A DNA stretch of 64,000 bases. Origin: Alteromonas sp. RKMC-009. GTDB lineage: Bacteria; Pseudomonadota; Gammaproteobacteria; Enterobacterales; Alteromonadaceae. The notes beneath the pieces are model-generated. The model did no database searches, was not told the origin of the DNA, and saw only the letters and a program-made list of their open reading frames with translations. The stretch is taken from the NCBI RefSeq assembly GCF_003584565.2, contig NZ_CP031010.1, positions 1,364,001 to 1,428,000 on the forward strand, written 5' to 3'. Every line of letters starts with the position of its first letter. Within the stretch, counting starts at the first letter, position 1. Made by a program: the position numbers and the translations under genes. This document shows positions 1-64,000 of this stretch, piece by piece.

Positions 1-1
1 T

Positions 2-340
2 CAATTCTGGTGTGCGCAGCATAAAGTCAGCTTTAACGAAGAAAATCTTTATGACGTGCTGGCCCTGGTGGGGCTGGTGGGTATGGAAGATGTACCCTGC
101 CGCACACTGTCTGCAGGGCAACTTCGCCGTGTCGCTCTGGCAAGATTATGGTTGAAGCAGGCTGACGTGTGGATCCTCGATGAACCTTTTACCGCACTGG
201 ATACCCGTGGCGTTGCCCAACTGGAAGATAAAATATGTGAACATGTAGGTAATGGCGGTGCTGTGTTGACTACTTCACATCAGACACTGAGCCATCGCGC
301 GGGCGGGTATCAGACATTTGATTTGGAGTACCGGTTTTGA
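2..340 (+). CDS. ccmA: CcmA, heme exporter ATPase (5' part missing, runs off the window start)
   Basis: This is the C-terminal part of the ABC ATPase of the CcmABCD heme-handling complex, which releases holo-CcmE during cytochrome c maturation. The open frame runs from the first bases of the window, so the Walker A half lies outside. Visible are the ABC signature LSAGQLRRVALARL and the Walker B stretch VWILDEPFTALD, followed by a switch histidine in TTSHQT. The stop overlaps the ccmB start by four bases (ccmB begins at TTG 337). The family is about 205-210 aa; 112 codons are present here. The truncation is a window edge, not a mutation. Confidence 0.95.
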   Translation, partial: QFWCAQHKVSFNEENLYDVLALVGLVGMEDVPCRTLSAGQLRRVALARLWLKQADVWILDEPFTALDTRGVAQLEDKICEHVGNGGAVLTTSHQTLSHRAGGYQTFDLEYRF

Positions 341-1005
341 GCGGCCTGTATCAGGGGGTGTTTAAACGGGACCTGGCACTGGCATTTCGTCAGAAGGCCG
401 AGCTGGTACAGCCGCTTATGTTCTTACTCATGGTAGTGACATTATTTCCGCTGGGAATAGGACCCGGCCCTGAAACCCTGCAACGAATAGGACCGGGCGT
501 TATCTGGATAGCCGCTATATTGTCCTCATTGCTCGGGATGGAGCGCTTATTCCGGGACGATTTCGCAGATGGTTCACTGGAACAGCTACAATTATCCGGA
601 CAGCCCTACTATGCTGTCGCCGCCCTTAAAGTACTTTGCCACTGGCTGGTGACTTTCATTCCGCTTTTGCTGTTGTCACCTTTGCTTGCGCTGTTTCTTA
701 ATCTCACTGTTGACATGTACATAGCGCTGGTACTCACCCTGATGTTAGGAACACCGCTTTTGTCACTGGTGGGCGCAATCGGCACAGGATTAACGGTTGG
801 GCTTCAGCGTGGTGGTGTACTCCTGGCGCTGCTTTTGATCCCGGTTTTCATTCCATTATTGATATTTGCTACCTCGGCAGTGGATGCAGCTGCGCTACAA
901 TTACCCTACAGGGCGCAAATTGCTATTATTGGCGCGATGTTGTTGCTGGCAATGGCATTAGCTCCGGCTGCCATTGCCTACTCTTTAAAAGTGAGTCAGA
1001 ACTGA
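337..1005 (+). CDS. ccmB: CcmB, heme exporter membrane subunit
   Basis: Integral membrane subunit of the CcmABCD ABC complex. The 222-aa protein is hydrophobic throughout, with about six predicted membrane segments and the N-terminal motif FKRDLALAFRQKAEL typical of CcmB. The start is a TTG at 337 that overlaps the ccmA stop. A GGAG at 325-328 stands nine bases upstream, which supports this rare start. The stop overlaps the ATG of ccmC by one base. Length equals the family norm (about 220 aa). Confidence 0.95.
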   Translation: MSGLYQGVFKRDLALAFRQKAELVQPLMFLLMVVTLFPLGIGPGPETLQRIGPGVIWIAAILSSLLGMERLFRDDFADGSLEQLQLSGQPYYAVAALKVLCHWLVTFIPLLLLSPLLALFLNLTVDMYIALVLTLMLGTPLLSLVGAIGTGLTVGLQRGGVLLALLLIPVFIPLLIFATSAVDAAALQLPYRAQIAIIGAMLLLAMALAPAAIAYSLKVSQN

Positions 1006-1760
1006 TGTGGAAGTGGTTACATCCCTACGCCAAGCCTGAGCGGGCTTACCAGCTTTGTAATACGCTGCTCCCCTGGTTTTCAGTGGCTGCAGTAATCAAC
1101 TTGTTGTGCGGTACGGTATGGGGGCTTTTATTTGCGCCTCAGGATTATCAGCAAGGTGATTCCTTCAGAATTATCTACATCCATGTACCATCTGCCATGT
1201 TGTCAATGAGTACCTATGTTGCCATGGCCGTAGCTGCACTGGTGGGAATGGTTTGGCAATGGCGGACTGCTTACATGGCCATGATTGCCATGGCCCCTGT
1301 TGGTGCAGCGATGACATTCATTGCTTTGCTTACCGGTGCGGCATGGGGGAAACCTATGTGGGGCGCATGGTGGGTGTGGGATGCACGGCTGACATCAGAA
1401 CTTATTTTGCTGTTTTTGTATTTTGGCGTCATTGCCTTGTATACCGCGTTTGAAGATAAGCAGCAGGCGGGTAAAGCGGCGGGTGTTATGGCGCTGGTGG
1501 GTGTTGTGAACATCCCGGTGATCCACTATTCGGTAGAATGGTGGAATACATTGCATCAGGGTTCCACCATCACCAAATTCGACAAGCCGTCTATAGCGCC
1601 GGAGATGTTGTGGCCACTGCTGATTAATCTTGCAGGCTTTGCGCTGTTTATCGCCGCTGTTACGACCATGCGTATGAAAACTGAAATTCTGCGGCGGGAA
1701 ATGCACCGGCCCTGGGTGCAGGATATCACCGGTTTGCGGGAGACGTCTGATGCAGTTTAA
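1005..1760 (+). CDS. ccmC: CcmC, heme transfer to CcmE
   Basis: Membrane protein of the heme-handling family that holds heme in its periplasmic WWD domain and loads it onto CcmE. The 251-aa protein has about six membrane segments. The tryptophan-rich motif WGAWWVWDARLTS lies at residues 119-131. The two axial histidines, His60 (YIHVPSA) and His184 (NTLHQG), fall at the same positions as in the E. coli protein. The ATG overlaps the ccmB stop, and the 3' end overlaps ccmD by 11 bases, consistent with translational coupling. Confidence 0.97.
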   Translation: MWKWLHPYAKPERAYQLCNTLLPWFSVAAVINLLCGTVWGLLFAPQDYQQGDSFRIIYIHVPSAMLSMSTYVAMAVAALVGMVWQWRTAYMAMIAMAPVGAAMTFIALLTGAAWGKPMWGAWWVWDARLTSELILLFLYFGVIALYTAFEDKQQAGKAAGVMALVGVVNIPVIHYSVEWWNTLHQGSTITKFDKPSIAPEMLWPLLINLAGFALFIAAVTTMRMKTEILRREMHRPWVQDITGLRETSDAV

Positions 1761-1980
1761 CAGTTGGGCAGAATTTTGGGCTATGGGCGGTTACGGATTC
1801 TATGTCTGGCTGTCCTTTGGCATTGCTGCGCTGGTGATGACCGGCATTATTTGTCAAAGCTGGCTGGCGCATAAGCAACTCATCCGCCACATTGCTGCTG
1901 AGCAAAAGCGTAAAGAGCGCATCCGTATGGCTGCGCAAGCCGCTCAGGCTTCTTCCCCCAACTCTGACAGGAGCGTTTAG
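1750..1980 (+). CDS. ccmD: CcmD, small membrane subunit of heme exporter
   Basis: CcmD is a single-pass small protein needed to release holo-CcmE from CcmABC. This 76-aa product has the typical FWAMGGYGFYVWLSF N-terminal motif, one membrane helix, and a basic cytoplasmic tail (KRKERIR). It overlaps ccmC by 11 bases and precedes ccmE by one base. It is slightly long for the family (often 45-75 aa) because of the alanine/glutamine-rich tail. Confidence 0.92.
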   Translation: MQFNSWAEFWAMGGYGFYVWLSFGIAALVMTGIICQSWLAHKQLIRHIAAEQKRKERIRMAAQAAQASSPNSDRSV

Positions 1981-1981
1981 T

Positions 1982-2452
1982 ATGAATCCGCGCAGAAAAC
2001 AAAGGTTATTGGTTGTCACTCTGGTTGGCGCGCTGGTTACCGGTGCTGTGGGCCTGATGCTGTTCGCACTGACCGACAGTATCGATTTGTTCTACACGCC
2101 ATCTCAAATCGTCGATGGCCGCGAAGGCGTGAAGCCACAGGTTGGCCAGCGACTGAAAATAGGCGGAATGGTTGTGCCCGGCACTGTCAACCGTGACAAA
2201 GAAAGTCTTGCGGTATCCTTCGATCTTGTCGATACGGGACCCGCAGTGACGGTACGTTTCAAAGGCATTCTGCCGGATCTTTTCCGTGAGGGGCAGGGAA
2301 TTGTGGCTACCGGTACACTGGTGGCAGACCGTGTCATTGAAGCGCAGGAAGTGCTGGCAAAACACGACGAAGATTATATGCCGCCGGAACTGGCTGAACA
2401 GATGAAAGGCATTAAACACGTGAAGCCGGCAAATACCGGAGCCGGACAATGA
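1982..2452 (+). CDS. ccmE: CcmE, periplasmic heme chaperone
   Basis: CcmE binds heme covalently in the periplasm and passes it to CcmF/H. The start is ATG 1982, preceded by an AGGAG at 1968-1972; this gives MNPRRKQRLL followed by a single membrane anchor. The open frame extends further upstream but that part overlaps ccmD and is not needed. The heme-binding motif LAKHDEDYMP puts the covalent histidine at His128 and the axial tyrosine at Tyr132. The 156-aa length fits the family. The stop overlaps ccmF in ATGA fashion. Confidence 0.96.
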   Translation: MNPRRKQRLLVVTLVGALVTGAVGLMLFALTDSIDLFYTPSQIVDGREGVKPQVGQRLKIGGMVVPGTVNRDKESLAVSFDLVDTGPAVTVRFKGILPDLFREGQGIVATGTLVADRVIEAQEVLAKHDEDYMPPELAEQMKGIKHVKPANTGAGQ

Positions 2453-4446
2453 TCCCTGAGCTGGGTAATATTTCACTGACACTGGCACTGGTATGCGCCA
2501 TTTTACTGGCTGTGTATCCGCTATGGGGCGCGCAGACAAAGCATACTTTTTTGATGGGTACTGCCAAGCCGCTGGCCTCTGGCATGTTCCTGTTTACATT
2601 GCTGGCGTTTGTTGCGCTGGTGTGGGCCTTCGTCACCGATGATTTCAGCGTCGCTTACGTAGCGCAACATTCTAACAGCAGACTGCCGGACTATTACAAA
2701 GTGACAGCCGTGTGGGGCGGACATGAAGGTTCGTTCCTGCTGTGGGTACTGATGTTATCTGTCTGGACCATGGCTGTAGCAATATTTAGCAAAGGCATTC
2801 CGGATGAAATGGTATCCCGTGTTTTGTCGGTGCTGGGCGCTGTGGGGATCGGTTTCTACCTGTTTATGCTGCTCACTTCAAACCCTTTTGACAGCATGTT
2901 GCCTTTCTTTCCCGTGGACGGGCGGGACTTAAATCCTCTTTTGCAGGATTTCGGCATGATTATCCATCCCCCCATGCTGTATATGGGATACGTGGGCTTC
3001 TCTGTTTCCTTTGCCTTTGCCATTTCCGCACTGATTTCCGGTCAGCTGGATTCAACCTGGGCACGTTGGTCACGCCCCTGGGTGATTGCTGCATGGTCGT
3101 TCCTCACCGTAGGGATCGCGCTGGGAAGCTGGTGGGCCTATTATGAGCTCGGCTGGGGCGGATGGTGGTTCTGGGATCCTGTTGAGAATGCGTCCTTCAT
3201 GCCATGGCTGGTTGGCACGGCGCTGATGCATTCTCTGGCTGTGACAGAAAAGCGTAAGGTGTTTAAATCCTGGACTGTTCTGTTAGCCATCGCAGCGTTT
3301 TCATTAAGCCTGCTTGGTACTTTCCTGGTGCGCTCCGGCGTCATTGTATCGGTACACTCTTTTGCAAGTGACCCGTCAAGAGGACTTTTTATCCTCGGTA
3401 TCCTGGTCGTGCTGTCCGGAACCGGTTTATTGCTGTACGCGCTGAGAGCATCACAGCTGAAATCACCAGGCCGTTATGGCCTGTTTTCCCGTGAAGTCCT
3501 GCTGATGGGGAACAATGTATTTTTGTGTGCAGCAACACTGGTGGTGCTTCTGGGCACGCTGCTGCCTCTGGTTCATAAAGAGCTTGGCCTGGGTTCTATA
3601 TCCATCGGTGCGCCGTTCTTTAATCAGATGTTTACAGTCCTGATAGTACCTTTCGTGTTCTTTCTTGGCCTCGGCCCGCTGACAAGATGGAAGCACCAGG
3701 CGCCGGGGGCATTGCAGAGGCAAATCATCATTGCCGCCGGACTGAGTATCAGCGCCGGGTTACTGATTAATTTTACCTACGATTCTCCTACCTATATGGC
3801 TGCGCTGGGTCTGGTACTGGCTGCGTGGATCCTGGTGACCTCGGTGCTGGAAGTCATGCAGCGCACTGATGCAATGCCGCAGGACAGCTTGTGGCGAAAA
3901 TTACGTAAGCTCACACCCAGCCACTGGGGCATGGTTCTTGGTCACCTTGGTTTTGCTGTTACGATTATTGGTATCACCCTTGTGTCAAATTACGCGCTGG
4001 AGCGTGATATCCGTATGGCGCCCGGAGAAACCGCAGAACTGGGCGGTTACACGTTTAAATTCAATGAAGTGAAACCGTTTCAGGGGCCAAATTATACCGC
4101 TGATATCGGCGTTTTTGATGTGTATGTTGATGGTGAAAAGCTAGTCCACCTGGAACCGGAAAAACGCATGTATACCGTGCAGAGAATGCCGATGACGGAA
4201 GCGGGCATTCACTCCACCGTCTTCCGTGATCTTTTTATTGCTATGGGCGAGCCCCTTGATGACGGTGCCTGGGCGGTGCGGGTGTACATCAAACCCTTTG
4301 TTACATGGATCTGGGCCGGAGCAGTTATTATGGCGCTGGGTGGGATCTGCTCTGTTTCAGACCGCCGCTACCGGATGGCAAGACTGGCAAAAGTGAAAAA
4401 AGTCTTTCGTGCTTCAACATCCCCTATGGCAGGAGAGCAGGGATGA
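2449..4446 (+). CDS. ccmF: CcmF, cytochrome c heme lyase subunit
   Basis: Large membrane protein that, with CcmH and CcmI, ligates heme to apocytochrome c. At 665 aa it has many membrane helices. The WWD motif WGGWWFWDPVENASF is at residues 236-250, and His173 lies in IIHPPMLY, one of the conserved heme-ligand regions. A large periplasmic loop near the C terminus (about residues 520-620) precedes the last helix. Start and stop overlap ccmE and ccmG by ATGA junctions. Confidence 0.97.
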   Translation: MIPELGNISLTLALVCAILLAVYPLWGAQTKHTFLMGTAKPLASGMFLFTLLAFVALVWAFVTDDFSVAYVAQHSNSRLPDYYKVTAVWGGHEGSFLLWVLMLSVWTMAVAIFSKGIPDEMVSRVLSVLGAVGIGFYLFMLLTSNPFDSMLPFFPVDGRDLNPLLQDFGMIIHPPMLYMGYVGFSVSFAFAISALISGQLDSTWARWSRPWVIAAWSFLTVGIALGSWWAYYELGWGGWWFWDPVENASFMPWLVGTALMHSLAVTEKRKVFKSWTVLLAIAAFSLSLLGTFLVRSGVIVSVHSFASDPSRGLFILGILVVLSGTGLLLYALRASQLKSPGRYGLFSREVLLMGNNVFLCAATLVVLLGTLLPLVHKELGLGSISIGAPFFNQMFTVLIVPFVFFLGLGPLTRWKHQAPGALQRQIIIAAGLSISAGLLINFTYDSPTYMAALGLVLAAWILVTSVLEVMQRTDAMPQDSLWRKLRKLTPSHWGMVLGHLGFAVTIIGITLVSNYALERDIRMAPGETAELGGYTFKFNEVKPFQGPNYTADIGVFDVYVDGEKLVHLEPEKRMYTVQRMPMTEAGIHSTVFRDLFIAMGEPLDDGAWAVRVYIKPFVTWIWAGAVIMALGGICSVSDRRYRMARLAKVKKVFRASTSPMAGEQG

Positions 4447-5048
4447 AAAAAACAGGTTTATTTATAATTCCGCTGGTGATTTTTCTGGCACTGGTGGTGT
4501 TTCTTTTTCAGGGACTGTTTTCCGATCCCAGAGCACTGGACTCACAAGTGCAGGATAAGGTGGTGCCGGACTTCTCGTTGCCCGATCTGATGCAGCCTGA
4601 TGTTGTTTACACTCCCGACGTTTTTAAAGGCAAGGTCACGATTCTGAACGTGTGGGGCGTATGGTGTGTTACCTGTGCCGTTGAAATGCCTTATCTTACG
4701 GAACTACGTCATGAGCAGCAGGTCAACTTTGTCGGTTTGTATTTTGATCAGGATCTGGATCCTGACTTCGGCACGAAAACACTGAGCCGGGTGCAGCAGG
4801 AAGTCACATCAATGCTAAGCCGCTACGGCAATCCGTATCAGTACAATATCTTTGATGTTTACCGTGACACCTCGCTGGATTTAGGTGTGACCGGTGCTCC
4901 GGAGCACTTCCTGATAGACAGCCGCGGTATTGTCAGAATGCATCACATCGGTGATATCAATCCCAGAGTCTGGGAAACCAAAGTTGGGCCTTTGTACCGT
5001 AAGCTCCTGACTGAGCAGGAAGCGCAGCAAGCCGGAGGTGCCGGATGA
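4443..5048 (+). CDS. ccmG: CcmG/DsbE, thioredoxin-like thiol reductant for cytochrome c
   Basis: Membrane-anchored periplasmic thioredoxin-fold protein that keeps apocytochrome CXXCH cysteines reduced. The ATG at 4443 overlaps the ccmF stop. It encodes a 201-aa protein with an N-terminal anchor (residues 5-24), the active site Cys75-Val-Thr-Cys78 in NVWGVWCVTCAVEMP, and the cis-proline loop GVTGAPEHFLID. E. coli has Pro at the first variable position (CPTC); Val there is a known kind of variation rather than a defect. The longer upstream frame lies inside ccmF and was rejected. Confidence 0.95.
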   Translation: MKKTGLFIIPLVIFLALVVFLFQGLFSDPRALDSQVQDKVVPDFSLPDLMQPDVVYTPDVFKGKVTILNVWGVWCVTCAVEMPYLTELRHEQQVNFVGLYFDQDLDPDFGTKTLSRVQQEVTSMLSRYGNPYQYNIFDVYRDTSLDLGVTGAPEHFLIDSRGIVRMHHIGDINPRVWETKVGPLYRKLLTEQEAQQAGGAG

Positions 5049-5497
5049 ATACCATACGGATAGCTTTGCTTTTACTGGTTTCTTTACTGTCTGTGACCGC
5101 GATAGCGGTAGAAGATAACTATGCTTTTGACGATCCGGCACGGCGGGCACTTTTTCTCAAGCTGACCGGAGAACTGCGTTGTCCCATGTGTCAGAACCAG
5201 AATATTGCCGATTCTGACGCCATGATCGCCCATGATATGCGCAGGAAAGTATATTCACTCATGCAGCAGGGCAAGTCAGAAGATGAAATCATCGGCTACA
5301 TGAAAGAACGCTACGGTGACTTTGTTTATTACAAACCGCCGGTGAACATTGCCACATTTTGGTTATGGGCTCTACCCGTGCTGTTTATTGCAGTGGTGCT
5401 GTTCTTCGTTACCCGCAAATCCGGCCAGAGTATGCCGGTGGACACGGAAGAGAAATTAAAGCGCGCAGAAGCTATGTTAAAACAGGATAAAGAATGA
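5045..5497 (+). CDS. ccmH: CcmH, thiol-disulfide component of heme lyase
   Basis: Periplasmic thiol oxidoreductase of the CcmFHI heme lyase. The 150-aa product has a signal peptide or anchor at residues 1-22, the LRCPMCQNQNIADS motif with Cys46 and Cys49, a three-helix domain and a C-terminal membrane helix (about 105-122). It corresponds only to the N-terminal domain of the fused E. coli CcmH; the TPR part is the separate next gene. Junctions with ccmG and ccmI are four-base overlaps. Confidence 0.96.
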   Translation: MNTIRIALLLLVSLLSVTAIAVEDNYAFDDPARRALFLKLTGELRCPMCQNQNIADSDAMIAHDMRRKVYSLMQQGKSEDEIIGYMKERYGDFVYYKPPVNIATFWLWALPVLFIAVVLFFVTRKSGQSMPVDTEEKLKRAEAMLKQDKE

Positions 5498-6747
5498 GCT
5501 GGACTGAATTCGGGCTGATTACCTCAGGATTGATCACTCTGGTCCTGTTGCTCGTTGCCTTCCCGTGGTTACGTCGTCGTGAAGTACGTCAGCGGGATGT
5601 CTTATCGAACATTGAAATTGTCCGTCAGCGGCTGACTGAACTGGAAAGAGAGGTCTCTGAAGGTCTCATTTCCGAAGCTGACAGGCAAAAAGCCAGTGAT
5701 GAACTGAAGCTCGCTATGGTGGATGAGGCCGGTTCTGAAGCGACGGTGAAGAAACAGTCTGCACTTCTGCCTTTGCTGACCGGTGCAGTGCTGGCCATAG
5801 CTACGGGCACTATCGTTTACGCGTCGGTCAACCATCTGCAACAGGTCAGACAGGCTGAGGCGGCTATCGAGTCACTGCCGGAATTGAGTGACAAGCTGGC
5901 ATCCGGTGATGCCGGTAGCTTCACTGCGCAGGATATTGCCAGCCTGACCTATGCTATCCGCCAGCGGCTGCGCAGCGAACCCGAAGATGCTACCGGATGG
6001 ATGTTTTTGGGCCGGTTGTGGATGTCTGTGGGAGAAGATGAGCAGGCTTTACAATCTATTCAGCGGGCTTTGTCACTCAAACCCGGTGACATGACTATCA
6101 GGATTACGTATGCGCAAGCATTGATGGTGTCTGAAGACGCCGGAAAGCTGGCCGCCGCCCGGCGGGTTTTGCAGAGTCTGACAGAAGAAAACCCTGAGAA
6201 TGATAACTTATCTTTGATGATGGCTGTGGTATCGGCAAGGCTGGGTGATCTGGCCGGCACCGAGCGGTACTTTGCGCTTATCCGCGATAAACTGACGCCG
6301 CAACATGAAACCCGTCTGGCGCTGGAAGAACGTATTGCCGGTCTTAAAAAGCAGCAACAATCTGTGCCTGTTGCAGCAGAGCAAATGGCTGCTAAAACAG
6401 GGTTTGATATTACGGTAACTATTGCTGATGAAATAAAAGATAAACTTCCTGACGATGGTTATCTGATTGTTTATGCGCAGGATGCACAGAGTGAAAACCG
6501 TATGCCGGCGGCCGTAGTTAAAATGCAGTTACAAAATTTTCCTGTATCTTTGTCGCTAAGTACGGATAATGCCATGGTGCCAACGTTCACTTTGGCATCT
6601 CTGCAGCAGGTTAAGCTTACCGCAAGAATATCGACCGGTGATGATGTTATGCCCGCTGCCGGAGACCTCAGTGGAGTACTTACGGTACCGGTGTCACCGG
6701 GCGAAGTGCTCCCGCTCCCGATACAAATCAACAAGGAATTGCAGTGA
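5494..6747 (+). CDS. ccmI: CcmI, TPR apocytochrome chaperone of the heme lyase
   Basis: CcmI presents apocytochrome c to the heme lyase. The 417-aa protein has an N-terminal membrane helix (residues 7-26), a cytoplasmic loop with an RRREVRQRDV basic stretch, a second helix near 88-110, and tetratricopeptide repeats (GWMFLGRLWMSVGEDEQALQSIQRALSLKPGD and following). A C-terminal beta-rich domain of about 120 residues matches the long form found in marine gammaproteobacteria. It overlaps mlaA by four bases. Confidence 0.93.
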   Translation: MSWTEFGLITSGLITLVLLLVAFPWLRRREVRQRDVLSNIEIVRQRLTELEREVSEGLISEADRQKASDELKLAMVDEAGSEATVKKQSALLPLLTGAVLAIATGTIVYASVNHLQQVRQAEAAIESLPELSDKLASGDAGSFTAQDIASLTYAIRQRLRSEPEDATGWMFLGRLWMSVGEDEQALQSIQRALSLKPGDMTIRITYAQALMVSEDAGKLAAARRVLQSLTEENPENDNLSLMMAVVSARLGDLAGTERYFALIRDKLTPQHETRLALEERIAGLKKQQQSVPVAAEQMAAKTGFDITVTIADEIKDKLPDDGYLIVYAQDAQSENRMPAAVVKMQLQNFPVSLSLSTDNAMVPTFTLASLQQVKLTARISTGDDVMPAAGDLSGVLTVPVSPGEVLPLPIQINKELQ

Positions 6748-7562
6748 TCAATACGTCTAAATCACTCTTCGCCTGCATTTTGCTGGGCATAACGTTAATG
6801 TCAGGTTGCGCCAGTCAGCGTGCTTTGGATGAGCAGGCACAGGCCAGCAACGAGATGCCGCAAGGCGACCCGCGGGATCCGCTGGAGCCACTGAACCGTG
6901 TGGCCTGGAATTTCAACTGGGAAGTACTTGACCAATACATTTTGCGCCCGGTAACAATTGGTTATGTGACTGTTATGCCGCAATTTGCCCGGACCGGACT
7001 TGTGAATGCCACCAATAACCTGGATGAGCCCGGTAATATGTTTAATAACTTTTTCCAGGGAAAAATTGACGAAGGGCTGGATAGTCTGGCCAGATTTATC
7101 ATCAACTCTACCGTAGGATTGTTCGGTGCGTTTGATGTGGCCGACGCGATGGGTATCAAACGTCAGCGTGAGAATTTCGGAGAAGTGCTCGGCTACTGGG
7201 GCGTGGAAACGGGTCCTTACCTCATGTTTCCTGCACTGGGGCCAAGCGATCCGCGCTCACTGGCCGGTGATGTAGCGGATAACGTGTATTATCCGATGAC
7301 TGTGCTTACCGGTAGCATGAATGTGGCCCGTTTCGCTGTCTCTATTCTGGAAGGCCGTGCAGGGCTGATCGATCAGGAGCCGCAGCTTGAGCAGGCGATT
7401 GATGACTATGCCTTCGTTAAAAACGCTTATTTCCAGAATCTGGAATTTCGTGTAACTGACGGCAAAAGTGGTGAAAAGGTGATTAAGCAGGAAGAGTTGG
7501 ACGATTTCGAAGAATTTGAATCTATGCTTGATGATCTTGATTTGCCTGAAGAGCAGAACTAG
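6744..7562 (+). CDS. mlaA: MlaA/VacJ lipoprotein, outer membrane phospholipid removal
   Basis: Outer-membrane lipoprotein of the Mla pathway, which removes mislocalised phospholipids from the outer leaflet. GTG start at 6744 with AAGGAA six bases upstream. The signal peptide ends in LMSGC with the lipid-modified Cys at residue 22. The VacJ core begins at DPLEPLNRVAWNFN and includes YLMFPALGPSDPRSLAGD. It is 272 aa with an acidic C terminus. It is the last gene of the ccm transcript, an arrangement that links it by position only, not by function. Confidence 0.95.
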   Translation: MINTSKSLFACILLGITLMSGCASQRALDEQAQASNEMPQGDPRDPLEPLNRVAWNFNWEVLDQYILRPVTIGYVTVMPQFARTGLVNATNNLDEPGNMFNNFFQGKIDEGLDSLARFIINSTVGLFGAFDVADAMGIKRQRENFGEVLGYWGVETGPYLMFPALGPSDPRSLAGDVADNVYYPMTVLTGSMNVARFAVSILEGRAGLIDQEPQLEQAIDDYAFVKNAYFQNLEFRVTDGKSGEKVIKQEELDDFEEFESMLDDLDLPEEQN

Positions 7563-7580
7563 CCGTCATTCAGATTGCTG

Positions 7581-7615
7581 CTGTAATAAAAATATGCGGA
7601 GATAGTTTCTCCGCA
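7581..7615 (-). terminator. Intrinsic terminator of the galE transcript
   Basis: A perfect eight-base stem (TGCGGAGA / TCTCCGCA, 7595-7615) is followed on the minus strand by TATTTTTATT. It lies between the convergent mlaA and galE genes and has a T-tract only in the galE direction. Confidence 0.75.
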
Positions 7616-7629
7616 CTCCGGTACTTATT

Positions 7630-7653
7630 CCGGCACACATTTCAGTGTGCCGG
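7630..7653. repeat. Perfect 9-bp inverted repeat between mlaA and galE
   Basis: CCGGCACAC and GTGTGCCGG flank a six-base loop. Neither side carries a clear T-tract, so this is a stable hairpin of uncertain role at the convergent 3' ends, possibly mRNA-end protection. Confidence 0.6.
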
Positions 7654-7663
7654 CGGCTCATAA

Positions 7664-8683
7664 TCAGTCCTGATAACCTTTCGGGTTATTTGACTGCCAG
7701 TGCCACACATCTTTACACATGTCCTGCAGGTTTTTTTCAGCATGCCAGTTAAGCTCTTTTGCCGCCAGTGTAGGGTCGGCATAACAGGCTGCAACATCAC
7801 CGCTGCGTCTGGGAGCTATGCGGTAGTTAACAGTTTGCCCTGATGCTTCTTCGAATGCTTTAATCATCTCCAGCACGGAATAGCCTTGTCCGGTTCCCAG
7901 ATTGTACACATCCAGTCCCATGTTAAGTGCCAGGCGGTCAAGTGCTTTCAGGTGCCCATTGGCAAGGTCTTCAACGTGAATGTAGTCTCTTACGCCTGTA
8001 CCATCTTCTGTATCGTAGTCATCACCGAATACGCTCAGTTGTTCCAGTTTACCTGTAGCTACCTGAGAGATGTATGGCATCAGGTTGTTCGGAATACCAT
8101 TAGGATCCTCACCAATCAGGCCTGACTTATGTGCACCCACCGGATTGAAGTAACGCAACAACACGATGTTCCATTGCTCATCTGACTTGTACAAATCTGT
8201 CAGCATGTGTTCCACCATGAGTTTTGACATGCCGTAAGGGTTAGTCGGATGGCCTGTTGCCATTTTCTCATGCAATGGTAACGACACAGGATCGCCGTAG
8301 ACAGTGGCTGAAGAGGAGAAAACCAGATTCATGACATTGTGCTTACGCATTGCCTTACACAGGCTCAGCGTGCCGTACATGTTGTTTTCGTAGTATTCCA
8401 GAGGCTTCTGTACAGATTCACCAACCGCCTTCAGACCGGCAAAGTGGATCACTGCATTAACCTGATGCTGGCTGAAAATGGTATCCAGTACATTGTCATC
8501 GCGGATGTCACCCTGTACGAATGTCACTTGTTTACCAGTGATTTTTTCAACACGACGAAGGGATTCGGCACTGGAATTAACCAGGTTATCGAGTACGACA
8601 ACATGATACTCCTGTTCCAGCAGCTGAAGCACAGTGTGGCTGCCGATATATCCTGCACCGCCTGTTACCAGGATGGTTTTCAT
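7664..8683 (-). CDS. galE: UDP-glucose 4-epimerase GalE
   Basis: Interconverts UDP-glucose and UDP-galactose (often also the N-acetyl forms), using tightly bound NAD. The 339-aa protein has the Rossmann motif [10 protein letters not shown] at residues 7-16, SSSATVYG with the catalytic serine, and the YGMSK Tyr150/Lys154 pair. The ATG at 8683 overlaps the stop of the upstream small membrane protein by ATGA, so the two are coupled. It can supply UDP-galactose for the polysaccharide locus a few kilobases away. Confidence 0.97.
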
Positions 8684-8982
8684 TGTCTCTCCTTAGATAA
8701 TATTTGTGGCACATACTTGGCGCACAGTGAATATTGAATAGGTTTCACGACTAACGGATACAACAAAAATACCAGCAATGCCCACAGCAATGAGTGCCAG
8801 TTCGTAGTTGTCCGTATAATCAAGGCAAACACCGGTACGATAACCAGTAGTTTTAAAATATTGAGCAGAGTTTTTTCGGGGACAGTGAGACATTTTGCGG
8901 CACTGTCCAACACAGTCATACGCTGAGCAAGGGGAAGAGCGGACAGGCCCGGAATTTGTCTGGTAGAAAAATAAATTGCCAT
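8680..8982 (-). CDS. Small two-helix membrane protein of unknown function
   Basis: A 100-aa protein with a conserved-looking N terminus ([16 protein letters not shown]) and two hydrophobic helices (about residues 43-58 and 65-82), ending in a short basic tail. I recall similar small proteins in Alteromonadales grouped as DUF6170, but cannot confirm the family from sequence alone. It ends in an ATGA overlap with galE, which argues that it is a real translated gene. No function is assigned. Confidence 0.75.
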
Positions 8983-9003
8983 TACTGCTTGATGATCCTG
9001 AAA

Positions 9004-9043
9004 AGAAAAAACCGCTGAACCAGGAATAACGTTACAGCGGTTT
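9004..9043 (-). terminator. Intrinsic terminator of the POT transporter gene
   Basis: The stem AAACCGCTG / CAGCGGTTT (9009-9043) is followed by TTTTTTCTTTTC on the minus strand, about 50 bases after the transporter stop. Confidence 0.8.
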
Positions 9044-9092
9044 ATAATAGATTAATCGGTAGCGGGATCAACCCGCCTTTGGTGGAAGGTGT

Positions 9093-10580
9093 TTAATCTT
9101 CCTGTGGCAGCTTCTCCCAGCTACGGGTTTTCAGCGAGAATAACAGAACCAGTACACCGATGACGCCGGCAAACATGGCGATATTGCTGAACAGTGCCGA
9201 CACATTATCTGACTCTGTACCAAACGCACCGGCCATTACACCTGCAATCACACTGCCGATTGAGTAAGTCAGTACGAACAGACCCATCAGCTGTCCTGAG
9301 AAGCGGCGGGGGGATAATTTACTTACCGCACTTAATGCTACCGGGCTTAAACACAGTTCACCCACAGTGTGGAGGAAGTAGGTAGCAACTAACCAGTAAG
9401 GCGCCACTTTCTGATCGCCCGCTGCATACATGGCTGCAAAAAACATTACGATGAAACCGCTGCCCATGATAAGGGTACCCAGGGCACACTTGATACCGTA
9501 GGAAGGATCCATCATTCGTTTACCTAACTGGATCCACAGGGCGGCAAAGAAAGGTGACAATACGATGATGAACAACGAATTGAGCGACTGGAACCAGGCG
9601 AAAGGAATTTCAAAGTCGCCCCACATGCGGTCAGTATCTTCGTTAGCAAACACGTTCAGTGAAGAACCTGCCTGTTCGAAACCGGCAAAGAAGCAGGAAG
9701 AGGCTACGCAGATTAAGAACAATGCAAGCATCCGCTTCTTTTCATTTTCACTTAAATCGCCGAAGAAATAGATGAAACCAAAATACAGCAGGAAAATAGC
9801 AGTAAACAGATAGGCTACCGACTCTGCGACTTCTGCAACATCAATGACCAGATAACCCATGCTCATGGCATAAGTGACGATGGACAGTGTGACCAGAAAC
9901 AAAATAATGCCCGTCCAACTTTTCTTCACACCGGCTGGTGTCATGTTCACTGTAGGACTCGCTGATTCTGAAGGCAGTTTATGCTGAGTCATTTTGTATT
10001 GAACAAGACCAATACCCATACCCACTGCAGCAGCACCGAATGCCCAGTGATAACCCTGGTTAACGGCTAACCAGCCACACACCAGGTTACCGATAATTGA
10101 CCCGATATTGATACCCATGTAGTACAGGGTGTAACCACTGTCACGGCGGGCATCATGTTCAGAATAAAGCTGACCGACCATTGCACTGATGTTGGGTTTC
10201 AATAAACCTGTGCCAAGTACAACCAGGATCAAGCCGATGAAGAAGGTAGAGGTGGTAGGGATGGCCAGCACGATATGGCCGCACATAATAATAATACCGC
10301 CGTACCACACTGCATTCTGGCCACCAAACAGACGGTCTGCCAGCCAGCCGCCGGAAAGGCCCATGAAATAAACAGCACCGGTATACAAACCATAAATGGC
10401 ATAGGCGGTTTCTTTGTCGAATCCTAAACCTTCCTGCTGGATGGTGAGAGTCATGAAAATAACAAGCAGGGCGCGCATACCGTAGTAACTCATGCGCTCC
10501 CACATTTCAGTGAAGAACAGTGTCTGCAGGCCCCCCGGATGGCCAAAGAAACTGGAATCGTTAGATGTTTTTATTGTCAC
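9093..10580 (-). CDS. POT/PTR family proton-coupled di/tripeptide transporter
   Basis: Major-facilitator peptide:H+ symporter of the POT family (DtpA/DtpT type) in the inner membrane. The 495-aa protein has about 14 helices. The POT motif ExxER appears as FTEMWERMSYYGMR near residue 27, and the PTR signature region appears as GLSGGWLADRLFGG and YYMGINIGSIIGNLVCGW. Length is normal. It stands alone, with its own terminator, between galE and the polysaccharide export operon. Precise peptide preference cannot be read from sequence. Confidence 0.92.
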   Translation of the reverse strand: MTIKTSNDSSFFGHPGGLQTLFFTEMWERMSYYGMRALLVIFMTLTIQQEGLGFDKETAYAIYGLYTGAVYFMGLSGGWLADRLFGGQNAVWYGGIIIMCGHIVLAIPTTSTFFIGLILVVLGTGLLKPNISAMVGQLYSEHDARRDSGYTLYYMGINIGSIIGNLVCGWLAVNQGYHWAFGAAAVGMGIGLVQYKMTQHKLPSESASPTVNMTPAGVKKSWTGIILFLVTLSIVTYAMSMGYLVIDVAEVAESVAYLFTAIFLLYFGFIYFFGDLSENEKKRMLALFLICVASSCFFAGFEQAGSSLNVFANEDTDRMWGDFEIPFAWFQSLNSLFIIVLSPFFAALWIQLGKRMMDPSYGIKCALGTLIMGSGFIVMFFAAMYAAGDQKVAPYWLVATYFLHTVGELCLSPVALSAVSKLSPRRFSGQLMGLFVLTYSIGSVIAGVMAGAFGTESDNVSALFSNIAMFAGVIGVLVLLFSLKTRSWEKLPQED

Positions 10581-10731
10581 AATGTCGTTCCGTTTTGTAA
10601 TGATTGTTATTGGTTTTGTAATTCATTGCCTGAGATAACGGCGGTTCTGTTTCCTTGCGGACACAGTCAGGTGAATTAATGCCTGACTCCACTATACACA
10701 AGAGAATTACAGGGTAAAACGCTTAGTCTTT

Positions 10732-10767
10732 AAAAGGACAACCCTGTAAGGCAGGTGTAGCCCTTTT
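10732..10767 (-). terminator. Probable terminator of the polysaccharide export operon
   Basis: On the minus strand AAAAGG...CCTTTT closes an inner hairpin CCTG/CAGG just downstream of kpsE. The stem is interrupted and the T-tract short, so confidence is moderate. Confidence 0.45.
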
Positions 10768-10773
10768 AGCTGT

Positions 10774-11880
10774 TTACAACTCTTTGATAGTCGCAATGAT
10801 AATACGTGCTGTGCCATACAGGATGAGTAAAATGACCCCAAAAAGCACCAGGTTATAGACTATTTTAGGATAAGCATCGTCATCCGGCAGGGTGGGTGAC
10901 TCGATGGTGACCAGATATTGTAATTTCTGATAGGCCTCGACCCTGGCATTTTCCAGTGACACCAGCGAAGACGAAAAAGCCTGAATAGCCAGTTGCAGCT
11001 GGATTTGCAGGTCAGAGTACTTTGCCATCTGTTCTGTTACAGACAGCGATTCACCGGTTACCTGGTTGCTGAAGCCTTCCTTTTGAATATTAATTTGTTG
11101 TTGCAGGGCTCCAATCTGACGTTTGATGTTTTGTACCTCAGGGGCACTGGGTGACATCATCGTCTCCATGGTATTCAGCTCTGCCTTCTTTTGCGCCAGC
11201 GTGGCCTGCAAAGAGAACGCAATTTGCTGGGAAGCGGCACCTTCGGCGGTAGGGTCAAGCACGTTGTACTTAGACTGGAAGGCGAGGATGTCACGCTTTG
11301 CTGTTTGCAGTTTATCTTCTACAACCTGATGTTCGCCCTTAGCGAATTCCATTTTAGATTTGGCCAGATTGTTATTAATGTCGTTCAGAAATTGCTCGGC
11401 CTTATTCACAATGGTGCTGTTGACCTGCTGTGCAAATTCCGGCGTGTAAGCTTTTACATTCAGGGTGATAACAGAAGATGCTGAATCTACTTCCACTGAA
11501 ATTTGTTGCAGGTAATACTCATAAAATTGTGTCTGGCTGTGGTCTTCCGGTAAACGGCTGAACATGTCCGCATGGTCTGCACCGTAATGGCTGCTTAAGG
11601 ACAACGTTTTTTCCAGATAACGCATCATATCCTGAGATTTGATATAACTCTCAATGATCTGACTGTCGTTTGTCGACGCTACGCCGCTGATTGATGCACC
11701 CAGTAAACTGGTGGGGTCAAAGGAACTGCCGCCGTCTGTGGATTTAATAATGAGCTTACTTGTACTTTCATATTGCGGTGCTGCCCACACAATCAGGTAG
11801 AACGCATATAACAGCCAGGGCGCAAGAATGAAAACCAGCTTGTTCTTTTTCAGTTTGTTGAGGGTTGCTTTCGCTTTCAT
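10774..11880 (-). CDS. kpsE: KpsE/BexC/CtrB family capsule export inner-membrane protein
   Basis: Polysaccharide co-polymerase type protein that links the KpsMT ABC exporter to the outer-membrane channel. It has an N-terminal membrane helix (APWLLYAFYLIVWAAP), a periplasmic coiled-coil core with long alpha-helical stretches, and a C-terminal helix (IVYNLVLFGVILLILYGTA). The family motif region YESTSKLIIKSTDGG follows the first helix. I chose ATG 11880 (MKAKATLNKL); an alternative GTG at 11925, with AAGG upstream and overlapping kpsT, would add 15 residues. No tyrosine kinase domain is present, consistent with ABC-dependent rather than Wzy-dependent export. Confidence 0.9.
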   Translation of the reverse strand: MKAKATLNKLKKNKLVFILAPWLLYAFYLIVWAAPQYESTSKLIIKSTDGGSSFDPTSLLGASISGVASTNDSQIIESYIKSQDMMRYLEKTLSLSSHYGADHADMFSRLPEDHSQTQFYEYYLQQISVEVDSASSVITLNVKAYTPEFAQQVNSTIVNKAEQFLNDINNNLAKSKMEFAKGEHQVVEDKLQTAKRDILAFQSKYNVLDPTAEGAASQQIAFSLQATLAQKKAELNTMETMMSPSAPEVQNIKRQIGALQQQINIQKEGFSNQVTGESLSVTEQMAKYSDLQIQLQLAIQAFSSSLVSLENARVEAYQKLQYLVTIESPTLPDDDAYPKIVYNLVLFGVILLILYGTARIIIATIKEL

Positions 11881-11905
11881 AATTTTAATATCACTTAACC
11901 TAAAT

Positions 11906-12556
11906 TTATTCTGCCATGTAGGCACTGATGCCTTCTTCCAGGTCGCTGAAATAATTCAGCTTACCGTCTTCAATAAGAATGGCTGAAGTACAAAATTCCC
12001 TGATCTGGTCCAGTTCGTGACTGACCATGATCATACCTGCTGTCAGATTTTTCTCTTTCAGGGCATTACGGGCCTTGCGGCGAAATGTGGGGTCGCCTAC
12101 AGAAGTTGCTTCGTCAATGAGATAAATATCAAAATCAATATTAATACAGCAGGCAAAAACCAGCTTGGCACGCATACCTGAGGAATACGTCTTAACCGGT
12201 AAATCAAACCGGCCACCAATCTCGGCGAATTCCTGCACTTGTTTTTCATACTGAGGCAGCGACTTCACCTGGTTGATACGGCCAATAAATCGCGTATTTT
12301 CCCTGCCGGTCATTTGCGGATGAATACCGGTGGCCAGTGCAACCGGCCAGGACATGGATTTATTTGTAAGGATCCTGCCCTTGTCCGGATATTCGCTTTT
12401 GGCCAGCATACGGAACAACGTGGATTTACCGGCACCGTTTTTACCCAATATGGCAACACTATGGTCGGTGGGGAATTCAAAGTTTAAATTTTTAAAAATG
12501 TATTGCGGCCCGAGTTTGCTCGGGTAGCTCTTAGTCAGATTTTCTATTCTAATCAC
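11906..12556 (-). CDS. kpsT: KpsT, polysaccharide export ABC ATPase
   Basis: Cytoplasmic ATPase of the capsule ABC exporter. The 216-aa protein has Walker A GKNGAGKST at residues 38-46, an ABC signature in the diverged capsule-type form YSSGMRAKL (124-132), and Walker B DIYLIDEA (143-150). These features match the KpsT/BexA branch rather than longer O-antigen Wzt proteins with a carbohydrate-binding tail. The GTG start at 12556 overlaps the kpsM stop as GTGA. Confidence 0.95.
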   Translation of the reverse strand: MIRIENLTKSYPSKLGPQYIFKNLNFEFPTDHSVAILGKNGAGKSTLFRMLAKSEYPDKGRILTNKSMSWPVALATGIHPQMTGRENTRFIGRINQVKSLPQYEKQVQEFAEIGGRFDLPVKTYSSGMRAKLVFACCINIDFDIYLIDEATSVGDPTFRRKARNALKEKNLTAGMIMVSHELDQIREFCTSAILIEDGKLNYFSDLEEGISAYMAE

Positions 12557-13335
12557 CGTGACAACACCTTCTTCCAGGTTGTGTGATAGAGCGCTAATCC
12601 GGCAAACAGAGTGATGGCGGTAACTTCAACAGCAAACTGCAAAGATACACCGGTATCACCATAGGTTTCATAGCAGGCGTATCTGGCGAGTTCAATAAAG
12701 TGAACCAGTGGGTTCCAGGTTAACCAGGGCCAGACCTCAGGGGATAGATCCTGCAGACTGAAAAAGGTACAGGAAATGAAAAAGATAGGCCGGTTAAGCA
12801 TATTTTTAATTTTTTTCATTTCAGGTATGAAGGCAATGAGGACACCGAATACCAGGCTGATGGAAAAGCAAAAAATCCACAGTAATGCGAAAAGTGCAAT
12901 TAACAGCAGAGGGTTGTCCACGTCAAAATCAATATCCAGCAGATATACAGCACATACAACAAGGCAAACCACACCAACTTTTATCACAAATTCCATAAAC
13001 GCTGAGGTGATAAGCGCAGCCATAGGCTGTACCTGCCTGAAGGCATAGAGGGGTTTTGCTTTACCGATTGATTCAGGTACCACAGACGTGCAGGTCATGA
13101 ATGTTTGTACGCCCATCAGGCCCATCATCATAAATACAAATAACGGCACGGAATGAACGTCGCTGCCGCTGATAAAGCTGCGGAGATAGGACATGGCAAA
13201 AATGAACACGAAGGGTTCAATAAAGGCCCAGCCAAGTCCCAGTTTATCATTGAACTTGCTTTGCAGCTCACGGAGAAACAGGGCGAAGATCACTCTTCGC
13301 CATGCTGCAACCTGTGATTTAAAGGTAATATCCAT
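12553..13335 (-). CDS. kpsM: KpsM, polysaccharide export ABC permease
   Basis: Membrane-spanning subunit of the capsule ABC-2 exporter. The 260-aa protein has about six helices and the N-terminal amphipathic region with ALFLRELQSKF typical of KpsM/BexB. The start overlaps the kpsD stop by ATGA and the stop overlaps kpsT by GTGA. Length matches the family (about 258-265 aa). Confidence 0.95.
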   Translation of the reverse strand: MDITFKSQVAAWRRVIFALFLRELQSKFNDKLGLGWAFIEPFVFIFAMSYLRSFISGSDVHSVPLFVFMMMGLMGVQTFMTCTSVVPESIGKAKPLYAFRQVQPMAALITSAFMEFVIKVGVVCLVVCAVYLLDIDFDVDNPLLLIALFALLWIFCFSISLVFGVLIAFIPEMKKIKNMLNRPIFFISCTFFSLQDLSPEVWPWLTWNPLVHFIELARYACYETYGDTGVSLQFAVEVTAITLFAGLALYHTTWKKVLSR

Positions 13336-15194
13336 CAGTTGGTAGCTACGTTGGCCGCCACAGCAATCTGATAAATGATTTGTGTGATATCTTTGATGGT
13401 CTGCAGAGACTTAACATCGATAGACGGTAATACCACAACCTGATCACCGGGACGGATAGTGAGCTTACCTTCGCCTTCAGACCACAAACTGCTGTGAATA
13501 CTGTCGAACTCTACGATACCGTTCTGTCTGATGATAAGGATGCGCTCGTCGTCAGCGCGCTGGGTAAACCCGCCGGCCCAGGCAACATAATCAGCGGTGG
13601 TCGCATCTTTATTGAAGACAATAGCCTGAGGCATCATTACTTCGCCGCCCACATGAATGAGATCAGTGGCTTCAGGGATGACAATGGTATCATTCGGCTC
13701 CAGCAGTACATTGGCCACTTCACCGTTTTCAGCCACAATGACTTTACCCTGTGGCTCTACTTGTCTGGCACGCTCAATGAAGTCGCTGACCAGTTGCGCT
13801 TCCTGAACACGGATAGAACCTTCTCCGGTAGAACTGATTGGTGCTGTATAGATGCTGCGCTCCAGGCGCTGCAGCGACTGTTCTATGAGCTCCCGTTGAC
13901 TTTGTGCCACGCTTTCGCGACGCAGATAAACATCTGACGCACTGGCGAGTGACGGGTCAACATGAATGTAATCCAGAACATCCTGCAAACGGGTGCCCCG
14001 GTCAACCATGATTTTGGAAGGACCAGTGTGACCACCTTCAATGTTTATCTGGTAAACCTTCGCGACGTGGTCATTAATGAAATTGACTTCATCACCGGAC
14101 TGCAAAACAACATTGTTGAATTCATTTAGCGAAACGTACTGAGCAAACTGCTGATCGCTTCTGAGGCCGGCAACGGAAACATGACTGATAAAATCCCGTG
14201 GTCTGGCATAGTCAAGCAAAGTCTCACCCATCAACTCGTCTTTTTTGAATTCAAAGGTATAGCTGTTATTCGCACCGTCGGCGACAGTAACTCTGTCACC
14301 TACCGGATGAACAACAATGGTATCACCGTCTTTAAAAGAAACGCCGGGCAGGGTGCCTTCACGGATAAATTCATAAAGGTCTGCCGTGGCAATTACTTTT
14401 CCTTCACGGCGGATATCGATTTTACGGAAGCTGCCACGGTTGAAATCAATACCGCCGGCACGTTTAAGATAATAAAGCACGCTGTCTGATGCCAGGCCGG
14501 CATACTGGCCGGGGCGGATAACGGGGCCGGTAAGATAAACCGCTACCGGCGTAGACGTGAGCAAATTCACGTAGGTGTTAACGTCGTTGGTATAGATTCT
14601 TTTAATACTGTTAGTGACCAGTGCATTCACCGAACCGGCCGGCGTATCTGCAACATGCACAGGACCAATGTTAGGAATAAAAATATTTCCCTGGTTATCA
14701 ACTGTTACCACATCGGAGAAGTTGACGGCACCCCACATCCAGATTGAAATCTTATCACCGGGCGCAATCAGGTAGTTTTCATTAAGGCCTGAGCTGCGCT
14801 CAGATTCGAAACCGCCTATGAAGAGGTTGGCAGCGAATGGCGGGCTGACAAGCGGTTCGCTGTAAGGAAATACATCTTCTACGGTTGGTTCGCCGGGCAG
14901 TGACACACCGGAGCGGGGTTCTTTATTGTACTGGCCGGTAGACGTTGACATGCTGCTGCGTGCGCCCGGCAAAGTACGGGAAGTCTGCACATTCATAGGC
15001 GACACGGCTTGAGTCTGGGCGTTCCCGGTTCCGGTGGTAGCGGAATTGCCCGAGTTTTGCTGTTGGGCCTGTTCACGTAATTGCTGAAGATCGGCCAGAG
15101 ATTGTGCTGTTGCAAGAGATGAAAAACAGGCACAGGCCAACACCACCTTACCCAAGGTGGAAAGTGTACGGATTACTGACATAGATTCTGCCAT
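13335..15194 (-). CDS. kpsD: KpsD/Wza-like outer-membrane polysaccharide export protein (SLBB domains)
   Basis: Outer-membrane or periplasmic export channel of the OPX family. The 619-aa protein has a signal peptide ending near TAQS, a low-complexity Gln/Ser/Thr-rich linker to residue about 95, the polysaccharide-export domain (YLIAPGDKISIWMWGAVNFSD), and several SLBB-type beta-grasp repeats (VYLTGPVIRPGQYAGL; IHVGGEVMMPQAIVFN). No lipobox is seen, as in KpsD rather than Wza. It follows the small lipoprotein gene by two bases, and kpsM overlaps its stop. Two in-frame starts (15194 and 15182) are possible, neither with a clear ribosome binding site. Confidence 0.88.
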   Translation of the reverse strand: MAESMSVIRTLSTLGKVVLACACFSSLATAQSLADLQQLREQAQQQNSGNSATTGTGNAQTQAVSPMNVQTSRTLPGARSSMSTSTGQYNKEPRSGVSLPGEPTVEDVFPYSEPLVSPPFAANLFIGGFESERSSGLNENYLIAPGDKISIWMWGAVNFSDVVTVDNQGNIFIPNIGPVHVADTPAGSVNALVTNSIKRIYTNDVNTYVNLLTSTPVAVYLTGPVIRPGQYAGLASDSVLYYLKRAGGIDFNRGSFRKIDIRREGKVIATADLYEFIREGTLPGVSFKDGDTIVVHPVGDRVTVADGANNSYTFEFKKDELMGETLLDYARPRDFISHVSVAGLRSDQQFAQYVSLNEFNNVVLQSGDEVNFINDHVAKVYQINIEGGHTGPSKIMVDRGTRLQDVLDYIHVDPSLASASDVYLRRESVAQSQRELIEQSLQRLERSIYTAPISSTGEGSIRVQEAQLVSDFIERARQVEPQGKVIVAENGEVANVLLEPNDTIVIPEATDLIHVGGEVMMPQAIVFNKDATTADYVAWAGGFTQRADDERILIIRQNGIVEFDSIHSSLWSEGEGKLTIRPGDQVVVLPSIDVKSLQTIKDITQIIYQIAVAANVATN

Positions 15195-15196
15195 GA

Positions 15197-15550
15197 TTAT
15201 TTAGCTGAGATTTGAGTAAGAAGCGGAGCAAGCATTTGCCATTGCCCGTCCCGTTCACAAATTGCACGACGGTTTGCCGGATTGGTCAGATCCCGCAATG
15301 ACATACAGGTTAATCCTGATGCTGAAATATAGCGGTTGTGGATCTGATACTGTTCGTTGCCAATCTGCAACATTTCACCCGGCGACAAATTGCCTTGCGG
15401 TACCGGATATACCTGGCTGTCAGCTAGTCGCATTGAATCGCCTGAAACCAGCGGAATATTCGCATTCACCTGCGTAGGGGCTGAAGAACATCCGCTCAAC
15501 AGTACGGTAAGACCTATCAGACCAGCACTTAAACTTCTGATAATACTCAT
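15197..15550 (-). CDS. Small lipoprotein, first gene of the polysaccharide export operon
   Basis: A 117-aa protein with an N-terminal lipoprotein signal ending in LLSGC (Cys near residue 21) and a mature domain of about 95 residues containing two further cysteines (TCMSLRDL and RAICERDG), possibly a disulfide pair. I do not recognise the family. Its stop is two bases before the KpsD-like start, so it is almost certainly in the export operon and may assist assembly of the outer-membrane channel, which here seems to lack its own lipid anchor. That role is inference from position. Confidence 0.82.
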   Translation of the reverse strand: MSIIRSLSAGLIGLTVLLSGCSSAPTQVNANIPLVSGDSMRLADSQVYPVPQGNLSPGEMLQIGNEQYQIHNRYISASGLTCMSLRDLTNPANRRAICERDGQWQMLAPLLTQISAK

Positions 15551-15938
15551 GTCTTAATAATTCCTTGTCTAATCTGGCCGGATAGCATACCACATTCACC
15601 GGCTTTTGCAGTCTGCCCTTTATGCATCTGCGCTAAATCTGTAATTTGTCATGTTTAGTAACCAATTATAGTGATGGCTTGATAATTGCTTGAAAGCTAC
15701 TGACATTTAAAATGGTGTTGTTACTCAGGAGTGCCTGCTGATGTTACGTATCTGCATAAGATGGTTCCCCCGGGTAATGTTAAAACTAAAAATGACGTCT
15801 GTGTGAGTCTGTGATGCTAAAAAAGTGCGCAGTATGCTTTGTAAGGCGGTGGAATGTCAGATGTGTGTCAGAAGAGGTAAAGCAGATTTAAAGATTTGAA
15901 AGAAAATTTCTCTGTTGTAATTTCAGGAGGTAGTCTTT
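15551..15938. promoter_or_regulatory. Divergent intergenic region between export and glycosyltransferase operons
   Basis: This gene-free stretch separates the minus-strand export operon from the plus-strand wecA operon and must hold both promoters. It is AT-richer than the flanks. I see no JUMPstart-like element. A -24/-12 type match lies at 15675-15690 (listed separately). A 21-codon frame at 15741-15806 with an AGGAG upstream is too short to call. Confidence 0.6.
15675..15690 (+). promoter_or_regulatory. Candidate sigma-54 (-24/-12) promoter
   Basis: TGGCTTGATAATTGCT matches the RpoN pattern TGGC-N3-N4-TTGCT with the required ten bases between GG and GC. It points toward the wecA operon, with a leader of roughly 400 bases. 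This is a single motif match, so it may be chance. Confidence 0.3.
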
Positions 15939-16094
15939 TTGTCTTTAGTCTATTATTATATTGGCATGTTGGTGTTTGCTGATCAAAATGCTGCCCGGCA
16001 TCAGGAAGTTTTAGACAAAATGGAATATCGCTATCAACACCGCTCACACATATTTCACATCTACCGGCAAGTCAGACCTATGGTTAGGGATTAG
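15939..16094 (+). CDS. Candidate 51-aa small protein upstream of wecA (TTG start)
   Basis: A 51-codon frame starts at TTG 15939. It is preceded by a near-perfect ribosome binding site AGGAGGT at 15925-15931 with a seven-base spacer, and it ends at 16094, eight bases before the wecA ATG. The product begins MSLVYYYIGMLVFADQ and has a basic, His/Arg/Tyr-rich second half. wecA itself has only a weak AGGGA site inside this frame, so translational coupling is plausible. No homologue is recognised. An ATG at codon 10 is an alternative start. Confidence rests on the ribosome binding site and spacing only. Confidence 0.45.
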   Translation: MSLVYYYIGMLVFADQNAARHQEVLDKMEYRYQHRSHIFHIYRQVRPMVRD

Positions 16095-16102
16095 TACTTT
16101 GT

Positions 16103-17173
16103 ATGTTTGATTATCTTCAAATTGTACCGTTGTTCACGGCATTTTTTGTCGCCCTGATTTTATTGATTGTGATGACTCCATTGGCTCATCAGTTTGGCCT
16201 GGTTGATCATCCGACTTACCGTAAACGTCACGCAGGCATGGTGCCTTTGACTGGTGGAGTTGCCATTTTCATGGCTGTGCTGGTGGCGAGTGTGGCGACT
16301 GATGTGTGGATGAAAAACAATCCTCTGTTTTTCACAGCATCAGCGTTTATTGTTTTGCTTGGCATGCTGGACGACCGCTTCCAGTTAAGTGCCAAAGGCC
16401 GTCTCCTTTGTCAGTTTGGTGTTGCTGCCATCATGGCATGGAGTGCACAGAATTATATTACTTCCCTGGGTAACATTTTCGGCTTCGGTGAAGCGTATCT
16501 GGGGATTGCCGGTTACTTCTTTACCATCGTCTGCGTTGTGGGTGTAATTAACGCTTTCAACATGATTGATGGTATAGACGGGCTCGCCGGTGGCATGAGT
16601 TTGATTGTTCTGTTGACAGTTGTCGGTATTCTGCTGGGAACAGGTAACGGTGCGGCTATCATGGAGCCGCTGATTATTGTCGCTGCTATCGTGCCGTTTC
16701 TGGCCTTCAATCTGAGCTGGAAAGGATTCAAAGGCAATAAAATTTTTATGGGTGATGCCGGCAGTATGTTTGTCGGGCTCACTATTGTGTGGTTGCTGGT
16801 GGACCACACGCAGGGCGAGGCCGCCGCTTTCAGACCTATTACCGCTGTGTGGTTGATTGGTCTTCCGCTGATGGACATGGCAGCGATCATGTACCGACGT
16901 GCACGCAAAGGGCAGTCAATGTTGCGTCCTGACCGGAAGCATTTGCACAATATCTTTATGCGCGCAGGTCTCTCCAGCAGACAAGCGCTGGCTGCGATTT
17001 TGTTCCTGGGTTTGTGTTACGCCGGTGTGGGTATTCTGGGAGAAATCCTGATGGTGCCTGAGTATGTCATGTTCTGGTCGTTCCTTGGCTTGCTGATGGT
17101 TTACAGCTATATCATTCAAAACATCTGGAAATTGATCCGTCACGTTAAACGATCATTGAAAACAAAACCTTAA
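16103..17173 (+). CDS. wecA: WecA, undecaprenyl-phosphate GlcNAc-1-phosphate transferase
   Basis: Membrane enzyme that transfers GlcNAc-1-P from UDP-GlcNAc to undecaprenyl phosphate, the priming step for lipid-linked surface polysaccharides. The 356-aa protein has about 11 helices. Asp90-Asp91 (LGMLDDRFQLS) and Asp156/Asp159 (NMIDGIDGLAGG) sit at the same numbers as the catalytic aspartates of E. coli WecA. Further motifs are FMGDAGSMFVG and DRKHLHNIF. It heads the two-glycosyltransferase cluster, so it probably primes the polymer exported by the divergent Kps system, or O-antigen. Confidence 0.95.
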   Translation: MFDYLQIVPLFTAFFVALILLIVMTPLAHQFGLVDHPTYRKRHAGMVPLTGGVAIFMAVLVASVATDVWMKNNPLFFTASAFIVLLGMLDDRFQLSAKGRLLCQFGVAAIMAWSAQNYITSLGNIFGFGEAYLGIAGYFFTIVCVVGVINAFNMIDGIDGLAGGMSLIVLLTVVGILLGTGNGAAIMEPLIIVAAIVPFLAFNLSWKGFKGNKIFMGDAGSMFVGLTIVWLLVDHTQGEAAAFRPITAVWLIGLPLMDMAAIMYRRARKGQSMLRPDRKHLHNIFMRAGLSSRQALAAILFLGLCYAGVGILGEILMVPEYVMFWSFLGLLMVYSYIIQNIWKLIRHVKRSLKTKP

Positions 17174-17249
17174 AACCGTCAACTGCCCATAAATAGTGCA
17201 GACGACAGGGAATAATTTTGGTATGTTTGCAGCCAGTTAAAATAGTGAT

Positions 17250-18158
17250 GTGTTACTGGCGGCTGCCTTGTCAAAAGCAAAAACAAAGATAATTCATCAG
17301 GGTAAAATTCCTGCCGGTACCGGGTCTCTGGTGGCAATGGCGGTGTATCATAAAGACCAGTTGAACTGGTTGAAGCAAGCTGTCAGCAGCATTACCGGTC
17401 AATCCTACTCAACGTTTATCTTCCTTATCATCAAAGACGGTCCTGTCGACAGCAATATCAGTGATTTTCTGACGCATACCGCGGCCAGTGATGAACGTAT
17501 TTTTCTCGCAGAGAACAGCTCTAATATTGGTCTGGCGGCCAGTATGAACTTTGCTATAGAGTGGGGCATGGCGTTGAACTTTGATTTCTTTTTCAGAATG
17601 GATGCCGATGATATCTCATTGCCGGATCGTATCGAAAAACAGGTGACATACCTCAGTAATCATCAGAATGTGGGGATCCTTGGTACAGCACTGACTGAAA
17701 TCAATGAAAGTGGTGTGGTCGTAGGAGCGAGAATTATGCCGGCATCCCACAAGCAAATCGTTAAAGTCTTACCCCGCCGCTGTTCCATAAATCATCCTAC
17801 AGTCGCTTTCAGATATGAAATATTCCGGAAGGGCTTTCGCTATGATGCTGAACTGATGAATACTCAGGACTACTTCTTGTGGATCCAACTGGCAGAGGAA
17901 GGTTTCGTATTCAGAAATCTCAGTGAGCGTTTACTGGAATTCCGCCGGGTAAATAATTTCTATAAACGCCGGGGCTTTTCCAAGTCGGTCAACGAATTTC
18001 GTGCAAGGCTCTACGCTATGCGTGCCTTAAAGCGGATGACGCCCTGGAATCTGTTTTATGCCAGTTGCGTACTGCTGATGCGGATGATGCCTTCAAAGCT
18101 GGTTAAATTGGCGTATAAACTGGACCGGAAGATGCTGGAGAGAGGCGAGAAGTCATGA
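17250..18158 (+). CDS. GT2 family glycosyltransferase
   Basis: GT-A fold glycosyltransferase that likely adds a sugar to the undecaprenyl-linked chain at the inner membrane face. The GT2 domain starts around residue 25 (SLVAMAVYHKDQLNWLKQAV), with KDGPVDS for nucleotide binding and the metal-binding MDADD motif at residues 117-121. The assigned GTG start at 17250 has a weak ribosome binding site. A shorter form starting just before the GT2 core (ATG 17337) is possible. The stop overlaps the next gene by ATGA. Donor sugar and linkage cannot be deduced. Confidence 0.88.
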   Translation: MLLAAALSKAKTKIIHQGKIPAGTGSLVAMAVYHKDQLNWLKQAVSSITGQSYSTFIFLIIKDGPVDSNISDFLTHTAASDERIFLAENSSNIGLAASMNFAIEWGMALNFDFFFRMDADDISLPDRIEKQVTYLSNHQNVGILGTALTEINESGVVVGARIMPASHKQIVKVLPRRCSINHPTVAFRYEIFRKGFRYDAELMNTQDYFLWIQLAEEGFVFRNLSERLLEFRRVNNFYKRRGFSKSVNEFRARLYAMRALKRMTPWNLFYASCVLLMRMMPSKLVKLAYKLDRKMLERGEKS

Positions 18159-19012
18159 AAACCGGGGTTGTTATAATCCTGTTTCATCCTGATACTTCGC
18201 ATCTTAGCCGGATGTTAGAAACGCTGATTGATTCGGGTTATCGGGTGGTATTGGTCGATAATTCTCCCCATGAATTGAAGCTGGCATTGCCGCAGGAAGT
18301 GGTTTATCTCCACTATCCCCAAAACATCGGGATTGCCGCTGCTCAGAATCGCGGTTTGTCTCATCTTGCCGGGCAACAGTTCAGCCATGCTGTTTTATTC
18401 GATCAGGACAGTGCTGTTACACCAGCGCTGATGGAAGGATTGTGCGCCGGTTTTGTTGAAGCGCAAGCACATTTCGGCAAGGTAGCTGCGGTAGGCCCGC
18501 AAATTATCTGCGAATTTTATAATCAGCCGGTAAAGCCAAAAGTGCAGCAGGCAGTAGATGTGCGGGACGGCCTTGCCAGTGTTAAACAAATAATTGCCTC
18601 AGGGATGATGCTCAGCCTTTCTGAGCTGGAAACCATTGGTCACAAGGAAGAGTCACTGTTCATTGACGGTGTAGACCATGAATGGTGCTGGAGAGCCAGA
18701 GACAAAGGATTCTCTGTGGTTAAGTTGACGGACGTGACCATGTTGCATAAGCAGGGTGACGGCAGACATAAGGTCCTCGGAATTACCTTTAAACGTGGTG
18801 CACCGGTAAGATTATATTATCAGGTACGTAATGTGCTTATATTAAGTCGCAGAAGTTACGTGCCGCTTTACTGGAAGCTGAGAAATATTCCGGCCATTCC
18901 GTTAAGGTGGCTCATTAACCGCTGGGTTTTCGACAACGGAAAGCAGCGGGGCCGGTATTTTGCGAAGGGATTGGTTGACGGACTCAAAGGAAAAAATGGA
19001 CCGCTGGAATAG
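18155..19012 (+). CDS. GT2 glycosyltransferase, rhamnosyltransferase-like
   Basis: A 285-aa GT2 protein beginning MKTGVVIILFHPD, with nucleotide-binding LVDNSP, the QNIGIAAAQNRGL motif and the metal-site motif FDQDS at residues 82-86. The FDQDS form is typical of the L-rhamnosyltransferase (RfbF/WbbL) branch, so dTDP-rhamnose is the likely donor. No rml genes are present in the window. It is coupled to the preceding GT2 gene by a four-base overlap. Confidence 0.88.
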   Translation: MKTGVVIILFHPDTSHLSRMLETLIDSGYRVVLVDNSPHELKLALPQEVVYLHYPQNIGIAAAQNRGLSHLAGQQFSHAVLFDQDSAVTPALMEGLCAGFVEAQAHFGKVAAVGPQIICEFYNQPVKPKVQQAVDVRDGLASVKQIIASGMMLSLSELETIGHKEESLFIDGVDHEWCWRARDKGFSVVKLTDVTMLHKQGDGRHKVLGITFKRGAPVRLYYQVRNVLILSRRSYVPLYWKLRNIPAIPLRWLINRWVFDNGKQRGRYFAKGLVDGLKGKNGPLE

Positions 19013-19371
19013 GTATCATGTTTCGTCATCAATCCGTCACGGTGGTTAAGTAAACTGTCGCGATTTTAATACATAGACGTCATGAAGAAATTGTTCTAAC
19101 GGAGTGCGTCTGTGTCTATTTTAGTGCGTTCGCACTGAAATGGTGCGTAAGTGGCTGCTATTTTGTATTGGTTGTAGTAAATGCAAGTTGATTGAGCCAT
19201 ATTAACTCGTTTATCGTAGAAGCATGGGTAACGCATCCTGCTTATGTAAAATGATTTTATAGCTGGTGTTAATCACTGACGGCAGCTTAAGTTGTGAACC
19301 ATGTTGTAGAGCGGAATGCGGATTGCATTACTACATCATCGGTTGAGGATTTTCAGTAAAAGGACACGAAT
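19013..19371 (+). other. Gene-free 359-bp stretch upstream of galU
   Basis: No open frame with a ribosome binding site was found. It contains a short hairpin AGTGC-GTTC-GCACT at 19123-19136, and the hexamer GTGCGT three times within 45 bases (about 19104, 19125 and 19144). I see no confident sigma-70 promoter, although galU must be transcribed from here. An AAGGA stands seven bases before the galU ATG. Confidence 0.5.
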
Positions 19372-20265
19372 ATGAGTCAAGTAAAGAAAGCGGTTATTCC
19401 GGTAGCTGGTTTGGGAACACGTATGTTGCCGGCAACCAAGGCCATCCCGAAAGAGATGCTGCCAGTTGTTGATAAGCCGCTTATCCAGTATGTAGTAAAC
19501 GAATGTGTTGCTGCTGGTGTGAAAGAAATTATCCTGGTTACTCACGCGAGTAAAAACAGCATTGAAAACCATTTCGATACGTCCTTCGAGCTTGAAGCGA
19601 CACTGGAAAAACGTGTTAAACGTCAGTTACTCGAAGCGGTACAGTCAATCTGTCCAAAAGACGTAACTATCATGCACGTCCGTCAGGGCCATGCTGCAGG
19701 TCTGGGTCACGCAATTCTGTGTGCGCATCCGCTGGTAGGCGATGCACCGTTCGCGGTTGTTCTGCCTGACGTAATCATTGACGATGTTGCGAGTAATCCG
19801 AAGAAAGATAACCTGGCAGACATGGTTGCTAAATTTAATACCAGCCGTGTTAGTCAGGTTATGGTGGAGCAGGTGCCAAAAGAAGATATTTCTAAATTTG
19901 GTATTGCAGATCTGGAAGGCGTAGACATTAAGCCGGGTGAATCTGCGAAAATCCACAAAATGGTAGAAAAACCAGAACTGGAAGAAGCACCTTCAGATCT
20001 TGCAGTAGTCGGTCGTTATGTGTTGTCCGAGAAAATCTGGGATCTGCTGGAGTTCACACCTCCAGGTGCCGGTGGTGAAGTTCAATTAACTGACGCCATT
20101 GATTCACTGATGAAAATTGAGCAGGTTGATGCGTATTACATGAAGGGCAAGAGCCATGATTGTGGTAGTAAACTTGGCTATATGAAAGCAAATGTTGAAT
20201 ATGCTCTTCGTCACCCTGACCTGGGTGAAGAGTTCAAGCAGTACATTGCTTCACTGAATGGTTAA
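19372..20265 (+). CDS. galU: GalU, UTP-glucose-1-phosphate uridylyltransferase
   Basis: Makes UDP-glucose from UTP and glucose-1-phosphate, feeding GalE and surface polysaccharide synthesis. The 297-aa protein has the nucleotidyltransferase motif [24 protein letters not shown] near the N terminus and [11 protein letters not shown], both hallmarks of GalU. GC-richer, codon-optimised usage relative to the preceding glycosyltransferases suggests a core housekeeping gene. It is a single-gene unit with its own terminator. Confidence 0.97.
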
Positions 20266-20288
20266 TGCCGCAACGAGAATAATAATGG

Positions 20289-20312
20289 AGCCCGCGTTTT
20301 GCGGGCTTTTTT
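20289..20312 (+). terminator. galU intrinsic terminator
   Basis: Stem AGCCCGC / GCGGGCT with a GTTTT loop, followed by six Ts, 23 bases after the galU stop. Confidence 0.92.
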
Positions 20313-20323
20313 ATGTGCGGTGA

Positions 20324-20647
20324 TCAATGTTGAACTACTTTTACGCGGTCCCGCACCTTTGCCAGCAATTTTTCACCTATCCCTCTTACTTCGGTGAGTT
20401 GGTCCACTTCATGGAAATAACCCTTTTCATTGCGGTAGGCGATGATGGCTTCCGCCTTACTCAGCCCAATACCGGGTAAGGCAGTCAATTCTTCTGCTGT
20501 GACAGTGTTTAAATCTAATGCATCGGGCAGAGTAATTCCGGCTGCTTCAGTGACATCTGTTTCAATAGTATTGGCAAGAGTAGCGCCACTTTGACTCAAA
20601 AAGAGTGTTGCAAATAAAGCGGCCAGTGCCAGTCTGGATTTGTTCAT
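20324..20647 (-). CDS. ComEA-like secreted helix-hairpin-helix DNA-binding protein
   Basis: A 107-aa periplasmic protein with a signal peptide (LALAALFATLFLSQSGATLAN) and a ComEA-type helix-hairpin-helix pair (LDLNTVTAEELTALPGIGLSKAEAIIAYRNEKG and VRGIGEKLLAKVRDRV). In naturally competent gammaproteobacteria such proteins bind incoming DNA in the periplasm. ATG 20647 was chosen because AAGGAAG lies just upstream and a signal peptide follows directly. The frame remains open upstream but has no such features. Whether this strain is competent cannot be judged here. Confidence 0.9.
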   Translation of the reverse strand: MNKSRLALAALFATLFLSQSGATLANTIETDVTEAAGITLPDALDLNTVTAEELTALPGIGLSKAEAIIAYRNEKGYFHEVDQLTEVRGIGEKLLAKVRDRVKVVQH

Positions 20648-20762
20648 TGTATCTTCCTTGTGTTGAATTAAGTGATTTGTGTGTACCGGTGTACATAAAA
20701 AGCTTAAATCCAAAGAAGATAAAAAGAGAGACCAGTTTTTGTACAGGTAAAGGTCAGGACAA

Positions 20763-20789
20763 CAAAAAAGCGGACATGATGCCCGCTTT
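20763..20789 (-). terminator. Intrinsic terminator of the isocitrate dehydrogenase gene
   Basis: Minus-strand stem AAAGCGG / CCGCTTT followed by a T run, 28 bases after the gene's stop and upstream of the comEA-like gene. Confidence 0.85.
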
Positions 20790-20816
20790 CTACAAAGTTT
20801 TTTCAACCGTTCGCTA

Positions 20817-21824
20817 TCAGAGACGTTCCAATACCGCGTCGGTAAACTCAGTCGTTCCGGCCTGACCACCCAGATCACGGGTTGTACGGTCACCGGTTTC
20901 GATAACTTCTTTCAGTGCACTGCGGATTTTTTCTGCTTTGTCACCCATGTTGAGATATTCAAGCATCTGGATTGCAGCAAGGATCACTGATGTCGGGTTT
21001 GCCAGGTTTTTACCAGCGATATCCGGTGCAGAACCATGTACCGCTTCAAAGATGGCGCAGTCTTTACCGATGTTTGCTCCCGGAGCCATACCCAGACCAC
21101 CTACCAGACCGGCGCACAAATCAGACAAAATGTCACCGAACAGGTTGGTCGTAACAATGACATCAAACTGGTGAGGGTTCATAACCAGTTGCATACAGGT
21201 ATTATCAACAATCATTTCTGTTGATTCGATGTCCGGATAACGCTCACCCACTTCACGGGCCACTTTCAGGAATAAGCCGGATGTAGACTTCAGGATGTTC
21301 GCTTTATGTACTGCAGTGACTTTCTTGCGTCCTTCACGGCGGGCAAGTTCATAGGCAAACGTAACAATTTGCTCTGCACCCTGGCGGGTGATTTTACTCA
21401 TCGCTTCAGCTTCCTGGCCGTCTTCAGAGACCACCTGACCAAGACCTGAGTACATACCCTGGGTGTTTTCACGTACAGTAATGATGTCGATATCTTCATA
21501 GCGGGCTTTGGTACCCTTGAAAGATAATACCGGACGTACGTTAGCATATAAAGAAAACTGCTTACGCAAGCTTACGTTGATTGATGTAAAACCTTCACCA
21601 ACCGGCGTCGTCAGCGGGCCTTTCAGTGCCACTTTGTTTTTGGCGATAAGGTCGAGGGTTTCTTGTGGTAGCAGTTCGCCATGATTTTCCAGCGCTACCA
21701 GACCTGCATCAGCATAGTCATAAGCGAAGTTACATCCCACCTTGTCCAGTATTTTAATAGTGGCATCAATGATGTCCGGACCAATGCCGTCGCCGCGAAT
21801 GACTGTAATGCGTTGCTGAGTCAT
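20817..21824 (-). CDS. Isocitrate dehydrogenase, probably NAD-dependent type
   Basis: Oxidative decarboxylation of isocitrate to 2-oxoglutarate in the TCA cycle. The 335-aa protein belongs to the short isocitrate/isopropylmalate dehydrogenase branch: VIRGDGIGPD at the N terminus, SLRKQFSLYANVRP in the substrate site, and the family signature NLFGDILSDLCAGLVGGLGM. The length and SINVSLRK context fit the NAD-type enzyme rather than the 415-aa NADP enzyme of E. coli. Isopropylmalate or homoisocitrate specificity is less likely because no leu neighbours are present. Confidence 0.85.
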   Translation of the reverse strand: MTQQRITVIRGDGIGPDIIDATIKILDKVGCNFAYDYADAGLVALENHGELLPQETLDLIAKNKVALKGPLTTPVGEGFTSINVSLRKQFSLYANVRPVLSFKGTKARYEDIDIITVRENTQGMYSGLGQVVSEDGQEAEAMSKITRQGAEQIVTFAYELARREGRKKVTAVHKANILKSTSGLFLKVAREVGERYPDIESTEMIVDNTCMQLVMNPHQFDVIVTTNLFGDILSDLCAGLVGGLGMAPGANIGKDCAIFEAVHGSAPDIAGKNLANPTSVILAAIQMLEYLNMGDKAEKIRSALKEVIETGDRTTRDLGGQAGTTEFTDAVLERL

Positions 21825-22042
21825 GTTGAGGAATCCTTTGGGTTTCTGTTTTTAATTAATCGTCAGGTTGCCAGGCGCTACTGTGACAGCGTAAAGTTGT
21901 GTCACCTACGGAGAGTCGCCAAAGCCGGAAATGCGTAAAACCGTTGCCAGTGGCAAAAGTCTTAACCCTTCTATTTTATATCAAGACGACAGGGTGTAAC
22001 AGAAAACTGCATGTCACTCGCCATAAATTTCATGAATGTTGG

Positions 22043-23656
22043 CTATGAGCGTTGGCGAAGAGGTAACCACATCAGGTAGCTGGTGACGCCGGCTATTTCT
22101 GACAAAGAGGATGGCGTAAGCTTCAGACTCTGTAACGCCTGACTTTTAAACAGCTTCGTATTCTCACATTCAGCGCCACCAAACAGCCATTTGTTAGCCA
22201 GTAATATACTGAGTCCGGCTAAAGCTGCGTCTGCCCGTACCGCTTCAGGCACATGAGCCGGTAACGTTGAACAATGGGTGATAACAGCCTGATAGCGCGC
22301 CGGCTGTTGCCACTGTTTCGCCAGCGAAGCAGACAGGGCCGGGAGGGGCTGGGTCTCCGTCTCCTGCAATGCCGTTAGTTGATACAACCGCTGCCGCTGA
22401 AGCGGCCAGTGTTTAATAACCTTTAGTGCATGCAAGGTAAACAAAGGTGCTGTTATAAAGGTGGCAATCAAAGCTGCTGTTTGCGGTGTCTGCTTAACAT
22501 TACTCCTCTCAGCCAGTTCTGATGCAATCGCAGCAACAAGTTCAGCGAACCGGATACAAACAGCAAGCTGCGGGAAGTGCCGCTGGTGCAGACGCTGGTT
22601 CAGTGCCCGCATGATTAGCATATCGCCCACCCGGGTAAGGCCGTAAGTCATAATGGCTTGTTTAACGTCTTTCACAGGTAACTGAAGCCGGTTGTCCAGA
22701 CTGGCCGTTTTCTTCAGATAGTCTGAAAATACCGGCATGCGTGAAAGCCTGCGCGAGAGCTTATGAATGTCGGTATTGGTATCGTGCAAACTCGTAATGA
22801 TAGTCTGCAGATCACCGGGTAAACGACTCACAGGGTAGGTATCGGGTATCAGTTGTCTGACGGCAGGTTTAAAAGCCGCATCGCAGGCCTTTACTTCTGA
22901 TAGCCATTCATTCAGAGACAAAGCCTGATAGCGTGTTATTTTAATCTGACGAAGGTGTTTCTCCTCCACATCCCCGGACCCTGTCAATACAGCACCTGTG
23001 GTGGACGTTAAAGTGAACAGGAAGACACCTTCACCATTAGGAAAAGACACTGCGCAGCCGGGCATAAATTCGCCGGGATACTTCAGTAAACATTCAAACC
23101 GGTGCTGTTCCCTCTCATTAGTGCGGGGAATAACCGGTTTCAACCTGCTTACCATTGAGCCCTGCTGATTTTTAATCAGTGAAATGACGGAGATAAACAG
23201 CGATTGTTCTTCGTTTAACCGGTGAGGATGCAGGAAACGGTGGGGGGCTGGTGCCTGAGCCACTTTTTGAAGTTTCAGTAAACCGGAAAAAAAAAGCAGT
23301 CGCTTCTCCCGCCAGAAAAGCTGACAACCTTCTTGTTGTTCAGCATTGTTTTTCAGGCTGCAAACGGCGAAAGTAGCGGCTACGAGGTGCTGAAGATAGT
23401 GATCATTAAGTTGAAACTTAAGGCCCAGAAAGGTCATTAAACAAGCTGCACGTTGTGGCAACAGATTGTGAGCAGAAGAGGCCTGCGGAAGCGATGTAAT
23501 GGCAAGAAGCGAGTCGGGTAATGTGCGGCCGGATTTAATTAGCCGGATGGCCAGAGAGAGACTCTGCCTGGTTATTTCTGCGGGAGAACACGCCTGCGTA
23601 AACAGCAGGCCGGTTTGATGAATATGGTTTACAAGATCTTCAATGACACTATGCAT
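22043..23656 (-). CDS. Divergent HDOD-domain protein
   Basis: A 537-aa soluble protein. Residues about 275-470 resemble an HDOD output domain: an N-terminal helix (DLQTIITSLHDTNTDIHKLS), then SRMPVFSDYLKKTASLD and VKQAIMTYGLTRVGDMLIM, which matches the HDOD repeat pattern of a hydrophobic segment followed by xxxGxxRVxxL. No HD catalytic pair or GGDEF motif is present. The first 270 residues have no recognisable domain and the last 80 are helical. It follows the DUF3192 gene by ten bases. HDOD proteins usually act in signalling. Function unknown. Confidence 0.7.
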   Translation of the reverse strand: MHSVIEDLVNHIHQTGLLFTQACSPAEITRQSLSLAIRLIKSGRTLPDSLLAITSLPQASSAHNLLPQRAACLMTFLGLKFQLNDHYLQHLVAATFAVCSLKNNAEQQEGCQLFWREKRLLFFSGLLKLQKVAQAPAPHRFLHPHRLNEEQSLFISVISLIKNQQGSMVSRLKPVIPRTNEREQHRFECLLKYPGEFMPGCAVSFPNGEGVFLFTLTSTTGAVLTGSGDVEEKHLRQIKITRYQALSLNEWLSEVKACDAAFKPAVRQLIPDTYPVSRLPGDLQTIITSLHDTNTDIHKLSRRLSRMPVFSDYLKKTASLDNRLQLPVKDVKQAIMTYGLTRVGDMLIMRALNQRLHQRHFPQLAVCIRFAELVAAIASELAERSNVKQTPQTAALIATFITAPLFTLHALKVIKHWPLQRQRLYQLTALQETETQPLPALSASLAKQWQQPARYQAVITHCSTLPAHVPEAVRADAALAGLSILLANKWLFGGAECENTKLFKSQALQSLKLTPSSLSEIAGVTSYLMWLPLRQRS

Positions 23657-23666
23657 TGCAGGGGAG

Positions 23667-24041
23667 TTATGACTTCAGATAACTCTGATAGGCACCTTCT
23701 CCCCAGGCGATTAACTGATCGCCCTCAAACAACAAAGGCGTGCACTCATCCTGAGTAGTCAGGCCATCAGCTCTGACATGTTGAGTACGGTAAAACATCA
23801 CCTGAATAGTTGTGCCTGAGTCCATCTTTGCTTCGGTAATGTCCGGAGACCCGAGCAAGGCAAGTACTTCTTCACGGGTGGCACCTAACTTCAGTTTGGT
23901 GATTTGAACCTTGTTGTATTCTTCCCGATCCTGCCAGTCCATATTTTCCGGCTTGTCAGGGTAAAATGACATTACCAGAAAAACAAAGAGGGCGTAGGCG
24001 CATGCGCCCAGCAAAATCAGTTTTAAAACCTTGCCATTCAT
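23667..24041 (-). CDS. DUF3192 membrane-anchored protein
   Basis: A 124-aa protein with one N-terminal membrane helix (residues 6-25) and a DUF3192 domain: EYNKVQITKLKLGATREEVLALLGSPD, FYRTQ, TTQDECTPLLFEGDQLIAWGEGAY. The LGATREEVLALLGSPD element resembles the BamE/SmpA fold, so a periplasmic structural role is possible. A second DUF3192 protein is encoded at 29052-29411 as a lipoprotein; the two differ in how they are anchored. Cotranscribed with the HDOD gene. Confidence 0.88.
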   Translation of the reverse strand: MNGKVLKLILLGACAYALFVFLVMSFYPDKPENMDWQDREEYNKVQITKLKLGATREEVLALLGSPDITEAKMDSGTTIQVMFYRTQHVRADGLTTQDECTPLLFEGDQLIAWGEGAYQSYLKS

Positions 24042-24132
24042 CCTTTTTCACTTTTAACTGCGAATTGCCCTCAGTGTACCTTAAAACACCGTTCAACTGT
24101 AACGACTAAATCGTAACAAGCTTTAACCGGAA

Positions 24133-25491
24133 CTAGGCATTAATTGTATAGCAGGGAACGTAGTCCGAACCGGGCAACTTCATTCGCTGTTGTGATACAA
24201 ATGACTGCAACAGCGTATCAATACGTTCCATCATGGCGGGATCGCCGGTAAGACGGAACGGCCCCTGTTCTTTAATCTGCTTTACACCGTCCGCTTTTAC
24301 GTTACCGGCGACAATACCGGAAAAGGCTTGTCTCAGTACTTTCGCTATTTCTGAAACCGGTTGATCAGTATGCAGAGGAAGGGCAGCCATACTCTCGTGA
24401 GTGGGCTCGAAAGGCATCTGGAATGACTCATCGATACGCACCGACCAGTTGAAACTGAATGCATCCCCCATTGCGCGGCGGAAATTTTCTACTTTTTTCA
24501 AACCGGCGCTGAGCGTACGGGCGACTTCTGCGGCATCATCGATAATGATCTGATACTTATCCTGTGCTTCTTTACCGAGTGTTGCACCAATGAACTCGTC
24601 TATCGCTTCAAACCAGACTCTTGATTCAGCGGGACCGGTAAGAATGACAGGGAAAGGCTGCTGGGCGTTGCGGTCGTTCATCAAAATACCGAGAAGGTAC
24701 AGCAATTCTTCTGCTGTACCCACGCCACCCGGGAAGATGATAATGCCGTGTGCAAGACGAACAAAAGCCTCAAGACGCTTTTCTATATCCGGCATGATAA
24801 TGAGTTCATTGACGATAGCATTTGGCGGCTCGGCAGCAATAATGCCCAGCTCTGAAATGCCAATGTAACGCCCTTTGGAATAGCGCTGTTTGGCGTGGCC
24901 GATGGCAGCACCCTTCATCGGCCCTTTCATGGCGCCGGGACCACAGCCGGTACAAATATTCATTTCTCTCAGACCCAGCTGGTATCCGACTTCCTTGGTA
25001 TATTTATATTCGTGCTGTCTGATGGAATGGCCACCCCAGCAGACAATGGTATTCAGTTCATCATTGCCTTCCAGTGCCTGGGCGTGACGCAGCATATCGA
25101 ACACCATGTCGGTAACAGCACTGCCTTCTGTGGGCGCTTTTTCATGAACAAAAGCGTATTTATTGCCCATGAACAGTAAATCACGAAGCACCGCGAATAT
25201 ATGCTCATGTACGCCACGCATCAACTTGCCGTCCACAAAGGCAACCTCAGGGGGATTAATCAGCTCTATTTTGACTCCGCGCTCACGTCGTATCAGGCGA
25301 ATATCAAAGTCGTCGTATGGTGCAAAGAGCAGTTCGAAATTGTCTTCGTCTACGCCGCTGTTGAGGACTGCGAGACAACATCGTTTAAAAACATCGAATA
25401 ACTTGCTGTTAGTGGTGTCCTGAAGTCTGGCGACTTCATCTTGTGACAGCTGGCTCATCCAGCCTACCGGGTTCAGTTGCACTTTATTCAT
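24133..25491 (-). CDS. ppnN: PpnN (YgdH), nucleotide 5'-monophosphate nucleosidase
   Basis: Cleaves purine and pyrimidine monophosphates to base and ribose-5-phosphate; in E. coli it is a (p)ppGpp-regulated enzyme. The 452-aa protein aligns along its length with E. coli YgdH from memory: LRRERGVKLELINPPE-like N-terminal segment, [10 protein letters not shown], the LOG-type motif PGGVGTAEE at 254-262, and the C-terminal [13 protein letters not shown]. It lies next to queF and syd as in E. coli, with a diguanylate cyclase gene between. Length is normal. Confidence 0.95.
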
Positions 25492-25500
25492 ATCACAGTC

Positions 25501-27021
25501 CTATTCGACTACAACGCGATTTCTGCCGTTCTTTTTCGCCTGATAGAGTAATTCGTCGGCCCGCTCAAACATGGAATGAGGTTCATCGTTCTCACGCAGG
25601 CAGGTACCACCGAATGATGCGGTTATACTGACTTTTTCCTGTTTAAATTTGAAAGGTAAACGGGACAGAGACTCCCGCATGTCATCCAGCTTTTTCTCCA
25701 GCGCTGAGGTTTCGATAAATGGCAGGATCATCACAAACTCCTCACCACCCCAGCGGGAAATAAACTCATCACCGTGAAGCTGTTTTTTCAGGTGATGTCC
25801 CACCACCTGCAAGGTTTTATCACCGGCCTGGTGGCCGAAACGATCATTAATAGATTTGAAAAAGTCGATATCAATCACAGCGAGTGATAACGCACGGTTG
25901 TCATTCAGGGCATCCTCATACTCGCGGTTGAAGCGTTCATTGTAAGCCAGTCTGTTTGGCAGGCGGGTAAGAGGATCAGTATGACTAAATGCAGTCTGCT
26001 CAGCCAGCTTGCGACGGTAAACCTGAGTTTGACGCTGCAGGGTTTCCATTTGCGTTTGCATCGCACTCAGCAAGCCCATCAGTGCCTGCTGTTCCTTATT
26101 GTCTGCCTCTTTCCGGTTAGCCACGGCCGTAGAAATAGACGTAATGTGTGCCTGAGCCTGCGTTTTCAGTTTTTCCAGTGAATCAGAGTCCTGAACGGTC
26201 TGACCCATTTCCGTCAGCTGGCTGGCAATGTCATCCGCACTGGCGTTTCGCGCTTCAAAGGCTTTGCCCGACGAAGCCATACTGGCTTCAACACCTTCCT
26301 GAATCCCGCCTAACGCGTGATGGATACGGTAGATCATACGTCCGGACAGGGTTGCCTCATGCATGGATTCCGTAACTACCAGCCTGATAACGATAATACA
26401 GGTCTGCAGCAGCTCTTCTTCAGAAAGTTGCGATTCCAGTTTCGTGCGCAAATCAACGACCTTCGGTTCATCAGGTTGCTTTTTTGCGTAGCTGTCGATG
26501 AGCTGACTCAGTTCGTTCTGAATTTCTTCAAACAGTGAACCGCTCGTCCGTGCTTCAGGCTTTTTGTGCAATTGGGGAGATGAGCCGGCGTTTTCCTCAA
26601 CGGCTTCGGCAGACACAAGAGAGAACAGTTTGATTGCTTTAAGACACAATGACTGCAGCTGAAACAGGTTATCGACGGGCTGTTGAGCGGCAATCAGTAA
26701 ATGCGCACTTTGCTGACGCAATGTCTTATTCTGCTGAAATGTGCTTTGAAACTGTTTGATCGCCTTTTCAAGTTCTTTAACGGTAAGCTGGGTGTGCTGT
26801 TTCACTGATGTGTCAGCATGCTGGATATGGGTGTTCAGCTTGTTAATACTGACCGTGGCGAGAGTAAAATCAGGCTTCCCGGACAAGTGTCCCCGCAGAA
26901 CCCGCAATTCTTTATCTGTTTCGGCTGACAAACCCTCATAAAAGGAACTTAACCGTATTATGAACTGTACCAGCGTCTCATTATGTGAAGCTAATGAAGA
27001 TAGTTGCTTAGAATCCATCAT
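25501..27021 (-). CDS. GGDEF diguanylate cyclase with long coiled-coil N terminus
   Basis: Makes cyclic di-GMP. About 506 aa: an N-terminal region of roughly 330 residues rich in helices and Gln/Ser/Glu with no recognised sensor or membrane segment, a coiled coil (about 300-345), and a C-terminal GGDEF domain with DPLTRLPNRLAYNERF, DIDFFKSINDRFGHQAGD and the active-site motif as GGEEF. The I-site RxxD is not obvious before GGEEF. Two adjacent ATGs (27021, 27018) follow AAGGAA; the second has better spacing. It lies nine bases upstream of ppnN and probably shares its transcript. Confidence 0.9.
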   Translation of the reverse strand: MMDSKQLSSLASHNETLVQFIIRLSSFYEGLSAETDKELRVLRGHLSGKPDFTLATVSINKLNTHIQHADTSVKQHTQLTVKELEKAIKQFQSTFQQNKTLRQQSAHLLIAAQQPVDNLFQLQSLCLKAIKLFSLVSAEAVEENAGSSPQLHKKPEARTSGSLFEEIQNELSQLIDSYAKKQPDEPKVVDLRTKLESQLSEEELLQTCIIVIRLVVTESMHEATLSGRMIYRIHHALGGIQEGVEASMASSGKAFEARNASADDIASQLTEMGQTVQDSDSLEKLKTQAQAHITSISTAVANRKEADNKEQQALMGLLSAMQTQMETLQRQTQVYRRKLAEQTAFSHTDPLTRLPNRLAYNERFNREYEDALNDNRALSLAVIDIDFFKSINDRFGHQAGDKTLQVVGHHLKKQLHGDEFISRWGGEEFVMILPFIETSALEKKLDDMRESLSRLPFKFKQEKVSITASFGGTCLRENDEPHSMFERADELLYQAKKNGRNRVVVE

Positions 27022-27053
27022 TTTCCTTTGCATACCGGCGGAGTGACCGCCCA

Positions 27054-27893
27054 CTATTGGCGAGCCGAACGGGTGTTTAAACCTGCAGTTTCATAATTCG
27101 ACCGGAACGGATTAATATCCAGTCCTCCCCGTCGGGTATAACGGGCAAAGACAGTAAGTTTTTCCGGCTTACACTGGCTCATAATGTCGCAAAATATTCG
27201 TTCAACGCACTGTTCATGGAATTCATTGTGTTGTCTGAAACCAATTAAATATTTCAGTAACGATGCGTGATCGATTTGTTTTCCGCTGTACCTGATTTGA
27301 ATACTAGCCCAATCTGGCTGATTTGTGATTAAACAATTCGATTTAAGCAGATGACTGACTACTGTTTCGGCAACATCCTGATTTTCTGTAGTTAATAACC
27401 CGCTGTCAGGAGAATATGACGTCACCGTAATATCCAGATCGTCAATCACATGCCCTGACAGTTCTTCCATTCCCAGCGCGTTGAATGCGTCTGGCAGGAT
27501 AACTGTGACATCAACATTTTCTCCGGCACAGGCAGATAGATCTCTGGTCAGGGCGTCCTTTACTGCTTCTGCATCATCAAATTTCGACTGATTAAAGCTG
27601 TTAAGGTAGAGCTTGAAAGATTTAGACTCAATTAATGAAGGAGACGTGACCGGCACTCTGCATTCAAGAATCGCCACACAGGGTTTACCTTTGCTGTTCA
27701 GCCATGACAATTCATAACCGGTCCAAATATCGCAGCCCTGAAAAGGCAGGGTTTCCGCTGATAATGACAGTGTATCTCTGCTCAGGCTGCGTGGTACAGC
27801 TTGCAGCAATGAAGGATTGTAAGACGTTTCATATTCAACCGTTTTTCCAAGGGAAAGATCCGAAGGCACCTTGAAAGGCTTTGGGTTTGTCAT
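27054..27893 (-). CDS. queF: QueF, preQ0 reductase (long form)
   Basis: NADPH-dependent reduction of 7-cyano-7-deazaguanine to preQ1 in queuosine synthesis. The protein from ATG 27893 is 279 aa, close to the 282 aa of E. coli QueF. It has the QueF motif [11 protein letters not shown] at 89-99 and the active-site Cys187 in [18 protein letters not shown]. An upstream extension to 28010 would overlap the syd start region and has no family match. Divergent from syd. Confidence 0.96.
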
Positions 27894-27998
27894 AATGTGT
27901 GATTCAACCTTAAAATAGCGGGCAGAAAAGTCAACGGGCCCGCAATCTGATAAAACCAGAATGAAGCAGGTCCTCAGTGTAACCAAAAGGCCACCGAA

Positions 27999-28547
27999 AT
28001 GCCCGACCAATTAACACAAAGTTTAGATGCTTTTATTCAGCAATGCCTTACCGCCGGGTCACAAAATCCCGAATTTCTGACGATTGAATTTGATAAAGAC
28101 TGGCCTTCACCGTGTTATTCCCGGAATGCTGAGAATGGTGAAGTGGTAAACTGGCAACCTGTTAAGCAAACAGGCAACAATAACTTTAATGGTCTGGAAG
28201 AGGCGCTGGATATTAAATTACACGCTGATTTTGTTACCTGGTTTACCCGCTACTTCAGCTTTCATATACCGGCAAAAGCGGAGCAGGGCAACTGTGAACT
28301 GCTGCAGGTATGCAGCGATGAAGATTTCGAAAGACTTCAGGAAAATCTCATCGGGCACATTATGATGAAACGTCGCCTGAAACAGCCTGCTACGTTATTC
28401 TTCGCACTCACAGACGACGATGACTACCTGATTTCACTGGACAATAGCACCGGTGAGGTATTGCTGGAGAGAGTTGGCAAACGTGCTGAGCAGGTGCTTG
28501 CCCCTTCAATGGCTGATTTTCTGTCGGCGCTTACCCCGCGCACTTAA
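27999..28547 (+). CDS. syd: Syd, SecY-interacting protein
   Basis: Cytoplasmic protein that binds SecY at the inner membrane and is thought to check SecYEG assembly. The 182-aa length equals E. coli Syd. Recognisable features are the DWPSPCY motif, [24 protein letters not shown] and the acidic C-terminal half. AAGG precedes the ATG by eight bases. It sits divergent to queF as in E. coli, and converges with the next gene with only three bases between the two stops. Confidence 0.94.
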
Positions 28548-28550
28548 TCT

Positions 28551-28841
28551 TTACGCTGTTTTATCACTCAATTGTGCGAGACGTTGTTCAAGTATCGCAA
28601 TAGCCGATTCCATTTCGCTGACACGTTTTTCCAGCGCAGCGACCCGGTCGCCGGCATCTGAAGCTGGTGTTGCCGGCATTTTGCTGCTGGCATTCCAGGC
28701 TTTTATCGCATCGATAGCCTGCGTCACTGAGACTTTGAAAGGAGCCCGCGCGCGCAACAACCCTACGCCGGGCTGCAAACCTTCCTGGTGCATTTTGTGG
28801 CAAAGCATAACGAGCTGTTGTGACTGATCGGCCTGAGACAT
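28551..28841 (-). CDS. Small helical protein with C-terminal coiled coil, possibly DNA-binding
   Basis: 96 aa from the second of two adjacent ATGs, chosen for its spacing to AAGGAA. The N-terminal half (LCHKMHQEGLQPGVGLLRARAPFKVSVTQAIDAIKAW) looks like a small helix-turn-helix similar in pattern to KfrA-type N-terminal domains. The C-terminal half (VAALEKRVSEMESAIAILEQRLAQL) is a clear leucine-heptad coiled coil. DNA binding is inference. A 13-bp palindrome at 28908-28920 in its own upstream region could be a self-operator. Confidence 0.75.
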   Translation of the reverse strand: MSQADQSQQLVMLCHKMHQEGLQPGVGLLRARAPFKVSVTQAIDAIKAWNASSKMPATPASDAGDRVAALEKRVSEMESAIAILEQRLAQLSDKTA

Positions 28842-28907
28842 CATTTTTCCTTACTTCGGTTACTGAGAATACAGAGTTTTCGGGAATAGTATAAAGCACC
28901 AGTTAAT

Positions 28908-28920
28908 AGTGTAATACACT
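28908..28920. promoter_or_regulatory. Palindrome AGTGTA-A-TACACT in a divergent promoter region
   Basis: A perfect 6+1+6 inverted repeat lies between the small coiled-coil gene (-) and the DUF3192 lipoprotein gene (+). It has the size and symmetry of a dimeric repressor operator; the binding protein is unknown. Confidence 0.35.
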
Positions 28921-29051
28921 AAATGTTAACCAGGCTTACTTTACTGGATTTTATAATGTTAAACAAAATCAGTGAGTTAATTTGTGGTCTGAAATTTGAT
29001 TCTTAAGGTGTTAATAAAACCACTGAAATTATTTTTATAAAAAGGATTACA

Positions 29052-29411
29052 ATGAAACATCTCATTCTGGCCGCTGCTCTTATTTCACCGTTCACACTCA
29101 CCGGTTGTGTTATCTCTGTAGGCGGAGATGACGGACATTATTCTTCAGACTGGCAGGATCGTGAATACAATAACCGTAAGCATGTTTCGCAGTTAGAAAC
29201 CGGTATGACCTATGAATCGGTTGTCCGCAAAATGGGTGTAGCCGACTTTAACGAAATGCACGATAAGAATGATCACGCTTACCGCGTACTGTTCTACCGT
29301 ACTCAACGCACCATGGATGACGGTGTCACATCTAAAGACGAATGTACGCCTCTGGTATTCCGTGACGGTGTTCTTACGGGCTGGGGTGACGGTGCTTACA
29401 ACCAGCTCTGA
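29052..29411 (+). CDS. DUF3192 lipoprotein
   Basis: A 119-aa lipoprotein: signal peptide with lipobox LTGC (Cys near residue 19), a short linker, then the DUF3192 domain (EYNNRKHVSQLETGMTYESVVRKMG, FYRTQRTMDDGVTSKDECTPLVF, GWGDGAYNQL). It is a paralogue of the membrane-anchored protein at 23667-24041. The LETGMTYESVVRKMG stretch again resembles the BamE fold. AAAGGA stands six bases before the ATG. Function unknown; outer-membrane location is inferred from the lipobox. Confidence 0.9.
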   Translation: MKHLILAAALISPFTLTGCVISVGGDDGHYSSDWQDREYNNRKHVSQLETGMTYESVVRKMGVADFNEMHDKNDHAYRVLFYRTQRTMDDGVTSKDECTPLVFRDGVLTGWGDGAYNQL

Positions 29412-29546
29412 ACCGCTGAATAGTGTGAATTAACTTTTAGTTAACAAATGAGCCGTTCTTCTGTAAAGTGATTAAAAAACAGGCTATAACTGTTTGTCAG
29501 GCGTCAGTAGTGCATCCGCCTGTTCTCATTTACAGGAGATCGTCCC

Positions 29547-30194
29547 ATGAATACCGTTCTTGAGTCAGATGTACATATCGAAGACGTGCGTGCAGTATTC
29601 CTTACTGCCGACAATCTGAAAGTAGCCGCTTCCATTCTTTATAACGCCTATCATGATGATCCTCTGTTCATGGACATCTTTCAGGCAGAAAAAGAAGGCT
29701 ATGAAGGCCGTCTGCGTAGTGCCATCAGAGAAGAGCTGGATGCCTTCTGGGATGCAGGTCAACCTATGATAGGGTTGTTCGAAGACAGTCGCTTGCTGGC
29801 TGTCACTTGTCTGACGAAACCCGGCAGCAGCTTTTCCAGCGGGCGTTTCTGGCACTGGCGATTGAAAATGCTGCTGACAGCAGGCTATTTCAGTACCCGT
29901 GCTATGGTTGAGAAAGAAGAGAAGATCCGTAGTGCAATGCCCGCTGAACATTATCATATGGTGTCTTTTATTGCCGTCCATCCGGACCATCAGCATCATG
30001 GTCTGGGTCATGTATTAATGGGGGCGATAGACAGTATCGTAAATGAAGACTCATCCAGCGAAGGGGTGGGCGTTTTTGTGAGCTTGCCCAAATACCTGAA
30101 GTTCTTCAGAAGCGGGTTCTATCAACAGATCTCGGTGATCACAGTGTCTGACGTTACCGGAGAGATCCTCTTTAAGCCGAAGCCGCTGGTCTGA
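29547..30194 (+). CDS. GNAT family N-acetyltransferase
   Basis: A 215-aa acetyl-CoA dependent acyltransferase of unknown substrate. The acetyl-CoA-binding motif A appears as FIAVHPDHQHHGLGHVLMGAI, with a usual Q/R-x-x-G-x-G/A arrangement in DHQHHGLGHVL. Motif B includes GVFVSLPKYLKFFRSGFYQ. AGGAGA precedes the ATG. It is a single gene closed by a terminator directly upstream of the CsrB regulatory region. The substrate cannot be inferred. Confidence 0.88.
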   Translation: MNTVLESDVHIEDVRAVFLTADNLKVAASILYNAYHDDPLFMDIFQAEKEGYEGRLRSAIREELDAFWDAGQPMIGLFEDSRLLAVTCLTKPGSSFSSGRFWHWRLKMLLTAGYFSTRAMVEKEEKIRSAMPAEHYHMVSFIAVHPDHQHHGLGHVLMGAIDSIVNEDSSSEGVGVFVSLPKYLKFFRSGFYQQISVITVSDVTGEILFKPKPLV

Positions 30195-30221
30195 TCACTT
30201 AGCCTCTATCTCCCTGTTTTG

Positions 30222-30251
30222 AAAGCGTAACCTGATGGTTGCGCTTTTTTT
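30222..30251 (+). terminator. Intrinsic terminator of the GNAT gene
   Basis: Stem AAAGCGTAACC / GGTTGCGCTTT with a TGAT loop and one G-T pair, followed by a T run. Confidence 0.85.
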
Positions 30252-30314
30252 CATCACTATTCTGCTACCGGTGTTTTTTCGCAGAATTCCCCCGGTAGAC
30301 ATTACCCAAAAGTT

Positions 30315-30332
30315 TGTAAGACATGTCTTACA
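30315..30332 (+). promoter_or_regulatory. GacA/UvrY binding site (perfect TGTAAG-N6-CTTACA)
   Basis: TGTAAGACATGTCTTACA is an exact match to the 18-bp upstream activating sequence bound by the GacA/UvrY response regulator. Its centre is about 178 bases upstream of the proposed start of the CsrB-type RNA, close to the spacing known for csrB promoters in other gammaproteobacteria. Confidence 0.9.
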
Positions 30333-30501
30333 AAAGTGTAGGACTTTGAAGTTTTTTTTATGACGTTTTTATTATACCAAAGTATAAAGTTGCTGTTTTT
30401 GTTAGACTTTTTGCTAATGCCGCTAATGACAGATTTATGACGGTGAAAATAATTGAAAAAAGCATGTAGCACAGATCTACAGGATCAGTACTATTAATCA
30501 T

Positions 30502-31036
30502 GTCACAGGGAAACACGACGAGTCAGGGATGAACTTTACGACACTCATGGATGAACTGCGGACAACCGAAGGAACGGAATACTGACTCAGGAAGAGCCAG
30601 TTTTCAGGAGAACGGAAAAGGGATACGGTCAGGATGACCGTCAGGGACAACTTCAGGATGAAGAATACCACGGGGATTGTGGTCAAAAGGACATTGGAAG
30701 CGCGAAGGAAAGCGCATCAGGGACAACCTCAGGAACGGGGATTACCACTGCACGGATGAGTGGTTAATATGGATTAAGGGATAAGGATAGCGTTCATGAT
30801 GAACGCAATGGACAACTTCAGGGATTGAAGAATGCTGCACGAAGGATGTGTAGTTACTACAGGAAAAATGGAAAGGGATCCGCTCACGGAACAGAGTGGC
30901 CTGCTCAGGATGACGCAGGAAAAGAAGGAAAGGGGCGCATACGGATTTTTACTGGACGGTGAAAGTTGCAATGGATCGCAGAGAAGGACGCTCAAAATTC
31001 AGAAAAAGCGATAGCGTCGGGCTATCGCTTTTTTTG
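30502..31036 (+). ncRNA. csrB: CsrB-family regulatory RNA (CsrA sponge)
   Basis: About 535 nt with no supported ORF and roughly 38 GGA triplets by hand count, many as AGGA or CAGGATG. Several GGA motifs lie in hairpin loops exactly as in CsrB: ACGGTC-AGGAT-GACCGT (30625-30641), CTTC-AGGAT-GAAG (30651-30663), CCAC/GTGG around GGGGATT (30668-30682), GCGC/GCGC around GAAGGAAA (30700-30715). The RNA would sequester CsrA and is expected to be induced by the BarA-UvrY (GacS-GacA) system through the upstream site. It ends at a strong terminator. The 5' end is inferred from resemblance of GTCACAGGGA to the E. coli CsrB start and a TATTAA -10-like box at 30492. Position between syd and yqcC agrees with the E. 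coli csrB locus as I recall it. Confidence 0.93.
31003..31036. terminator. Bidirectional intrinsic terminator, CsrB RNA and DUF3549-DUF3301 operon
   Basis: A 13-base stem AAAAAGCGATAGC / GCTATCGCTTTTT with a five-base loop. A-tract and T-tract on both sides allow termination of the sRNA (+) and of the convergent DUF3301 gene (-). Confidence 0.93.
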
Positions 31037-31041
31037 CGTTT

Positions 31042-31344
31042 TTATACGCGGTAAGGCGGTAATTGCGTTCTGAGTACCCGTTTTCCCACCATTTCCATTT
31101 CTCCTGTATATCTGTCTTCTCCGTTTCCGGAAAATTCAAACTCAAATCGTGAATGCCAGTCTGGCTTAGCATATTTGAAAGTCAGTCGTGTGGAGCGACG
31201 GGCCAGTGTCAGCAACTGGAGATGATGCGTGTCGCAGTACAGGCGCGCGTGTTCGAATGCCGCCTCTGAAATGCTGCGTATCCGCCAGAACTGAAAGCCC
31301 GCAAATCCAATCAGCAGAAATAAAGTTAATTCACCTAAAGTCAT
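31042..31344 (-). CDS. DUF3301 small membrane protein
   Basis: A 100-aa protein with an N-terminal membrane helix (TLFLLIGFAGFQFW) and a DUF3301 domain: FEHARLYCDTHHLQLLTLARRSTRL, followed by RFEFEFSGNGEDRYTGEMEMVGKRV. Four bases separate it from the DUF3549 gene upstream, so they form one operon. The family is widespread in Vibrio, Shewanella and Alteromonas next to yqcC and truC. Function is unknown. Confidence 0.88.
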   Translation of the reverse strand: MTLGELTLFLLIGFAGFQFWRIRSISEAAFEHARLYCDTHHLQLLTLARRSTRLTFKYAKPDWHSRFEFEFSGNGEDRYTGEMEMVGKRVLRTQLPPYRV

Positions 31345-31348
31345 TTGT

Positions 31349-32401
31349 TTACTGCTTCTGTGCCTGGTTAAACAACCGCCCGAAGGCCAGTTTCAGCTTT
31401 TCGCTGCACGTATCCGTTCTCAACAGGGTCAGTACCTGTAATCTGAGCACCGGTAACTGAACCAGGTCAGAGAAAAAACCGCCAAATACTGCGCCTTGCC
31501 TGTTTTCTTTATCATCCATAGCGGCAGCATTTTCAAAAAAGCGAACAAGAAGGGTTTCATCGAGCTGTGCATAGTGGCGGCCGGCAATCACGCTGAGCAG
31601 ATGAATATCAGCCTGTTCCCCGTTCAGTAAATCTTTCAACAGTGCCGTGACAGTTTTATCTGCTGTTTCGCTGGCCAGTGCCCGCAATGCGGCCAGACCC
31701 GTTACCGGGTTCTCAATCAGCGTTTCCTGACAGTAAACGGCGATGGCCTGTTTCAATGTTGGTGCCAGGTCGACGGGTTCGCAACTCTCCATCAGTGTCT
31801 TGACAAAATCCTGCTGAAAAAGTGACAGGTTAGTTATTACAGCGGTGACCGCGTCATCTGATGTCAGCGTAGTAGCATAATCGGCAATGGCCTGTACAGA
31901 GAGTTCCCGCCAGTCACTGACTGCCGGGGCTTTTACATACTGCGCAACTTTATCTGTGCCCGGCGCCGCCGGCAGGCCGAGCATATTTCGGGTCAGGGCG
32001 TTGAACTGCGCCATCTGCGACTGTACCGGCACAAAAGAGTAAGGATTATCCGGCAATGTATCCTGCTTTTCATTTTCCGGACTGCTACCGAGCACATCGA
32101 CAATAATTTGCAAAAAATGATTACGGGCGGCCATGACCAGTAAACCCCGCTCATCAACCGGGAACTTCAGAAACCAGATATAATGATGTTTTACCGGCTT
32201 GCCCGACCAGAAAACAATGCCAAACCAGGCGTGTTGCTGGCGTGGTCTGGGGCAGGGGCGCATGCCGCTTTCCATCTCAAGGAATTGCTGCGTGTCCAGA
32301 GGGTGTACACCGCGGCCTAAATCAAACAATTGAAAGTCCGTTCCTGCGTGAAGCAGAAATTCGCTGAGTGTTTGAATAGATTGGGCTGACTGACCGGACA
32401 T
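31349..32401 (-). CDS. DUF3549 protein
   Basis: 350 aa from ATG 32401, chosen because GGAG lies nine bases upstream; a GTG at 32416 would add five residues. The N terminus (IQTLSEFLLHAGTDFQLFDLGRGVHPLDTQQFLEME) and the segment PRQQHAWFGIVFW are, to my recollection, conserved in DUF3549. The C-terminal half is helical, HEAT-like in pattern. No catalytic motif seen. Operon with DUF3301, divergent from yqcC. Function unknown. Confidence 0.85.
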   Translation of the reverse strand: MSGQSAQSIQTLSEFLLHAGTDFQLFDLGRGVHPLDTQQFLEMESGMRPCPRPRQQHAWFGIVFWSGKPVKHHYIWFLKFPVDERGLLVMAARNHFLQIIVDVLGSSPENEKQDTLPDNPYSFVPVQSQMAQFNALTRNMLGLPAAPGTDKVAQYVKAPAVSDWRELSVQAIADYATTLTSDDAVTAVITNLSLFQQDFVKTLMESCEPVDLAPTLKQAIAVYCQETLIENPVTGLAALRALASETADKTVTALLKDLLNGEQADIHLLSVIAGRHYAQLDETLLVRFFENAAAMDDKENRQGAVFGGFFSDLVQLPVLRLQVLTLLRTDTCSEKLKLAFGRLFNQAQKQ

Positions 32402-32510
32402 ACTGAACTGCTCCACCTGAAAACAAAGGCGGTATGATAACGGTGTGCCGGGGCTTTTACTACCGTAACAGTGACTCTATAATGGCCGCTTTTCATCATA
32501 AAGAGCCGTT

Positions 32511-32822
32511 ATGTCACAGGTTGAACACATTGGTCTGTTACTGAAAGATTTGGAAACAGTCCTTAAAGCTGGTGGCTACTGGTCGTCAACAGCACCGGCG
32601 CCGGAAGCGTTGCAAAGTACGCAGCCCTTCGCCCGCGATACGCTGGCCTTTGAAGCATGGCTGCAATTTATTTTTATTCCCCGTTTTCAGCAATTAATCG
32701 CGGAAGGACAATCTTTACCCGCCAATATGGCTTTACTGCCTATAGCCCAGATTGCGTTGCCGGGCGAGTTAGATTTGCATCTGGTGCTGCAGCAACTTGA
32801 CGAGGTTGTTTGTGGTGAGTGA
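32511..32822 (+). CDS. yqcC: YqcC (DUF446) protein
   Basis: A 103-aa all-helical protein of the YqcC family: LKDLETVLKAGGYWSSTAPAPEALQSTQPFARDTLAFEAWLQFIFIPRFQQLI is the diagnostic region. The function is unknown; the family is tied by gene order to the tRNA pseudouridine synthase TruC, whose start overlaps its last codons here. The syd-csrB-yqcC-truC order is shared with E. coli apart from inserted genes. Confidence 0.93.
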   Translation: MSQVEHIGLLLKDLETVLKAGGYWSSTAPAPEALQSTQPFARDTLAFEAWLQFIFIPRFQQLIAEGQSLPANMALLPIAQIALPGELDLHLVLQQLDEVVCGE

Positions 32823-33570
32823 AGCGGGATTGATAACCGGTCATCAGCCAGTGAAGATTTTATATCGGGATGATCACATTGTTGCCATGGACAAGCCTCC
32901 GGGTTTGCTGGTTCACCGCAGCCCGATAGATAAGCGGGAAACCGAATTTGCCGTTCAGAAACTACGGGATACTGTGGGGCAGCACGTTTATCCGGTTCAC
33001 CGTCTGGACCGGCCTACTTCCGGTGTACTGGTATTTGCATTTAACGGACAGATCGCCAGTCAGCTGGGGCAGGCAATGATGGGCAAACAGATCCGTAAAG
33101 GCTATCTGGCCCTTGTGCGCGGATGGATGAATGGCTGTGGTTTAATCGATTATGCCCTCACATTTAAACGGGACAAGTTTGCCGATGCTCACCGGGCAGA
33201 AGACGTAGCCCCGCAGCATGCAGTAACTGAATACACGGTTATGAAAAAATTCAGTGTGCCTGTGCCGGTGGGAAGGTATGATTCTGCGCGTTATTCGCTG
33301 GTGGCGCTGAGGCCGTTTACCGGACGCAAACATCAGTTGCGCAGACACCTTGTTCATTTACGCCATCCCATCATCGGTGACACCTCACACGGTGATGGCA
33401 AACAAAATAAATTTGCACGGGAGCAGTTTGGTTTTAATCAATTAGCCCTTACGTGTACTTTAATGCAATTTTCACATCCGGTGACGGGAAAAACCGTTAC
33501 CATCAATACAACGCCTCATGCGCCTTTTGCCAGTATGCTCAGCAACCTGGCCGGGTATGAGGTGACTTAA
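32815..33570 (+). CDS. truC: TruC, tRNA pseudouridine(65) synthase
   Basis: RluA-family pseudouridine synthase that modifies U65 of certain tRNAs. Catalytic motif VHRLDRPTSGVLVFAF with the conserved Asp, early motif ILYRDDHIVAMDKPPGLLVH, and GRKHQLRRHLVHLRHPIIGD near the C terminus. I chose GTG 32815 because it overlaps the yqcC stop and has GAGG nine bases upstream. TTG 32797 and GTG 32812 are alternatives. About 251 aa, close to E. coli TruC. Confidence 0.93.
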   Translation: MSEAGLITGHQPVKILYRDDHIVAMDKPPGLLVHRSPIDKRETEFAVQKLRDTVGQHVYPVHRLDRPTSGVLVFAFNGQIASQLGQAMMGKQIRKGYLALVRGWMNGCGLIDYALTFKRDKFADAHRAEDVAPQHAVTEYTVMKKFSVPVPVGRYDSARYSLVALRPFTGRKHQLRRHLVHLRHPIIGDTSHGDGKQNKFAREQFGFNQLALTCTLMQFSHPVTGKTVTINTTPHAPFASMLSNLAGYEVT

Positions 33571-33592
33571 TGACTGATTAAAGAGGGCTGAT

Positions 33593-34042
33593 ATGACAGC
33601 ATTAACCATTCTTGCCGGCAGTGTTTACGGAAATGCGCAGCATGCCGCAGAAACGGTAGCTGAATCCCTGAGTGCGCAAGGCATCGAGTGTCAGGTGTGC
33701 AGTGATCCGCAAGTTTCAGATGTGACTAATGCCGGAGCTTTGCTGGTGATCACATCAACAACCGGACAGGGAGATGTGCCACCGAATCTGGAATTTGTAT
33801 TTTCAGATTTGAAAGACCAGTTTCCGTTGCTCGACAGAAAACCTTTCGCTGTTTGTGCGTTAGGTGACAGCAGCTACGGAGATACGTATTGTGCAGCAGG
33901 ACGCCAGTGGTTTGAATTGCTCAGCGAATTGCAGGGTAAAGCCGTGGCTGAGATGCTGGAGGTGGATGCTATTGAGTGCTTTGAGCCGGAAAAGCCGGTG
34001 CTGGCGTTTGTTGAATCGATCAAAGATGAACTGGTGGTGTAA
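33593..34042 (+). CDS. Flavodoxin (YqcA/MioC type)
   Basis: FMN-binding flavodoxin of 149 aa. The N-terminal phosphate loop reads ILAGSVYGNAQHAAE, and ITSTTGQGDVPPN and CALGDSSYGDTYC provide the FMN loops. Its position after truC matches E. coli yqcA rather than mioC, although the two families are similar. A redox partner role, possibly in tRNA modification or biotin synthesis, is only inference. Confidence 0.9.
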   Translation: MTALTILAGSVYGNAQHAAETVAESLSAQGIECQVCSDPQVSDVTNAGALLVITSTTGQGDVPPNLEFVFSDLKDQFPLLDRKPFAVCALGDSSYGDTYCAAGRQWFELLSELQGKAVAEMLEVDAIECFEPEKPVLAFVESIKDELVV

Positions 34043-34078
34043 TCACCGTCAGTGGGTTTATAGCAGGCAGCTATAACG

Positions 34079-34123
34079 AAAAAAGCGCAGCCGGGTCAGT
34101 TTATACTCCCGGCTGCGCTTTTT
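34079..34123. terminator. Bidirectional terminator between flavodoxin and dapD
   Basis: A 15-base perfect stem (AAAAGCGCAGCCGGG / CCCGGCTGCGCTTTT) around a 12-base loop, with A/T tracts on both sides, between convergent genes. Confidence 0.93.
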
Positions 34124-34142
34124 ATTTATGTGATCCGCAGAA

Positions 34143-34967
34143 TTATTCTACGCCACGGAGCAGGGCGTTGATGCCTACTTTTGCACGGGTTTTTGCGTCC
34201 ACTTTCTTCACGATGACCGCTGCATACAGGCTGTGAGAGCCATCTTTAGAAGGCAGAGAACCTGAAACCACAACTGAACCTGCCGGTACGCGACCATAAG
34301 TGATTTCGCCGGTTTCACGGTCATAAATGCGGGTGCTCTGGGAGATGTAAACGCCCATAGAAATTACCGCGCCTTCTTCAACAATCACGCCTTCAACGAT
34401 TTCAGAGCGTGCACCGATAAAGCAGTTATCTTCAATAATCGTCGGGTTGGCTTGCAGTGGCTCCAGTACACCACCAATGCCTACACCGCCTGACAGGTGA
34501 ACATTTTTACCGATCTGTGCACACGAGCCAACAGTTGCCCACGTATCTACCATGGTACCTTCATCAACAAATGCGCCGATGTTTACGTAAGAAGGCATCA
34601 CAACCACATTCTTACCGACAAATGAACCGGTACGTACTGCAGCCGGTGGCACAACACGTACGCCTTCTGCGGCAAATTGTTCAGCAGTGTAGCCGGTGTA
34701 TTTTAAAGGTACTTTATCGAAGTATGTTGTTTCAGCACCATCAATAATGTCATTGTTGTGAAGACGGAAGTACAGTAATACCGCTTTTTTCAGCCATTGA
34801 TGAACAACCCACTCACCGGCAATTTTTTCCGCTACGCGGGCTTTACCGCTGTTCAGCATAGCGATAGCGTCTGCAACAGCTTGTCTTACTTCGTCCGGCG
34901 CAGAAGAGGGTGACAAAGCGTCACGGTTTTCAAACGCATCTTCAATGATGGATTTCAATTCAGTCAT
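34143..34967 (-). CDS. dapD: DapD, tetrahydrodipicolinate N-succinyltransferase
   Basis: Catalyses succinylation of tetrahydrodipicolinate in the lysine/diaminopimelate pathway. The 274-aa protein carries the left-handed beta-helix hexapeptide repeats ([41 protein letters not shown]), the N-terminal alpha domain and the C-terminal [21 protein letters not shown]. The ATG overlaps the glnD stop by four bases, as in many gammaproteobacteria, tying nitrogen sensing and DAP synthesis by position. Confidence 0.97.
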
Positions 34968-37615
34968 GATATGTTGATGTCTTCAAGTTGATCGAGTTTA
35001 AACAGGATTTGCTTTTTAAGGGCAACCTGCTGCTCCTGGGTTAATGATTTGCCAGCGTCGTTGCTGACAATAAAAATATCTTCGGCACGTTCCCCGATGG
35101 TGGCAATTTTTGCCAGTTTCAGCACCACGCTTTTATCCACGAATGCATGGCCAATTTTAGCCAGAATCCCGGGGGCGTCCAGCGCTTCCAGTTCTATCAG
35201 TGTGCTTTCATCATTTAATGTAAAAAAGCGGACTTTCGTGGGGACATCCAGCTGACGCATCTGGCGGGAAAGTTTGCGCTTGTTGTCATGGGCCCGTCCC
35301 GGCTTTTCCAGTTGAGAAAGAATGGCATTCTCCAGACTCTTCGTACGGTTTTCACCACTTAATCTGGAACCGTCATTTTCCAGCACCAGAATGCTGTCAA
35401 ACACATAGCCGTCACGGGTGACTGTAATGTGGGCATCGTGAATTGAACAGTTTCTGCTGTCTATGACTGAGGCAACCTGAGCGAACAGTGCTTTCCGGTC
35501 CCGCCCGTAAATGAGAATTTCAGTGCCGCCTTTTGCGGAGTTGTCATTAGCCTTAACCACCAGAGCGTCCGGATTATCTGCCAGTACGGATTTTTCCCCG
35601 TTTAAAATCTCCAGTGTATGCCAGGCAATCTGCGCCGGCTTGAAGCGCACAAAGTAATCGTCTTCCAGACGATCCCACAGCGACTGAATATCGTTTTCCG
35701 GCACACCCTGCGCGTCCAGAATAATACGCGCTGTGTGTTTATGTTCTTTTACCCGGTCGTCCAGCGTGACCTGACATTGCAAACCATTGTCCAGTGCCTT
35801 TTGGGTCATAAGATACAACTCTCTGAGCAGCGATGATTTCCAGTCGTTCCACAGGTTATCATTGGTGGCGCGGATATCCGCCAGAGTGAGTACGTATAAA
35901 AGGTTCAGGTGGGTATGACTGCGCACGGCGGTGGCAAATTCGCTGATCACATCCGGATCATAAATATCACGACGCTGGGCAACCACTGACATTAGCAGGT
36001 GGTTTTCGACCAGCCATTCAATCAGCTCTGCATCTTTCGGCTTTATGCCATGTAATCCGGCAAATTTTGCCACATCTTCAGCGCCCAGTTCTGAGTGGTC
36101 GCCGCCACGGCCTTTTGCAATGTCGTGAAATACTGCGGCAATATAAATCAGCTCAGGTTTGTCCAGATTACGGACAATTCTGCCGCACCGGGGAAATTCA
36201 ATGTTTTCCGGCTGGAAGTAATGATTCACATTTTTCACCACACGGTGGGTGTGCTCATCAACTGTGTAGGCATGGAACAAATCGAATTGCATCATGCCGA
36301 CAATTTTGTCCCATTCCGGCAGGTAACATTCCAGAATGCCGTACTGATGCATGATATCCCATGCGAAATCGAAAAAGTGGGGATGGCGGAAAAGTAGCAT
36401 CAGCCGTTCCCTGCAACCTTCCCGTTCCACGTAGTAGTTATTTTCAAACTTTCTGCGGACATTCCTGAGCTGGCGGATGGTATCGGTGTCCAGTCCCTGT
36501 ACTGCAGGAGTGTCGGCCACGACTTTGAGAAAATCCAGCACAGCTTCCGGGCAATCAAATACACCGGAACGGGTAGGAGATATCATTCCGTCCAGGAGTT
36601 TGAAGTCTGCGTTAACCGGCGTTTCAGACTGTACACTCTGATTCAGCATATCGTAGCGGAACCGTTGCAGCAGCATTTTATTCAGTTCACTCACACGGCG
36701 GATAATGCGGAAAAAGTCCCGCATCATTTTTTCTACTGATGCTTTTCCGTCGCGGCCATATCCCAGTTTTTCTGCTACATCCGGCTGGTAATCAAACAGT
36801 AAGCGGTTTTCACTGCGTCCGGCTATAAGGTGCAGAGCAAAACGCATACGCCAGAGGTGCATGCGGCAGCTTATCAGTTCGCCATGTTCTTCTTCAGTAA
36901 AATAACCGTGTCCAACCAGATTAAAGCCGTCATATTCTTTGAAATGCTTCTTCGCGACCCAGCCGATGGACTGAATATCACGCAAACAACCCGGGTTCTC
37001 TTTAATATTAGGCTCAAGGTTGTAAGACGTGCCATTGAATTTGGCATGACGGGCCATTTGCTCGTCGTACTTGGCTTTGAAAAAGTCTTTCGATGAAAGG
37101 GATTTGCGACTGTTCAGCTTATCCCACAGTGTTTCAAACACATCCATGTCACCGGTGAGCAGGCGGCTCTCCACAAGGTTTGTGGTAATCGTGATATCTT
37201 CTTTTGCAAGTTGCAGTGTTTCTTTCACTGTCCGGACAGACTGGCCCACGTCCAGTTTGATATCCCATAACAGTGTGATGAACTGACTGATGCGCTCCTG
37301 CACATCTTTATTGAGCTTTTTGTGACTGACAATTAATAAATCAATGTCTGAATGCGGCTGCAGATGACCGCGACCATATCCCCCAACCGCACAAAGCGCC
37401 AGGCCGGATACAACATCCAGACCCATCAGTTGCCAGAGGTGGGCAAGCATGGCATCCACAAACTTCGCACGGCCGGTGACCAGTTGATCCACCGGTGTCG
37501 TATCAAACGCGCTTTCGAGCCACTGGTTAGACGCAGTAATACACGCTTTGATACCTGCGATATCTTCAGCGGAGGTGATGGTTTCGGCCTGTTCGATTAG
37601 TCTTTGTAAGCTCAA
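34964..37615 (-). CDS. glnD: GlnD, bifunctional uridylyltransferase/uridylyl-removing enzyme
   Basis: Senses glutamine and modifies or demodifies the PII proteins. The 883-aa protein has an N-terminal nucleotidyltransferase domain with [18 protein letters not shown] (78-94), a central linker, an HD domain ([17 protein letters not shown]) for UMP removal, and two C-terminal ACT domains ([41 protein letters not shown]). The start is TTG at 37615 with AAGG six bases upstream. Length is within the family range (about 850-900). Confidence 0.97.
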
Positions 37616-37799
37616 AATGTGCCTTTTATTACTTCAGAAAGGAAAAATCTGGCGAACAATAACACGAAACGTCATATTTTCGCATTATGCAAAGGTGATG
37701 AAAATGAGCTAAAAAGTGAATAATTAGTCGAAAAAGTTATAACTAAGGGAGACAGACAGGCGCCGGGACACGCCTGTCGGAAAAACTCACCGGCCGGAA
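37616..37799 (-). other. Spacer between map and glnD with a stable hairpin
   Basis: 184 bases containing an eight-base stem GACAGGCG / CGCCTGTC at 37755-37778 without a T-tract. It may be an mRNA processing or stability element rather than a terminator. The glnD promoter presumably lies here. Confidence 0.45.
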
Positions 37800-38594
37800 T
37801 TAACTGTGGCTGATGACTCTGGGCAAATCTTCTTCTTCACGCAGCGTCAGTACTTCAACACCGTCTTCAGTAACCAGCAAAGTATGCTCCCACTGGGCAC
37901 TCAGGCTGCGGTCTTTAGTGACCACAGTCCATTGATCCGGCAGTACTTTTGAGTGGCGCTTACCGGCATTTACCATGGGTTCAATTGTGAAGCACATACC
38001 CGGAACCAGTTCATCACCCGTGCCCGGACGGCCGTAGTGAACAATCTGAGGTTCTTCGTGGAAACCTGCACCGATACCGTGTCCGCAGTACTCACGGACG
38101 ATAGAATAATTATGCGATTCAGCATGTGTCTGGCAAAGGTGACCAATGTCCCCCAGACGCATGCCGGGCTTTACCTGTTTGATGGCGTTATATAAACACT
38201 CCTGCGTTACCCGCACCAGGCGTTCAGCCAGAATGGCGGGCTTACCGACGATAAACATCTTTGAGGTATCGCCGTGGTAACCGTCTTTTATCACGGTTAC
38301 ATCAATATTAATGATGTCGCCGTCTTTAAGTTTTTTATCCGACGGGATGCCATGACAAATACAATGGTTTACCGATGTACAAATAGATTTTGGAAACGGT
38401 GGATGACCATAGTTTAATGGTGCCGGAATCGCTTGTTGCTCATTGACAATATAGTCGTGGCATAAGGTATTCAGTTCGTCAGTGGTTACACCCTTTTTCA
38501 CATGTGGTGTAATCATCGTCAGCACATCTGCGGCGAGTTTGCCGGCAACGCGCATTTTTTCAATTTCTTCAGCGGTTTTAATAATAGCTGCCAC
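37800..38594 (-). CDS. map: Methionine aminopeptidase, type I
   Basis: Removes the initiator methionine from nascent proteins. The 264-aa M24 peptidase has the metal ligands Asp99 (INIDV), Asp110 (GYHGDTSKMF), His173 (CGHGIGAGFH), and a glutamate in MCFTIEPMVN. GTG start at 38594 with GAGG upstream. Divergent from rpsB, as in E. coli. Confidence 0.97.
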   Translation of the reverse strand: MAAIIKTAEEIEKMRVAGKLAADVLTMITPHVKKGVTTDELNTLCHDYIVNEQQAIPAPLNYGHPPFPKSICTSVNHCICHGIPSDKKLKDGDIINIDVTVIKDGYHGDTSKMFIVGKPAILAERLVRVTQECLYNAIKQVKPGMRLGDIGHLCQTHAESHNYSIVREYCGHGIGAGFHEEPQIVHYGRPGTGDELVPGMCFTIEPMVNAGKRHSKVLPDQWTVVTKDRSLSAQWEHTLLVTEDGVEVLTLREEEDLPRVISHS

Positions 38595-38998
38595 TGTACC
38601 CTCGATTATTGATAACAGAGAAAACGGGAATGCGCCGGGAATGTGTTTAGTCTGATGATATACCTGACTCAGGTATTTGAAGTTATCACAAATTAAAACG
38701 GCAGGCGCATGATTGCTATTATGGTAACGTCTGACAGCGCAACTGTATAGTCATCCTGCATTTTGACAGCCTCAGATGACGTTAAAACTTGAGCATGGGG
38801 GCCTGTTGTGGTATAAAGCGCCCGCGTTTTGTGAGAGTCGGAAAAACACTGTTTATCCGGACCGCAATATTCGTAAATTAACTTTTTAAATAACACACAT
38901 ATACCGACACTTGTCATCGGGGTGTCTGCAAGGACTTCACAGACCGCGCGGATCGATGGAAGGGGTATATGGAGGCCTAACCCCAAGAGGAAAATATC
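38595..38998 (+). promoter_or_regulatory. Divergent map/rpsB region including the S2 (rpsB) mRNA leader
   Basis: About 400 bases without a supported gene. The rpsB promoter is at 38789-38817 (separate entry). The transcript would carry a leader of about 175 nt. Near the ribosome binding site it can fold GGGGT / ACCCC (38963-38985) and a CCGA/TCGG hairpin around 38912-38928. In gammaproteobacteria the rpsB leader is a known site of autogenous repression by ribosomal protein S2; the length and position here fit that, but the exact fold was not modelled. Confidence 0.6.
38789..38817 (+). promoter_or_regulatory. rpsB promoter (sigma-70) with GC-rich discriminator
   Basis: TTGAGC (38789-38794), a 17-base spacer and TATAAA (38812-38817), followed directly by GCGCCCGCG. 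A GC-rich discriminator is the feature expected of stringently controlled translation genes. Confidence 0.75.
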
Positions 38999-39730
38999 AT
39001 GGCTAACGTATCAATGCGTGACATGCTGAAAGCCGGTGTGCATTTCGGTCACCAAACCCGCTACTGGAACCCTAAGATGAAGCCTTTCATCTTCGGTGCC
39101 CGTAACAAAGTTCATATCATCAACCTGGAAAAAACAGTACCTCTGTTCAACGAAGCAATGAACTACCTGTCTGGTGTTGCTTCCAAGAAAGGTAAAATCC
39201 TGTTTGTTGGTACTAAGCGTGCGGCTGGTGAAGCTGTAAAAGATGCAGCACAGAAATGTGACCAGTTCTACGTGAACAAGCGTTGGTTGGGCGGTATGCT
39301 GACTAACTGGAAAACAGTTCGCCAGTCTATCAAGCGTCTGAAAGATCTTGAGCAACAAGCACAAGACGGTACTTTCGACAAGCTGACCAAAAAAGAAGCG
39401 CTGATGCTGCAACGTGAAATGGACAAGCTGGAAAGCAGCCTTGGCGGTATCAAAGACATGGGCGGTCTGCCTGACGTGATCTTTGTTATCGACGCTGACC
39501 ACGAGCACATTGCAATCACTGAAGCACGTAACCTGGGTATCCCTGTAGTTGGTGTTGTAGATACTAACTCTAACCCTGACGGTGTTGACTTTATCATCCC
39601 TGGTAACGACGACGCGATCCGTGCTATCCAGCTGTATCTTGATGCTGCTGCTGATGCAGTAAACAAAGGTCGCGAAAGCAACCTTGAAGTTCAGGCTGAG
39701 CAAGACGACTTCGTAGAAGCCGCTGAGTAA
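38999..39730 (+). CDS. rpsB: 30S ribosomal protein S2
   Basis: Ribosomal protein S2, needed for S1 binding and small-subunit assembly. 243 aa, starting [24 protein letters not shown] after the Met-Ala-Asn start, with the conserved [13 protein letters not shown] and [17 protein letters not shown] [14 protein letters not shown] segments. AGAGG precedes the ATG. Strong codon bias. First gene of the rpsB-tsf operon. Confidence 0.98.
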
Positions 39731-39745
39731 TCAGACCTGACCGGT

Positions 39746-39823
39746 GACAGTGGTCATGGCAATGACATGCCACTGTCATCAAAAATACCGAATATCTCAA
39801 GAGGGGCACCAATAGCCCCTTTT
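39746..39823 (+). terminator. Two tandem hairpins between rpsB and tsf (attenuator-like)
   Basis: First a long stem GACAGTGG/CCACTGTC with inner CATG/CATG (39746-39777), then AGGGGC / GCCCCT followed by TTTT (39802-39823), the second with the form of a weak intrinsic terminator. This would allow partial termination and explain more S2 than EF-Ts mRNA, or the reverse through stabilisation. Confidence 0.7.
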
Positions 39824-39858
39824 ACCTTATTAAATGTTTAATGCTGAGGAATTGAAAA

Positions 39859-40731
39859 ATGGCAGTGACTGCAGCACTTGTTAAAGAACTGCGTGAGCGT
39901 ACCGGCGCAGGTATGATGGATTGTAAAAAAGCGCTTGTTGAAACCGACGGTGACATCGAACTGGCCATCGAAAACATGCGTAAGTCTGGTCAGGCTAAAG
40001 CCGCTAAAAAAGCTGGCCGTATCGCCGCTGAAGGTGTAATCCTGACTCAGGTTGAAGGCAACCGCGCTACCATGATGGAAGTAAACTGTGAAACTGACTT
40101 CGTTGCCCGTGACGAAGGTTTCCTTGGCTTCGGTAACAAAGTTCTGGCCGTTGCACATGCCGGTAACATCAACTCTGTTGAAGAACTGAACGAAGCTGAA
40201 TTAGACGGCGCGAAAGTTATCGAAGTACGTGACGCGTTAGTTGCTAAAATCGGTGAAAACATTTCTCCTCGTCGCGTTATCAACGTTGAAGGCGACAACC
40301 TGGGTGCATACGTGCACGGCGGTCGTATCGGCGTAATCGCTATCTTAAACGGTGGCGACGAAGAACTGGCTAAAGACGTAGCAATGCACGTTGCAGCGGC
40401 AAGCCCTCAGTTCGTTAAGCCTGACGACGTTCCTGCTGAAGTTGTAGAAAAAGAGAAAGAAATCCAGGTAGAACTGGCTATCCAGTCTGGTAAGCCTGCT
40501 GATATCGCTGAAAAAATGGTTGCTGGCCGTATGAAGAAATTCACCGGCGAAATCAGCCTGACAGGTCAGCCTTTCGTTAAAGATCCTTCTGTTTCTGTTG
40601 GCGAACTGCTGAAGAGCAAAGGCGCTGACGTTGTTAACTTCATCCGTTTTGAAGTGGGTGAAGGTATCGAGAAGAAAACTGAAGACTTCGCAGCTGAAGT
40701 TGCGGCTCAAATGGAAGCGGCGAAGAAATAA
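39859..40731 (+). CDS. tsf: Elongation factor Ts
   Basis: Guanine nucleotide exchange factor for EF-Tu. The 290-aa protein starts [25 protein letters not shown] (UBA-like N domain with the [12 protein letters not shown] signature) and has the core [10 protein letters not shown] motif near residue 80. AGGAA precedes the ATG by seven bases. Strong codon bias as expected of a highly expressed gene. Confidence 0.98.
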
Positions 40732-40777
40732 TTCTGCGTTTCGCTTTTTCATTCGGCCAATGTCGGATACACTACAG

Positions 40778-40802
40778 AGCACCTCTTCGGGGGTGCTTTT
40801 TT
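40778..40802 (+). terminator. tsf intrinsic terminator
   Basis: Eight-base stem AGCACCTC / GGGGTGCT closing a stable TTCG tetraloop, then six Ts. It separates rpsB-tsf from the pyrH transcript. Confidence 0.93.
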
Positions 40803-40852
40803 ATGAGTGAGGCAATCAACTGCCTGACAGTAAAAATATCGCTTGTAACGAG

Positions 40853-40902
40853 TCGGCTTGCGTCATTTCTTGTTATGTATAACGAGGCATGAGACAAGCC
40901 GA
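40853..40902 (+). repeat. Inverted repeat in the pyrH leader
   Basis: TCGGCTTG (40853-40860) and CAAGCCGA (40895-40902) are perfect complements across 34 bases, just upstream of the pyrH start at 40925. It could be an mRNA leader stem or paired protein-binding sites. Confidence 0.45.
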
Positions 40903-40924
40903 ATTCATAAGGACTATTCAAACA

Positions 40925-41665
40925 ATGAGTATCACACCAAAATCAGCCTATCGACGTATTTTGTTAAAACTCAGCGGTGAAGCGCTAATGGGTTCCGAAG
41001 GATTCGGTATAGACCCTAAAGTGCTCGATCGCATGGCTCAGGAAATTAAAGAGCTGGTTGAATTGGGTGTACAGGTTGGCTTAGTTATCGGTGGCGGTAA
41101 CCTGTTCCGTGGTGAAGGCCTGGCGAAAGCCGGTATGAACCGTGTAGTGGGTGACCACATGGGTATGTTAGCCACTGTCATGAACGGTCTGGCTATGCGT
41201 GATGCATTGCACCGTGCTTTTGTAAACGCCCGCCTGATGTCTGCTATTCCTTTAAATGGTGTTTGTGACGCCTACAACTGGGCAGAAGCTATCAGCTTAT
41301 TAAAATCCGGCCGCGTTGTTATCTTCTCTGCAGGTACCGGGAATCCTTTCTTCACTACCGATTCTGCTGCCTGTCTGCGCGGCATTGAAATTGAAGCTGA
41401 AGCCGTATTGAAAGCCACTAAGGTAGACGGTGTTTACAGCGACGATCCGGTAAAAAATCCTGACGCTACACTGTATGGCCAATTGTCTTATCAGGAAGTG
41501 CTGGAAAAAGAACTCAAAGTGATGGATTTATCTGCTTTCACTCTGGCACGTGATCACCGTATGCCTATCCGCGTATTCAACATGAACAAACCGGGCTGTC
41601 TGAAGCGGGTTGTCATGGGTGAGCAGGAAGGTACGTTGATCGACCATCCTGAAAATTTTAAGTAA
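40925..41665 (+). CDS. pyrH: UMP kinase
   Basis: Phosphorylates UMP to UDP. Start chosen at ATG 40925 ([23 protein letters not shown]), which matches the family N terminus and has AAGGA upstream; the frame stays open to 40889 without support. About 246 aa, with [29 protein letters not shown], the [20 protein letters not shown] phosphate-binding segment and [16 protein letters not shown]. Leads the pyrH-frr-uppS-cdsA-dxr-rseP run. Confidence 0.97.
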
Positions 41666-41681
41666 GAAATAGGAAACAACT

Positions 41682-42239
41682 GTGATTGATGAAATTGAAT
41701 TAGATGCGCAAGAGCGTATGGATAAAAGCATCAGTGCACTGAAAAGTCAGTTAAGCAAAATTCGTACAGGCCGTGCTCACCCGAGCCTGCTTGACGGCAT
41801 CATGGTGCCTTACTACGGTGTGGATACGCCGCTGAAGCAAGTTGCGAACGTTGTCGCAGAAGACAGCCGCACGCTGGCGCTGAGTGTATTTGATAAGAGT
41901 GCTATTCAGGCTGTAGAGAAAGCTATCATGCAATCTGATCTGGGCCTCAACCCGATGAGTGCAGGGGCGTCGATTCGTATCCCGTTACCTCCGCTGACGG
42001 AAGAGCGTCGTAAAGATCTTATCCGCGTTGTACGTAACGAAGCGGAAGGTGGTCGTGTTGCTATCCGTAACATCCGCCGTGACGCAAACGGTGACATTAA
42101 AGATTTGCTGAAAGAAAAAGAAATCAGTGAAGATGAAAGCCGCGCTGCGGAAGAAAACATTCAGTCTCTGACGAATGATTTCATTAAAAAAGTGGATGCC
42201 ATGCTGGCAGACAAAGAAAAAGAACTGATGGAAATTTAA
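41682..42239 (+). CDS. frr: Ribosome recycling factor
   Basis: Splits post-termination ribosomes with EF-G. GTG start at 41682 with AGGAA upstream. The 185-aa protein has [22 protein letters not shown] and the conserved [19 protein letters not shown] and [23 protein letters not shown] segments. Normal length. Confidence 0.98.
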
Positions 42240-42248
42240 AAAGTTACT

Positions 42249-43028
42249 ATGTTAGGAATGCGGTCTAACACAGCGCCTGAAACTACTGAGACCCCGGTCA
42301 ATGTACCGGGACCTCAGCATGTTGCGATCATCATGGACGGAAACGGTCGGTGGGCGCAAAAGAAAGGCAAAATCAGAACGTTTGGCCATAAAGCCGGCGT
42401 GGAATCTGTCCGGGCAGTTGTGCGTTTTGCCCGTCAGAACAGTATTCAGTCATTAACGCTTTTCGCGTTTTCCAGTGAAAACTGGAAACGTCCGGAAGAA
42501 GAAGTGTCTGTATTGATGGAGCTTTTTAATCTTGTTCTGAATAATGAAGCTAAGCGATTACATAAAAACGGTGTACGTTTAAAAGTGATCGGTGACGTTT
42601 CAGCTTTTGATGATAAATTGAAAGATAAGATCCGCAAAGCAGAAGAAATGACTGCTGACAATAAGGATCTTGTTCTCAATATTGCTGCCAATTATGGTGG
42701 CCGCTGGGATATCGTTAATGCGGCGCGGGAGTTATCTCAGGCTGTAGCAGAAGGCTCGATGACTGCGGCTGATATCACTGAAGAGGCTTTCGACGCAAAA
42801 ATGTCAACAGCAGGGCTGCCGGAGTTGGATTTACTTATCCGCACAGGCGGTGAGCATCGCATCAGCAACTTTTTGCTGTGGCAATGTGCCTACGCTGAAC
42901 TCTATTTTACTGACGTACTATGGCCTGATTTTTCTGAAGATGTTTTTCAGCAGGCAGTCAATGATTTCAAACAACGCCAGCGCCGTTTCGGTCTTACGGG
43001 CGAACAGGTCAGCGTTCCACGGAACTGA
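42249..43028 (+). CDS. uppS: Undecaprenyl diphosphate synthase
   Basis: Cis-prenyltransferase that makes the C55 lipid carrier for peptidoglycan and surface polysaccharides, thus feeding WecA encoded earlier in the window. Catalytic Asp30 in [16 protein letters not shown]-terminal [15 protein letters not shown] and [15 protein letters not shown]. 259 aa. Nine bases after frr. Confidence 0.97.
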
Positions 43029-43042
43029 AGCCTGCAACTAAC

Positions 43043-43060
43043 GGCGGTGCCGGCACCGCC
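43043..43060 (+). repeat. 18-bp perfect palindrome between uppS and cdsA
   Basis: GGCGGTGCCGGCACCGCC is fully self-complementary and would form a GC-rich intercistronic hairpin without a T-tract. It resembles single REP-like or mRNA-stabilising elements. Confidence 0.6.
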
Positions 43061-43081
43061 ATCAGGAGCACATCGCCAATT

Positions 43082-43945
43082 ATGCTAAAACAACGAATAA
43101 TAACAGCATTAATTCTGGCGCCTCTGGCGCTGATAGCCATCCTTTTCTTACCAGTCTGGCAGTTCGAAGTTGCCATTGCCGGTGTTGTCGGGTTGGGTGC
43201 TTATGAGTGGGCGAATATGTCCGGCATCACAGCACGACCCCGCAAAGCCATGTTCGCTGCTTTTGTTTTTGCGCTGTGTCTGGTGCTGTCGTCCATTGTG
43301 GATGCTCAATACATCTGGTACCAGGGACAACTCCACGGGCTTTACCATTTTATCCTTGGCGTATCCGTTATCTGGTGGATGTTCTCGCTGTGGATGATCA
43401 TTTTCTATCCCCGTTATTCAGCCTTCTGGCGGAACAATAATCTGATTCGGTTAGGCTTCGGTCTGTTGACCTTAATCCCGACCTGGGTTGCCGTTATCAG
43501 TCTCAGAACCAGTCTTCATGATGTTGACACCTTATATGGCTCATCGCTGATTTTCTATGTGCTCGGTATTGTCTGGGCGGCGGATATCGGCGCATTCTTC
43601 AGCGGCGTTAAATTCGGTCGCCATAAACTGCGGCCTAATGTGTCACCCGGCAAAACGCTGGAAGGTTTAATCGGTGGAATCGGTGCGTCTTTCGCTATTA
43701 TCGCTTTTGCAGCATTACATTATCAGGTAGCAACAGACCGCATCTGGCTGCACTTGCTTATCGGTGGTATTACCGTGGCGGTATCTGCGCTGGGTGATTT
43801 GAACGAAAGCATGCTGAAGCGCTGTGCAGGCATTAAGGACAGCGGCAAATTACTGCCCGGACACGGTGGTATTCTCGACCGTATCGACAGTCTCACTGCG
43901 GCCTTTCCCGTATTTGCATTTTGCTATGTTACCTGGATGGCTTGA
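43082..43945 (+). CDS. cdsA: CDP-diacylglycerol synthase
   Basis: Membrane enzyme that activates phosphatidic acid with CTP for phospholipid synthesis. The 287-aa protein has about eight helices and the C-terminal CdsA signature [20 protein letters not shown] followed by GILDRIDSL. The stop overlaps the dxr ATG by one base. Confidence 0.97.
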
Positions 43946-45126
43946 TGCAGACAGTTACCATACTTGGCGCAACCGGCTCCATCGGTTGCAGTACCCTCGA
44001 CGTTATCAGCAGACACCCGGATAAATACCGGGTTTTCGCTGTTACCGGCAACAGTCAGCTTGAAAAGCTCATGCAGCAGGCAATCAGCTGCGCTGCACGT
44101 TACGTGGTAGTCGCAGATGATAATTTGTATGACGAAGCGGTGAAGCTGGCGCAGTCGATGAAAGTCAGTTCTGAAATTCTTTGTGGCCCTAAGGCGCTGG
44201 AAGAAGTTGCCAGTGCACCGGAGGTGACTTCGGTGATGGCGGCCATTGTTGGCGCAGCAGGCTTATTACCAACCCTTGCAGCGGTAAAAGCAGGTAAGCG
44301 TGTATTGCTGGCAAACAAAGAAGCGCTGGTTATGTCCGGTGCGCTTTTCATCGATGCTGCCAATCAGAGCGGGGCAGAAATTCTTCCCATAGACAGTGAA
44401 CACAATGCCATATTCCAGTGTTTGCCTGATGGATTTCGCTATGGTGAATTGCAGCAGGCAGGGATCAGTCAAATTTTGCTCACCGGTTCCGGCGGACCCT
44501 TCCGTCACCGCGATATCGACACCTTTCACACCATCACTGTAGAGGAAGCCTGTCATCACCCGAACTGGTCCATGGGCCGGAAAATCACGGTGGACTCGGC
44601 GACCATGATGAATAAGGGACTGGAATTTATTGAAGCCTGCTGGTTATTCGGTGCTTCTTCAAAAGATATTACGGTGGTACTGCATCCTCAAAGTGTGATC
44701 CATTCCATGGTACAGTACACCGATGGTTCGGTGATTGCCCAGTTAGGTAACCCTGATATGCGCACGCCCATTGCTTATGGCCTCGCCTGGCCTGCACGAA
44801 TTGATGCCGGCGTTGAACCGCTGGATTTTGCGAAAATGGCAAGCCTTACTTTTGAGTCACCCTGTTACACGCGGTATCCTAACCTGAAACTGGCCATTGA
44901 TGCCTGTGACAGCGGTCAGGCTGCCACAACGCGGCTTAATGCGGCCAACGAAATTGCCGTTGCCGCCTTTCTGGATGGCGCCATTGGTTTTACCGATATT
45001 GCAGCAATTAACGAGGAAACGTTAAACAGAATGGAACCTGTAACGGTATCGTCACTCCAACAGATCCTTGAAGAAGACAGAATGGCGAGGGAAGTCGCCA
45101 CAGAACTGGTACGGAGTAAGGTGTAG
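43945..45126 (+). CDS. dxr: 1-deoxy-D-xylulose 5-phosphate reductoisomerase
   Basis: First committed step of the MEP isoprenoid pathway (NADPH-dependent). Start at ATG 43945 ([14 protein letters not shown]), directly overlapping the cdsA stop; an upstream TTG at 43921 lies within cdsA and was rejected. 393 aa with the nucleotide motif [30 protein letters not shown] with metal ligands, and the [28 protein letters not shown] core. Stop overlaps the rseP GTG. Confidence 0.97.
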
Positions 45127-46481
45127 TGTTCACGTTTCTGTGGAGTTTAGGTTCATTCATAGTCGCACTGGGTATTTTAGTCGCGGTACACGAGTGGGGA
45201 CATTTTATTGTTGCCCGGATGTGTGGCGTGCATGTCGAACGGTTTTCAATCGGCTTTGGTAAACCGTTCTGGACACGAAAAGATAAGAAGGGCACCGAAT
45301 TTGCGGTAGCCGCTATACCGCTGGGCGGATATGTACGTATGCTCGACGAGCGCGTGGATGACGTGCCTGCGGAAAAACGTCACCTGGCGTTCAATAACAA
45401 ACCTGTATTACAACGTATGGCAATTATTGCCGCTGGCCCCGGTGTAAATTTTATCTTTGCAGTGCTCGCATTGTATATGATGTTCCTGATTGGTCAGAAT
45501 ACAGTAAAGCCGGTGATTGGCGATATAACGCCGGATAGTTTTGCCGCGCAGGCTCAGTTAAAAGCCGGTGATGAAATTATTACTGTGGGTGGTCATGAGA
45601 CGCCTGACTGGGAATCGGTAAATCTGGAATTGATATCTGCAATTGGTACACCTCAGGTGGGAATTACCGTGAAATCTGCCCAAGGTGTGACCAGTCAGAC
45701 GAATTTACATATCGCCGGCTGGAACTTTGACCCGGAAAAACAGTCTGCTTTAAACAGTTTGGGCATCGTACCTTTCAGACCTGAAATCACCACCGTGGTG
45801 GCATTCATTTCTGAAGACAGTCCTGCAGAGCAGGCGGGGTTACAGGTCGATGATGAACTGATTGCGCTGAATGGCGAAAAGATAGAAAGCTGGATGTCTC
45901 TGGTTGACACTATTAAAGGGTTACCCGGTGAAACCGTCAGCATTACGTTAATGCGGGGCGGTCAGCAACAGACAGTTAGTGCTACAATAGCGCGCCGGGA
46001 TACCCCTGACGGTCAGGATGGTTTCTTAGGGGTAAGCCCTAAAGCGGAGCCCTGGCCTGAAGGTTATGTCTTTACTCATCAGTACGGTCCTGTTGAAGCC
46101 GTGAGTAAAGCACTGGATAAAACCTGGCGGCTGACTGCCGTCAGCGTGGAAATGCTCGGCAAGCTGGTTACCGGCGATGTATCGCTGAATAATCTCAGCG
46201 GACCAATTTCCATTGCGCAGGGCGCAGGTGTCAGTGCCGGATACGGACTGGCATACTTTTTAAGTTTTTTAGCGTTGATCAGTGTCAGTCTCGGCATTAT
46301 CAATTTGTTGCCAATTCCCATGCTGGATGGCGGTCACTTGCTGTTTTATATCATCGAGTGGGCATCAGGCAAACCTGTACCGGAGCATGTGCAGGAGTGG
46401 GGGTTTAAAATTGGCGGCGCACTGCTTTTCATGATGATGAGCATCGCCATATTTAACGATATTAGTCGCTTTGTTTCTTAG
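45126..46481 (+). CDS. rseP: RseP, site-2 intramembrane zinc protease
   Basis: Cleaves the anti-sigma factor RseA within the membrane to release sigma-E, which in many gammaproteobacteria controls bamA, skp and lpx genes encoded just downstream. GTG start at 45126. Zinc motif His22-Glu-Trp-Gly-His26 in the first helix, two PDZ domains (about 125-300), and the third ligand in PIPMLDGGHLLFY. 451 aa, normal. Confidence 0.97.
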   Translation: MFTFLWSLGSFIVALGILVAVHEWGHFIVARMCGVHVERFSIGFGKPFWTRKDKKGTEFAVAAIPLGGYVRMLDERVDDVPAEKRHLAFNNKPVLQRMAIIAAGPGVNFIFAVLALYMMFLIGQNTVKPVIGDITPDSFAAQAQLKAGDEIITVGGHETPDWESVNLELISAIGTPQVGITVKSAQGVTSQTNLHIAGWNFDPEKQSALNSLGIVPFRPEITTVVAFISEDSPAEQAGLQVDDELIALNGEKIESWMSLVDTIKGLPGETVSITLMRGGQQQTVSATIARRDTPDGQDGFLGVSPKAEPWPEGYVFTHQYGPVEAVSKALDKTWRLTAVSVEMLGKLVTGDVSLNNLSGPISIAQGAGVSAGYGLAYFLSFLALISVSLGIINLLPIPMLDGGHLLFYIIEWASGKPVPEHVQEWGFKIGGALLFMMMSIAIFNDISRFVS

Positions 46482-46538
46482 GGACAAAACGGCAGTTTTA
46501 CATTAGAACAGCAAACGCGGCCAGGAATAAAAGAATAG

Positions 46539-49016
46539 ATGAAGTTAAATCAGTTAGTAGCAGCCGGAATCATGGTTTCCAGTGCTAGCTTCGCCAATGC
46601 TGCAGCGTCTGACAGTGAATTCGTTGTTGAAGATATTAAAATTACCGGTCTGCAACGTGTGGCACTGGGTGCGGCACTGACCTATCTGCCTGTTCAGGTA
46701 GGCGACCGCCTTAACAGCTTCCGCATCACCCAGGCTATTCGCTCTCTTTATTCTTCTACTCACTTTGAGCGGGTAGAGGTATTACGCGACGGTAATACCC
46801 TTATCGTGAAAGTGTCAGAGCGTCCGACTATCAGTAACATTATCTTTGAAGGTAACGATGACATCAAAGATGAGCAGTTACAGGAGAGTCTGGATGGTAA
46901 CGGGATCCGTGTGGGAGAGCCGCTGGATAAAACCGTGCTGACGTCAATTGAAAATGGCCTTAAAGACTTCTTCTACAGCATTGGTAAATACAATGCTGAT
47001 GTGTCTGCTATTGTGACACCGTTGCCCCGTAATCGTGTTGATTTGAAACTGCTGTTCGAAGAAGGCGATGCCGCTGAAATCCAGCAAATTAATATCGTCG
47101 GTAACTCAGTATTTTCTGATGAAGAACTGATGCAGGACCTTGAACTGCAGTTTGACACACCCTGGTGGGATTTTCTGTCTGAAACCCGCTACCAGCAGCA
47201 AACCCTGCAAGGGGATATGGAAACGTTAAGAAGCCATTATATGGACCGTGGTTACCTGCGTTTCAATATTGATTCTACGCAAGTTTCCATGACGCCGGAA
47301 AAAGATGGCATCTACGTTGCGATGAATGTCACCGAAGGTGAGCAATACACCATCTCTGATGTGGAGCTTGTCGGTGATTTGCTGGGTAACGAAGAGTATA
47401 TCGAGCGGGTGCTGCCGCTGACTGTTGGCGAGCTTTACAGTCAGGCTGAAGTTACCTATACCGAAGAATTTATCAGTAAATATCTGGGCCGTTTTGGTTA
47501 CGCTTATCCTACTGTGACCACGGTGCCGGAAATTAATGACGAAGATAAAACGGTTAAACTGACCCTGTCGGTCGATCCGGGTAAACGTATCTATGTGCGT
47601 CGTATAAACTTCGAAGGTAACTCTGTTACGTCTGATAATGTATTACGTCATAACGTTAACCAGATGGAAGGCACGTGGCTGTCGAATTCACTGCTGGAAA
47701 GCTCAAAAGCGCAGCTGTCCCGTCTGACTTACATGGAAGAGGTTGAGTTCGAAACTAACCGTCTGCCTGGCATTGATGATCAGGTTGATGTGGACTTTTC
47801 AGTGAAGGAACAACCTTCAGGCTCGTTTAACGCCGGTATCGGTTACGGTGACAGAACGAAGCTGAGTCTGAATGCCGGTATTCAGCAGAATAACTTCCTG
47901 GGTACAGGTAAGCAGGTGGGTCTGAACATCAGTACGGTATCGTATCAGCGTTCAGCTCAAATTACCTATAACGACCCCTATTTCACCATCGACGGTATCA
48001 GTCTGGGTGGTAGTATCGGTTACAGCGAGTTCGACGGCTCTGACTTTAACGTTATCCAGTACAACTCTAAGCGCTGGTCAGTGGGCGCTAACGTTGGTTA
48101 TCCAATCAACGAAGTTAACCGTATTAACTTTGGTATTACTTACTCCAGTGTGGAGTTATATAACACCGGTTACTACGAGCAAACTGAGCAGTTTTATAAC
48201 CAGTTCCGGGATTCCGCCGATCCGGAAGCTCCTATTAACTATGACAGCTTCCAGGCGAGTGTGGCGTGGAGCCGCAGTACACTGAACCGTGGTCTGTTCC
48301 CGACAGCCGGTTCATCACAACGTGCAAGTTTCAGTATTACTACGCCGAACTCTGACGTGAATTACTTTAAAACTGTATTCGATACCAAGTTCTATTTCCC
48401 GCTGTCACGTAATCAGCGCTGGTCAGTGCTGGCACGTTTGCGTTTAGGTTACGGTAACGGTTACGGCGACATTAACGGTAACGAGCAGATCCTGCCGTTT
48501 ACGGAAAACTTCACGGCCGGTGGTGCAGATACGCTGCGTGGCTTTGAAAATAACACCGTGGGCCCCCGTGGTGTGATCAGACGTAATTACAATACGGTGA
48601 CTGGTCCTGACGGAGAGGTGTATCCGGGCGATTCAGCTGATGATAGTATTCAGATCTCCAGCCGGAGCCTGGGTGGTAACGCCATGGCACTGGGTGGGAT
48701 CGAGTTAATCGTTCCGACACCGTTTGTGGATGTGGAATACGATAATTCAGTACGTACCAGTGTGTTCCTCGACGTAGGTAACGTGTGGGATACTGAATTC
48801 GACTACGATAAGTACAAAAACTTAGACCAGATCAACTCATCGTACGGTAAGTTGTTGGACTATTCCGACTGGACACAGTATCGTAGTTCCGCCGGTATTT
48901 CTGTACAATGGATTTCACCGATGGGACCTATGGTATTCAGCTTCTCGCGTGCTATTCAGGAACGCGATGGTGATGATGCCAAGTTCTTTACGTTTAATAT
49001 CGGTCAAACATTCTAA
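46539..49016 (+). CDS. bamA: BamA, outer-membrane protein assembly factor
   Basis: Core of the BAM complex that folds outer-membrane beta-barrels. 825 aa: signal peptide (ends ANAAA), five POTRA domains (to about residue 425; first [29 protein letters not shown]), and a C-terminal 16-strand barrel ending in a phenylalanine (FNIGQTF) with the VRGF/LRGF-type loop as [15 protein letters not shown]. Normal length. Follows rseP by 57 bases. Confidence 0.98.
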
Positions 49017-49064
49017 TACTAATCCGGCAGTGAACCGGGCTTAAATTTTAAAAAGGAGTTCCTT

Positions 49065-49580
49065 TTGAAACAGTTGGCAAGACAATTCGTAGCAACCCTG
49101 ATGTTAGGTAGTGCGCTGGTAAGTGCCTCTGCAATGGCTGAACAAAAAATTGGCGTTGTAGATGTACAGGGCGTATTCCAGGCGATGCCACAGGCCGCTG
49201 AAATCTCTAATAACATTCAGGTCGAATTCAAAGCGCAAATCGACGAAGTTAACCAGCTTCAGAAAGATGGTCAGTTCTATGCTGAGCGTCTGCAGCGTGA
49301 TGCCGCTACGATGAGTGAAGATGAGAAAAAAGAACTGCAACAGAAAATTCTGAGTGTTCGTGAGCAACTGGCAGAAAAAGGTCAGCCTCTGCAACAGAAC
49401 ATCCAGCGTCGCAGCAACGAAGAGCGCAACAAACTGTTGGGCTTGATCAAGCAGGCGATTGACTCAGTGGCTGCGAAAGAAAAATACGACCTGGTACTGA
49501 ATGCCGGTGCTGTAGCATTCGCAGACGACCAGCATGATCTGTCAGAGCAAGTGCTGGAACAGGTTAAAAAAATTAAGTAA
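49065..49580 (+). CDS. skp: Skp/OmpH periplasmic chaperone
   Basis: Trimeric periplasmic chaperone that holds unfolded outer-membrane proteins for BamA. TTG start at 49065 with AAGGAG six bases upstream. Signal peptide (LMLGSALVSASAMAEQ), beta core KIGVVDVQGVFQAMPQ, and a long coiled-coil tentacle region. 171 aa. Followed by a terminator where lpxD would normally come. Confidence 0.95.
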   Translation: MKQLARQFVATLMLGSALVSASAMAEQKIGVVDVQGVFQAMPQAAEISNNIQVEFKAQIDEVNQLQKDGQFYAERLQRDAATMSEDEKKELQQKILSVREQLAEKGQPLQQNIQRRSNEERNKLLGLIKQAIDSVAAKEKYDLVLNAGAVAFADDQHDLSEQVLEQVKKIK

Positions 49581-49627
49581 TGTCCGGCCGGTTACCGGCT
49601 GAAGATTACCGGGCCTGAGCCCGCAAG

Positions 49628-49665
49628 CAGACTAACGTCGTGAGGCGTTGGTCTGATTTGTTTTT
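49628..49665 (+). terminator. Intrinsic terminator after skp
   Basis: Stem CAGACTAACG / CGTTGGTCTG (one G-T pair) followed by ATTTGTTTTT. It ends the pyrH-to-skp transcript, so fabZ onward needs its own promoter in the roughly 100 bases that follow. Confidence 0.8.
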
Positions 49666-49766
49666 AGCGCATATGCGCGTATGGTTGCCGCCATTTAAAA
49701 TTACAATACGGCAAACAGTCTGCTATAAGCCTATGACAGACTGGTTTTGGCATTAGGAGAGCTTTT

Positions 49767-50216
49767 TTGGCCAATTCACTCAACACTATTGATATTCAGG
49801 AAATCCTGGATTTATTGCCTCACCGGTATCCGTTCTTGCTTGTTGATCGCGTAACTGATTACGTGGAAGGCGAGTCTATCAAGGCATATAAAAACATCAC
49901 CATGAATGAACCCTGCTTCACAGGGCACTTCCCGGGTCGTCCAATTTTCCCGGGCGTTCTAATCCTGGAAGCGATGGCACAGGCTGCCGGCGTACTGGGA
50001 TTCAAGACCATGGGTAAGTCAGATAAGCTATACTTGTATGCCGGCATCGACTGCGCGCGCTTCAAGCGTCCTGTTACGCCTGGTGACAGACTGGAATTTG
50101 ATGTTAGTCTGGTTAAAGAGCGCAGAGGGATTTGGAAGTTTAAGGGTACCGCCAGCGTTGATGGTGAAGAAGCTTGCAGTGCCGAATTCATGTGTGCAAT
50201 GAGAGAGATGGTTTAA
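49767..50216 (+). CDS. fabZ: FabZ, 3-hydroxyacyl-ACP dehydratase
   Basis: Dehydrates beta-hydroxyacyl-ACP in fatty acid elongation and competes with LpxA for hydroxymyristoyl-ACP. TTG start at 49767, with AGGAGA ending six bases upstream. Catalytic His54 ([13 protein letters not shown]) and Glu68 (LILEAMAQ). 149 aa. First gene of the lpx half of the cluster here; the stop is one base before the lpxA GTG. Confidence 0.97.
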
Positions 50217-50217
50217 C

Positions 50218-50988
50218 GTGATTCATTCTACTGCCGTGATATCTGAAAAGGCGACACTGGGAAATAATGTTTCCGTAGGTCCTTTCTGTTATGTCGGTGA
50301 CGATGTGGTTATCGGTGACGATTGTGTACTTGAGTCTCATGTGGTCATCAAAGGCCCAACGACTGTGGGTAAGCGTAACCGCTTCTTTCAGTTTTGTTCT
50401 GTAGGCGAAGAATGCCAGGACAAAAAGTACGCCGGAGAAGAAACCCGTCTGGAAATCGGTGATGACAATGTGTTCCGCGAAACCTGTACAGTGCATCGTG
50501 GCACTATTCAGGATGAAGGACTGACAAAAATTGGCTCCCGCAACCTGTTTATGATCAATGCCCACGTGGCTCACGATGTGATCATCGGGGACGATTGTAT
50601 TCTCGCGAATAATGTTTCACTGGCAGGACACGTTGAACTGGGTAATTTTGTTATTTTTGGTGGTGGTGCAGCTATACACCAGTTCGGTAAAGTAGGTAGC
50701 CATGCCTTCGTTGGCGCCGGCGCGATAGTCTTGCGTGATGTACCGCCCTTTGTCATGGTTAACGGCCAGAAGCACGTCGCTGCGGGCATTAACTCTGAAG
50801 GCTTACGCCGCCGTGGATTTACATCCGGTCAAATCATGGCAATAAAGCGGGCTTACCGTACCATCTACCGTGACAACAATACCATCGCTGAAGCTGTGGC
50901 TAAGCTGTCTGATGTAGCTGAAAGCGATGAAAATATCCGCTCACTGGTGTCTTTCCTTGAAAATGCCGAGCGGGGTATCATCCGCTAA
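50218..50988 (+). CDS. lpxA: LpxA, UDP-GlcNAc 3-O-acyltransferase
   Basis: First enzyme of lipid A synthesis. GTG start at 50218. The 256-aa protein is a hexapeptide-repeat beta-helix ([23 protein letters not shown]) with the catalytic histidine in [12 protein letters not shown] (His119, equivalent to E. coli His125). The C-terminal helical domain ends [11 protein letters not shown]. The stop abuts the lpxB ATG with no gap. Confidence 0.97.
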
Positions 50989-52143
50989 ATGCCCGCATCA
51001 ACATTGCGAATTGGCGTTGTGGCAGGTGAGCCGTCAGGAGACGTGCTTGCCGCCGGTATGATAGCCGAACTGAAAAAGCGTTACCCCGATGCCATTATCG
51101 AAGGCATCGGCGGTGATCACATGAAAGTCGCCGGCTTTCACTCACTCTTCGATATGGAAACACTTTCTGTCATGGGACTGGTGGAAGTGTTGTCTCATCT
51201 TCCTGCTATTCTCAAACTGAAAAAGCAACTGCTGGCGCATTTTGAAGCCAATCCGCCGGATGTATTCATTGGTGTGGATGCCCCTGACTTTAATCTTCGT
51301 GTGGAAAAAGCCCTGAAAGCCAGGGGGATTAAAACTGTTCATTATGTCAGTCCTACCGTGTGGGCATGGCGTGAAAAGCGCATTCATAAGATTAAAGCCG
51401 CCACAAATCACGTGCTGGGTTTGTTTCCTTTCGAACAGCAGGTTTACGATAAGTACCATGTTCCCTATACGTTTGTCGGTCATACACTGGCTGATGCCGT
51501 GCCATTAGAACCAGATCAGTCTGCCGCCCGTGAGACACTGGGCCTGAGCAGCTCCGGTCCTGTGCTGGCCGTATTGCCCGGCAGCCGTGGCGGTGAGTTA
51601 AAGGCACTGTTACCTGTTTTTGCTGCCACCATGGAGAAAATGAAAACCCTGCTGCCCGGCATCCGCTTTGTAATTCCTGCGGCTAATCAGTATCGTTTTG
51701 ATGGCATTCAGGCTTATCTGAAAGAGCATTGCAGTGCCTGGCTCAGTGACAACGACTACAAGCTGGTGAAAGGGCAGGCCAGAGACGCCATGATTGCCAG
51801 CGATGTCATTTTGCTGGCATCAGGTACGGCAACCCTGGAAGCGATGCTTTGCAAGCGCCCCATGGTGACTTGCTATAAGCTGTCACCGCTGACCTATAAA
51901 ATAATGCAGCGACTCTACAAAGCGCCGTTCTTCTCCCTGCCGAATTTACTGGCCAATGAAGCGTTAATTCCTGAATTACTGCAGGACGACGTGAACCCTG
52001 ACACGCTTTGCGATTACTTATTGCCCCTTTTCACGCAGGATACGACTGAACTGGTAAGCCGGTTTACCGGTTTGCACCGGTCCCTTAAACTGGATGCTGA
52101 TAAAATGGCAGCAGATGCGATTGCAGAGGTTATCAATGGCTGA
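50989..52143 (+). CDS. lpxB: LpxB, lipid A disaccharide synthase
   Basis: GT19 glycosyltransferase that condenses UDP-2,3-diacylglucosamine and lipid X. 384 aa: [23 protein letters not shown] near the N terminus, [24 protein letters not shown] and [14 protein letters not shown] are family hallmarks. Immediately follows lpxA and overlaps rnhB by eight bases. Confidence 0.97.
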
Positions 52144-52711
52144 ATATATTGCCGGTGTTGATGAAGTGGGACGCGGACCGCTGGTGGGTGATGTAGTGAC
52201 CGCTGCGGTTATTCTTGACCCGGCAAATCCGGTTGCCGGACTCAACGATTCAAAGAAATTATCCGAAAAAAAACGTATCGCTTTATCAGAAGAGATTAAG
52301 CAAAAAGCCCTCTGCTGGGCAATCGGGCGGGCCACGCCGCAGGAAATCGATACGCTGAACATTCTTCATGCAACTATGCTGGCCATGAAGCGTGCCGTTG
52401 AGGGATTGTCTGTACAGCCGGATTTCGTGCGGGTAGACGGTAACCGTCTGCCGGACTGGCAGTATGCAGCAGAAGCGATCGTGAAAGGGGATGGACTGCA
52501 TGCAGAAATCTCTGCAGCCTCGATCCTTGCTAAAGTTGAACGTGACAATGATATGATTGCATTGCATGCCCTTCATCCGCAGTACAACTTCGCCGGCCAC
52601 AAAGGTTACCCGACGAAAGCCCATTTTGAAGCATTAGAAGCATATGGTGTCCTGCCGTGTTATCGTATGAGCTTTAAGCCCGTACAGGCGCGTCTGGCAG
52701 CACAAAAATAA
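52136..52711 (+). CDS. rnhB: Ribonuclease HII
   Basis: Removes ribonucleotides from DNA. Start at ATG 52136 ([20 protein letters not shown]), inside the lpxB end; an upstream frame from 52094 is not needed. The catalytic DEDD set starts with Asp-Glu in GVDEVGRG, with [12 protein letters not shown] and DGNRLP. 191 aa, normal. Confidence 0.96.
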
Positions 52712-52722
52712 GAGAAATTCAC

Positions 52723-55700
52723 ATGTCTTCGCCGTTTATTCATCTTCGCGTTCACAGCGACTTTTCAATGATGGATGGGTTAAACAAGGTTAAACCCATC
52801 CTCGCGCAGGTTGAAGCCTTTAACATGCCTGCGGTGGCTATTACAGATCAGATGAACATGTGTGGTCTGGTTAAATTCTATTCTGAAGCCCATAACCGCG
52901 GTATCAAACCCATTATCGGCACCGACTTCTGGGTGCAGAACGATGTTCTGAACGAGGAACCTTTCCGCCTCACTTTGCTGGCCATGAACAACGAGGGCTA
53001 TAAAAATATTACCCTGTTGATTTCAAAAGGCTATCTGCGGGGGGCGGTGCACCATAAAACGGTGATAGACCAGGCCTGGCTGGCAGAACATGCTGAGGGC
53101 GTGATTGTGCTTTCCGGAGCACTGCACGGCGACGTCGGTATTGCTCTGACCAAGAACAACCAGAAAATGCTGGCGGACTCCCTGGCGTTTTATCAGCAGC
53201 ATTTTGCCGATCGTTTTTATCTTGAGCTTATCCGCACCGGCCGTCCCGGCGAGGAAGACTACCTTCATCAGGCTGTGGCTGTAGCTGAGGAATACGGTTT
53301 GCCGGTGGTGGCTACGAATGAAGTGTGTTTCATTGAACAGGCAGGATTCGAGGCCCATGAAATCCGCGTAGCCATTCACGACGGTTACACACTGGAAGAT
53401 CCCCGTCGCCCCAAACGCTACAGCGAACAGCAATATCTGCGTAGCAGCGATGAAATGGTTGAGCTGTTCAGTGATATTCCGGAAGCTATCGAAAATACCG
53501 TAGAAATTGCTACACGTTGTAATGTCACTGTAAGGCTTGGAGAGTATTTCCTGCCCCAGTTCCCTACCGGTGGTATGACAACGGAAGATTTTCTGGTTAA
53601 AAAATCAGAAGAGGGACTGGAAGAGCGTCTTGAATTCCTGTTCCCTGATGAAGCCGTCAGAGCAGAAAAGCGTCCTGAATACGACGACCGTCTGAAAGTA
53701 GAACTCGACGTAATTAACCAGATGGGGTTCCCGGGTTACTTCCTTATCGTTATGGAGTTTATCCAGTGGAGTAAGGACAACGGGATTCCGGTAGGACCGG
53801 GCCGTGGTTCCGGTGCAGGCTCATTAGTGGCTTATGCGCTGAAAATTACCGATCTGGACCCGCTGGAATTTGACCTGCTTTTCGAACGGTTCCTGAACCC
53901 CGAACGTGTATCTATGCCTGATTTCGACGTCGACTTCTGTATGGATCGCCGCGATGAGGTTATTGACCACGTGGCCGAGCTTTACGGCCGTCAGGCGGTA
54001 TCACAAATTATCACCTTCGGTACGATGGCAGCTAAAGCTGTAGTGCGGGATGTGGGCCGGGTGCTTGGTCATCCCTACGGTTTCGTTGACCGGATTTCCA
54101 AGCTGATCCCGTCCGATCCCGGTATGACTCTTGGCAAAGCCTTTGAGGTAGAGCCCCGTTTACCGGAACTTTATAACGACGATGAGGAAGTCAAAGACCT
54201 TATCGACATGGCCCGTATTCTGGAAGGTGTTACCCGTAATGCCGGTAAACACGCCGGTGGTGTGGTTATTGCGCCTACCACTATCACCGACTTCGCACCG
54301 CTTTACTGTGATGATGAAGGGAAAAACCCTGTCACCCAGTTCGACAAAAATGACGTCGAAACGGCAGGTCTGGTTAAATTCGACTTCCTCGGTCTGCGTA
54401 CACTGACCATTATCCAGTGGGCACTGGATATGATCAAAGAAGGTCAGGGAGTGGACGTCGATATCAGTGCCATCCCGCTGGAAGATAAAAAGAGTTTCCG
54501 TTCACTGCAGGCGGCAGAAACCACGGCAGTATTCCAGCTTGAATCCCGCGGGATGAAAGAGCTGATCAAGCGACTGAAACCGGACTGTTTCGAAGATATT
54601 ATCGCACTGGTGGCCCTGTTCCGTCCGGGTCCGCTGCAATCAGGCATGGTAGACAACTTTATTGACCGTAAGCACGGTCGTGAAGAAATCTCTTATCCGG
54701 ATGCTGATTATCAGCATGAGTGTCTGAAAGAAATTCTTGAGCCCACCTACGGTATCATCCTGTATCAGGAACAGGTTATGCAGATTGCCCAGGAAATGTC
54801 GGGGTACAGTCTGGGTGGCGCTGACTTGCTTCGCCGTGCGATGGGTAAGAAAAAACCTGAAGAAATGGCGAAGCAGCGCTCAACCTTCGAGGATGGCGCA
54901 AGAGACAACAACATCGACGGCGAGCTGGCGATGAAAATTTTCGATCTGGTAGAAAAATTTGCCGGATACGGATTTAACAAATCGCACTCTGCGGCCTATG
55001 CACTGGTGTCATACCAGACACTGTGGCTGAAAGTACATTACCCTGCTGAATTTATGGCGGCGGTAATGTCGGCGGATATGGACAACACCGACAAGATAGT
55101 AACGCTGGTAGATGAAGTCGACCGTATGGGGATGACCATTTTGCCGCCGGATTTGAATGTCGGACGGTATAAATTTACGGTTGATGAGCATGGCCGTATT
55201 GTTTACGGTATCGGTGCTATTAAAGGGGTAGGTGAAGGCCCCATTGAAGCCATTATTGAAGCCCGGGAACAACAAGGTAATTTTACTGATTTGTTTGATT
55301 TCTGTGCTAAAGTTGACCTCAAACGGGTGAACAAGCGGGTGCTGGAAAAGCTGGTTCTCGCCGGCGCCATGGATAATCTTGGACCGCAGGACGGCAAGGG
55401 GCCGCACCGTGCATCGATTATGGCCTCTTTACCTGAAGCTATTGCTGCTGCAGATCAACATGCAAAAGCGGAATCCTACGGACAGTCTGATATGTTCGGT
55501 TTGCTGACGACAGAGCCGGACGATGTGAAGCAAGCCTTTGCGGATGTGCCGTACTGGCCGGAAAAAGTCTGGCTTGATGGTGAAAAAGACACTCTGGGCT
55601 TGTATCTGACAGGGCATCCTATTAATCAGTATGCTGATGAAATTAAGCATTACTCTGATGGTCGCCTGGTTGACTTAAAACCAACCGGAAAAGATCAGAT

Positions 55701-56205
55701 GTCCACCGCCGTTGGTCTGGTGCTGGGCGTCAGGGTAATGACAAACAAAAAGGGGCGTCGCTGGGCCATTGTGACTCTCGACGACAAGAGCGCGCGCATG
55801 GATGTACGTTTTTTCCCCGATATGTACGAAAAATATGAGAGTATTCTCGAAACTGACCGTATCCTGTTAATAAAAGGACAGGTCAGCTTTGATGATTTCT
55901 CCGGTGGCAATACAATCTCTGCCCGTGATGCAATGGATATTGTTCAGGCCAGAGAACAGAACGCAAAAGCACTGATGTTGGAACTCGACACCGTGCAAAT
56001 TGATGAAAACAGAATATCGTCGCTACAGGCAATTCTTCAAACGTACCGGGGCGGCAGTTGTCCGGTACAAATGCGTGTAGTACACCCGGATGCGGAAGCA
56101 GTGCTGGCCTGTGGCGCACAATGGTATGTGACGCCGGAAGATCAGCTGTTGCACGAATTAAAACAGTGTCTGGGTGAGCAGTCAGTCGCCATGTGTTATC
56201 ACTGA
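52723..56205 (+). CDS. dnaE: DNA polymerase III alpha subunit
   Basis: Replicative polymerase catalytic subunit. 1160 aa: N-terminal PHP domain ([16 protein letters not shown]), catalytic aspartates in MPDFDVDFC (399-406), [16 protein letters not shown], helix-hairpin-helix and OB-fold regions toward the C terminus ([13 protein letters not shown]). The PHP histidines (His7, His11) are kept. Length matches E. coli (1160 aa). Between rnhB and accA as in most gammaproteobacteria. Confidence 0.98.
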
Positions 56206-56238
56206 CAGGCGTGAAAGGTAGTATAGATAGGACACAGA

Positions 56239-57195
56239 ATGAGTATACAGTTTTTGGAATTTGAACAGCCGATCGCTGAACTAGAAGCAAAAATCGAAGA
56301 GCTTCGGCTGGTTAATCAGGGCGGTGAATTTGATGTTGGTATTGAAGAAGAAATCACCAAACTTCGTACTAAAAGTTCGGATTTAACCCGCAAGATTTTC
56401 TCAGATCTGGGCGCCTGGCAGATTTCCCAGCTTGCCCGTCACCCCATGCGTCCCTACACGCTGGATTATGTTGGCCGCATCTTCACTGAGTTTGATGAAC
56501 TGGCCGGTGATCGTGCTTACGCTGACGACAAGGCGATTGTTGGTGGTCTGGCAAAAATTGATGATCAGCCAATCATGCTGATTGGTCATCAGAAGGGGCG
56601 TGATACACACGAAAAAATTAAGCGTAACTTTGGTATGCCAAAACCTGAAGGTTACCGTAAAGCCCTGCGTCTGATGAAAATGGCTGAGCGTTTCAATTTG
56701 CCTATCGTTACACTTATCGACACGCCGGGAGCATATCCGGGCGTAGGCGCAGAAGAACGTGGACAGAGTGAAGCCATTGCCCGCAACCTGTTTGAAATGG
56801 CTCAGCTTCGTGTGCCGATCATCTGTACCGTTATCGGTGAAGGTGGTTCCGGTGGTGCACTGGCCATAGGTGTTGGCGATCGCGTTAACATGCTGCAATA
56901 TTCTACCTATTCCGTTATTTCTCCGGAAGGTTGTGCATCTATTCTGTGGAAGAGCGCGGATAAAGCGCCATTGGCTGCAGAAGCGATGGGCGTAAGCGCA
57001 CCACAAATCAAAGAGCTGGGTTTAATTAACAGTATTGTTGAAGAGCCTTTAGGTGGTGCACACCGTGACCATGACGGCATGGCTGCAAACCTGAAAGCGA
57101 CCATCAAACAGCAATTGAACCAGTTAAAAACACTGGATGTGGAAAACCTGATGGAAGAGCGTTACCAGAGACTGATGTCTTTCGGTTACTGCTGA
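56239..57195 (+). CDS. accA: Acetyl-CoA carboxylase carboxyltransferase subunit alpha
   Basis: Alpha subunit of the carboxyltransferase that makes malonyl-CoA for fatty acid synthesis. 318 aa: [19 protein letters not shown] terminus, [43 protein letters not shown] core and [22 protein letters not shown] for CoA binding. Normal length. Confidence 0.98.
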
Positions 57196-57211
57196 TCCGG
57201 AGCGGGTAACG

Positions 57212-58564
57212 GTGCCTGGTGAAATGGATGTCAGTACGCTGTGTTCTGACATCATCTGCACAACGGCCAGGTTGCTCGATACTGTTACCCCGGCGCCAAA
57301 CTGCCTTGTGGTAGGTTTCAGTGGCGGGGTAGACTCCGGTTTATTACTCCACGCACTCTCTTCATATTCTTCTTTGCCCGTTCACGGGGTGTATATCCAT
57401 CACGGTCTGAGTCCCAACGCAGACGCGTGGCAAAACCACTGCGAAACCTTTTGTCACCAGCGCAATGTTATCTTTTCTGCCTTATCCGTTAACGTGACGG
57501 TTCAGTCCCGCACCAGCCTTGAGGCAAGTGCAAGAGACGCCCGTTATGATGCATTACTGCGCTATTGCCGGCAGCACAACGGCGCGCTGGTTTTAGGCCA
57601 GCATCAGGACGACCAGCTCGAAACCTTATTGCTGGCGATAAAGCGGGGAAGCGGCCCGGCAGGTCTGGCTGGCATGCCCGGGCTGCATTACCGGCAAATC
57701 AGTGAGAGTGAGCAACCCGTTGCTATTCTGCGGCCTCTGCTTAATTTTCGCCGTGAAGATATTGAGGCTGCGGCGGATTCACTGGGGATGCCGCGGGTTG
57801 AAGATGAGTCCAATCAGGACAACCGTTTCGACCGTAATTTTCTTCGTAACCATGTACTGCCGGATATGCACAGGCGCTGGCCCGGTTTTGCAAAAGCCGC
57901 TTCACGCTCCTGTGAACTGTTACAGGAACAAAATGCATTGCTGGCAGAAGTGACCGTTGAACGGCTTAAAGACGCTGAGACCGGTAACGGAGGACTGAGC
58001 GTTCCTGCTTTGCTGCTGCAAAGCTCTGGCTGGCAGAGGGCGATTATACGTCACTGGCTGACCGGACGGGGTGCGACCTTGCCTTCTAAAGCTCAGATGG
58101 ACGAGGTCCTCGCTATGTTACATGCCAGAGACGATGCCATGCCGTGCGTTAAAGCCGGCGCTGGCGTGATCCGCCGCTACAACAGCGAACTGTTATTTAC
58201 TGCGGATAGCGGGAGCTGCACGGACGATATGATGCAGGAAAGCGGTGATCCGCAACGGGTAGATATAGAGCAGTGGCAGCAAGTCCCCGGGTTGCCGGTA
58301 ACATTTAAAATCTCCGGCCCGGGTGACTGGCAGCGGGTGCCGGCGGTGAGTCTGGATAAAATTTATGTGAGCCGGAATCCCACAGGGAAAACAGCGCGGA
58401 AATGGTTTAAGCAGTGGAAGATACCGCCCTGGGAAAGAGAACGCATTCCTGTTTTACTATGCAATGGTGAAGCGGCAGCTTTGCTGTTGACAGACAGAGT
58501 GGTCTGGCTGGCGGCCGGCAATCAGGATCTTAACAGAATAATGTACAAAAGCAGCGGTGAATAA
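57212..58564 (+). CDS. tilS: TilS, tRNA(Ile)-lysidine synthetase
   Basis: Converts C34 of the CAU-anticodon tRNA-Ile to lysidine, an essential decoding step. PP-loop SGGVDS at residues 37-42, HHGLSPNADAW, LGQHQDDQLETLLL and GMPRVEDESNQDNRFDRNFLRN; the C-terminal TilS domain ends around TDRVVWLAA. GTG start at 57212 with GGAG nine bases upstream; ATG 57224 is an alternative. 450 aa. Its 5' end is 16 bases after accA. Confidence 0.96.
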   Translation: MPGEMDVSTLCSDIICTTARLLDTVTPAPNCLVVGFSGGVDSGLLLHALSSYSSLPVHGVYIHHGLSPNADAWQNHCETFCHQRNVIFSALSVNVTVQSRTSLEASARDARYDALLRYCRQHNGALVLGQHQDDQLETLLLAIKRGSGPAGLAGMPGLHYRQISESEQPVAILRPLLNFRREDIEAAADSLGMPRVEDESNQDNRFDRNFLRNHVLPDMHRRWPGFAKAASRSCELLQEQNALLAEVTVERLKDAETGNGGLSVPALLLQSSGWQRAIIRHWLTGRGATLPSKAQMDEVLAMLHARDDAMPCVKAGAGVIRRYNSELLFTADSGSCTDDMMQESGDPQRVDIEQWQQVPGLPVTFKISGPGDWQRVPAVSLDKIYVSRNPTGKTARKWFKQWKIPPWERERIPVLLCNGEAAALLLTDRVVWLAAGNQDLNRIMYKSSGE

Positions 58565-58581
58565 GATGGCAGTCTTCTGGT

Positions 58582-58609
58582 AAAGAGGCAAGGTTTTGCC
58601 TCTTTATTT
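58582..58609. terminator. Bidirectional terminator between tilS and a GGDEF gene
   Basis: Stem AAAGAGGCAA / TTGCCTCTTT with a short loop, T-rich on both sides, between convergent genes. Confidence 0.88.
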
Positions 58610-58626
58610 AAAAGCCTGCGGGGAGA

Positions 58627-59532
58627 TTATGCCGCAAGATAAGCATTCTTTCCGGCGGCTTTGACCTGGTATAACGCGTGATCAGCGCGCTCAAATAACG
58701 ACTGCATGTTGTCTCCCTGGCGGTAGACCGCACCGCCGATACTGCAGGAAACTCCGTGACCTTTAAGTAACGGGTTCTTTTCGATTCGTTTGTTGAGACG
58801 GTCAGCAATGACTTTCAGCGACTCTTTTTGTTTGCAGTCCAGCAGACAACAAAACTCATCACCCCCGATGCGGAATGCCTCATCTTCATTACGCAGCACA
58901 GACGAAATCTCTGCAGCCACAGCTTGCAATACCTTGTCACCTTCCTGATGCCCATAGGTGTCATTCACTGTCTTAAAGTTGTCTAAGTCTATGACCAGTA
59001 ATCCGAATTTTTCATCATGGCGATCTGCTCTGCTGGTCAGACGGCCACAGGACTCATCAAATGCGTTGCGGTTACCTAACGTGGTCAGTGCATCTTTTGT
59101 CGCCATTTTTTTCAGTCGTTCGAACTCCAGAGCATTGGCGAACTGATGGCTGAACAGCACGTGTAACTCAGCTACACACTGACGTTCTTCCCGTGATGGC
59201 ATGCTGGCAAACACATAGCGGATGTATTCCGGCGCGGATGTGCTGTGACGGTTATTCATAGGCAGCATCAGAGTGTTTGTGTCATTGTCTTCCGGCTTAA
59301 TGCGGCCATAACTCAGGTGACGTGAGGCATCGCTCAGGTTGAGGTGAACGAGCGCAACATGTTGTCTGAGCTGATGAAAGTATAAAGAACCCAGTGCAGA
59401 AATATCGATAGTTGACAGGATCTGCCCCAGGAAGCTGTTTTTCTGATCGGCAGTTAACCGCGGGCCGGATGAGGCCATAGGATAAAAGCTGTCAGGGTAT
59501 ACGTGTTCATAAACAGAAGTTGAGAATTCCAA
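58627..59532 (-). CDS. GGDEF diguanylate cyclase, cytoplasmic
   Basis: Makes cyclic di-GMP. About 301 aa with an N-terminal region of about 135 residues that may be a GAF-like sensor (no membrane helix), and a GGDEF domain: DALTTLGNRNAFDE, DLDNFKTVNDTYGHQEGD, IGGDEFCCLL. I chose the TTG at 59532 because GAGGAG lies six to seven bases upstream; the ATG at 59553 has no ribosome binding site. No EAL domain. Second diguanylate cyclase in the window, unrelated in its N terminus to the first. Confidence 0.9.
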   Translation of the reverse strand: MEFSTSVYEHVYPDSFYPMASSGPRLTADQKNSFLGQILSTIDISALGSLYFHQLRQHVALVHLNLSDASRHLSYGRIKPEDNDTNTLMLPMNNRHSTSAPEYIRYVFASMPSREERQCVAELHVLFSHQFANALEFERLKKMATKDALTTLGNRNAFDESCGRLTSRADRHDEKFGLLVIDLDNFKTVNDTYGHQEGDKVLQAVAAEISSVLRNEDEAFRIGGDEFCCLLDCKQKESLKVIADRLNKRIEKNPLLKGHGVSCSIGGAVYRQGDNMQSLFERADHALYQVKAAGKNAYLAA

Positions 59533-59670
59533 AACAGTACTCCTCGGGAACATGGGTTATACTTAGCATTAATTGTTTACTTTTACGTCAGAAAATCGTC
59601 ATCTAAGCGTGTCTGACTGAAGTCTTGCAAGTGGTGTGCCTGCTTGTAGTGCCGGATTAAAGGAGTTGCC

Positions 59671-61644
59671 GTGGTAGCAAGTGGATTTGGACAAATCGTA
59701 GTGTTAATGGCGCTGTCAGTGGTCAGTGTCGCGGTATTCCGCAAGCTCCATTTGCCACCTATTCTGGCCTACCTTTTTGCCGGTCTGCTTACCGGCCCTG
59801 AATTGCTGGCGTTGTTTCCTCATCCGGAAGACATGCACCTGCTGGCAGAAATCGGGATTGTATTTCTATTATTTTCTCTGGGGCTCGAGTTTTCGCTGCC
59901 CAAGCTCATGTCCATGCGCTCACTGGTTTTCGGTGTCGGATTAGGTCAAATGGTCGTTACTACGGGTGTGTTCTCAGCAATCGCACACTTTCTCGGATTT
60001 GCCTGGGGGCCGGCAGTTATCATTGGCGGCATGCTGGCACTGAGCTCCACTGCTATCGTCATTAAGCAGCTTACTGAAGCCGGAGCACTCAATCATCGTC
60101 GTACAGAAATGGCCATCAGTATTCTGCTGTTTCAGGATCTGGCAGTGGTGCCTTTCCTCATTGCCATTCCATTAATGTCATCAGAACAGAACATCAGTCT
60201 CGCCACTGCGTTAATTCAGGCACTCATAAAAGGTGTACTGGTCGTTATCCTGCTGCTTTCTGCCGGCAAGTGGGTATTGCCCTGGATATTCCGGGAGGTG
60301 GCGAAAACCAGAACTGATGAGTTGTTCGTGCTTACCACGATTCTTGTGGCTATTCTGGCCGGCGGGCTGACCTATATTTTCGGTTTGTCCATGGCGCTGG
60401 GAGCTTTTCTTGCCGGGATGATGCTGGGAGAAAGCCAGTATAAGTACCAGTTGGAAGCGGACATCCGGCCATTCAGAGATATTCTGATGGGCCTGTTTTT
60501 CGTCACTGTGGGCATGCAGCTGAACCTGCACGTACTTTACCAGGATGGTCTGTGGATATTCAGCGGTGTGGCGGTATTAATGGTACTTAAGGTGCTGATA
60601 TTGCGCCTGGTTGCCAGGTTACTGAATTCAGATGCGGTGGATGCCTGGGCTACCGGCATCAAATTGTGTCAGATTGGCGAATTCAGTTTTGTTATTGCTG
60701 CACTGGCCACCGCAGAAGGAGTCATCGACAGCAGAACATCTTCTATTATCATCAGTATGGGCGTGATCAGCATGGCACTGACACCCCTGCTGGTAACCCG
60801 CAGTGTGGCCTGGGCGCAGAAACTCGAACCTGCGTCAGCGGTCAACGTGGAGCCCGACAGTGCCATTCCTGAAGCTTCAGCTTTGCAAAACCATATTGTC
60901 ATCGCCGGATTTGGCAGGGTGGGGCAGTCTGTTGCCCGTTTGCTGAAACTGGAGAACATTTCCTTTATCACCATTGATGCAGACCCGGTAAGGGTGCACG
61001 AAAGCCGCAATGCCGGCGAACCGATTTTATTTGGTGATGCCAGCCAGAAGGATATTCTTGAAAATGCCGGTGTTGGCAGAGCCAGTTTACTGCTGGTCAC
61101 TTTTGATCAGCCTGAGAAAGCTAAGCAGGTCATTAACGCAGCAAGGCAAATCTCGCCGGACATCAACTTAATGGTACGTACAAAACGGGACTATCAGCTG
61201 GATGCTTTGTATAAAGCCGGTGCCAGTCAGGTTGTACCGGAAATACAGGAAGGCAGTCTGATGCTGATTTCCCAGGTACTGCATTACGCCGGCGTACCCA
61301 TGTCGCGGATCCTGCGAAGGGTGAGGGAGGAGCGTCAGGGGCGGTACGATCACCTGCACGGCTTTTATCCGGGGGAAACCACTGAAATCAGCTACGGCAC
61401 AGAAGATAAACTGGAATTTGTACATGCTGTTGTACTGAATAACGATGCAGCCTGTTTAGGTCAGTCATTGTCAGACATCGATTTTCAAAGAATGCGGGTA
61501 AGACTGCAGGTTCTGAGAAGAAATGGCAGCGAAATTGCGCAGCCGGATGGAAATGAAGTGTTGCAAGCCGGTGATGTGCTAGTCATCGCCGGCAAGCCCA
61601 GAAGGGTAGAGCGGGCAGAACGTCGTTTTATGGACGGTGCCTGA
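59671..61644 (+). CDS. CPA2 family monovalent cation:proton antiporter with RCK domain (Kef/YbaL-like)
   Basis: Inner-membrane K+ or Na+/H+ antiporter. GTG start at 59671 with AGGAG five bases upstream. The 657-aa protein has about 12 helices (LPPILAYLFAGLLTGPELLALF; SLGLEFSLPKLMSMRSLVFG; FQDLAVVPFL), an RCK-N nucleotide-binding domain (HIVIAGFGRVGQSVARLL, FGDASQKDILENAGV) from about residue 408, and an RCK-C domain at the end. KefB/KefC or YbaL are the closest E. coli types; no KefF/KefG partner gene is adjacent. Confidence 0.92.
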   Translation: MVASGFGQIVVLMALSVVSVAVFRKLHLPPILAYLFAGLLTGPELLALFPHPEDMHLLAEIGIVFLLFSLGLEFSLPKLMSMRSLVFGVGLGQMVVTTGVFSAIAHFLGFAWGPAVIIGGMLALSSTAIVIKQLTEAGALNHRRTEMAISILLFQDLAVVPFLIAIPLMSSEQNISLATALIQALIKGVLVVILLLSAGKWVLPWIFREVAKTRTDELFVLTTILVAILAGGLTYIFGLSMALGAFLAGMMLGESQYKYQLEADIRPFRDILMGLFFVTVGMQLNLHVLYQDGLWIFSGVAVLMVLKVLILRLVARLLNSDAVDAWATGIKLCQIGEFSFVIAALATAEGVIDSRTSSIIISMGVISMALTPLLVTRSVAWAQKLEPASAVNVEPDSAIPEASALQNHIVIAGFGRVGQSVARLLKLENISFITIDADPVRVHESRNAGEPILFGDASQKDILENAGVGRASLLLVTFDQPEKAKQVINAARQISPDINLMVRTKRDYQLDALYKAGASQVVPEIQEGSLMLISQVLHYAGVPMSRILRRVREERQGRYDHLHGFYPGETTEISYGTEDKLEFVHAVVLNNDAACLGQSLSDIDFQRMRVRLQVLRRNGSEIAQPDGNEVLQAGDVLVIAGKPRRVERAERRFMDGA

Positions 61645-61652
61645 CAAAGCCG

Positions 61653-61886
61653 TTATGCAACTTTACCGCTCTCAAGATCTTTAAATTGCTTTTTCAGATC
61701 GTAATTTTCTTCGGTGACGATTTTTTCCAGTACTTCAACGCGCTCCCGTAGTGCCGCGATTTCGGCTTCCATGGCTTTATCACTACGGATATCTTTTTTC
61801 GATTTACTCTTGTCTTTCGCTGCAGTGACGATAGAGACCAGTGCCCAGGCACAGATTGCAACAATGACAACGGCGGTTGTATTCAT
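61653..61886 (-). CDS. PspB-like small membrane protein with coiled coil
   Basis: A 77-aa protein with one N-terminal membrane helix (TTAVVIVAICAWALVSIV), a lysine/serine linker and a C-terminal coiled coil (AEIAALRERVEVLEKIV). The helix plus RERVEVLEKIV pattern recalls PspB of the phage-shock system, but no pspA or pspC neighbour exists, so membership is uncertain. GAGGGA precedes the ATG. It converges with the antiporter gene with eight bases between stops. Confidence 0.75.
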   Translation of the reverse strand: MNTTAVVIVAICAWALVSIVTAAKDKSKSKKDIRSDKAMEAEIAALRERVEVLEKIVTEENYDLKKQFKDLESGKVA

Positions 61887-62716
<830 letters not shown>

Positions 62717-62718
<2 letters not shown>

Positions 62719-62755
62719 TCCGGAACTGCTACTGGCAGGTTGACTCCGGACTTTT
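62717..62755 (+). terminator. tadA intrinsic terminator
   Basis: Stem AGTCCGGA / TCCGGACT across a 20-base loop followed by TTTT; the first arm starts at the tadA stop. It overlaps the 3' end of the small ORF on the other strand. Confidence 0.7.
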
Positions 62756-62887
62756 CGCGAACATTTCATGAGTCATAAAATGACGGCGCCGTTGAAGGAC
62801 CCGTTGATGGGCACGTTTAATCATTAATTTTCTGCGGTTATTACTTTTCAAAATTTTCTTTGCCTTTATTGCTTTTTGTCTTCTCAT
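62729..62887 (-). CDS. Candidate 52-aa highly basic small protein
   Basis: A 52-codon frame from ATG 62887 to TAG 62729, preceded by a perfect AGGAGG (62892-62897) four bases from the ATG. The product starts MRRQKAIKAKKILKSNNRRK and has 17 Lys/Arg residues with an RVLQRRRHF stretch, the composition of a ribosome- or RNA-binding protein. It does not match RMF, SRA or ArfA as I know them. It lies between tadA and the MltF-like gene, convergent with tadA. The ribosome binding site makes it more than chance, but translation is unproven. Confidence 0.55.
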   Translation of the reverse strand: MRRQKAIKAKKILKSNNRRKLMIKRAHQRVLQRRRHFMTHEMFAKSPESTCQ

Positions 62888-62993
62888 AAACCCTCCTCAT
62901 CCTTAAATGTGTAAGGAGAACGTATTCAGGGTGGCATTGTTCTTATGCCTCATGCCGTTCTACCGGTATAACATGAAGGCTTTATGACAATTT

Positions 62994-63980
62994 TCAATCT
63001 TTTTCAGACAGTGTTTCCAACGTTGTTGCGTACTGCTGAATATTTTCTGTAAATCTCACGGTATCAGCACCGTCTGCGTAGCCATAATCAAGGTGACGGT
63101 AAACGTCCTTAACGGCCAGCAATGGATAGCGCTGTTTCACGTCCAGCCAGCGATCATTATTGCCGCCCTGGCGGGATGTCAGTTCCCGGCAATCCTCAAG
63201 ATGTGTCAACCCCGTGCGCCACGCTGCAAGGGTCATCATCATCCTCTCCGCAGCCGGGATCCGTGACGGGATTTTCTCATGTAGTATAAGCAGTTGCTCT
63301 ACTGCACCGGCAGTTTCACCGGCATCTTCCCACTGATTTAATTGCCAGGCGAAAGCTGCCAGCAAAGTCCAATTTGCATCGCTGTCGTAAGCACTGAATT
63401 GCTCTTTGAGCGCCGTTATTTTTCCGGCAGCCGCAAGAATGAATGCCGGAATATCTGCCTCTTGCAGCGGAGTCGCCGGCGTCAGCCATTCATTCTGCAT
63501 TTTTGCAACCACACGTTGTTGCCTGAGCGTCGCAAAGTAATCAAAGACTGCACTGCGAAGAGAGTCATCAAGGCGGGCAGAGAATGCCCAGGCGGTGCCG
63601 GCATACGCCGGTCCGGAAACCATATCTGCTGACAATGCCTGCGATCCGGCATCACTGCTCACAATCAAATCGATATCTGAGCCGGCCAGAGCAGCGTTCA
63701 GACTGTGGTCGTCGTAATAGGGGATAAGTGCCAGTTCAACGCCAAGGTAATCAGCGAATCCGGCGATCAGTGTGTAATCAAACCCGCGGGGACCCTGCGG
63801 GCCATATTCATAACGTGAAGGTGCATACTCAATGCCTGCTGTCAGCTTACCGGCTTCCTTGACAGAACGAAGGTGATTGGGTAATTCAGGTTCGCTGCAG
63901 GCGGCAACGGTCAGAACTAACAGCAAACCGGTAACGGAACGTAACATGACTGTCAGGGGGGCAGACAGGAGAAAAGACAT
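62994..63980 (-). CDS. MltF-like lipoprotein with lost catalytic residue and deletions (pseudoenzyme or decaying gene)
   Basis: Uninterrupted frame encoding about 328 aa; family members such as E. coli MltF are about 518 aa. There is a lipoprotein signal (lipobox VAAC). The first solute-binding lobe (RGFDYTLIAGFADYLGVEL) is kept, the second lobe is missing, and the lytic transglycosylase domain is shortened. At the catalytic site the usual YQES reads WQLN (DNA 63336-63347), replacing the essential Glu with Leu, and the following roughly 35-residue substrate-groove segment is gone. The C-terminal part (DVKQRYPLL...LDYGYADG...RFTENIQQYATTL) still aligns well. Location beside tadA is the normal mltF site. 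Start may be GTG 63992, ATG 63980 or ATG 63947; the window ends just upstream. Confidence 0.82.
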   Translation of the reverse strand: MSFLLSAPLTVMLRSVTGLLLVLTVAACSEPELPNHLRSVKEAGKLTAGIEYAPSRYEYGPQGPRGFDYTLIAGFADYLGVELALIPYYDDHSLNAALAGSDIDLIVSSDAGSQALSADMVSGPAYAGTAWAFSARLDDSLRSAVFDYFATLRQQRVVAKMQNEWLTPATPLQEADIPAFILAAAGKITALKEQFSAYDSDANWTLLAAFAWQLNQWEDAGETAGAVEQLLILHEKIPSRIPAAERMMMTLAAWRTGLTHLEDCRELTSRQGGNNDRWLDVKQRYPLLAVKDVYRHLDYGYADGADTVRFTENIQQYATTLETLSEKD

Positions 63981-64000
63981 CTTACTCGACACGGTCAGTG

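Follow-up and report, generated by a model that had tools for sequence, protein, structure and literature searches.

The locus between syd and yqcC

What is the GGA-rich tract that lies, on the plus strand, between a GNAT acetyltransferase gene and a convergent DUF3301 gene in Alteromonas sp. RKMC-009? The tract opens with a conserved GUCACAGGGAAACACGACGAGUCAGG at position 30502 of the 64-kb stretch of DNA analysed here (the window), and we consider it almost certain that it is the orthologue of E. coli csrB, predicted to specify a UvrY-driven CsrA sponge of about 534 nt. We make this assignment because of synteny, the UvrY box and its spacing, a sub-threshold match to RF00018, covarying GGA hairpins and the CsrA and UvrY genes of the genome.

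The gene order in E. coli K-12 is queF-syd-csrB-yqcC-truC-yqcA. In the window it is queF, syd, DUF3192, GNAT, the RNA, DUF3301, DUF3549, yqcC, a pseudouridine synthase gene and a flavodoxin gene, so that the RNA lies between syd and yqcC with DUF3192, GNAT, DUF3301 and DUF3549 intervening. An earlier note on this DNA had recognised the syd-yqcC location of E. coli csrB, with extra genes inserted, and the Pfam assignments of the neighbours agree:

27999..28547, plus strand: syd (PF07348)
28551-28844, minus strand: 97-aa frame between syd and the DUF3192 gene
29052..29411, plus strand: DUF3192 gene, extra relative to E. coli (PF11399)
29547..30194, plus strand: GNAT acetyltransferase gene, extra relative to E. 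coli (PF00583, barely above cut-off)
31042..31344, minus strand: DUF3301 gene, convergent with the RNA (PF11743)
31349..32416, minus strand: DUF3549 gene (PF12069)
32511..32822, plus strand: yqcC (PF04287)

The c-di-GMP synthesis gene that the same note had placed nearby is also real, being a diguanylate cyclase gene at 25501-27054 (minus strand). The nearest named relatives of the DUF3301 protein are those of Alteromonas confluentis (88% identity) and Alteromonas sp. C1M14 (81%). A t44 RNA (RF00127) at 38876-38981 (plus strand, 72.1 bits) is the sole Rfam match above gathering score in the window. The parts of the RNA gene and of its upstream region are as follows:

30315..30332, no strand assigned: predicted UvrY/GacA binding site, exact sequence match to the consensus TGTAAGN6CTTACA
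30337..30345, plus strand: partial half-site TGTAGGACT, 4 bp beyond the box, to be compared with TGTAGGAGA 5 bp beyond the E. coli csrB box
30489..30494, plus strand: putative -10 hexamer TACTAT, with a similar -10-like stretch in relatives
30502..31035, plus strand: CsrB-type RNA, 534 nt with 38 GGA, its probable start placed by the conserved GUCAC end and the E. coli spacing
30502..30528, plus strand: conserved 5′ end GUCACAGGGAAACACGACGAGUCAGGG
30529..30869, plus strand: middle part, variable in length among the RNAs of the genus
30870..31035, plus strand: conserved 3′ domain (about 165 nt), which comprises GGA-loop hairpins and the terminator, defined by alignment and covariation and modelled as R1
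31003..31035, plus strand: intrinsic terminator found by terminator scan, with a 13-pair stem and two-sided changes at 8 pairs
within the tract, plus strand: open frame of 60 aa

Between the conserved start GUCACAGGG at 30502 and the final T of the terminator at 31035, a scripted count gives 534 nt and 38 GGA triplets, close to the roughly 535 nt and 38 triplets counted by hand in the earlier note; the tract it had described is real, although the RNA ends at 31035 and not at 31036. Such a number of GGA exceeds all of 1000 dinucleotide shuffles of the 534 nt (23.8±3.0, maximum 33) and all of 1000 mononucleotide shuffles (17.1±3.1, maximum 28). Sliding 540-nt stretches along the plus strand of the window contain 7.3 GGA on average (sd 3.8) and reach their maximum of 39 at the csrB tract, with part of the leader included, and the maximum on the minus strand is 19. 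Within the middle part, stretches opening with GGACAACYUC start at 30645, 30721 and 30810.

UvrY box, RNA structure and Csr regulators

The 18-bp box reads TGTAAGACATGTCTTACA, and no second exact match to the consensus occurs in the 5.0 Mb genome. The box is centred at -178 relative to the RNA start, which bears out the previous proposal of an exact GacA consensus about 178 bp upstream. Inexact matches would be meaningless alone, because with up to one mismatch the pattern finds 5 sites per strand in the whole genome and a reversed control pattern finds 7. In E. coli, the UvrY site of csrB is reported to be an inverted repeat of 18 bp whose centre lies at -183/-182, and TGTAGGAGA follows it after another 5 bp (PMC4682653); the script used on the window RNA puts the centre of that box at -182. 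Throughout the genus, the best upstream box of all 74 RNAs measured scores 10-12 of 12, with its centre at -166 to -180, and at -177 or -178 in 63 of them. The additional half-site is weakly conserved, as a loose pattern for it fits 42 of the 74. Regarding the promoter, we found no convincing -35 upstream of the putative TACTAT, and a sigma-70 scan returned 2 sites, neither of them this hexamer, against 1.2±1.4 in shuffles.

The covariance model RF00018 (CsrB) matches 30582-30953 with 33.8 bits (E 1.9e-7), the sole RF00018 match in the genome. The covariance search proposed in the earlier note thus yields a match, but at a score below the 71-bit gathering score that Rfam sets for CsrB membership. 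In the minimum-energy fold of the window RNA, 13 of the 15 hairpin loops contain GGA and 24 of the 38 GGA are wholly unpaired. The many GGA triplets, largely in hairpin loops, are those expected of a CsrA sponge of the CsrB/RsmZ type, as are the conserved RNA structure, the upstream UvrY/GacA box and the intrinsic terminator.

Evidence for conservation of the structure comes from 37 3′-domain sequences of 28 genomes of the genus, on which RNAalifold predicts five helices. In these sequences, 97.4% of the cells are paired; column shuffles give 85.8±0.5 and slid controls 41-52%. These figures are to be read with the fact that the structure was drawn from the same sequences and is thereby favoured over its slid versions, and that related sequences can exceed shuffles. 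Two-sided changes occur at 17 of 28 pairs and in 153 cells, against 44.2±9.1 in shuffles. GGA occupies the loop of two helices, in 35 and 29 of the 37 sequences respectively, and 9 of the 10 pairs of these helices show two-sided changes. Over the full length, compared in seven relatives, 88 pairs are predicted and 33 of them show such a change, a figure that stands without a shuffle control.

Could the tract instead be a protein-coding stretch, or simply reflect a purine-rich bias? It does contain open frames, of 60 aa on the plus strand and of 62 and 73 aa on the minus strand. However, the longest plus-strand frame varies from 22 to 108 aa over the 74 RNAs of the genus, at offsets that shift even between nearest relatives, and no frame conserved in place was seen across them; together with the compensatory base changes, the terminator and the UvrY box, this leaves such an explanation barely conceivable. 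The low Rfam score might rather suggest that the strain retains only a decayed or inactive relic of csrB. Against it speak the exact box, the intact 5′ end, the terminator and a 3′ domain scoring 167.8 bits with R1 (a model whose source sequences include it), as well as the fact that this RNA is the only copy found in the genome, and we regard a relic as very improbable. The two antisense frames, at 30498-30686 and 30774-30995, lie inside or overlap the RNA gene and are a possible source of spurious gene calls at the locus.

A functional csrB orthologue would need its partners, and the genome encodes both CsrA, in a single gene, and UvrY (321.7 bits against a family cut-off of 280). The best BarA match reaches 585.5 bits, with a family cut-off of 890, and covers profile positions 247-918 of 920; BarA is thus likely, though not proven, to be encoded. 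GAPES4 (PF17157), which we take to be the sensor domain of E. coli CsrD, has no match in the whole genome, and E. coli was matched in the same search. As a lead only, CsrD-dependent decay may be absent in this organism.

Does the genome contain a second Csr RNA? RF00018 and blastn with the window RNA each gave one match, and R1 gave one strong match (167.8 bits) and three others of 26-29 bits. Only one of the weak matches (C1:2686309-2686443) spans the model, and with 4 GGA it was discarded; the remaining two start at model position 132 or 135 and run to 170, which corresponds to the terminator. The 3-kb loci around the four one-mismatch UvrY boxes contain at most 10 GGA per 300 nt. A short sibling RNA of another type could conceivably still be encoded.

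Combining these elements, a model of the switch can be proposed. BarA-phosphorylated UvrY would bind the box at -178 and activate, from the RNA's own promoter, an untranslated transcript of about 534 nt. Its loops and linkers would display up to 38 GGA sites, so that several CsrA dimers could be bound at once, and the sequestration of CsrA on the RNA would free CsrA-repressed mRNAs. A sponge of this size would be expected to titrate CsrA strongly.

Long and short forms in the genus

At least one such CsrB-type RNA is found in all 59 genomes analysed from the genus, and the DUF3549 neighbour is likewise present in the 59. R1 matches every genome, by construction in the 28 that supplied its sequences, blastn with the window RNA matches 53, and RF00018, under stricter filters, matches 21 with none above cut-off. 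The DUF3549 match is split in two pieces at one locus (L122, in G035) and single in the other 58 genomes. A contig end lies near the RNA locus in six draft genomes (L085, L102, L106, L114, L117 and L118), three of the short-copy clade described below and three others.

The RNAs range from 331 to 835 nt and from 20 to 53 GGA, at a near constant density of 5.7-7.9 GGA per 100 nt. Two designs can be distinguished. In 47 genomes there is one long RNA (387-835 nt, 28-53 GGA), while a clade of 12 genomes carries two or three short ones each (331-446 nt, 20-29 GGA; 27 measured). Above 90 bits, R1 has two or three matches per genome in the clade, 29 in total, and exactly one in every one of the other 47 genomes; counting by start motif and box undercounts relative to R1, with 2 copies instead of 3 in G044 and 1 instead of 2 in G023. 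In a tree of DUF3301, DUF3549 and YqcC, the 12-genome clade has a support of 1.0 and the other 47 group together with 0.30. As the contrast is a single one and the deep branches are weakly supported, we do not present any direction of change between the forms as proven. The short-copy genomes (L112, L105, L121, L110, L113, L115, L109 and others of the clade) contain two RNA types that differ in the 3′ domain, one window-like and one with a GCGTGC stretch, several of the latter lacking GGA in the second hairpin loop.

Compared with the 47 long RNAs, the window RNA has a length slightly below the median, 18 being shorter and 17 having fewer GGA. The largest, in G009 (L069:2886-3720, minus strand), has 835 nt and 53 GGA, its box at -178 and one terminator on the RNA strand. 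In G042, probably the type strain of A. macleodii, the RNA measures 635 nt and contains 48 GGA. Where does the additional length reside? Neither the 5′ end (27 nt) nor the 3′ domain (about 165 nt) varies much, and the length upstream of the 3′ anchor tracks the total (r 0.99; 71 of the 74 RNAs, those with the anchor), so that the extra length is in the middle part. Growth by one repeated module of the GGACAACYUC type was rejected, as motif count and length correlate poorly over the 74 RNAs (Spearman 0.195, p 0.096); growth of the middle part in general holds.

Summed over each genome, the GGA number 28-53 where there is a single copy (47 genomes) and 41-79 where there are several (11 of the 12 genomes, G023 being omitted for its broken contigs). 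This contrast of copy number with length opposes one clade to the rest and so does not amount to a statistical test. Against strict compensation of copy number by length speak other genera of the family, where 18 of 22 loci have a GGA-dense tract of 310-410 nt with 18-26 GGA and a single strong R1 match per genome (strict filters, 14 candidates scored per genome). The four larger loci are those of G139 (630 nt, 47 GGA), of two genomes of genus g33 (about 475 nt, 31-32 GGA) and of G151 (660 nt, 39 GGA), the last with an internal terminator and perhaps consisting of two RNAs; outside the genus, spans refer to GGA-dense tracts only. In other families of the order, most loci have 11-25 GGA and a few are larger, for example that of G067 (about 490 nt, 33 GGA), and several genomes show two to six RF00018 matches.

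The window RNA is thus ordinary in kind and notable in size when compared with E. coli, enlarged in the manner of its lineage. It shares with E. coli CsrB (RF00018) the syd-yqcC locus, a UvrY box near -180, a similar 5′ end, GGA hairpin loops and a terminator, but CsrB is 369 nt long with 22 GGA by the same script, which agrees with the earlier claim of a higher GGA content here and would give the window RNA a larger capacity per molecule, and the window has extra flanking genes. E. coli is reported to have CsrC besides CsrB (PMC4682653). The two Shewanella oneidensis RNAs CsrB1 and CsrB2 also have UvrY boxes and are described as UvrY-dependent, but they are shorter copies of 420 and 421 bp that flank a transposase gene (PMC3171408). 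Pf1 of Pseudoalteromonas fuliginea is also of Csr type and has a GacA site; when studied in E. coli it is reported to affect glycogen. It has about 21 GGA, and its reported database matches are all from Pseudoalteromonas (PMC9927453). The Vibrio CsrB1-4 RNAs belong to the CsrB family and have sites for VarA, which is of UvrY type, though they are reported in two to four copies per genome, as opposed to one in the genome of the window (PMC6262261). In the literature searched, mostly outside subscription journals, we found neither the long single-copy form nor the division into long and short forms described.

One long RNA, several short RNAs and Aln1a-c

The interval from Te101_04650 to Te101_04655 of A. 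macleodii Te101 is reported to encode three very abundant Csr-type RNAs, Aln1a-c, whose three start sites fall within 404 bp of intergenic DNA; csrA (Te101_05290) lies 127 locus-tag steps of five beyond Aln1, and a mean of 77% is given for the identity of Aln1 from A. macleodii with that from A. mediterranea (PMC5864184). The words syd, UvrY and GacA are absent from the main text of that article. Between csrB and csrA of G042 lie 127, 129, 135 or 144 candidate genes, depending on whether the minimum length is set at 100, 90, 70 or 50 aa, and csrB is the only tract with at least 13 GGA per 300 nt in 180 kb; the RNA identity between G042 and G013 is 82.5%. Because strains differ in their islands, this gene count is support and not proof. 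It is likely, though not proven, that Aln1a-c map to the csrB locus and are parts of one long CsrB.

These RNAs and that of the window come from the same genus, are of Csr type and probably share a locus, but Aln1a-c were published as three RNAs and a single one of 534 nt is predicted here. Is the locus then a set of several short Csr RNAs transcribed from internal promoters, as proposed for Aln1a-c? The three start sites of Te101 (PMC5864184) would favour such an arrangement, and the gene count (127-144 against 127 tag steps) and the lone GGA-dense tract in 180 kb place the Te101 region near the csrB locus. Nevertheless, in the window, G042 and G009 alike, the scan of the RNA strand detects one terminator only, that at the 3′ end, and each RNA of the genus has one start motif and one box, except that of G047, which contains a second start motif. 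Besides, internal starts in a very abundant RNA could equal processed ends, and the 404-bp interval does not fit the gap of about 1 kb in G042, unless a spurious frame was annotated there; a 120-aa antisense frame is present in this gap and might have been annotated. We therefore consider several short RNAs unlikely, and one long sponge remains our preferred reading.

More tentatively, and with less than even confidence, we suggest that the Alteromonas sponge has moved between two designs, several short siblings or a single RNA whose middle part has expanded, bringing it up to 53 GGA, and that Aln1a-c represent one such long CsrB. If true, the long form would swap siblings for extra sites per molecule, so that separate control of siblings would be lost and a single UvrY-driven switch would remain. 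For a genus of marine copiotrophs, the results expose an annotation gap, since RF00018 exceeds its cut-off in none of the 59 genomes though the RNA is in each, and they probably tie the very abundant Aln1 RNAs to the conserved csrB locus and to UvrY. Of greatest interest is the length series across the genus, with its split between one long and several short RNAs: with 20 to 53 GGA per RNA and one to three copies, it constitutes a natural series in which sponge size and copy number can be tested against CsrA titration.
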